Shown here: positions 1 through 35,089 of the stretch, piece by piece | Layout: each line of letters opens with the position of its first letter | Position numbering within the stretch: position 1 is the first letter of the stretch | Source: an uncultured Verrucomicrobiota bacterium | GTDB taxonomy: Bacteria; Verrucomicrobiota; Verrucomicrobiia; Limisphaerales; UBA9464 | Reading direction: 5' to 3' | Assembly: GCA_903858835.1 (NCBI GenBank) | Contig: CAIOKD010000176.1 | Location: 1-35,089 of the forward strand | DNA: 35,089 nucleotides | Position numbers and translations under genes: made by a program | Notes under the pieces: model-generated | What the model was told of the DNA's origin: nothing | Database searches by the model: none | Seen by the model: only the letters and a program-made list of their open reading frames with translations

Positions 1-94
1 CGGGAAGCGATCACTCACCTCCCCTCGCGCAAAGCGCGAAAGCTCCTCCTTCCCCGAGCTTCCTTGCGTGCGAGCGCCTGACCCCGCGGAGCCC
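1..94. repeat. REP-like dispersed repeat, copy 1 (partial, at window edge)
   Basis: Matches 137-230 at 91/94 positions (first 51 nt identical); contains hairpin TCGCGC-AAA-GCGCGA at 25-39; diverged inverted copy near 34785-34873. Confidence 0.85.
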
Positions 95-136
95 CCCAAA
101 AAACCGCAGCGGAGCGGGGTCGGGCCGGAGCACGCT

Positions 137-230
137 CGGGAAGCGATCACTCACCTCCCCTCGCGCAAAGCGCGAAAGCTCCTCCTTGCCAGAGCTTCCT
201 TGCGTGCGAGCGCCTGAGCCCGCGGAGCCC
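137..230. repeat. REP-like dispersed repeat, copy 2 (direct repeat of copy 1, 136-nt period)
   Basis: Direct comparison with 1-94: 3 mismatches, then divergence after 'gcggagccc'. Confidence 0.85.
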
Positions 231-269
231 ACTTGGCAGAAACACCCCCCTCCCCTACGCTTCCATGGA

Positions 270-2795
270 GTGATCCCCCAAGCCGTGGCCCGCTTCCTCG
301 CAGGCTTTCCCGCGATCGCGGGAATCCTCGGTCTGATGCTGTCCCACGGCCTGATCCACGCAGACGTCCGGCCCCCGGCCAATGCCCGAGACCACTGGGC
401 CTTCCAGCCCGTCCGACCGGTGCCGATCCCCGAAGTCACCCGCCCCGCAGAGGCACAGAACCCCATCGACCGATTCCTCCTCGCCCGCATCGAACGCGCC
501 GGAATCGAGACCGCTCCTCCCGCCGACCCACGCACCCTCATCCGCCGACTCAGCCTCGATCTCACCGGCCTTCCCCCCGAAGCCACCGAGGTCGACCGCT
601 TCATCGCCGAATCCACCCGAGACCCCGCCGGTGCCCGCCATCGCCTCATCGAACGCCTCCTGGCCTCGCCCCGCTACGGCGAACGCTGGGGCCGCCACTG
701 GCTCGACGTCGCCCGCTACTCCGACACCAAGGGCTATGTGTACGGTCGCGAAGAACCCCGATTCGTTCACGCCAGCAGCTACCGCGACTGGGTCATCCAC
801 GCGCTGAATGCCGATTTGCCCTACAACCGCTTCCTCCTTCTCCAGCTCGCCGCCGACCAACTGGTGCCGACCGATTCCCCCGACCTCGCCGCCCTGGGAT
901 TCGTCACCGGGGGCCGCCGCTTCCTGGGCGTCACCCACGACATCATCGACGACCGCATCGATGTCATCACCCGCGGCACCCTGGGCCTCACCGTCGCCTG
1001 CGCCCGCTGCCACGACCACAAATACGACCCCATTCCGACCGCCGACTACTACTCGCTGTATGGCGTCCTCCGCGGCAACGACGTCCAACTGGTCACCTTC
1101 CACGAACCGGCCGATCCCGAATTGGCCGGCCTCCGGAAGAAGTTCACCGATCAACTGGCCCTGCGCCGCTCCGAAGCCAACGCGCGACTGAGGGCCCGCA
1201 TCGGCGATTACCTCGCCGCCCAACTGAATCCGAAGGACTACCCCGAGGAGGGATTCGACCAACTGCTCTCCACCGACGACCTCATCCCCATGTCGGTGCG
1301 CCGATGGCGCGACCACCTCAAGACGGCCGCGACGAACACGCACCCGATCTTCGGCCCCTGGCGGATCCTCATCACCGACCTCGCCCAAGTGCCCGACGCC
1401 GCATGGCCCGCCGCGGCGGCCCGCGCCCTCGCCGAGGCACGGAGCCTCACTCCCGCCTGGAACCCCCGGGTGGCCGAGGCGTTCGCCGCTCCGCCCGCGT
1501 CCCGCACCGACGTCACCCGGGGCTACGGCGCGCTCTTCACGCGAGTCGATGCGGCATGGCAGGGCCTCGTGGAAACCGCGCGGAAGGCAAAGACCCCGGA
1601 GCCCGCGGGCCTCGCCGATCCCAAAGACGAAGCGCTGCGGCGATTCCTCTTCGATCCGGCATCACCGGTCGTGGTGCCCGACACCGGCATGGTGAACACC
1701 GAGTTCTTCTACCCGACCCCGATCACCGAGGAACTGTGGAAGCTCCAGGGCGCGGTGGACCGACGCCTGATCGCCCTGGGCGTGCGGGCCGCACTCATCC
1801 TGGCCGATCGACCGCCCGAGCCGCTGCCCGTGGTGTTCCGCCGAGGCAGCCCCTCGCAGCCCGGGCCCGAAGTCCCGCGCCGATTCCTCGAGGTGCTTTC
1901 AGGGACGGATCGTCAGCCGTTCCGAACGGGCAACGGTCGGCTCGAGCTGGCCCGCGCCATCGCCAACCCCGCCAACCCGCTCACCGCCCGGGTGATGGTC
2001 AACCGGGTGTGGCAGCATCACTTCGGAACGGGACTGGTGAAGACCCCGAGCGACTGGGGCCTCCGGGCCGAAGCCCCGAGCCATCCCGAACTGCTCGATT
2101 GGCTGGCCTCCCAGTTCGTGGAGTCGGGGTGGAGTCTCAAGGCGCTCCACCGCCTCATCGTCTCCAGTGCCGCCTACCAAAGGGCCACCGCCGCACGGGA
2201 CGACCGCGATGATGCCTCGCGAGAACGGCTCCGGGCCATCGATCCCGAGAACCGGCTCCTGGCTTCCTTCCCGTTGCGCCGGCTGGACTTCGAACAACTG
2301 CGCGACGCCCTGCTCGCCGCTTCCGGCGAATTGGATCCGCGCCCGGGAGGACCGCCCTCGGGCCTGCTGGATGCCCGCAATCACCGCCGCTCGGTATATG
2401 GATTCGTCGATCGCCAGTTCCTGCCCGGTGTGCTGCGGACCTTCGACTTCGCCAACCCGGACCTGCACGTGGCGGTCCGGCACGAGACCACCGTGCCGCA
2501 GCAGGGCTTGTTCTTTCTGAATGGCCCCTTCACCGCCGACCGGGCCCGTGCCCTGGCGCGATCCGGGGAGGGCCTGTCTCCGGAGGCCCGCATCCGGGAC
2601 CTGCACCGCCGCCTGTTCCAGCGCGAGGCCCGCGCCACTGAGATCACCGCCGGGATCCGATTCGTGGCCGAGGCTGAACGCGCCCCCGACCGGCCAATCC
2701 AGCCTCGGATCGGTCCTCCAGGACCCCGACTGTCCCCATGGGAGCAATATGCCCAGGTGCTCCTGCTGACCAACGAGTTCGCCTTTGCCGACTGA
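270..2795 (+). CDS. DUF1549/DUF1553 domain-containing protein (PSCyt2/PSD1 family), secreted
   Basis: LIRRLSLDLTGLPP, CARCHDHKYDPIP (CxxCH), RLELARAIANPANPLTARVMVNRVWQHHFG and LIVSSAAYQ are hallmarks of the family. GTG at 270 gives a plausible signal peptide; start uncertain (ORF opens at 186). Confidence 0.9.
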   Translation: MIPQAVARFLAGFPAIAGILGLMLSHGLIHADVRPPANARDHWAFQPVRPVPIPEVTRPAEAQNPIDRFLLARIERAGIETAPPADPRTLIRRLSLDLTGLPPEATEVDRFIAESTRDPAGARHRLIERLLASPRYGERWGRHWLDVARYSDTKGYVYGREEPRFVHASSYRDWVIHALNADLPYNRFLLLQLAADQLVPTDSPDLAALGFVTGGRRFLGVTHDIIDDRIDVITRGTLGLTVACARCHDHKYDPIPTADYYSLYGVLRGNDVQLVTFHEPADPELAGLRKKFTDQLALRRSEANARLRARIGDYLAAQLNPKDYPEEGFDQLLSTDDLIPMSVRRWRDHLKTAATNTHPIFGPWRILITDLAQVPDAAWPAAAARALAEARSLTPAWNPRVAEAFAAPPASRTDVTRGYGALFTRVDAAWQGLVETARKAKTPEPAGLADPKDEALRRFLFDPASPVVVPDTGMVNTEFFYPTPITEELWKLQGAVDRRLIALGVRAALILADRPPEPLPVVFRRGSPSQPGPEVPRRFLEVLSGTDRQPFRTGNGRLELARAIANPANPLTARVMVNRVWQHHFGTGLVKTPSDWGLRAEAPSHPELLDWLASQFVESGWSLKALHRLIVSSAAYQRATAARDDRDDASRERLRAIDPENRLLASFPLRRLDFEQLRDALLAASGELDPRPGGPPSGLLDARNHRRSVYGFVDRQFLPGVLRTFDFANPDLHVAVRHETTVPQQGLFFLNGPFTADRARALARSGEGLSPEARIRDLHRRLFQREARATEITAGIRFVAEAERAPDRPIQPRIGPPGPRLSPWEQYAQVLLLTNEFAFAD

Positions 2796-2803
2796 GGACC
2801 GCC

Positions 2804-4270
2804 ATGACCCCCCTCGCCTTCCGCAACCCGTCCCCGATGCACGCGCGCTGGACCCGTCGCGAGTTCCTCACCCGGAGCGGGCTCGGTCTCGGGGCGCTGT
2901 CGTTGACCACCCTGGGCTCACCGTCAGGAGCCTCGGTTGAACTCTCGCCTGGATCGTTGGCTGGCCCGGCATCGATATCGCCCCTGGCTCCCCGATCTCC
3001 CCACTTCGCGCCCCGGGCCCGGCGCGTGGTGCACTTCTTCCTGAACGGCGGGCCCTCGCAGGTCGACACCTTCGACCCCAAGCCGGCCCTGGCGAAATAC
3101 GCCGGCCAACCCCTGCCAGGCCGATACCTCCGCACCGAACGTAAGACCGGTGCCGCCCTGCCCTCGCCCTTCCGGTTCTCGAGGTACGGCCAGAGCGGCC
3201 TCGAGATCAGCGAACTCTTCGCCCGCACGGCCGCGCATGCCGACGACCTCGCCGTCATCCGCTCCATGCACGCACAGGTGCCCAACCATGAACCGTCGCT
3301 GATGCTCATGAACTGCGGCGACAGCGTCCAACCACGCCCGAGCTTCGGGTCGTGGGCGCTGTACGGCCTGGGGACCGAGAACCAGAACCTGCCCGGCTTC
3401 GTGGCCCTGTGCCCCGGCGGACTGCCGATCAAAGACTCCGAGAACTGGCAGTCGGCCTTCCTGCCCGGGGTGTTCCAGGGCACCTTCGTCGATCCGCAGC
3501 ATCGCGAGGTCGAGAGGCTCATCGAGAACATCCGCAGCCCGCACGCCACGCCGGCCATGCAGCGGCGACAGCTCGACCTGCTGGCCTCGCTCAACGCCGA
3601 CCACCGGCGCGAACACGGGTCGGATCCCCGCCTCGAGGCTCGCATCGAGTCGTTCGAACTGGCCTTCCGCATGCAGATGGAGGCCAGCGACGCCTTCGAC
3701 CTGTCGCGTGAGCCGGAGTCCATCCGCGCGATGTACGGAGATACGGTGCACGGCCGGCAGACCCTGATCGCCCGCCGCTTGCTGGAGCGCGGTGTCCGCG
3801 TGGTGCAACTGTGGCATGGGGCCGGGCAACCCTGGGATCACCACGACAATATCGAGGCCAATCACCGGAGGAACGCCGCCGAGATCGACGGCCCCATCGC
3901 CGCCTTCATCACCGACCTCAAGCAGCGCGGACTGTTCGACGACACGCTCATCCTCTGGGGCGGCGAATTCGGCCGGACGCCGTCGGTGGAACTCGGTGAC
4001 GGCGGCAAATCCAAGCTCGGCCGCGACCACAACCACTACGGGTTCAGCGTGTGGCTGGCCGGCGGCGGTGTGCGCGGGGGCGTAGTCCACGGGGCCACCG
4101 ACGAGTTCGGGTTCCGGGCGACCGAGAACCCCGTCAGCGTCCACGACCTGCACGCCACGATGCTCCACCTGCTGGGCTTCGACCACGAGCGGTTGACCTA
4201 TCGTCACGCGGGCCGCGACTTCCGGCTCACCGATGTCTCGGGCGAGGTGGTGCGGTCGGTGGTGGCCTGA
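2804..4270 (+). CDS. DUF1501 domain-containing protein, Tat-type signal
   Basis: TRREFLTRSGLGLGALSL twin-arginine leader; HFFLNGGPSQVDTFDPKP; WGGEFGRTPSVE; starts 8 nt after the DUF1549/1553 stop, the usual DUF1501 partnership. Confidence 0.92.
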   Translation: MTPLAFRNPSPMHARWTRREFLTRSGLGLGALSLTTLGSPSGASVELSPGSLAGPASISPLAPRSPHFAPRARRVVHFFLNGGPSQVDTFDPKPALAKYAGQPLPGRYLRTERKTGAALPSPFRFSRYGQSGLEISELFARTAAHADDLAVIRSMHAQVPNHEPSLMLMNCGDSVQPRPSFGSWALYGLGTENQNLPGFVALCPGGLPIKDSENWQSAFLPGVFQGTFVDPQHREVERLIENIRSPHATPAMQRRQLDLLASLNADHRREHGSDPRLEARIESFELAFRMQMEASDAFDLSREPESIRAMYGDTVHGRQTLIARRLLERGVRVVQLWHGAGQPWDHHDNIEANHRRNAAEIDGPIAAFITDLKQRGLFDDTLILWGGEFGRTPSVELGDGGKSKLGRDHNHYGFSVWLAGGGVRGGVVHGATDEFGFRATENPVSVHDLHATMLHLLGFDHERLTYRHAGRDFRLTDVSGEVVRSVVA

Positions 4271-4340
4271 TCCATCCGGAAACCGACCGATTCATCCGAT
4301 GGTGGTTGCTTCCGGCGATGCGGGCCGCTAGCCACAGCGG

Positions 4341-5738
4341 ATGATGACAATCCTGGGACGGCGACTCCGGCACGGGCAGAAACGGTCGATGATCGAGGCC
4401 CTGGCCCTCATGGTGGCCGGTACGCTGGCCTGGACGACGGCCGGGAATGCGGTGGCGCAGGCGAATTGGCCCCAGTTCCGAGGAGCGGACAGCCGCGGCG
4501 TCGGCACTTCCGAGCGGCTGCCCCTGGTCTGGGGCCCGGAAACCAATGTCGCCTGGCGCGTCGAGGTGCCGGGGCGCGGATGGTCCTCGCCGATCGTCTG
4601 GGGAAAACGGGTGTTCCTCACCACGGCGGTGAGCGAGGGCGAATTGGAGGCTCCGAAGAAGGGTCTGTATTTCGGCGGCGACCGGCCGAATCCCCCGAAG
4701 CAGCGTCAGCGTTGGATGGCGCTGTGCCTCGACCGCGATTCCGGCAAAACCCTCTGGAGCACGGAACTTCACGGAGCGATCCCGACCACTCCCATCCACC
4801 TCAAGAACAGCTACGCCTCCGAGACGCCCGTCACCGACGGTCAGCGGCTGTATGTGCTCTTCGGGTCCGTGGGCCTGTTCTGTCTCGATCTCCAGGGCAA
4901 TATCGTTTGGTCGCAGCCGATGACACCGCGGAAGATGCGGTATGGCTGGGGAACGTCTTCCTCGCCGGTCCTGCACCGGGGTCGGGTCTATGTGGTCAAT
5001 GACAACGAGGAAGTGTCGACGTTGAGCGCCTTCGACGCCAAGACCGGAAAGCGCCTCTGGGAAGTACCCCGGGACGAACCCAGCAACTTCAGCACCCCCT
5101 ACCTCTGGAAGAACCCCAAACGCACCGAACTGGTGGTTCCGGGGCGCAACCAGGTCCGGAGCTACGACCTGGACGGCCGGGTGCTGTGGCACCTGCAAGG
5201 GCCCTCCACCATCGTGATCCCGACCCCGTTCGAGGCCGAGGGATTGCTGTATGTCGCAGCCGGTTATGTCGGCGACAACCTGAAGGTCAACAAGCCCGTC
5301 TATGCCATCCGCCCCGGCGGAACCGGCGACCTCACCCTGGCCGACGGGGCCCGCGAGAGCGCCCAGATCGCCTGGATGGAGGTCAACGCCGCTCCTTACA
5401 ACCCGTCTCCGTTGGCCTATGACAACCGGTTCTACGTGCTCTGGGACTTCGGTTTCCTCAGCTGCCGCGATGCCCGGTCGGGACGGGAACTCTACGGCAA
5501 GCAGCGCCTGAAGGTGGACGGGACCGCCGGCTTCACCGCCTCACCCTGGGCCTATCGCGGGCGGGTATTCTGCCTCAGTGAGGACGGCGACACCTACGTG
5601 GTGGGTGCCGGCGAGCCCTATCGTCTGGAACGGGTCAACGCCCTGGATGAACTGTGCATGGCCACTCCCGCCATCGCCGGTGACCGACTCTTCATCCGGA
5701 CCGCCTCGCGCCTGTATTGCCTGCGCGAGACTCGCTGA
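4341..5738 (+). CDS. PQQ-like beta-propeller repeat protein, secreted
   Basis: NWPQFRGADSRGVGTSERLPLVWGPETNVAWRVEVPGRGWSSPIVWG signature; repeated GKRLWE / GRVLWH / GDRLF blades. Confidence 0.88.
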   Translation: MMTILGRRLRHGQKRSMIEALALMVAGTLAWTTAGNAVAQANWPQFRGADSRGVGTSERLPLVWGPETNVAWRVEVPGRGWSSPIVWGKRVFLTTAVSEGELEAPKKGLYFGGDRPNPPKQRQRWMALCLDRDSGKTLWSTELHGAIPTTPIHLKNSYASETPVTDGQRLYVLFGSVGLFCLDLQGNIVWSQPMTPRKMRYGWGTSSSPVLHRGRVYVVNDNEEVSTLSAFDAKTGKRLWEVPRDEPSNFSTPYLWKNPKRTELVVPGRNQVRSYDLDGRVLWHLQGPSTIVIPTPFEAEGLLYVAAGYVGDNLKVNKPVYAIRPGGTGDLTLADGARESAQIAWMEVNAAPYNPSPLAYDNRFYVLWDFGFLSCRDARSGRELYGKQRLKVDGTAGFTASPWAYRGRVFCLSEDGDTYVVGAGEPYRLERVNALDELCMATPAIAGDRLFIRTASRLYCLRETR

Positions 5739-5793
5739 CGCCAGGCCCATAAGAAACCCTTGGCCCACGAGGTCGCGCGGTTAGCCTCGGGCC

Positions 5794-8136
5794 ATGCACC
5801 GTCTTGGGCGTTCACTGCGGCTGGGAGTCCTGCTCCTCGGCGGAATCGTTTCGGGGTCGGCCCATGAAGGCGACCCGGGCAAGGCCAACCCCGATGACGC
5901 CAAGACGGTGGATCCAGGGCACTCCATGCATGGAGGGGCCTTCAACGAAGGTCCCCGCCAGCACGCCCGGCTGATGACAGGCATGCCCGAGGTCCGCTTC
6001 GACATCACCACCACCAACGCCGTGTCCCGGAAGTTCTTCCTGCAGGGCGTGGGGCAATTGCACGGGTTCTGGTACCTGGAGGCCGAGCGCTCCTTCCGCG
6101 AGTCGGCCTTCCACGACACGAACTGCGCCATGGCCTACTGGGGCATGGCCATGGCCAATGCCAACAACGCCACCCGGGCGGCCGGGTTCATCCGGGAGGC
6201 CGACCGGCGCAAGGCCTCGGTGACCCGTCGGGAAAAACTCTGGATCGAGTCCCTGGCCGAGTTCCACAAGGACCCGAAGCGCGACGAGAAGGACCGTCGG
6301 CGCGACTACACCCGCGCCCTCGAGAACATCATCTTCGAGTTCCCCGACGACGTAGAGGCCAAGGCGTTCCTGGCCGTGCACCTGTGGGACAGCAGCTACC
6401 ACGGCTGGCCCATCGGCAGCGCTCAGGCGGTGGAGTCGCTGCTCAAGGAGATCTTCGCCCAGCAACCGATGCACCCGGCCCACCACTACCGCATCCACCT
6501 CTGGGACGGCGAGAAGGACGAGTCGGCCATCCGAGCGGTGCCCTCGGCCTCGAAGTCCGGGCAGAGCTCGCCGGGAGTGGCCCACCAGTGGCACATGGCC
6601 GGCCACACCTTCAACAAGCTCAGGCGCTACCCCGACATGGCCTGGCAGCAGGAGGCCTCGGTCCGCGTCGACAACAGCCAGTTGATGGCCGACCGCCTGC
6701 TGCCGGACCAGATCCACAACTACGCCCACAACAGCGAGTGGCTGGTTCAGACCTACAACTACCTGGGGCAGGCGAGGAAGGCCATGGACCTCTCGGTCAA
6801 CATGATCGAGATGCCCCGGCATCCGGGCTTCAACACGCTCGACCTGCAGACCAACGGGATCGCCTACGAGAAGCGGGGCACCGCGGCCCACGGCCGACGA
6901 CGCCTGATGGAGACACTGCTGCGCTGGGAACTGTGGGACGAGACCCTGCGCCTGTCCCAGACGCCCTACCTGGCACCCACGGCCCTGGCCGAGGAGCAGG
7001 GCCGTCGCGCCCGACTGCTCGGGCTGGCCCACCTCGGCAAGGGCGATCGCGTGGCCGTGTCGGGGCAGATCGAAGCCATCGAGGCGGCGATGTCTCAACT
7101 GCGCGACGAGCGCAGATCCCACGTCGATGCCGCCGAGGCCAAGGCCAAGGCCGACAAGAAGGGCCGCGGCGAGATCGATGCAGCCATCTCCGACGCCGTG
7201 AAGCGCACGACCGAACCCTTGGAGAACCTAGAGAACTTCATCGAAGAACTGCGCGTGGGCCTCGAGGTGCACGCCGGGGAGACCAACGATCTGCCCAAGC
7301 GCTTGGACGCGCTGAAGACGGTTTCCAAGGAACGCCTGGCCGGGATGTGGTTCCAGGCCGGCGACCGCGACAAGGCCCTGAAGTTGGCGAAGGAGGCCGT
7401 GGACGGCGGCGCCCAACAGGTGCACCCCCTGGCCGTGTTGACCGAGCTTCAATGGAAGGCCGGAAAGACCAACGAGGCCCTGGCCACCTTCGCGACCCTA
7501 CGGGGTCTGGCCGCCTGGATGGACACCGACCTGCCCCTTGTGCGCCGCCTGGCTCCGGTCATCGCAGCCTCGGGGGCCCTGGCCTCCGCGAAGGACTGGC
7601 GACCGGCTCCCACGTATCCCGCCGATTCCGGGACCCGGCCCGCCCTCGACACGCTGGGCTCCTTCCGCTGGAACCCGCAGGCGGCCCCGCCATTGGAGGT
7701 GTCGGGCTCGGACGGCAAGCCCATCCGGCTGTCCGACTACCACGGACGCCCGGTGCTGCTGGTCTTCTACCTCGGCGGCGGATGCCTGCACTGCGTCGAG
7801 CAACTGCGCCTGCTGGCCCCGCGGACCGACGACTTCAAGAAGGCCGGGATCGAGATCCTGGCCATCAGCACCGAGACCGTGGAGGGCCTGGCCAAGACCC
7901 GGGAGAAGGCCGGCAAGGACGGGCGGATCTCGTTCCCGCTGGCCGCAGATCCGGGCCTTGCGGCCTTCAAGGGGTGGCACGCCCACGACGACTTCGAGGG
8001 CACCCCGCTGCACGGAGTGTTCCTGATCGACGGCGAAGGCCGGGTCCGTTGGCAGGACATCGGCTTCGAGCCCTTCACCGACTTCCATTTCCTGCTGCCC
8101 GAGGCCCGCCGCCTGTTGAGCTTTCAGCAGGAGTGA
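5794..8136 (+). CDS. TPR-type protein fused to C-terminal redoxin/thioredoxin-fold domain
   Basis: Helical TPR-like N region (FLQGVGQLHGFWYLEAERSFRESAFHDTNCAMAYWGMAMA); C-terminal RPVLLVFYLGGGCLHCVEQLRLLAPRTDDFKKAGIEILAIS resembling AhpC/TSA with CxxC. Confidence 0.8.
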   Translation: MHRLGRSLRLGVLLLGGIVSGSAHEGDPGKANPDDAKTVDPGHSMHGGAFNEGPRQHARLMTGMPEVRFDITTTNAVSRKFFLQGVGQLHGFWYLEAERSFRESAFHDTNCAMAYWGMAMANANNATRAAGFIREADRRKASVTRREKLWIESLAEFHKDPKRDEKDRRRDYTRALENIIFEFPDDVEAKAFLAVHLWDSSYHGWPIGSAQAVESLLKEIFAQQPMHPAHHYRIHLWDGEKDESAIRAVPSASKSGQSSPGVAHQWHMAGHTFNKLRRYPDMAWQQEASVRVDNSQLMADRLLPDQIHNYAHNSEWLVQTYNYLGQARKAMDLSVNMIEMPRHPGFNTLDLQTNGIAYEKRGTAAHGRRRLMETLLRWELWDETLRLSQTPYLAPTALAEEQGRRARLLGLAHLGKGDRVAVSGQIEAIEAAMSQLRDERRSHVDAAEAKAKADKKGRGEIDAAISDAVKRTTEPLENLENFIEELRVGLEVHAGETNDLPKRLDALKTVSKERLAGMWFQAGDRDKALKLAKEAVDGGAQQVHPLAVLTELQWKAGKTNEALATFATLRGLAAWMDTDLPLVRRLAPVIAASGALASAKDWRPAPTYPADSGTRPALDTLGSFRWNPQAAPPLEVSGSDGKPIRLSDYHGRPVLLVFYLGGGCLHCVEQLRLLAPRTDDFKKAGIEILAISTETVEGLAKTREKAGKDGRISFPLAADPGLAAFKGWHAHDDFEGTPLHGVFLIDGEGRVRWQDIGFEPFTDFHFLLPEARRLLSFQQE

Positions 8137-8161
8137 TCGGGCTTGCCCCGGAGGGCACGTC

Positions 8162-10960
8162 TCACTCCCCCCGGATCCAGGCCAACAGGTCGGCCAGGTC
8201 TTGGGGCTTCAGGGCCGACTCGAAACCGGAGGGCATCAGGGAGGCCGACTGCAGGGACAGGCCTCGGATGTCGGACCGCAGGATGGGCTGCTCAGGCACA
8301 CCTGCCTGGCGGATCACCAGGTTGTTGGCGGTCTCGGAGGCGATGAGGCCCGTGAGGGATTCCCCATCGGTGAGTTGCAGCGTCCAAGCCCGATAGCGCG
8401 ACTCGACCGCCTGGTTGGGGTCGAGGATCGCCGAGAGCATCCAGTCGAGCGGCTTGCCGGCCACCATGCCGAGGTCGGGACCCACTTCCTGCCCCTCACC
8501 GCGGAGGCGATGGCATCCGGAGCAGAGGGTCGTGAACTGGGCATGCCCCCGACCGGGGTCGCCCTTCAGGGGCGCGGTCTCGGCCGCGTACCGGGCGATG
8601 ACCTGGGCCCGATCGGCCGAACTCGGCGTCAACACCGGACCGACCGACGCACGGAGGATCTTCTTCCCGGAGCCCAGTTCGGCCATCAGCGGGCTGCCGG
8701 GACGCAGAGAAGTCTGGATGGCCGTGAGGATGAGTTCGTCGCCCGCATCCCGGGCGGCCAGTTCGCGCAGGAGGGGCTCCGCCTGCTCCGCGGGCCATTC
8801 GCCCAGCGTGAAGGCCGCCTGGAGGCGCACCGATGCCTCGGTATCCCGCGCCAATGCGGCCACCGCCGAGAAGATCGCCGGTTCCGAAGGCGCCGAAGCG
8901 AGGCGCTCCGATTGCTCGAGGGCCTGCCTCCGGACTCCCGGATGCGGATCCCCCAGAGCAGCGATCACGGTCGCCGCATCCAGGCCTCCCGGCAACAGCC
9001 CGAGGGTCGCCAGCGCCTGCACACGGACCTGGGGCGGGTGATTCGGGGCCAATCGGCTGCGCAGGCCGGGAATCACCGCGGCGTCGCGCCGTTGGAGCAG
9101 AAGCCGTTGCACCCGGTCCCGCTGCCACCCATTCGGCGAATCCATGGCAGCCACCAGGCCTTGGGTGTCGAGGCGCGTCAGGTCGGGGATCGAACGCCGC
9201 GGGGCGCCCCGAGGTCGGATGCGGTAGATGCGGCCCCGGTCGTCACCGGCCCGCAGGTTCACCCGGGCCTGCATCTCGGCGGAAATCCACTCGGGGTGTT
9301 CCAGCACGAAGCGATACATGTCGGCCACGTACAACGCACCGTCCGGACCCACCTTCAGGGTCGTGGGCCGGAACCAGGGGTCGGTGCTGGCGAGGAACTC
9401 CGACCGCTCTTCACCGGCGGCACGGCGGCTTTGCAGGGCGCTGCCCTGGGCGCTCAACACCTCCTGGTGGAGGACGTTGTGGACCGGCTCGCTGATGAAC
9501 ACCGAATGCGCGTAGGCCGGTCCGAACAGATCGTCGCGGTACGGGGTGGGACTGCAGCCACTGGTGACATGGTTCAGCGACCACGGCTGGTTGGGCCGCT
9601 CCAACGGCGTCGAAGCGGGGAAGGTGCGCGTGGAATCCTCGCGCTGGGCCAGCATGCGGCTCACCCGCTTCACGGCCACCTTCGGGTTGCGGCGCAGGTA
9701 GTGCTCCGGGATCGTGACCTGCCACAGCCAAGCGGGGTTGTTGTTGCCGAACCAGTTTCCCCAGTCGTCGCGGCGGCGACCGAACTGGGTCTGCGCCGAC
9801 ACGGTCTCCATCTCGCCGGTGTCCGGCCGGAGGCGCAGGTCACGCCCACTGATCGACAGGCTCTTGCCGGTGATCACCGACGTCACGGTGCCGCCGCTGT
9901 CGCCATTGGCCAGGTAGAGCCACCCGTCCAACCCCCACTCGAAGCCATTGAAGCGGTGCTGCTGGTTGCCCGCGTTGAATCCGGTGAAGAGCACCCGAGT
10001 GCGATCAGCCCGACCGTCCCCATCCGTGTCCTCGGCATACAGCAGGTCGGGCGCGGTGGCCACCAGCGCTCCCTTGCCCCACGGCATGACGCTGGTGGGG
10101 AACGCCACGTCGGTCAGGAAGGGCACGACCCGATCCATGCGACCGTCGCCGTTGTCATCGTGGAGGACCGTCACGCGGCCCCCGGGCTTGCCCTTGCCGT
10201 CGAGGCCCAGGGGATAGTCGCGCATCTCGACGACCCAGAGGCGGCCCTGGTCGTCCCAGTCGACATGGACCGGGTCGATCACCAGGGGCTCCGACGCCAC
10301 GAGCTCGATCTGGAAGCCCTCGGCCAACCGGATGGATGCCAGTGCCTCGGTCGGGGATTTCGGGGGCGGCATCCGCACGGCGATGAGTTCGCGCGCATTG
10401 AGCCGCTGCGGGCGAGCCGACTGTCCATCGACCGCCGGTCGATCGATGACCAGGGATCCGTCCTCGACGCGGACCGTGGCTCCGACCAGGGAGGGCGGCT
10501 CATCGGGAGCGCCCGTCCGCCGCGCGGCCCGGACGAATTGCGACCACCCCAGGGTCCACCCGAGATGCGGCTGGACGTTCCGATTCCAGAGGTGGATGGC
10601 GTAGTCCTCGGGGTTCGACTGGATGAGGTCCTCGAACCCGTCGCCATTGAGATCCACTCGGCGCAGGCCGGAATCCTTGCCTTGGGCATCGAGCACGGAG
10701 AGGCCCTCAGGCAATTGGAATGCGGCGGGCTGGCCGTCGGGTTTGCGCAAGACGGTCTTGCCCGGCTGATTCACGAGCGTCTCGGGCACGCCGTCGTGAT
10801 TGAAATCCACCGAGGGCGCGAGCACGCCCCCGGGTTGCCGATCCGGAGCAGCACCCTCGGATGCACTTCGCGACGGACCCTGTGCACCGACCTGGAACGT
10901 CGCACACCCGAGCCCGAGGATCACGGCCCAAGCCGGCGCGATGGAAACCCTTCGCTTCAT
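8162..10960 (-). CDS. PVC-type heme-binding CxxCH protein (membrane-bound dehydrogenase/glucose-sorbosone-like propeller, HEAT repeats, C-terminal cytochrome c)
   Basis: GFQIELVASEPLVIDPVHVDWDDQGRLWVVEMRDYPLG; GPDGALYVADMYRFVLEHPEW; HEAT segment; FTTLCSGCHRLRGEGQEVGPDLG. ATG at 10960 overlaps upstream stop (ATGA). Confidence 0.9.
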   Translation of the reverse strand: MKRRVSIAPAWAVILGLGCATFQVGAQGPSRSASEGAAPDRQPGGVLAPSVDFNHDGVPETLVNQPGKTVLRKPDGQPAAFQLPEGLSVLDAQGKDSGLRRVDLNGDGFEDLIQSNPEDYAIHLWNRNVQPHLGWTLGWSQFVRAARRTGAPDEPPSLVGATVRVEDGSLVIDRPAVDGQSARPQRLNARELIAVRMPPPKSPTEALASIRLAEGFQIELVASEPLVIDPVHVDWDDQGRLWVVEMRDYPLGLDGKGKPGGRVTVLHDDNGDGRMDRVVPFLTDVAFPTSVMPWGKGALVATAPDLLYAEDTDGDGRADRTRVLFTGFNAGNQQHRFNGFEWGLDGWLYLANGDSGGTVTSVITGKSLSISGRDLRLRPDTGEMETVSAQTQFGRRRDDWGNWFGNNNPAWLWQVTIPEHYLRRNPKVAVKRVSRMLAQREDSTRTFPASTPLERPNQPWSLNHVTSGCSPTPYRDDLFGPAYAHSVFISEPVHNVLHQEVLSAQGSALQSRRAAGEERSEFLASTDPWFRPTTLKVGPDGALYVADMYRFVLEHPEWISAEMQARVNLRAGDDRGRIYRIRPRGAPRRSIPDLTRLDTQGLVAAMDSPNGWQRDRVQRLLLQRRDAAVIPGLRSRLAPNHPPQVRVQALATLGLLPGGLDAATVIAALGDPHPGVRRQALEQSERLASAPSEPAIFSAVAALARDTEASVRLQAAFTLGEWPAEQAEPLLRELAARDAGDELILTAIQTSLRPGSPLMAELGSGKKILRASVGPVLTPSSADRAQVIARYAAETAPLKGDPGRGHAQFTTLCSGCHRLRGEGQEVGPDLGMVAGKPLDWMLSAILDPNQAVESRYRAWTLQLTDGESLTGLIASETANNLVIRQAGVPEQPILRSDIRGLSLQSASLMPSGFESALKPQDLADLLAWIRGE

Positions 10961-12402
10961 TGACCCAACCGATCCAAGACGTTGCGGGTGATACGTTCGA
11001 CCGCCGGATCGCGGCCGCGGAGCCCATGGGACCAATCGGTGGAGCCGCAGGTGAACACGGTGCCGCCGCGGGTATAGGTCCCCAGCACGGCGTGTCCCTT
11101 GCGCCCGGGCTGCCAGCGTTCGTACCACTCGCAGTCGTCCGGATGCCATTGGGCTGGAGCCGTGGCCAGCACTTCAAAATTCGCCGGCGTCCCGTCGCGA
11201 TGGGTGGGCTGGGGAACCCCGCCCTTCCATTCCAATTCACAGCCGTCGCACTCGTAGCCCACGATGGTGTCTTTGGATCCGAACTGCTCGCCGGCCTTCA
11301 ACGCGGTGCCGGCGAAGACCCAGTGGTCGGGCCGGTGCACATCGAATCCGCCCGAGGCGTCCATGAGCTGGCCATGGCTCTTGTGATAGCCGCCCCACAG
11401 GAAGCCCACGCCGGTCAGCTGGTTCTCGGGCCGCTGGACGAGGTGGTGGCTCCAGAGCGTGGAGAGGGTGGCCTGACTGCCCCGGGCCACGAACACCGGG
11501 TCCTGCTGGACGTTCTGCTTCCAGCAGGTCAACGCCGAGCCGTTGTCTTCGGCGCGCACCTGCCAGCAGCAGGTGTTGCCGCTGAAGAAGGCCACGTTGC
11601 CGCCGTCGCCGATGAACTTCTCGAGGTGGTCGCGCATCGGAGCCGACCAGTACTCGTCATGCCCGACGCTCAAGACCAGCTTGTAGGCCTTGAGGATTTC
11701 CGGGTGAGACTCGAGGTCGCCGTTGGCGGCATATTCCAGGACGTAGCCCTGCGACTCGGCCCACTCGACGAATGCCTGCTCCCAGTTCGGGAACAGCGAT
11801 CCGGGCGGACGCAAAAACGACACTCGGTGCCCCTGGTTGCCGCCGCGGCCATTGTAGGCGTAGAGGCTGAAGCCGCCCCAGTTGTTGTAGGCGTTGTAGG
11901 TGTTCGTGGCGAACTGGAGGAGGATCTTCGAATCGCGGCCGGGCTGCGCGGCGCGGACGATGAAGAAGCATCCGGATTCGGAGACGCGACGGTTGCGCCG
12001 CACGAAGTCTCCCCCGTGGTCCTCGACGCGGAACTGGACCTGGTAGTAGCCCGATTTCCACTGCGGACCGATGGGCACCTTCAGCGACACCGGCCAACCA
12101 CAGCCGTGCGACGAGGCGTTGGCCGGGATGGGTTGGATCGCCCCGGTCTCGGCGGTGCCCTTCCAGACCACGTCCCGAGTCGCGCCCACCCGGGCGATCT
12201 CCACCGAGAACCGCCGTTGGCTGGAGGAGACGTGCAGGGTCAGTTCAGCCCCCTGGGGATAACTCACCTGCCCGGCATATCCCTCGATGTGCAGGTCGGG
12301 GGCGGCGTCTTCAGCGAGGGCGGTGGCTCCGGCCGCGGTGGCCAGGCAGGCCAGGCCGGTCATACGGAGGAAGGGCCGACGACGGATGGGATCAGGGTTC
12401 AT
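10957..12402 (-). CDS. N,N-dimethylformamidase beta-subunit-like domain protein, Tat/Sec leader
   Basis: FATNTYNAYNNWGGFSLYAYNGR, LSVGHDEYWSAPMRDHLEKFIGDGGNVAFFSGNTCCWQVR; RRRPFLRMTGLACLATAAG leader. Confidence 0.78.
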   Translation of the reverse strand: MNPDPIRRRPFLRMTGLACLATAAGATALAEDAAPDLHIEGYAGQVSYPQGAELTLHVSSSQRRFSVEIARVGATRDVVWKGTAETGAIQPIPANASSHGCGWPVSLKVPIGPQWKSGYYQVQFRVEDHGGDFVRRNRRVSESGCFFIVRAAQPGRDSKILLQFATNTYNAYNNWGGFSLYAYNGRGGNQGHRVSFLRPPGSLFPNWEQAFVEWAESQGYVLEYAANGDLESHPEILKAYKLVLSVGHDEYWSAPMRDHLEKFIGDGGNVAFFSGNTCCWQVRAEDNGSALTCWKQNVQQDPVFVARGSQATLSTLWSHHLVQRPENQLTGVGFLWGGYHKSHGQLMDASGGFDVHRPDHWVFAGTALKAGEQFGSKDTIVGYECDGCELEWKGGVPQPTHRDGTPANFEVLATAPAQWHPDDCEWYERWQPGRKGHAVLGTYTRGGTVFTCGSTDWSHGLRGRDPAVERITRNVLDRLGQ

Positions 12403-12438
12403 GGAACGGTGGTCGTGGGAGTGATCCTGGGAAGGCGT

Positions 12439-14772
12439 TCAGGGCTTGGGCCAGCGCAGGTGCTTGTGCAGGAAATCGAAGGTGCCTTTGCCGTGAATGG
12501 TGTGGGGTCCATCGAAATATTCGATCTCGGTGCGGTCGCCCAAGCCCAGTTTGACGTAGTTTCGTCGGGTCTTGGCGTACTCGTAGGCCACCCACTCGTC
12601 GGGCGCGACGCCGTCATCGTGACCGCGCTCCACCATGAAGGGCCGGGGGATCATGAGCCAGCTCAGCTCGGCGTAGTTGAAGGTGTTGCCCAGGTTGAAC
12701 TCGGGCATGTCGTACTCGCCCCAGTACAGGTAGCTGTAGGACGACCGCGCCGAAACGTTCTTCCAGATCCATTCGTTGTAGTCGGCCGAGCAGATGCTCA
12801 GGCAATAGCGGTCGATGACCTGCGGGATGCGCATGGCCGTCTTGCCGCCATAGCTCAACCCATAGAAGGCCATCCGGGACGGGTCCACGAACTCCTGCGA
12901 CGCCAGCCAGTCGAGGATGACCTCATGCTGCCGGTGGATGAAGGACCAGAGGGTGAGCTTCAGCGGTTGGGCCTTGCGGAGCACCTGGCGGAATCGGTTC
13001 TCGCCGATGTAGCAGTTCTGGGGAGCGAAGCTCACGAAGCCTCGCTCGGCCAATCGCCACGCATAGGTGTGGTAGGCCCCGTGATCGATGCGCGGATCGG
13101 CCACATCGGTCGGTCGGCCCTCAAGCCCGTGCTGGCACACCACCACCGGGCGCTTCTCGCCCGGCTTGAGTCCGTGGGGGACCACGAGGATGCCATAGGC
13201 CACCACGTCAGGGTGCACGTCGAGCTGGACCTCATAGGCGACGATGCCGTTGGTCTCGATGAGCCGGCGCGTCCGCGGCGATGGCGGGAGCGAGGCGGGC
13301 GGAATGGTCCCGAGGACCTCATTCAACAGGTGGTCCCGGTAAGGGCGGGCGCTCCGGGCGAAGGTTTCGGCATTCTTGCGATCGGCCTTCTTCCAGAAAT
13401 CAGCCCGCGTGAATTCGGCCTCGCGCATCAGCCACTGGGTGTCCTCGAGGATCTGCGAATATTGCCGCAACTGGCGTGCGGTGTTGTCGGGCAGGGTTCC
13501 GGTCAACGAGACGGTGCCCGACGCGGAGGGCGTCCCAGAAAGACCCAACCGGTCTCCGAAAGCTTCCAACGCATCGTCATTGAAGAGCTCCTCGGGCTGG
13601 GCCGCGACGAGCTTCCACTGGTCCACCCCCGGAACCCCGTTCAACCAGGCACCGGCCTGTTCCAGCACCTGACGTGAAACCTCGGGATCGGGGCGCCCCA
13701 ATCGGCCGGGCGCGGCTCCGTTGTGGGACTGACCCGGTTGGGCCGGGTACTGGGTCTCAGGATAGCGCCCGCCCACCCAGACCAGGCCCCGCGGGGCGAT
13801 GAGTCCGGCGATCTCGCCCGCGCCGAACTGGTCGGTCAGGGACCACACATTGCGGTAGATCGGCTCGTCGTGGAGGCGCGGGTTCACGTGGTATCCGCTG
13901 ACCGCCGTGACCTCGATGCGGGGATCCAGGGCTCCGGCCATGCAGGCGACGAGGCCTCCCTCGCCATAGCCGATCACCCCCACCGGAGTGCGCCCACCGG
14001 AGGTCGGCTTCTGAGATTCCAGCCAATCGACCGCCGCCAAGACCTTCTGGATCTCGTAACCCTGGAGTGTGCGTCCCATCTCGTAGGAGGCCCGCCATAG
14101 CACCTCACGCTGCGACTGTTTGAGTTTGCGCACCCCGGGCAGCCCGCTGTGCGTGTCGGACCGGTCTACCAGGGCCGGGATCAACACCCGGCATCCCCGC
14201 TCGGCCAACCAGCGGGCGAACTGGTCCGACTCGGGCAGGCCCGGCTGAAGACCGGCGATCTGCTCCGGCGTCTGGTCGGCATCGGCCAGGGCCACCACCG
14301 AGGCTTTGGGCTCGCCCTCGGGTACCAGCATCAAACCCTCGGCCTCGACCCCTCGGAAGACCGACCAAGTGACCGTCAGGGCCTTGAAACCACGACCGCG
14401 ACCCACTTCAGCTGGGTTGCCCGAAACGCCGCCCGTCACCGGGGCCGAGACCTTGAGCAGGGCCGGCGCACGACGGTCCACCACGCCCAGGAGGCGGGCC
14501 AATTGCTGGCGGTTGGTCTCGATGGATCGCACATAGGTCTCGGGCGAGGCTAGGTCCCGATGCCAATGACGGGCCCGGGCGGCCGGCGCGGCCTCCAGAA
14601 CGCGGTCGAGGTACCGGTCGATGCCCCCGACCAGGGCGTGGGCCAGATCACCGGTCTGGGTCAGCGGACGGGTACCGGGCAGGACCTCCGGCGCCGGCTC
14701 GGCCACCGCGAGGACGGGGACCAGCAGGACCGACAGCAGGCGTGACATCAGGGTCGGGAGGCGAGGTTTCAT
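12439..14772 (-). CDS. Double alpha/beta hydrolase (acetyl-xylan-esterase/dienelactone-hydrolase-like), secreted
   Basis: Two hydrolase-like halves: N half VGVIGYGEGGLVACMAG (no Ser in the elbow), C half MAFYGLSYGGKTAMRIP (GLSYG) and DGPHTIHGKGTFDFL. Signal peptide MKPRLPTLMSRLLSVLLVPVLAVA. Confidence 0.82.
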   Translation of the reverse strand: MKPRLPTLMSRLLSVLLVPVLAVAEPAPEVLPGTRPLTQTGDLAHALVGGIDRYLDRVLEAAPAARARHWHRDLASPETYVRSIETNRQQLARLLGVVDRRAPALLKVSAPVTGGVSGNPAEVGRGRGFKALTVTWSVFRGVEAEGLMLVPEGEPKASVVALADADQTPEQIAGLQPGLPESDQFARWLAERGCRVLIPALVDRSDTHSGLPGVRKLKQSQREVLWRASYEMGRTLQGYEIQKVLAAVDWLESQKPTSGGRTPVGVIGYGEGGLVACMAGALDPRIEVTAVSGYHVNPRLHDEPIYRNVWSLTDQFGAGEIAGLIAPRGLVWVGGRYPETQYPAQPGQSHNGAAPGRLGRPDPEVSRQVLEQAGAWLNGVPGVDQWKLVAAQPEELFNDDALEAFGDRLGLSGTPSASGTVSLTGTLPDNTARQLRQYSQILEDTQWLMREAEFTRADFWKKADRKNAETFARSARPYRDHLLNEVLGTIPPASLPPSPRTRRLIETNGIVAYEVQLDVHPDVVAYGILVVPHGLKPGEKRPVVVCQHGLEGRPTDVADPRIDHGAYHTYAWRLAERGFVSFAPQNCYIGENRFRQVLRKAQPLKLTLWSFIHRQHEVILDWLASQEFVDPSRMAFYGLSYGGKTAMRIPQVIDRYCLSICSADYNEWIWKNVSARSSYSYLYWGEYDMPEFNLGNTFNYAELSWLMIPRPFMVERGHDDGVAPDEWVAYEYAKTRRNYVKLGLGDRTEIEYFDGPHTIHGKGTFDFLHKHLRWPKP

Positions 14773-14980
14773 GGCGGGAGGAAGCGTGCGTGAACACCAC
14801 CCCGCAGGGGCGAAGACGACCTTCGGGGAAATTCGGGCCAAATCCTGACGCCGCGATGCCCAGGACTTCAAGCCACCGTTCCCGGTCCGCAGCCACGGCG
14901 ACGCCGGGGTCGATGCTATCCCCCCGGATCGACCTCGAGAAGCGGGTTGCGCGCGGAGCCATTCCAGCTATCCGTCCGTC

Positions 14981-15739
14981 ATGCGACGTTGGATTGCCAC
15001 CCTGTCCCTGATGACCGTCTGGCTGGGCCTGTCCGGAATCCGGACCTCGGCCGCGGACAGCGCTCCCGCCACGCCTCCCGCACCGGCGAAGGAGCGGGCC
15101 TCCTCTTCAAACCCCTCGACACTGCGCCCCAAGAAACCCGCCATGACTCCGAACTCCCCGACCCAGTCCTCGGCCCCGTCCACGATCCCCGCTGGCGGAT
15201 CCGACCCGGCCTCGTCGACCAACGCCCCGACCGGCCATGCCGGCACCCCGGCCCTCGAGACCGTGTACCTGGCCGGCGGTTGCTTCTGGGGCATGGAGGA
15301 CATCCTGCGCAAGATCCCCGGAGTCCGGGAAACCCAGGCGGGCTACACCGGCGGATGGCTGCCCAACCCGAAGTACGACGACACGCACGACAGCAAGTCG
15401 GGTCACGCCGAATCAGTGAAGGTGGTGTTCGATCCCAAGACCCTGTCGTTCGAGGAACTGCTTGAGAAGTGGTTCTTCCGCATGCACGACCCCACCACGC
15501 TCAACCGCCAAGGCAACGACGTGGGCAGCCAATACCGGTCAGCCATCTTCGTCTTCAATGAGACCCAGAAGAAGACCGCCGAGACCGTGAGGGCCCGGGT
15601 CAATGCCTCCGGCAAGTGGAGGCGCCCCGTGGTCACCGAGATCACCACGGCCTCGATCTGGTATCCGGCCGAGGCCTACCATCAGAAATACTTGGTCAAG
15701 AACCCGGGCGGTTACACCTGCCACTTCCTGCGGGATTGA
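14981..15739 (+). CDS. msrA: Peptide-methionine (S)-S-oxide reductase MsrA with signal peptide and long Pro/Ser/Thr linker
   Basis: VYLAGGCFWGMEDILRKIPGVRETQAGYTGG (GCFWG), HAESVKVVFDPKTLSFEELLEKWFFRMHDPTTLNRQGNDVGSQYRSAIF. Confidence 0.95.
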   Translation: MRRWIATLSLMTVWLGLSGIRTSAADSAPATPPAPAKERASSSNPSTLRPKKPAMTPNSPTQSSAPSTIPAGGSDPASSTNAPTGHAGTPALETVYLAGGCFWGMEDILRKIPGVRETQAGYTGGWLPNPKYDDTHDSKSGHAESVKVVFDPKTLSFEELLEKWFFRMHDPTTLNRQGNDVGSQYRSAIFVFNETQKKTAETVRARVNASGKWRRPVVTEITTASIWYPAEAYHQKYLVKNPGGYTCHFLRD

Positions 15740-15764
15740 ATGGGCCCGGCCGTCGGTCGCCGCT

Positions 15765-16970
15765 TCATGGCCAGGGACTCGAGTGCTCGATGCCGGACCG
15801 CTTTTCCTCCATGAGCCGCTGGACGATGGCCGCCAGGGCCCGCACCGCAGCCCCGGCCCGACCGCCGGGAGGTTGCTGGTCCTCGGGATGCCCCCCGAGG
15901 GCGGCCGCCACTGCGGATGCGGTTCCGGGACGTCGCTTGAGCCGATGGGCCGCCACGATCCTGAGATCGATCGACGTCTGCTCCGGATGCCAGTCTTCCT
16001 GAGCCCATAGCCGGGCCGCGAAATCACCCCAACCTGCCAACCGGTCCCCGGACCGGAGGAAGGACGTCCAGGCCAACCTCGCCTCGGCGACGGATCGACC
16101 CGTCAGCAGGGTTTCCCGGGGAACTCCCAGGTGTTGGTGCGCTCTCGGAGCCAAGGGCCGCCTCGGTGCCAAGAACGCCTCGAAGGTCTCCCCCGTCGCC
16201 GGCCGCATCGCCACCCAGTGGAGCAATTCCGGGGATCCGGGCACCGGGCTGTCGCGTCGGTGAGCGTTGGCCTCCCCGGCGACCACGACCAGATGCGGCC
16301 AAAGTCCGAGCAGGTCGGGCATCGCTGAGCTCTCCCACCAGGGATCGGCACCCTTCAACCGTCGGCGGGGCGGCCCCGTTCGGGCGGCGGTCGCGGCGAT
16401 CTGACGGTCGACCATCGCCTCGAAGGCCCGGAGCAGCGGGGCGAAACGATCTTCGCCACCTTCCCAGGCGGCGAGCACCTCGACCACCGCTTCCACTGTG
16501 GCCACGCAGTGGAGATCCGGTTCGCGGCGGATGCGGTAATTGCCCGGCTTCCGGGGCATGAACCCGATCCGCGGCAGCTTCGCCAACGCCGGGTTGAGCG
16601 CCATCATCTTGCGTGCCTGAGGCCACGTCCCGTCGATGATGAGCAGCGTCTCGGGCGGGCGGTCCAGGGCGTCCGGCGCCACCGCCCCGTCGCCCGGAAA
16701 GAGCAAGGCCGTACCGGGACGGGCGAGCAGCGCCTCGATGCGGGGGTGGCCTGCGAATTCGATCCCCTCGTGGAGTTCGCTGCGGGAAAGCCCCAGATGG
16801 GCGATGCGGGCCGTCCCAATGGCCACCCGGGATTCGCGCGGGTGCTGCAGGAGCACCACCCGGGTCGCCGTCTCGACCGGCGTGAGATTGGCACACCAGC
16901 AGGCCGAGGCCGGACGACGGCATCGGGGGCAGTTGGGACGGGCCGTGGGGGCTTCGAAGGGGACGGGCAT
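15765..16970 (-). CDS. DTW domain-containing protein (tRNA-uridine aminocarboxypropyltransferase family) with C-terminal extension
   Basis: RPNCPRCRRPASACWCANL zinc-finger-like N-term; LLQHPRESRVAIGTARI; LLIIDGTWPQARKM (DxTW); IRREPD. ~190-aa C-terminal extension not part of the DTW domain. ATG at 16970 chosen; ORF is open to 17201. Confidence 0.88.
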   Translation of the reverse strand: MPVPFEAPTARPNCPRCRRPASACWCANLTPVETATRVVLLQHPRESRVAIGTARIAHLGLSRSELHEGIEFAGHPRIEALLARPGTALLFPGDGAVAPDALDRPPETLLIIDGTWPQARKMMALNPALAKLPRIGFMPRKPGNYRIRREPDLHCVATVEAVVEVLAAWEGGEDRFAPLLRAFEAMVDRQIAATAARTGPPRRRLKGADPWWESSAMPDLLGLWPHLVVVAGEANAHRRDSPVPGSPELLHWVAMRPATGETFEAFLAPRRPLAPRAHQHLGVPRETLLTGRSVAEARLAWTSFLRSGDRLAGWGDFAARLWAQEDWHPEQTSIDLRIVAAHRLKRRPGTASAVAAALGGHPEDQQPPGGRAGAAVRALAAIVQRLMEEKRSGIEHSSPWP

Positions 16971-17215
16971 GGGAGCCCGGTGGACCCGCGGCCACCGGAG
17001 AGCGAAAGGAACCATGCGGCGGGGCATCCGAGCAAGTAGTGGGTCGAAATCCGTCCACCGGCTTCCCGAGTGCATCCAACCACCGCCAGAGGCTGCATCC
17101 CCCAGGTGGATGGACCCCGCCCGATCGACCCAGCGGAGGATCCGAGGGTCCCGTTTTGATCCAGGGATCCCGGATTCCGTTCGCCACCGACCGCCACTCA
17201 CCCCATATTGCGAAG

Positions 17216-18094
17216 ATGATTCCCCGAATGGTGCTGCTGATCATGGTGACGACGCTGTCGATGTTCTCCGCGGATGCCCACCGCCTCCGTGTCCTGCTCA
17301 TCGACGGCCAGAACAACCATGATTGGCGCTCGTCCACGCCGCACCTCAAGGCGGTCCTCGAGGCCTCCGGGCGTTTCACGGTCGAGGTGCTGACCCTGCC
17401 CGGCAAGGGCGGCGCCATGGCCACCGTCAAGCCACGGCTCGACGGCGTGGCGGTGGTGCTCTCCAACTACAACGGAGAACTCTGGCCCGAGACCCTGCGC
17501 ACCACGTTTGTCGACTTTGTCCGCAAGGGCGGCGGATTCGTCTCGGTCCACGCCGCCAACAACGCCTTCGCCCAGTGGCCCGAATACAACGAGATGATCG
17601 GCGTGGGCGGCTGGGAGGGTCGCAACGAGAAGTCCGGACCGTGGCTTTATTGGGAAGGGAAGATCGTGCGGGACACCTCGCCGGGCCCGGGCGGCAGCCA
17701 TGGCAGCCAGCACGCATTCACGATGACCACCCGGGAACCGGATCATCCCATCATGAAGGGCCTGCCGACGGAGTGGATGCACGCCAAGGATGAACTCTAT
17801 GATCGCCTGCGAGGACCGGCCAAGAACCTGACGGTCCTGGCCACGGCATGGTCGGATCCGAAGACGCGGGGGACCGGTAAGCACGAACCGCTCCTCTTCA
17901 CCATCGCCTTCGGCCAAGGTCGGGTCTTCCACACGGCCCTCGGCCACAACAACGGCCCGGATCTCACGTCGCAACAGTGCGTGGGGTTCATCACCACCCT
18001 CCTGCGCGGCACCGAATGGGCGGCCACGGGCCGAGTCACCCTGCCCATTCCCGACGATTTCCCCACGGCCACCGAGGTGCGAAGCAGGAAATAG
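17216..18094 (+). CDS. ThuA domain-containing protein, secreted
   Basis: RVLLIDGQNNHDWRSSTPHLKAVLEASGRFTVEV; GGGFVSVHAANNAFAQWPEYNEMIGVGGW; FHTALGHNNG. Confidence 0.92.
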   Translation: MIPRMVLLIMVTTLSMFSADAHRLRVLLIDGQNNHDWRSSTPHLKAVLEASGRFTVEVLTLPGKGGAMATVKPRLDGVAVVLSNYNGELWPETLRTTFVDFVRKGGGFVSVHAANNAFAQWPEYNEMIGVGGWEGRNEKSGPWLYWEGKIVRDTSPGPGGSHGSQHAFTMTTREPDHPIMKGLPTEWMHAKDELYDRLRGPAKNLTVLATAWSDPKTRGTGKHEPLLFTIAFGQGRVFHTALGHNNGPDLTSQQCVGFITTLLRGTEWAATGRVTLPIPDDFPTATEVRSRK

Positions 18095-18131
18095 CCCCTC
18101 GGAATCACCGAAGACACCCACGGCCCTCCCC

Positions 18132-19091
18132 ATGATGTCATCGACCGCGTTTCGATCGGTGCTCCCCCTGTTCGTCGGATTGCTCGTGGGAGGCCTCGGC
18201 GTCGGACTCTTCCGGCACAGCAAGCCGGGAAAGGAGGGTTCACCCGAGGCCCGGATCCAGCACCTGGAGTCGGAGCTACAGCAGGCCCATACCCGCATCG
18301 CGGCCCTCGGAGAGAATCGGCCCCGTTCATCGCGCACTCCCGCACAGATCGCCTATGACCGGGGTCGTGAGATCGCCCAGCGCCTGCGCGATGGGCATCA
18401 GGTCAGTTCCGACGATCTCTTCCACGCCGCTCAACCGCTGCTCCGCGACATGTCACCGCTGTTCGAACGGCTGGCGGATCAGAAGAGCCGACGACAGGCC
18501 GACAGCGTCATCGGAGAGCTGGCCCGCAAATACGACCTGAATGCCGACCAACAGCAGACCCTGCAGGATTGGTTCCGGCAAAAGATCAGGGCCGATCGGA
18601 AGAAATGGACCGATCTCTTCTCCGACGACGAGGCCACCTACATGCAATTGGTGAAGACGATGCGCAACGATCGCATCGACGAGGGATTGGATCCGGTGAT
18701 GGAGGGACTGCTGCGCGGCCCGCAACTGGAGACGTTCAAGGCGGAACGACTGGAGGAGAGGGCCCAGCGGGTCCAGCAGTTTGCCGACATGCACGTTCAA
18801 CGGATCAACACCATCGTCCAACTCGATGCGGCACAAACGGATCGACTCTTCGGCATCATGGCCCAGTGGTCTCCCGACTACGACGCGTCCATCCGCCTCG
18901 AGGGGGTGACCGGCGAGATCGCGCCCGCCAACCTCCATCCACGTGACGCGCTCCGGTCGTTGCTGAGGCCGGATCAGCTCACACGGTACGAGGAATACCG
19001 CGATCGACGATCCCAGGAGGCATCGAGAGAAATGAACGAGTTGGGCATGCAACTGCCCAAGGGCTGGGATGAATTCGAGTTCGGGCCATAA
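18132..19091 (+). CDS. Membrane-anchored helical protein with LTxxQ/Spy-like motifs, unknown function
   Basis: N-terminal TM (VLPLFVGLLVGGLGVGLF), coiled-coil-like stretch, LNADQQQTLQDWF / LDAAQTDRLFGIM / LLRPDQLTRYEEYRDRR. Overlaps next gene by 23 nt. Confidence 0.75.
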   Translation: MMSSTAFRSVLPLFVGLLVGGLGVGLFRHSKPGKEGSPEARIQHLESELQQAHTRIAALGENRPRSSRTPAQIAYDRGREIAQRLRDGHQVSSDDLFHAAQPLLRDMSPLFERLADQKSRRQADSVIGELARKYDLNADQQQTLQDWFRQKIRADRKKWTDLFSDDEATYMQLVKTMRNDRIDEGLDPVMEGLLRGPQLETFKAERLEERAQRVQQFADMHVQRINTIVQLDAAQTDRLFGIMAQWSPDYDASIRLEGVTGEIAPANLHPRDALRSLLRPDQLTRYEEYRDRRSQEASREMNELGMQLPKGWDEFEFGP

Positions 19092-20049
19092 TCCACCGGC
19101 TTGCGGTGATCCCGCGGTCGACATCCGGTCGCTGCGCGTCGATTACGGCGATTTCGTCGCCGTCGACGACCTCACGCTGGCGGTGGCCCGCGGCGAGATC
19201 TTGGGCATCGTCGGCCCCAATGGCGCGGGCAAGACGAGCACCTTCCGGGTGCTGGCCACGCTCATGGAACCCACCCATGGCGATGTCTACTTCGAGGGGG
19301 TCGACATCGCCGAGGACACCCGCCAGGCCCGTCGGCTGATGGGCTACATGCCCGACCTCGCCCCCGTTCCCAGCGATCTCAAGGTGTGGGAGTTCCTCGA
19401 CTTCTACGCGGCCGCCTACGGTCTGCGCGATGCACGAGTGCGGCGGCGGCGCGCCGACCGATGCCTGGAGACCGTGGGCCTGTCGAACCTGAGGAACAAC
19501 GGTTGCCGCGAATTGTCACGGGGGCAGACCCAGCGGGTGGTCCTGGCCAAGACCCTCCTCCACGAACCGCGGGTCCTCATCCTCGACGAACCGGCCAGTG
19601 GACTCGATCCGCTGGCGCGCCGCGACCTCCGCACCGCCCTGCAGACCCTCGCCGCCACCGGTGCCACCATCCTGATCAGTTCCCACATTCTCGGCGAATT
19701 GAGCGAGATGTGCTCCTCGCTGTGCATCCTCAACCGGGGTCGGCTCATGGCCCACGGCAGCGTGACCGGTGTGAGGGCCCAACTCGGCAATACGCAGCGT
19801 CGGATCACCCTCGGTCTGCTCTCGCCCCCGTCTGAAGCCGCCGAATGGCTCACCCGACAGCCGAACATCGGCGGACTGCGCGTCGAATCCACGAGGATTT
19901 CCTTCGAGTTCACCGGGGACGACGACGCCCAGGCGACGCTGTTGGAGGAGTTGGTTCGGCGGCGGGTGCGCCTGAAGGCCTTCGAGGAGAGACGCTCGTC
20001 GTTGGAGGAGCTCCTCGTCGACATCGCCACCCCTCCTTCCCTGCCATGA
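19069..20049 (+). CDS. ABC transporter ATP-binding protein (ABC-2 type)
   Basis: Walker A GPNGAGKTS, signature LSRGQTQRVVLAKTLL, Walker B VLILDEPASGLDP, H-loop ISSHILGELSEMC. Confidence 0.95.
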   Translation: MNSSSGHNPPACGDPAVDIRSLRVDYGDFVAVDDLTLAVARGEILGIVGPNGAGKTSTFRVLATLMEPTHGDVYFEGVDIAEDTRQARRLMGYMPDLAPVPSDLKVWEFLDFYAAAYGLRDARVRRRRADRCLETVGLSNLRNNGCRELSRGQTQRVVLAKTLLHEPRVLILDEPASGLDPLARRDLRTALQTLAATGATILISSHILGELSEMCSSLCILNRGRLMAHGSVTGVRAQLGNTQRRITLGLLSPPSEAAEWLTRQPNIGGLRVESTRISFEFTGDDDAQATLLEELVRRRVRLKAFEERRSSLEELLVDIATPPSLP

Positions 20050-21779
20050 ACGCCGACACGACGGACCAAGTCCGGACCGAGGTGCCCGCCTGGAGACTCT
20101 GGGAGAACCCATTGCTCAGACGCTTCGCCCGTTCCCGTCTTCGGCCCCGCGACTTGGCCCTTGGGTTGTGCATCACGCTGCTGCTGTCCTCGTTCATCGT
20201 CGGCATCTCCTACTCGATCGGCATCCGCACCGAGTCCGATGCGGTCAGCGCCGCACGCTCGGCCATCATCCCGCTGCTGCTCCTGCAGGGGTTCATCCTG
20301 TTCGTCATGGGCACCGCCCAGGTCTCCGGCGGCATGATCACCGAACGGGACGAAGGCAGCGTCGACTACCAGCGGCTCGTCCCCATGGCGCCCCTGACCA
20401 AGGTGGTGGGCTACCTCTTCGGCCTGCCTTTGCGCGAATACCTCCTGGCCGCCTCCAGCCTCCCGTTCACCGCATGGGCCATGGCCCGGGGTCACGTCCC
20501 GGCTTCGGCCTGGGCTCCGCTCTTCTGGGTCGTTTTCACCACGGCGATCACCTACCACGCCACCGGACTCCTGACAGGCACCGTCGTCCGGAACCGCCGA
20601 TGGGCGTTCCTCATCTCGATCGGGATGGTCTTCTCGCTCTACACGGTCATCCCCCAACTGGCGAAGTTCGGCCTCGTCTTCTTCAAGTACCTGACCATCA
20701 CGCCCGTCTTCTACGAGAGCCTGCCGGATCTTCTCTCCGGGAGAAGCGGGGCCACACTGCGCATCGGTCAGCAGTTCTTTCCGACGCCCCGGTTCTTCGA
20801 CCTGGGCCTGCCGGAGGTCGTCTTCACCACGCTGTCCCAAGCCGGGCTGATCGGGCTGTTCTTGGTGATGCTCTGCCGCAGGTGGCGGCAGGCGGAATCC
20901 CATCTGCTCAGCCAGTTCTGGGCCGTGGGAACCTACATCGCCGTGCAGGTGGTGCTGCTCGGTCATGCACTGCCGCTGATCGATCCCGGCGACCTGTTCC
21001 CGTCTCGGAACCTCCGGTGGTTCACCAGCCCGGGCTTCGACTGGAAGCCCGATCCCAGGGAGGCGCTGGTCATGATCGCGGTGTACGGCCTCTTCAGCAC
21101 GGGGCTGGCCTGCGTGCTCGCCGGGATCATCACGCCGGACCGGGAGCGACAGGTCCGGGGTTGGCGGCGCGCCCTCAAGAATGGCGAAGATCGTCTGCCG
21201 CCGTTCAGCGACACCGACTCGGCCACCCTCAGCTCCGTGATCCTGTCGCTGTGCGGCGGCATCGGATGGTACCTCTTCACCCGGGCCCTGCTCGAATCAC
21301 ACTGGTTCCCGGGTCACCACGCCGACCTCGGGGTGCTGATCATCGACTGCCTGATCCTGATGGCGGTGACTGGATCGCTGCAGGCCCTGTGGGACGCCGA
21401 GGGGGGGCGGGTCGTCGGCATGGCCGTGCTCTTGGTCGGCGCGCTGCCCCTGATGGCCGGAGCGATCATCGCGATCATCGCCAACGACTACCTGCACGTG
21501 GGGATCTGGGTCGCGAGCATCTCGCCGTTCTCGCTGCCCGCGTCGGCACCCGTCGCGCTGCTGTCGCTCGTCGACTCCGATACGCTGGCCGTCCGACCCA
21601 CCCGGGGTGCGGCACGGTTCGGTTGGTTGGTCTGGGGCCTGGTCGCCGTCTGGCTCACAGGCCGGATGAGGACGCGCCGGGGGCTCCTGAGGAGGCACAT
21701 CTTCGGGGACTCCCCCCAAACCGGGCGAGGAGCCCGAGCGTCCGGAGGTTCCCAGACCGATGCCGCACCCGAGGCCTAG
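20046..21779 (+). CDS. ABC transporter permease, ~12-TM-like integral membrane protein
   Basis: Many hydrophobic spans; ATG at 20046 overlaps the ATPase stop as ATGA (20046-20049); GGMITERDEGSVDYQRLVPMAP resembles ABC-2 permeases. Confidence 0.82.
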   Translation: MNADTTDQVRTEVPAWRLWENPLLRRFARSRLRPRDLALGLCITLLLSSFIVGISYSIGIRTESDAVSAARSAIIPLLLLQGFILFVMGTAQVSGGMITERDEGSVDYQRLVPMAPLTKVVGYLFGLPLREYLLAASSLPFTAWAMARGHVPASAWAPLFWVVFTTAITYHATGLLTGTVVRNRRWAFLISIGMVFSLYTVIPQLAKFGLVFFKYLTITPVFYESLPDLLSGRSGATLRIGQQFFPTPRFFDLGLPEVVFTTLSQAGLIGLFLVMLCRRWRQAESHLLSQFWAVGTYIAVQVVLLGHALPLIDPGDLFPSRNLRWFTSPGFDWKPDPREALVMIAVYGLFSTGLACVLAGIITPDRERQVRGWRRALKNGEDRLPPFSDTDSATLSSVILSLCGGIGWYLFTRALLESHWFPGHHADLGVLIIDCLILMAVTGSLQALWDAEGGRVVGMAVLLVGALPLMAGAIIAIIANDYLHVGIWVASISPFSLPASAPVALLSLVDSDTLAVRPTRGAARFGWLVWGLVAVWLTGRMRTRRGLLRRHIFGDSPQTGRGARASGGSQTDAAPEA

Positions 21780-21804
21780 CGGATCCACCGATGGACGAGG
21801 GGAC

Positions 21805-23127
21805 TCACTTCCCGCCGATGCGGTACAGGTGCTCTGCTCCTCGGAGGTATAGGGCGCCGTCATCGGGAACGGCGCTGGCGAGGGTACGCTCACCCAACTC
21901 GTTCTTCGCGAGCAGCTCGAACTGCCGCCCCGCCTTGACCACGGTGCCGATCCCCTCCTCGTTCTGGAAGTACACCCGGCCCTCGGCGACGAAGGGCGAG
22001 GCCGAGAACCCGCCCCCGAGACGCTCGTTCCAATGCACCTTGCCGGTCCGAGCGTCGGCGCAGGTGGCGATGCCGGCGTCGGAGACGAAGTAGAGTTCGT
22101 CGCCCACAACCAGCGTCGATGGCGTACTGGGAGCTCCGCGACCGGTCTGCCACGCGAGGTGGGTCGCGGTCACATCGCCATCGCCGCCGGGGCGGATGGC
22201 GTAGAGCTTGGGAAAGTCGTAGTCGGTGTTCACGAAGACCAACCCGTGCGCGAACACAGGACGGGGCACCACCGAGAACCCGTTGCCGGTGCCGACCTGC
22301 CAGAGCAGCCGACCGGTGGCCGGATCGTAGGCATAGGTGCCACCGGCTCCGGGACTGATGAGTTCCTTGCGACCGGCATGGGTGATGAGCAGCGGAGTGC
22401 TGAAGGAGAACTTGCGCGGCACCGCATCGTTGGGCCGCCGGGTCTTCCAGCGCACCCGGCCGTCCTTACGGTCGAGCGCCACCACGAAGGGCTCGGAGAA
22501 CCCGTCGCAGCTGAACACGAGCAGGTCGCCCGCCAAGACCGGTGATCCCCCGTTGCCGTGCATGGGCGGATAGTTCAGGGACGTCTGGCGCCAGACCACG
22601 CGACCCTTGAGGTCGAGGCAGGCCGTGCCGAGATGGCCAAAATGCGCATAGATCCGACCATCGGCCACCACGGGCGTCGGGCTGGCGTAGCTGTTCTTCT
22701 TGTGGAGAGCGGCCCCGTCCTCCGGGTTCAGGACGTTGGTGCTCCAGAGGATTGCGCCGGACCGGGCGTCGAGGCAGAGCACCGCCAAGTCCAGCCCCTT
22801 TGAGCCACCCGTGGCGGGCCGGGCCCCCGTCAGGTAGAGGCGCTGCTTCACGAGCACCGGCGACGACCATCCCGCCGCCGGGAGTGCCGTCTTCCAGGCG
22901 ACGTTCTCGGTGCCGCTCCATCGGACCGGCACGTTCTTGGCGGGAGAGATGCCCTGCCCGGTCGGCCCACGGAACTCCGGCCAGTCGTGCGCCCGGACCG
23001 CGAGGGCTCCCAGGAGCATCCCCAGGACGGCCGCCAGCGGGGCCACGGCACGACGGGAAGGGACCGGACGGACGGGCGCGGTCCAAGAACGGAACGGATT
23101 CAGGGAAGGGTTCGGAGACGGGTTCAT
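21805..23127 (-). CDS. PQQ-binding-like beta-propeller repeat protein, secreted
   Basis: DWPEFRGPTGQGISPAKNVPVRWSGTENVAWKTALPAAGWSSPVLV signature; repeated GRLLWQ / GKVHWNE motifs. Confidence 0.88.
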   Translation of the reverse strand: MNPSPNPSLNPFRSWTAPVRPVPSRRAVAPLAAVLGMLLGALAVRAHDWPEFRGPTGQGISPAKNVPVRWSGTENVAWKTALPAAGWSSPVLVKQRLYLTGARPATGGSKGLDLAVLCLDARSGAILWSTNVLNPEDGAALHKKNSYASPTPVVADGRIYAHFGHLGTACLDLKGRVVWRQTSLNYPPMHGNGGSPVLAGDLLVFSCDGFSEPFVVALDRKDGRVRWKTRRPNDAVPRKFSFSTPLLITHAGRKELISPGAGGTYAYDPATGRLLWQVGTGNGFSVVPRPVFAHGLVFVNTDYDFPKLYAIRPGGDGDVTATHLAWQTGRGAPSTPSTLVVGDELYFVSDAGIATCADARTGKVHWNERLGGGFSASPFVAEGRVYFQNEEGIGTVVKAGRQFELLAKNELGERTLASAVPDDGALYLRGAEHLYRIGGK

Positions 23128-23198
23128 GGTCGGGAAATGGGGTTCGGAGCGTCACTGTCGCGGGTCACCGGAAAAACGCATCGAAAAACGGAACACCG

Positions 23199-25184
23199 CT
23201 ACTCGATGAGGTCCATGATCCGGTGGTCGCGACGCCGCAGGAGTTCGCCATGGCGTTGGTGGTCCAACCGACCATCGGGCGCGAGGAGTTGGGCGGCCGC
23301 CCGCGGACCCGGTGGCACGGGCTTCCAGAGCGCCTCGATGCGCGACCGGAACCGCAGGCGCGAAGACTCCTCGCCCATGGGTTCGGAGGGGACCTCGCGG
23401 AAGGCCGGGAACGAGCGCAGCGAACGGGCGGCGATCTCACGGACGGCGGGATAGGGATCGTCGAGCAGTTCCACCAGATGGGGCACCAGCGTCGCCTCGC
23501 CCGAGACCGCGCGGGCGTCCGGATCGCCCAGGTTGGCGGCGAGCAGGGCCCTCTGCGCGACATCTCCCCGAGCCATCAGGAGGGCGGCGAGAGAGACCGA
23601 TCGGTGCTCGTCCGGCATCGCCGGGGCCTGCCGCCGGGTCCATGATTCCAGGTGACGCGCGGTCCACTCCAGGGTCCGGTCCAGGTGACACAGGTTGCAG
23701 GCGTTCGGTCGTCCGGTCTCGAGGGTGGAACGGGCCGAGGGGCTGTCGATGTAGTGGTTGCGGACCGCCTTGAGCAAGCCGTAGGTGGCGTGGGGCATGT
23801 GGCAGCTCACACAACGGCTGCCCGACGAATGGGGGGCATGATGCGTGTGGGCCGCGATGTCGGCCCCGATCGCCGGATGGCACTGCAGGCAGGACTGGTC
23901 GCCCGGTCGGTCGCGGCGCAGCTGGTCGTCCGGAGGAGCGTTATGCATCGAGTGGCACGACAGGCAGGTCATGCCGCCCTTGAGGTGGCAGGCCGACTCC
24001 CGCAGTCCGCTGTATTCGCGCCCGGTCACGCGGATCATCCCGTCGGGCCAGAAGATGTTCGAAAGGAACTCCTTGTTGCCCAGGATCTCGGTCGGGATGC
24101 CCTGGGGATCACCGAAGCGGGGGTGCCTCAACAGCGGAGTTGCCGGTTCCATCTCCCCCCCGGGCCTGAACGCGAATCCCGATTCCAGATAGCCCTCGAA
24201 GCCGTGGACGAACTTCATGCCATGGCATTGGCCGCAGACCTGGGTGGAGGCGCGCGGCGGAAGCCTCGATGGATTGACGATGGTGGGGTCGGGGGCGGCC
24301 CAGCGAAGTTGGCGCAGGTAGCGCCGGAGGGGGCTCCGGTTGGCCTGAACGTGGGCCTCACCCGGGCCGTGGCAGGCCTCGCAGGAGATGCCGAAGTCGG
24401 CGACGCGCGAATCGAGCAGACCGCTGCGAGGATCGCGCCCGGGCACGCCGCCCGTCACGTGGCACTGGATGCAGTTCAGGTTCCAGATCTGGTTCGGGGA
24501 CGGGGCATGGGGATCGCGGATGAAGGTGTCCTTACGCGGGATCCATCGGCGTTCCTCCACCAGCCAGGCCAGTGGCAGCGCGAACTGCAGGTTGCCATGC
24601 CGGCTGGGCACCCAGTAGGTCTGGAAGTTGTGGGACCCGGTGGCCAGACCGATGCGCTTCCACACCCGCGGGGCCTGTCCCGCATCCTGGAGCCTGTAGC
24701 CCACCCATCCAGCGCGGGCCCGGGCCTGGTCATGGGTCCAGTCGGGGTCCACCATCTCCACCCAGTATTCCCGACCGCGCCGTTCGAGCCGGATGGGGTG
24801 GCCGTCGACCTTGAACTCCCGGTTCTCGAAGTCACCCAGCACCGTCTCGGGTTCGACCCGCTGGGTCATGCGGCGGTGGAAGGAGTCGTGCCAAGACTGG
24901 TGGGGTCCCGGATGACAGGCCGCGCACTGGTCGCTCGAGACGTAGCCGAGATGCGGCCCCTGACGGGGCAGCTTGGTGGCCAGGGTGGACTCCGCGACCC
25001 GGGCCGCAGCCCGACCGCCCTGCCACGACCAGGCCACAGCGCCCGAGACGAGCACGCCACCGAGCACCAGGCCCAGCGGCCCAAGGATCCGGACACGGCT
25101 CCGGCGGCCATCCCGGTGGGCCCATGCCACCGTCCCGGCCGTCACCAGACAGGTGGACAGGTACAGGATCCACTCGAGGCTCAT
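23199..25184 (-). CDS. Octaheme c-type cytochrome with C-terminal HEAT-like repeats, membrane anchored
   Basis: Eight CxxCH: CAACH, CIQCH, CEACH, CGQCH, CLSCH, CLQCH, CVSCH, CNLCH; two N-terminal hydrophobic spans; C-terminal HEAT-like helices. Confidence 0.9.
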   Translation of the reverse strand: MSLEWILYLSTCLVTAGTVAWAHRDGRRSRVRILGPLGLVLGGVLVSGAVAWSWQGGRAAARVAESTLATKLPRQGPHLGYVSSDQCAACHPGPHQSWHDSFHRRMTQRVEPETVLGDFENREFKVDGHPIRLERRGREYWVEMVDPDWTHDQARARAGWVGYRLQDAGQAPRVWKRIGLATGSHNFQTYWVPSRHGNLQFALPLAWLVEERRWIPRKDTFIRDPHAPSPNQIWNLNCIQCHVTGGVPGRDPRSGLLDSRVADFGISCEACHGPGEAHVQANRSPLRRYLRQLRWAAPDPTIVNPSRLPPRASTQVCGQCHGMKFVHGFEGYLESGFAFRPGGEMEPATPLLRHPRFGDPQGIPTEILGNKEFLSNIFWPDGMIRVTGREYSGLRESACHLKGGMTCLSCHSMHNAPPDDQLRRDRPGDQSCLQCHPAIGADIAAHTHHAPHSSGSRCVSCHMPHATYGLLKAVRNHYIDSPSARSTLETGRPNACNLCHLDRTLEWTARHLESWTRRQAPAMPDEHRSVSLAALLMARGDVAQRALLAANLGDPDARAVSGEATLVPHLVELLDDPYPAVREIAARSLRSFPAFREVPSEPMGEESSRLRFRSRIEALWKPVPPGPRAAAQLLAPDGRLDHQRHGELLRRRDHRIMDLIE

Positions 25185-25723
25185 GGTTCCGACTGGGTCT
25201 GCGGCCGCTTCGTGGGACCTCCTGCCGAGGTGGCGATCAGTCCGACCGCGACCGCCAGGCAGACCGCACCCACCGGGACCAAGAACACGCCGATGCCGGG
25301 ATCACCACCGCGGAAGAACCAGCCCCCGAGAAGGAACCCGGCCGGCAGGAGGCTCTGAGAGGCCAACAGGAGGACCGAGGCCCATTCCCGGCGACGGACC
25401 CCGCCCGGGCCCGAGTCGGCCCCGCGGGCCACAGGCGACCCGAGGAAAGCGGCGAAACAAAGCTGCACCAGCGCCAGCAGGGTTCCATGGACGTGGGCCA
25501 GGGTCCACATGAGCCGACGAGTGGACTGGGAGGGACTCACATAGCCCGGGTCCTTGAAACCGTGGAGGGCCTCCAGCACGAGTCCGAGGCTGAGGAAGCC
25601 CAGCAGGGACCACCAGCCGCATCGCCAATGCCGCGCGGCCACGGCCATCGAGGCGGCCTCGGAGGCGGGACGGGACTCGACCTCCCGTTCGGAGCCGCGC
25701 CGGTTTCGGTCGGGATTCTTCAT
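25181..25723 (-). CDS. Four-TM membrane protein with intramembrane histidines
   Basis: Hydrophobic spans WWSLLGFLSLGLVLEALHGF, LMWTLAHVHGTLLALVQLCFAAFL, WASVLLLASQSLLPAGFLLGGWFF, GVFLVPVGAVCLAVAVGLIA; stop overlaps next gene's ATG (ATGA). Confidence 0.78.
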   Translation of the reverse strand: MKNPDRNRRGSEREVESRPASEAASMAVAARHWRCGWWSLLGFLSLGLVLEALHGFKDPGYVSPSQSTRRLMWTLAHVHGTLLALVQLCFAAFLGSPVARGADSGPGGVRRREWASVLLLASQSLLPAGFLLGGWFFRGGDPGIGVFLVPVGAVCLAVAVGLIATSAGGPTKRPQTQSEP

Positions 25724-26038
25724 GGATGACGGACCCGCGAACCGATGCCCTCGCACCCCGGAGACAGGCGAGGCCTTGAAGCCTGGGCGGACGGACGATC
25801 GGCGGAGATCCCGCAGGCTAGGAGCCCCCGCCCGGGTGGGTCAATCCGACAGAATCCTGGCAGCGTCCTGGGGAATGCGGCGCCATGGGACCGGCGGTAC
25901 AGCCACACCCGGATGTCGTCGCCCCCGGAGCACCGCCACCGACATCCCCGGGCCTGCCGCACAGCGATGGGAACGGCTTGATGTACCCTTACAGGACCCT
26001 TCCGGACCGGTCCACCCGCGTTCCGAAACTCATCCCCA

Positions 26039-26558
26039 ATGGGTCTGTATCGCCTTCAAAGTCCGTCTTCGAAGCAGGTTCTCGAAAAGACCCTGCGTCT
26101 ACTGCGATCCTCTATCCCGGGAACGGACACCGAAGCGTGGTCCGGCGTTGGAAGCACGTCGCACGGAGCCTCGTAGAATTGCCATGGATGCTCGAGTGGT
26201 ATCGTTCCCTCGAGCATCCCACACTTCAGGCGGCCACCGCGATCCGGCCGCGGCTCTCCACCAAGCTCCAGCGCCCCTACCTGACCCGGCGCCATGGATT
26301 CGCCGCAAAATTGGCGGCCCTCGAGACCCATCACGCCTTCGTCACCGCCCACCTTCTGGGGAGCGCGTTGCAGGCCATCTACCGCGACCCGGGCCTCGAA
26401 CTGGGACGATTGCCCCTCAAGGAGGAGCGATCCCTGGTCATCCGCCTCTGGCACACTGATCGCCACGAGAAGGAGGGGGTCTCTGCTTTGGCGTATTCCT
26501 CGCACCGTCCGAGACCCTGAACTTCCGCCCAGCTTCGGTCCCATTGGCAGGCCTTGAT
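26039..26558 (+). pseudogene. Decayed VirK/YbjX (DUF535)-like gene, truncated and probably frameshifted
   Basis: ILYPGNGHRSVVRRWKHVARSLVELPWMLEWYRSLEHP...RPRLSTKLQRPYLTRRHGFAAKLAALETHHAF...LQAIYRD resembles the N-terminal half of DUF535; no C-terminal half before the convergent gene at 26601. Confidence 0.5.
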
Positions 26559-26600
26559 CACGCCGACGGCCCCAGGGGCTCCCTCCCAGCCTTGACCGCC

Positions 26601-27407
26601 TCAGGGCGCGGCCGGCCGAGGCTTCTCGGACACGGGCACCGGGGCTGCGGAATTGGGCACGCCCCAGAGTCGGGCCAGGAGCCGTTCCGTGTCGGGATCG
26701 GCCTTCGCCAATTCGGACCTGTCGAACGGGAAGAAGTCGTTGCGCGAGAAGAAGGCCTCGGAGGTCTCGGCGAAGAACTCCATCGGATTGACCAGCGCGT
26801 AGGCGCGGTCTTGGTGAACTCGCCCCGCCTCGTCGCGCCGGGCGACGCGGTCGTAGGTCTTGCTGGCTGAGGCCCGTGCATGGGCCCGTTTCAATTCCGG
26901 GTTGTCGAACCCGCCAGGCAACACGCGGTCATGGTAGGCATGGGCCAGTTCGTGGAGCGCGAAATTCGGCATTCGCCGGGTCTCGGCCTCGAACTCGGGG
27001 ATGTTCGTGAACTCCACCGCCTTGGCCATGGCGGGATCGCGATGGTGGGCGGCCAACCAACCCCGGTCGGGATGGTACTCGGCCCGCGGGCCCACGCCGG
27101 GATAGGCCGGCGAAAACCACAGGGGCACCTCGCGGAGTCGCTTCACCGGTTCGGCGGGCACCACCCGCACGATCTCGTCGAGTTGACGTTCCAACAGCAT
27201 GAGGGCCCGGCGGGTCTCCTCGGGGTTCCGCTCGAGCAGGCGGACGTCCACGCGCACCGTCCATCCGGAAACCACCCGGATCCGATGGGTCTCCGCCGTC
27301 GCGACCGGCTTGTCGGCGGCGTCGGTCGCGGCCGGGACGATGCCTGCCAGGACGGACAGGAGCGCTGCGGATAGAACCCAATGAATGCCGGGGATGCGGG
27401 GGATCAT
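26601..27407 (-). CDS. Secreted metallopeptidase-like protein
   Basis: MPNFALHELAHAYHDRVLPGGFDNPELKRAH (HExxH) and downstream YALVNPMEFFAETSEAFFSRNDFFPF; signal peptide HWVLSAALLSVLAGIVPAATDA. Confidence 0.8.
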   Translation of the reverse strand: MIPRIPGIHWVLSAALLSVLAGIVPAATDAADKPVATAETHRIRVVSGWTVRVDVRLLERNPEETRRALMLLERQLDEIVRVVPAEPVKRLREVPLWFSPAYPGVGPRAEYHPDRGWLAAHHRDPAMAKAVEFTNIPEFEAETRRMPNFALHELAHAYHDRVLPGGFDNPELKRAHARASASKTYDRVARRDEAGRVHQDRAYALVNPMEFFAETSEAFFSRNDFFPFDRSELAKADPDTERLLARLWGVPNSAAPVPVSEKPRPAAP

Positions 27408-27576
27408 GGTCGATGCAGGCGACCGGATCGAAAGGAACCCGAGGCCGCCCTTGCGAGCATCGTGTGAGGAACCTCGGGAAAAGACAGTCCGGATCGGAAG
27501 GCGGTCCCCTGTCGATGCCCCGAACAAAACACCTCTTTGACAGACTACAGCGACCGGAGTGCCATCTCCCATCCCC

Positions 27577-28302
27577 ATGAATGCTCCCCGGCCTTCCCCG
27601 GCAACGGTACGTCCGAGCGGCTTCACGTTGATCGAGTTGCTGGTGGTGATCGCCATCATCGCCATCCTGGCCGGGATGCTCCTCCCCGCGCTGTCGCGGG
27701 CCAAGGCCAGGGCCCAACGGGTCAAGTGCACGAGCAACGAAAAGCAGATCGTCCTGGGCTATCTGCTCTACGCGGGCGACCAGAACGACTCGCTGCCGGT
27801 GGCCGGGACCGAGGCTCCGGTCGGCTCCGGTTGGGTGGCTCCCAGCCGTTGGTTCGCCGAGATCTCCACCTACATCGCCACCGACAACCGCAACTTCACC
27901 AACCTCGTCGCCAAGGACAAGGTGGTGGCCTGCCCTGTCGCCAAGATCGGCACCAATGTGATTCCGGCCACGGTGCCGGGCTACCAGGGCTATGGCGGGT
28001 ACGGACACAACTACGCCTACCTGGGCTACACGCCCGCCGACCGGGTGAAGGCCTCGATCATCACCAAGCCCTCCGACACCGTCCTCAATGGCGACGGGCT
28101 CGATCCCACCAAGGGCCTGGAGTGGTGGAACTACGGATACCTCTACCCCCCAAGCCTCGGCGTGGCGCTATTCCGGTACGTGCGGCACGGCGATGGCGGC
28201 AACTACGCCTGGGCCGACGGCCACACGGCCCCGATGCCTTGGAAGTTGCTCTCCAAGGGGGCCAACGGAAAGGTCGACTGGTACTACCAGCCGGGCCAAT
28301 AG
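27577..28302 (+). CDS. Type II secretion-type pseudopilin (prepilin N-terminal methylation domain, DG motif)
   Basis: [64 protein letters not shown]. Alternative start at 27559. Confidence 0.92.
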
Positions 28303-28369
28303 CACCCGCGGGATGCTCCCGAGGATTGCCGCTTGCTCCCGGAGGCCGATCACCGCTTTTCTGGCGCGC

Positions 28370-29704
28370 ATGAGTGGCCCTGCCGATGCGGACCCGCTCC
28401 CTCGGTCCCGGCGCCGGGGCCGCCTGCCTGTTGCCTCCCTCCTGCTGCTCTCCAGCTGCCTTCACCGGGATCCCGGAACGCAGCACCCCACCCGACCGCT
28501 CGCCCCCCTTCTCACGGACGCCGGTCCTCACGTGCGGTCGGTCGTGGCGAAGGCCGATGCACACCGCCTGCAGATCCTGATCTCCGAGGTCGTGGAGCAG
28601 TCGGGCCGACCCGCCCATCTGAGGTCGATGGGTTTCCGGGTCGGCGCCGAATACTTCTATCCGGCCAGCAGCATCAAGCTGTGCGCCGCGGTCGCGGCCC
28701 TCCAAGAGGTGGAGCGCCTGGAACGGGAACACGGGATCACCGGCCTGGTGGACGCGCCGCTGGAGATCGCGCCGCTGTTCCCGGGCGACTCCGCGCAATC
28801 CTTCGATCCCGAGCCTCCGGCCACCAGACCCATCACCGTGGCCCGCGAGGTCCGCAAGCTCGCGCTGGTGTCGGACAACCGGGCCTTCAACCGCCTCTAC
28901 GACCTGGTGGGCCATGAAGGGCTGAACCGATCGATGCATGCGCTCGGACTGTCGTCAGTGGTCATCAACCACCGACTGTCGGACCCGCGCGACATCCCGG
29001 ACCCCACGGCCAGCGCCGCGGTGGTCTTCCGTCGACCGGAGGGATCGGGGAGCGGTGAGGCGGGTTCCCATGCGGTGGCCATCCCGGCCCGGACCAGCCC
29101 GTGGCGTCTCAACAACTCCGGCCCGCGCCTGCAGGTGGGCATGGCGTACCTGCGTTCCCGGCGCACCACCGCCACCGCAGCCCCGGGTGCAGAGCCCGCG
29201 ATCGAGACGGTGCCGGAACCGATGGACTTCAGCACCCGCAACGGCATCTCGTTGGTCGACTTGCAGCACCTCCTGGTGAAGCTCGTCCGCCCGGACATCC
29301 CCCTGCCCGGCGCAGCCCTCGATCTCTCGGAAGACCACCGACGGTTGCTCGTCGACGCCTTGACCCGGTACCCGCGCGAGTCCTCCGAACCGCGGTATTC
29401 CGCGACCGAATTCCCCGACGAGTACTGCAAGTTCCTGCTGTCCGGCGTTCGACGGATCCTGCCCGACACCCGGCCCGGTCACCGTGTGGAGATCACCGGC
29501 AAGATCGGCCGCGCCTATGGATTCACGATCGAGAACAGCTGCCTGCGCAACCCGGCCAACGGACGCACGGTGTTCGTGACGGCCGCGATCTACACCAACG
29601 ACGACGGCGTCCTGAACGACGACCGCTACGAATACGAGGCGATCGCCGATCCGTTCATGGCCGACCTCGGCGAATGGGTCACCCGCCGCTGGCTGCACCG
29701 GTAG
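28370..29704 (+). CDS. Serine hydrolase lipoprotein, class A beta-lactamase-like fold
   Basis: Lipobox-like LLLLSSC; FYPASSIKLCAAVAAL (SxxK); SDNRAFNRLYD (SDN); ITGKIGRAYGF (KxG). Confidence 0.8.
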   Translation: MSGPADADPLPRSRRRGRLPVASLLLLSSCLHRDPGTQHPTRPLAPLLTDAGPHVRSVVAKADAHRLQILISEVVEQSGRPAHLRSMGFRVGAEYFYPASSIKLCAAVAALQEVERLEREHGITGLVDAPLEIAPLFPGDSAQSFDPEPPATRPITVAREVRKLALVSDNRAFNRLYDLVGHEGLNRSMHALGLSSVVINHRLSDPRDIPDPTASAAVVFRRPEGSGSGEAGSHAVAIPARTSPWRLNNSGPRLQVGMAYLRSRRTTATAAPGAEPAIETVPEPMDFSTRNGISLVDLQHLLVKLVRPDIPLPGAALDLSEDHRRLLVDALTRYPRESSEPRYSATEFPDEYCKFLLSGVRRILPDTRPGHRVEITGKIGRAYGFTIENSCLRNPANGRTVFVTAAIYTNDDGVLNDDRYEYEAIADPFMADLGEWVTRRWLHR

Positions 29705-29756
29705 GGTTGCGCGGAGGCACGGGCGGGCCTGACAGACGTGGACCCATGCCGCGGGT

Positions 29757-30524
29757 TCAATCGAGGACGCTCTTGTAGCAGCGGGTGTCGGGACTGCGCT
29801 GGTCGTCGTCCTCCTTGCCCGAGGAGCCGTCGATCAGGCCGAAATCGCGGGCTCGGAGCACCTTCGCCTTCCGGTACTCGGCGTGACCATCGACGAAGAG
29901 CAGATTGCCGCCCTGGTTGTGCAGCGACGAATACCAGTCCAACCCGGGCTTGAGGTTGACGTGCCAGAAGGTGAACTGCCCGTTGCAGAGGCCGAAATCG
30001 GACCCCAGTCCCGGTCGCAGGGCCGTGTAGCTGACCAATCGGATGGTCTCCTGGCAGAAGACCAGGTCGCTGGGATTGCGGACCGCATCCATCGGGCGCT
30101 CCATGACCACCGCGTTCGGGAGGTAGCCGGTGGCGCTGTTGGTGGTGGCGTCGGATCCGTCGCCGGGCTTCTTGGCCGAGGGACAGGCGTAGACCTTGGA
30201 ACTCTGGCCCTGGGCCGAACCCTGGAGGTAGGGCGCGATCGCGTAGAGGCAGTTGTTCTGCCACCCGGGGCCCTTGGGATTCATGAAATCCGGGACCTGC
30301 GAAGCCCTCGGAGGCAGGCGCTTGTGGTCGCCCTCGTAGAGCAACAGGGCGATGCCCATTTGTCTCAGGTTGCCCAGGCACTGGGTCTGCCGGGCCCGCT
30401 CCTTCGCCTTGGCCAAGGCCGGCAGGAGCATTCCCGCCAGGATCGCGATGATGGCGATGACCACCAGCAACTCGATGAGGGTGAATCCCGGACGCCGAAG
30501 CGGGACGGAGCGCTGCACATTCAT
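29757..30524 (-). CDS. Type II secretion-type pseudopilin
   Basis: [63 protein letters not shown]. Confidence 0.92.
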
Positions 30525-30630
30525 GGTTTTCGGGGAGTGAGACGACGTTGCCCGCGCCGATCCTCCGCTGTCAAACCTCTGAAGGGTCCTGTCCCGACTC
30601 TCCGCGAATGTCCCCAGAAAGCACGACGGC

Positions 30631-30987
30631 TCACGGAGCGCGCCTCAGGATCTTCTCCAGGGGTCGCGCCTTGGCCAACTCATCGACCAGCTTGTCGAGG
30701 CGACGGATCTCGCGCATGAGCGGTTCCTCGACCGTCTCGACCCGAACGCCGCAGACCACGCCCTGGATCAGGGTCCGCAGCGGGTTCAAGGCGGGCGCCT
30801 TCTCGAAGAACGCCTTGAAGTCGGTCCCGTTGGCCAACTGTTCCTCGAGCGCCGCCTGGCTATGGCCGGTCAACCAGCGGACGACCTCGTCCAATTCTGC
30901 GCGGGTCCGCCCCTTCTTCTCCACCTTGGCAAGGTAGAGAGGATACACGCGGGCGAAACTCGTCCGGTAGATGCGATGCTCCTTCAT
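30631..30987 (-). CDS. DUF2200 family protein
   Basis: [65 protein letters not shown]. Confidence 0.88.
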
Positions 30988-31098
30988 GGCGAACGGAGGT
31001 GGACTCTGACGTCCCGCGCGGCGTCTGGCCACACTCCGATACCCGACCGGCACGCCGGATCCAAAAACGGGGTTGCCTCCACTCCGGAGCCTGTCCCC

Positions 31099-31968
31099 AT
31101 GTATGGAGTGCTCCGACGCCCAGAAACGACCCCGCCACCCGCGACCGCCCTCTGGCCGCATCTGAACCGCCGGGAAAAGGCGGTGCTGGCGGGCGTGATC
31201 CTCGGATGGGCCCTGATCCCCCTCGGGGTGTTCTACGGAGCGCCGTCCTGGGCGGACCGGATCGGCCTCGTGATGGTGGTGGGTCTTGTGGTGGCCTCGG
31301 CGGCGGTGGTCGCGCTGTTCTTCGGCGCGGCTCGACGACTCGACCGGGAATGTCGCCGTCGCCTCGAGGCCCAGGGTTTTCTCACCGTTGCCCTGGGCCC
31401 GGAGTTGCTGACGACCTGGGTCCCCATCGAGCATCGGAACCTTCCCGCACCGCGGTTCGATGGTTTCCACGACGGCGGGAATGCTTCAGGATATCAGCGC
31501 GCGCGAGGTGACCTCCGGTGCACCGTGTATGGGTATTCCTGCGGCCAGGGCGAGTTCCGTTTCACATTCACGGTGGCCCGACTGGAAAGCCCTCGGTGGG
31601 CCTGGCCCGAATTCTCATCGGCGATGGGGTCCCGGTGGTTGCAGATCCAATCGATCCCCCACTGGCATCGGGTCTCCTCGCCCGAGGACCCGGAGTTCTC
31701 GGAGGCCTGCTGGCTGCAGGCCCCGGATCCGAAAGCCATCGCCCATGATTTCCCCCCGGAAGCCCGGGCGTGGGTGCTCCGACATCCGGAATTCCGCATC
31801 CACGCTGCGGGCCCGGTGCTGATGCTGTATTCGAATCGGTATCGCCTCATCCCCGGGGAGGCCGAGACCTTCATCGACCGTGCCGACCGGATGACGGCCG
31901 AAGGTGCCGAACTCTTTCGACAGCCCCTGCCCCGCTCACCCATCGGCGATGGGACCCCAGCTCCCTGA
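31099..31968 (+). CDS. Hypothetical membrane protein, two N-terminal TM helices and soluble C-terminal domain
   Basis: Hydrophobic [20 protein letters not shown] and [21 protein letters not shown]; long ORF, no recognised domain. Confidence 0.65.
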
Positions 31969-32066
31969 ATCGGAATCCCCGACCGGATCACCCGCATCCC
32001 GATAGGCATGCCGCTTGGGATTTGCGGGCGGCCCGCAGGCTGCCCATCCTCGCCCGCGTGATCCCG

Positions 32067-33545
32067 ATGAATGGCCTCCTGCACGCGTGCCCGGGCTTCC
32101 TCTCCCTGATCCGCCGGCTTCGGTGGATCGTCCTGGGCGCCGTCCTGGCAGGCGTATGGGCCCGGTCGGCCACCGCCGGCCAGCGGCCCCCCAACGTGCT
32201 GGTCATCCTCACCGACGACCAGCGGTGGGATGCCATGAGCTGCGCCGGCAATCGCCTCGTGCGGACCCCGAACATGGACCGCCTCGCCGCCGAGGGCGTC
32301 CGCTTCGCCAACGTCTTCGTCACCACCTCGCTCTGTTCGCCCAGCCGGGCCTCGCTCCTCAGCGGCCAGTACGCCCGACAGCACCGGGTGTTGAACAACT
32401 TCACCGAATACCCGAACGACCTCCCCGGCTACCCGCGCCGCCTCAAGGACGCCGGTTACGAGACCGCCTACATCGGCAAGTGGCACATGGGCGAAGACAA
32501 CGACGAGCGACGCCCCGGCTTCGACCATTGGTTCAGCCATCGGGGCCAGGGCAACTACTTCGACAACGAATTCAACGACGATGGAACCCGTCGCAAGGTG
32601 CCCGGCTACTACACCACCGTCGTCACCGACCACGCCGTCGAATGGCTCAGCAAGCCGCACGACCGCCCCTTCCTGCTGATCCTCGGCCAAAAAGCGCCCC
32701 ACGGCGGCCCCATCCAGCCCGAGCCGCGCTTCGAGCACGCCCTCGACCATGTCCGCATCCCGCGACCCGCCAACGCCGACGATTACGCCGCCCCGGACAA
32801 GCCCGCCTGGCTCAAGGAAAGCTACCCCACCTGGCACGGCCTCGGCGGTCCGCTCTACGGTCAGAAGGAATACGACCGCTTCGTCCGCGCCTACCTCGCC
32901 ACCCTCCTCTCGGTCGACGAAAGCATCGGCCGGATCTACGAGACCCTCCGCTCCCTCGGGCAGCTCGACCACACGGTCGTCATCTTCACCAGCGACAACG
33001 GATTCGTGCTGGGCGAGCACGGGCGCGTCGACAAGCGCACGGCCTACGAGGAGAGCCTGCGCATCCCCCTGCTCGTGCGATACCCACCGCTCGCGCGGGC
33101 CGGAACCGTGATCAGCAACCTGGTCACCTCCCTCGACCTCGCCCCCAGCATCATCGACCTGGCCGGCACCCGCCCCCTGCGCGACATCCACGGCGCCTCG
33201 TGGAAACCGCTGCTGGGCGGCAAGCCGACCCGCTGGCGCGAGTCCTTCCTCTACGAATACAACTTCGAGAAGCAGTTCCCCTACACCCCGAATGTCCGCG
33301 CCCTCCGCACGGCCGATTGGAAGTTCATCCGCTATCCCCATGGCGACGGATCGCCGGACCACTTCACCGCCGAGCTCTACGACCTGGTCCGCGATCCACT
33401 GGAGCAGCACAACCTGATCACCGACCCACGCTTCGCCTCGCAGCGCCGCCGGATGGAGCGCGAACTCGAGAAGCTCTCCCGTCGCATCGGACCGGACCGG
33501 ATGCCCGTCTACGAAGGCATCACCAACGTGTTGCCCAAGTACTGA
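32067..33545 (+). CDS. Sulfatase (arylsulfatase family, Cys-type), secreted
   Basis: PNVLVILTDDQRWDAMSCAGN; TTSLCSPSRASLLSGQYARQH (CxPxR); YIGKWHMGEDN; TSDNGFVLGEHG. Confidence 0.95.
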   Translation: MNGLLHACPGFLSLIRRLRWIVLGAVLAGVWARSATAGQRPPNVLVILTDDQRWDAMSCAGNRLVRTPNMDRLAAEGVRFANVFVTTSLCSPSRASLLSGQYARQHRVLNNFTEYPNDLPGYPRRLKDAGYETAYIGKWHMGEDNDERRPGFDHWFSHRGQGNYFDNEFNDDGTRRKVPGYYTTVVTDHAVEWLSKPHDRPFLLILGQKAPHGGPIQPEPRFEHALDHVRIPRPANADDYAAPDKPAWLKESYPTWHGLGGPLYGQKEYDRFVRAYLATLLSVDESIGRIYETLRSLGQLDHTVVIFTSDNGFVLGEHGRVDKRTAYEESLRIPLLVRYPPLARAGTVISNLVTSLDLAPSIIDLAGTRPLRDIHGASWKPLLGGKPTRWRESFLYEYNFEKQFPYTPNVRALRTADWKFIRYPHGDGSPDHFTAELYDLVRDPLEQHNLITDPRFASQRRRMERELEKLSRRIGPDRMPVYEGITNVLPKY

Positions 33546-33637
33546 CCCCACGCAATCTCACGGAAGAAGGGTTGGGCGAGGCTTGAGTGTTGAGAGTTGG
33601 AGCGAGCTTCGCTTCCATATCGCTGGTTCCCGATCCC

Positions 33638-34510
33638 ATGAACACCTTCTCCCTCCTCCGCCTCACGGCTCTGGCATCCCTGATCACCCTGGCCGGTTCG
33701 CTCTGGGCCGAACCCATCCCGGCCGAGTACCGCATCGGCGGGTTCGCCATCGGCTGCCAAGCCTACACCTTCAACCGGTTCACCGCCTTCGAGGCGATCG
33801 AGAAGACCGAGGCGGCAGGCGGCAAGGTCATCGAGTTCTACCCCGGACAGGCGCTGAGCCCGGACGACCGCGCCACCAAGGTGGGGCATGACATGTCCGC
33901 CGAAGCCCTCCAGAAGCTCAAGGCCAAGGTCCAGAAGCACGGACTCAAGGCGGTCAACTACGGCGTGGTGGGCATCCCGAAGGAGGCCGCGGCGGCCCGG
34001 AAGCTCTTCCAGTTCGCCAAGGACCTGGGCCTCTACGCCATCACCACCGAATCTACCGACACCATCGACACCTTCGAGCCGCTCGTGAAGGAGTTCGACA
34101 TCCGGGTGGCTTTCCACAACCACGCCCAGCAACCCAAGAACCCAGCCTACAAGATCTGGGATCCGAAGTGGGTGGCCGACCTCGTTCGCAACCGCGACTC
34201 CCGCATCGGCGCCTGCGCCGACATCGGCCACTGGCAGACCAGCGGCATCAAGGCGGTGGACGGACTGCGGATGCTCGAGGGCCGGGTGATCTCGCTGCAC
34301 GCCAAAGAGCGCGAGAAGCTCGGGCCGGGTCAGCGCGACATGATCTTCGGGACGGGCTCGACCGACATGGGTGCGGTCCTCGCCGAACTGCGCCGCCAGA
34401 AGTTCGACGGCAACATCAGCTGCGAGTACGAGTTCAACTGGGATCACTCCGTGCCCGACGTGGCCCAGTGCATCGGCTTCGTCCGCGGCTGGACCGCCGC
34501 CCACCGGTGA
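33638..34510 (+). CDS. Sugar phosphate isomerase/epimerase-like TIM barrel protein, secreted
   Basis: IGCQAYTFNRFTAFEAIEKTEAAGGKVIEFYPGQ; DIRVAFHNHAQQ; GACADIGHWQTSGIKAVDGLRMLEGRVISLHAKE. Confidence 0.9.
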   Translation: MNTFSLLRLTALASLITLAGSLWAEPIPAEYRIGGFAIGCQAYTFNRFTAFEAIEKTEAAGGKVIEFYPGQALSPDDRATKVGHDMSAEALQKLKAKVQKHGLKAVNYGVVGIPKEAAAARKLFQFAKDLGLYAITTESTDTIDTFEPLVKEFDIRVAFHNHAQQPKNPAYKIWDPKWVADLVRNRDSRIGACADIGHWQTSGIKAVDGLRMLEGRVISLHAKEREKLGPGQRDMIFGTGSTDMGAVLAELRRQKFDGNISCEYEFNWDHSVPDVAQCIGFVRGWTAAHR

Positions 34511-34526
34511 TGCGGTGACGAATCAG

Positions 34527-34558
34527 CGCCCAAAGACCCCACCGATCCGCTTTGGGCG
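34527..34558 (+). terminator. Candidate hairpin downstream of the TIM-barrel gene
   Basis: CGCCCAAAG (34527-34535) pairs with CTTTGGGCG (34550-34558), 14-nt loop; no T-tract, so terminator function is uncertain. Confidence 0.4.
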
Positions 34559-34638
34559 GTACTGGACTCCGGTCTTGCCCGCAAAATGGGCATCCTGCGT
34601 CCAGAGCGGGGACGGGGTCAGGGAACGATTTCCGATTT
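34556..34638 (+). repeat. Left arm of 83-bp perfect inverted repeat
   Basis: gcggtactggactccggtcttgcccgcaaaatgggcatcctgcgtccagagcggggacggggtcagggaacgatttccgattt is the exact reverse complement of 35007-35089. Confidence 0.95.
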
Positions 34639-34703
34639 TGGATCAGCGGGTGGTGCGGGGACGGGGTCAGGGAACGATTTCCGATTTTGGATCAGCGGGT
34701 GGT
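34606..34703 (+). repeat. 49-bp perfect tandem duplication (2 copies: 34606-34654, 34655-34703)
   Basis: Unit gcggggacggggtcagggaacgatttccgattttggatcagcgggtggt occurs twice without mismatch. Confidence 0.95.
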
Positions 34704-34784
34704 GGTTGAAGATCCTATATCCGAGGATGGCCGGATCGATTCCGCGCCCCAGACTCGGCTCCGCAGGGCCAGACCTGCGCGCGC

Positions 34785-34873
34785 AGGGAAGCTCGGGGAA
34801 GGAACGGCTTTCGCGCTGCGCGCAAGGGGAGGGGTTGATCGCTTCCAGTGCTTGCTCCGATCTGGTCCCGCTA
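34785..34873. repeat. Diverged inverted copy of the REP-like repeat at the window's left end
   Basis: gggaagctcggggaagga..gctttcgcgct..gcgc.aggggagg...tgatcgcttcc..gtg.ttgctccg..c.g.tcccgct aligns with the reverse complement of 1-230. Confidence 0.75.
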
Positions 34874-35006
34874 CCGCCACGGTTCCCGCAGTACCGAAGT
34901 GGTGGCCGATTGCCTCAAGATCATCGCCGCCAAGGCGGAAACCCTGATGACCCACTGGCAAGGATTTCGGACAGGGCTCAGGGCGTTACATCGATCCTGT
35001 TCAACC

Positions 35007-35089
35007 AAATCGGAAATCGTTCCCTGACCCCGTCCCCGCTCTGGACGCAGGATGCCCATTTTGCGGGCAAGACCGGAGTCCAGTACCGC
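35007..35089 (-). repeat. Right arm of 83-bp perfect inverted repeat (reaches window end, may continue)
   Basis: Exact reverse complement of 34556-34638. Confidence 0.95.

Follow-up and report, generated by a model that had tools for sequence, protein, structure and literature searches.

In the DTW superfamily the Asp is the putative catalytic base and the Trp shapes SAM binding, and mutation of the Escherichia coli enzyme YfiP/TapT proved the importance of the zinc motif, the Asp and the Trp (PMC7026641). The product of TapT in E. coli is acp3U47, and those of human DTWD1 and DTWD2 are acp3U20 and acp3U20a (PMC6895100); in a Pseudomonas tapT mutant some signals remain, which another DTW enzyme might make (PMC10962704). 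Fusions of a DTW domain with an inactive 3'-5' exonuclease domain are reported from planctomycetes and delta-proteobacteria in the passage that Burroughs & Aravind 2014 (PMC4275035) devote to them, where RNA binding is proposed for this architecture. Loss of nuclease residues from the DnaQ fold is also described for most Maelstrom domains, in which the DEDHD residues are gone; a switch of the active site to EHHCHC was proposed for Maelstrom (PMC2628886).

Here a locus of this kind from Verrucomicrobiota is analysed. In the window, which is the whole 35,089-nucleotide stretch of DNA under study, one protein joins a DTW domain to an apparently inactive 3'-5' exonuclease domain, the combination that characterises the fusion class of 2014.

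Gene structure and DTW domain

The fusion gene occupies positions 15765..16970 on the minus strand of the window, as given by its translation and by homologs that share its start and architecture over the full length, and its product has 401 residues, the conserved start being the ATG at 16970 and the stop codon lying at 15765-15767. A longer, GTG-started ORF reaching 17201 was discarded: close homologs have a stop before the GTG and their frame is open for about 402 codons only, so a start at 17201 is unsupported. The interval 15765-16343, on which the original prediction had centred, is the C-terminal half of this minus-strand gene. About 210 residues follow the DTW domain, some 180 of which make up a second domain. 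NCBIfam gave no useful match.

The DTW (TapT-type aminocarboxypropyltransferase) domain (residues 11-190; 16401..16940, minus strand) was recognised by PF03942 (E 1.6e-44, 152.5 bits, cut-off 33.7), by a profile match to E. coli TapT (9kyt, E 2.5e-12) and by Foldseek, where the TapT-SAM complex 9kyt was the top PDB match of the full-length model (E 5.3e-7, target TM 0.73), indicating a SPOUT-type fold with a TapT-like SAM pocket in the modelled structure. The four-Cys zinc motif C-x2-C-x6-C-x-C (C14, C17, C24 and C26; 16893..16931, minus strand), spaced like the CXXCXXXXXXCXC of E. coli YfiP/TapT (PMC7026641), and the DGTW catalytic motif (D113, T115 and W116; 16623..16634, minus strand) were intact in 30/30 fused homologs. 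Judged from sequence and model, the DTW half appears to hold all that TapT requires, namely the zinc motif, the D-x-T-W motif and the fold.

Predicted exonuclease fold of the C-terminal domain

The second domain (residues 218-396; 15783..16319, minus strand), studied by AlphaFold2 (AF2), Foldseek, hmmsearch and dN/dS, is a predicted pseudo-exonuclease of the DnaQ/RNase T fold. The C-terminus alone matched RNase_T at E 0.056, below the family's curated cut-off, and since this match of the lone tail was weak the exonuclease reading needed better evidence. A C-terminal profile of close relatives only hit the PolC exonuclease domain 2p1j at E 1e-4; with divergent members added, hmmsearch gave E 2.3e-6 for the same domain, in a match collinear across positions 37-183 of the profile; Pol III epsilon came next (E 0.007). 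Comparison of the dead domain with active exonucleases in hhalign produced an alignment with a probability of 87%, which was only partial because the active set consisted of four sequences.

The AF2 model of the isolated domain had a pLDDT of 92.2 and a pTM of 0.89, and its Foldseek matches in the PDB included ERI2 (4e-7), RNase T, Pol III epsilon, 3'hExo, ERI1, ERI3 and TREX2, with E values from 4e-7 to 3e-6 and TM of about 0.6-0.7 for ERI2, RNase T and epsilon. The best 50 PDB matches listed were all DEDDh exonucleases, polymerases bearing such a domain, or the ESRP1 RNase H-like domain. In the full-length model the first half matched the E. coli TapT-SAM complex and the second half ERI2, the matches being assigned to the halves by their length and kind; the overall pTM of this model was 0.50, and the placement of one domain relative to the other is therefore unreliable. 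Both the AF2 model and its PDB matches correspond to an RNase H-like DnaQ fold, and on model and profile the C-terminus is predicted to have the fold of a DEDDh exonuclease. The original prediction, a DTW domain followed by a degenerate DEDDh (DnaQ-like) domain, to be checked by modelling with Foldseek and by profile similarity, was thus borne out by PF03942, by the RNase H-like fold of the AF2 model and by the significant PolC match.

Loss of the catalytic residues

Conservation was counted over 30 fused homologs, three of them from a distant class of the phylum. In motif I (A231-G-E233-A-N235-A-H237, ancestral D-x-E; 16260..16280, minus strand) the Asp was lost in 30/30, position 231 being A in 24, V in 3 and Q in 3, and E233 and N235 were invariant. 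Motif II (G313-W-G-D-F317-A318, ancestral HN-x-x-FD; 16017..16034, minus strand) was placed by the HMMER alignment with the NFD of PolC; its Asp position 318 was occupied by A, G, S, P, F, C or Y, and by D in 0/30, next to W314 and G315, which were invariant in all 30. The counterpart of the structural 'iDt' motif, D335-L-R337 (15960..15968, minus strand), opens the next helix and was matched to 'IDTLAL' of PolC in the alignment; both D335 and R337 were kept in 30/30.

The last helix opens with a GRAG motif, invariant in 30/30 (15846..15863, minus strand), in place of the catalytic H-x-A-x-x-D. The catalytic His position 370 was G throughout, the last catalytic Asp position 375 was A, T, S, V, R or N and never D (A375 in the window protein), and no conserved His or Asp was found between columns 353 and 381 of the 30 fused homologs. 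By sequence the placement of this motif is less certain, HMMER aligning GRAG with DDAR instead of HRAL; the last helix of the model begins at residue 370 according to DSSP, which favours an alignment with HRAL, and under both placements the His and the Asp are missing.

Only the Glu of the DEDDh set D, E, D, H, D is therefore kept, the other four residues being absent from 30/30, and the degenerate state was common to every fused member examined, including those of the distant class. The catalytic positions had been read in advance as A, A, G and A with the motif-I Glu retained, which agrees residue by residue with A231, A318, G370, A375 and E233, and the same sites proved degenerate in all 30 DTW homologs with the extension. 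Because the His and Asp ligands are absent, metal-dependent DEDDh chemistry would not be expected from the mechanism of the family.

Conservation and selection

Among five genomes of the genus, dN/dS was 0.12-0.22 for the C-terminal domain versus 0.03-0.11 for the DTW domain, by simple Nei-Gojobori counts that are rough in the pairs with dS >1. Such purifying selection argues for a conserved pseudo-enzyme and not for decay. Eighteen C-terminal positions were invariant in 30/30 fused homologs (E233, N235, P247, R256, P269, A274, G291, W301, F304, W314, G315, D335, R337, G349, G370, R371, A372 and G373), and many of them fall within what were once motifs I, II and V. By analogy with the family fold these motifs would line one pocket, and the old active-site pocket seems to have been rebuilt and maintained rather than abandoned.

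Distribution and origin of the fusion

Numerous genomes of the window's family encoded two-domain homologs with 60-82% identity. Outside that family the fusion was detected in a second family of the order (three genomes, all of one genus) and in a distant class of the phylum (three genomes, with 33-36% identity in the C-terminal domain). The public records of fusion homologs were Verrucomicrobia metagenome assemblies, some of them labelled Akkermansia. In the survey of the order, 24/293 genomes matched the C-terminal profile, one of them weakly through an ordinary exonuclease, and in a phylum sample of 388 genomes only one besides the window's own did so. The fusions sit mainly in one Verrucomicrobiota family. 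Their distribution is patchy, and the fusion must be dispensable, since many close genomes are without it. No fused relatives were found in plasmid, phage and viral collections, the plasmid matches spanning the DTW part only.

In the tree of DTW domains the 30 fused proteins formed one side of a branch (support 91/63), and the support of the fused group was 96/96 when the distant-class members were left out; stand-alone DTW relatives fell outside it. This topology is compatible with a single origin of the fusions, without showing it strongly.

Many genomes of the same family also carry a second, stand-alone DTW paralog that forms a deep, separate group (L084-L093, family f1), and the window's own genome (G000) has a second DTW match on another contig (C252:9843-10088). 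A different DTW fusion was noted in a genome from a distant class of the phylum, where a 421-residue ORF (L074:280-1542, minus strand) has a class I methyltransferase domain at its N-terminus (Methyltransf_23, E 8e-27) and a DTW domain at its C-terminus (E 2e-42).

Among the active exonucleases of the order, the top matches to the C-terminal profile were two proteins that combine a zinc ribbon with an intact DEDDh exonuclease, L067:1159-1953 (minus strand) and L068:1273-2025 (plus strand). Their lineage is a possible source of the dead domain, as a lead rather than proof. RNase_T (PF00929) was matched in 2/13 genomes comprising the window's genome and its close relatives, several of them 90-95% complete, and in 11/14 control genomes; the former genomes may hold few canonical DnaQ-type exonucleases.

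Gene neighbourhood

The fusion gene is flanked on the plus strand by genes for a peptide methionine sulfoxide reductase (14981-15739; PMSR, E 6e-60) and a ThuA-domain protein (17039-18094, with an unsure upstream ORF limit; E 3e-28). At the other loci examined, MsrA adjoined the fusion in two and ThuA in three, all from close relatives, and no conserved neighbour gene or operon was found around the fusion. No tRNA genes lay near it in the window or in the relatives, except for one tRNA-Gly near the distant member L072.

Proposed function and alternatives

The reading that we favour, with moderate confidence, is a SAM-dependent acp3U transferase acting on tRNA, which its pseudo-exonuclease domain would help to bind or select. 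Sequence and model suggest an RNA aminocarboxypropyltransferase of the DTW/TapT family that uses SAM and probably makes acp3U in tRNA. The attached DEDDh domain would be past cutting with its fold kept, and at the old active site E233, N235, W314, G315, R371 and the GRAG turn would form a rebuilt pocket. This domain would most likely grip the substrate RNA, for example the 3' end or an arm of a tRNA, and set the target uridine into the DTW site, which may result in a preference for a tRNA or position unlike that of the stand-alone DTW paralog of the same genomes. Where a genome encodes two DTW proteins, they may plausibly share the work between them by tRNA or position. Among the fold relatives found by Foldseek are nucleases whose targets are the 3' ends of structured RNA or DNA (RNase T, 3'hExo and ERI2), and a domain whose family grips the 3' ends of RNA or DNA could be a natural aid for substrate choice. 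Acp transfer, tRNA as the substrate and RNA binding by the dead domain are all inferred here, as is the original prediction of a nucleic-acid-binding module for substrate recognition.

Several observations stand against this reading. RNA binding is invisible from composition: the C-terminal domain is near neutral, with a net charge of -4 to +2 and a pI of about 5.6-10.3, mostly 6.5-7.6, so a broadly basic binding surface is not evident. Apart from the one tRNA-Gly, no tRNA or partner gene is adjacent, and the fusion is patchy. In a narrower and rather improbable version of transferase with tRNA-binding domain, the dead pocket would read the tRNA 3' end, either CCA or an unprocessed trailer, coupling acp3U to 3' maturation, with E-x-N, WG and GRAG holding the terminal nucleotides uncut.

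The same near-neutral charge would suit a module for protein-protein interaction or dimerisation that makes no RNA contact, an explanation to which we give a minor but real chance. Several invariants are hydrophobic or aromatic (W301, F304 and W314), and exonuclease-fold domains can act as interaction partners, Pol III epsilon being itself a subunit. However, the strictest conservation lies largely at the former nucleic-acid pocket (E233, N235, W314-G315 and GRAG), and a partner is not suggested by any conserved neighbour gene. The pocket could instead hold a mononucleotide without metals, the domain then sensing a small nucleotide or RNA end product and regulating the transferase; the invariance of Glu, Asn and Arg in the former catalytic site agrees with this, and NMP-holding DEDDh folds are among the matches (rAMP-bound 3'hExo 1w0h and TMP-bound DnaQ domain 8h2f), but such a sensor is conjectural and seems unlikely.

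It is very improbable that the domain is a live nuclease with a new catalytic set, after a switch like that proposed for Maelstrom. E233 and D335 are invariant acidic residues, and a His is present at H342 in 25/30 and at H237 in 27/30; nevertheless, only one of the five DEDDh ligands is left, none of the 30 homologs retains the His or the other Asp residues, and H237 is W in 3 homologs and H342 is Q in 5. A neutral remnant of a chance fusion, which the faster evolution of the C-terminus (median identity 56% versus 75% for the DTW domain) might suggest, is refuted by the low dN/dS (0.12-0.22), the 18 invariant positions and a frame open in every intact homolog from genus to class. For the favoured RNA-binding role, the idea of a dead nuclease turned RNA gripper becomes directly testable by one truncation.

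Comparison with known systems

The Maelstrom domain (PMC2628886) and the RNase H-like domain of ESRP1 (PDB 7wrn) are likewise DnaQ folds in RNA-associated proteins, but these are eukaryotic and of unrelated architectures, and the replacement residues of Maelstrom differ. With the DEDDh exonucleases (RNase T, Pol III epsilon, PolC and 3'hExo/ERI1-ERI3) the fusion domain shares the fold, the order of motifs, the motif-I Glu and the 'iDt' Asp, whereas it has lost four of the five catalytic ligands in 30/30 and its last motif is rebuilt as GRAG. The zinc-ribbon exonucleases L067 and L068 have a PRRPI/PRRPL stretch and a motif order similar to those of the dead domain, yet their catalytic DEDDh is intact and they are without a DTW domain. 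E. coli TapT/YfiP shares the zinc motif C-x2-C-x6-C-x-C, the D-x-T-W motif and the fold (PMC7026641, PMC6895100; PDB 9kyt), but is without the exonuclease domain; the fused proteins, in contrast, share many genomes with a stand-alone DTW paralog.

The closest likeness is to the DTWD2-family fusions of Burroughs & Aravind 2014 (PMC4275035), which, by their description in that account, have the same two domains, the inactivation and the proposed RNA-binding role, in phyla other than that of the verrucomicrobial fusion. The RNA-binding idea is therefore not new, since that account proposed it for the same architecture. The present analysis adds a new taxonomic group, a structure model, a description at residue level, selection data and a tree that fits one origin. 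A fusion previously reported only in brief thus gains residue-level and structural support, together with a verrucomicrobial clade that is well sampled. It offers a clear case of an exonuclease fold apparently retained by selection after catalysis was lost and joined to a putative RNA-modifying enzyme.
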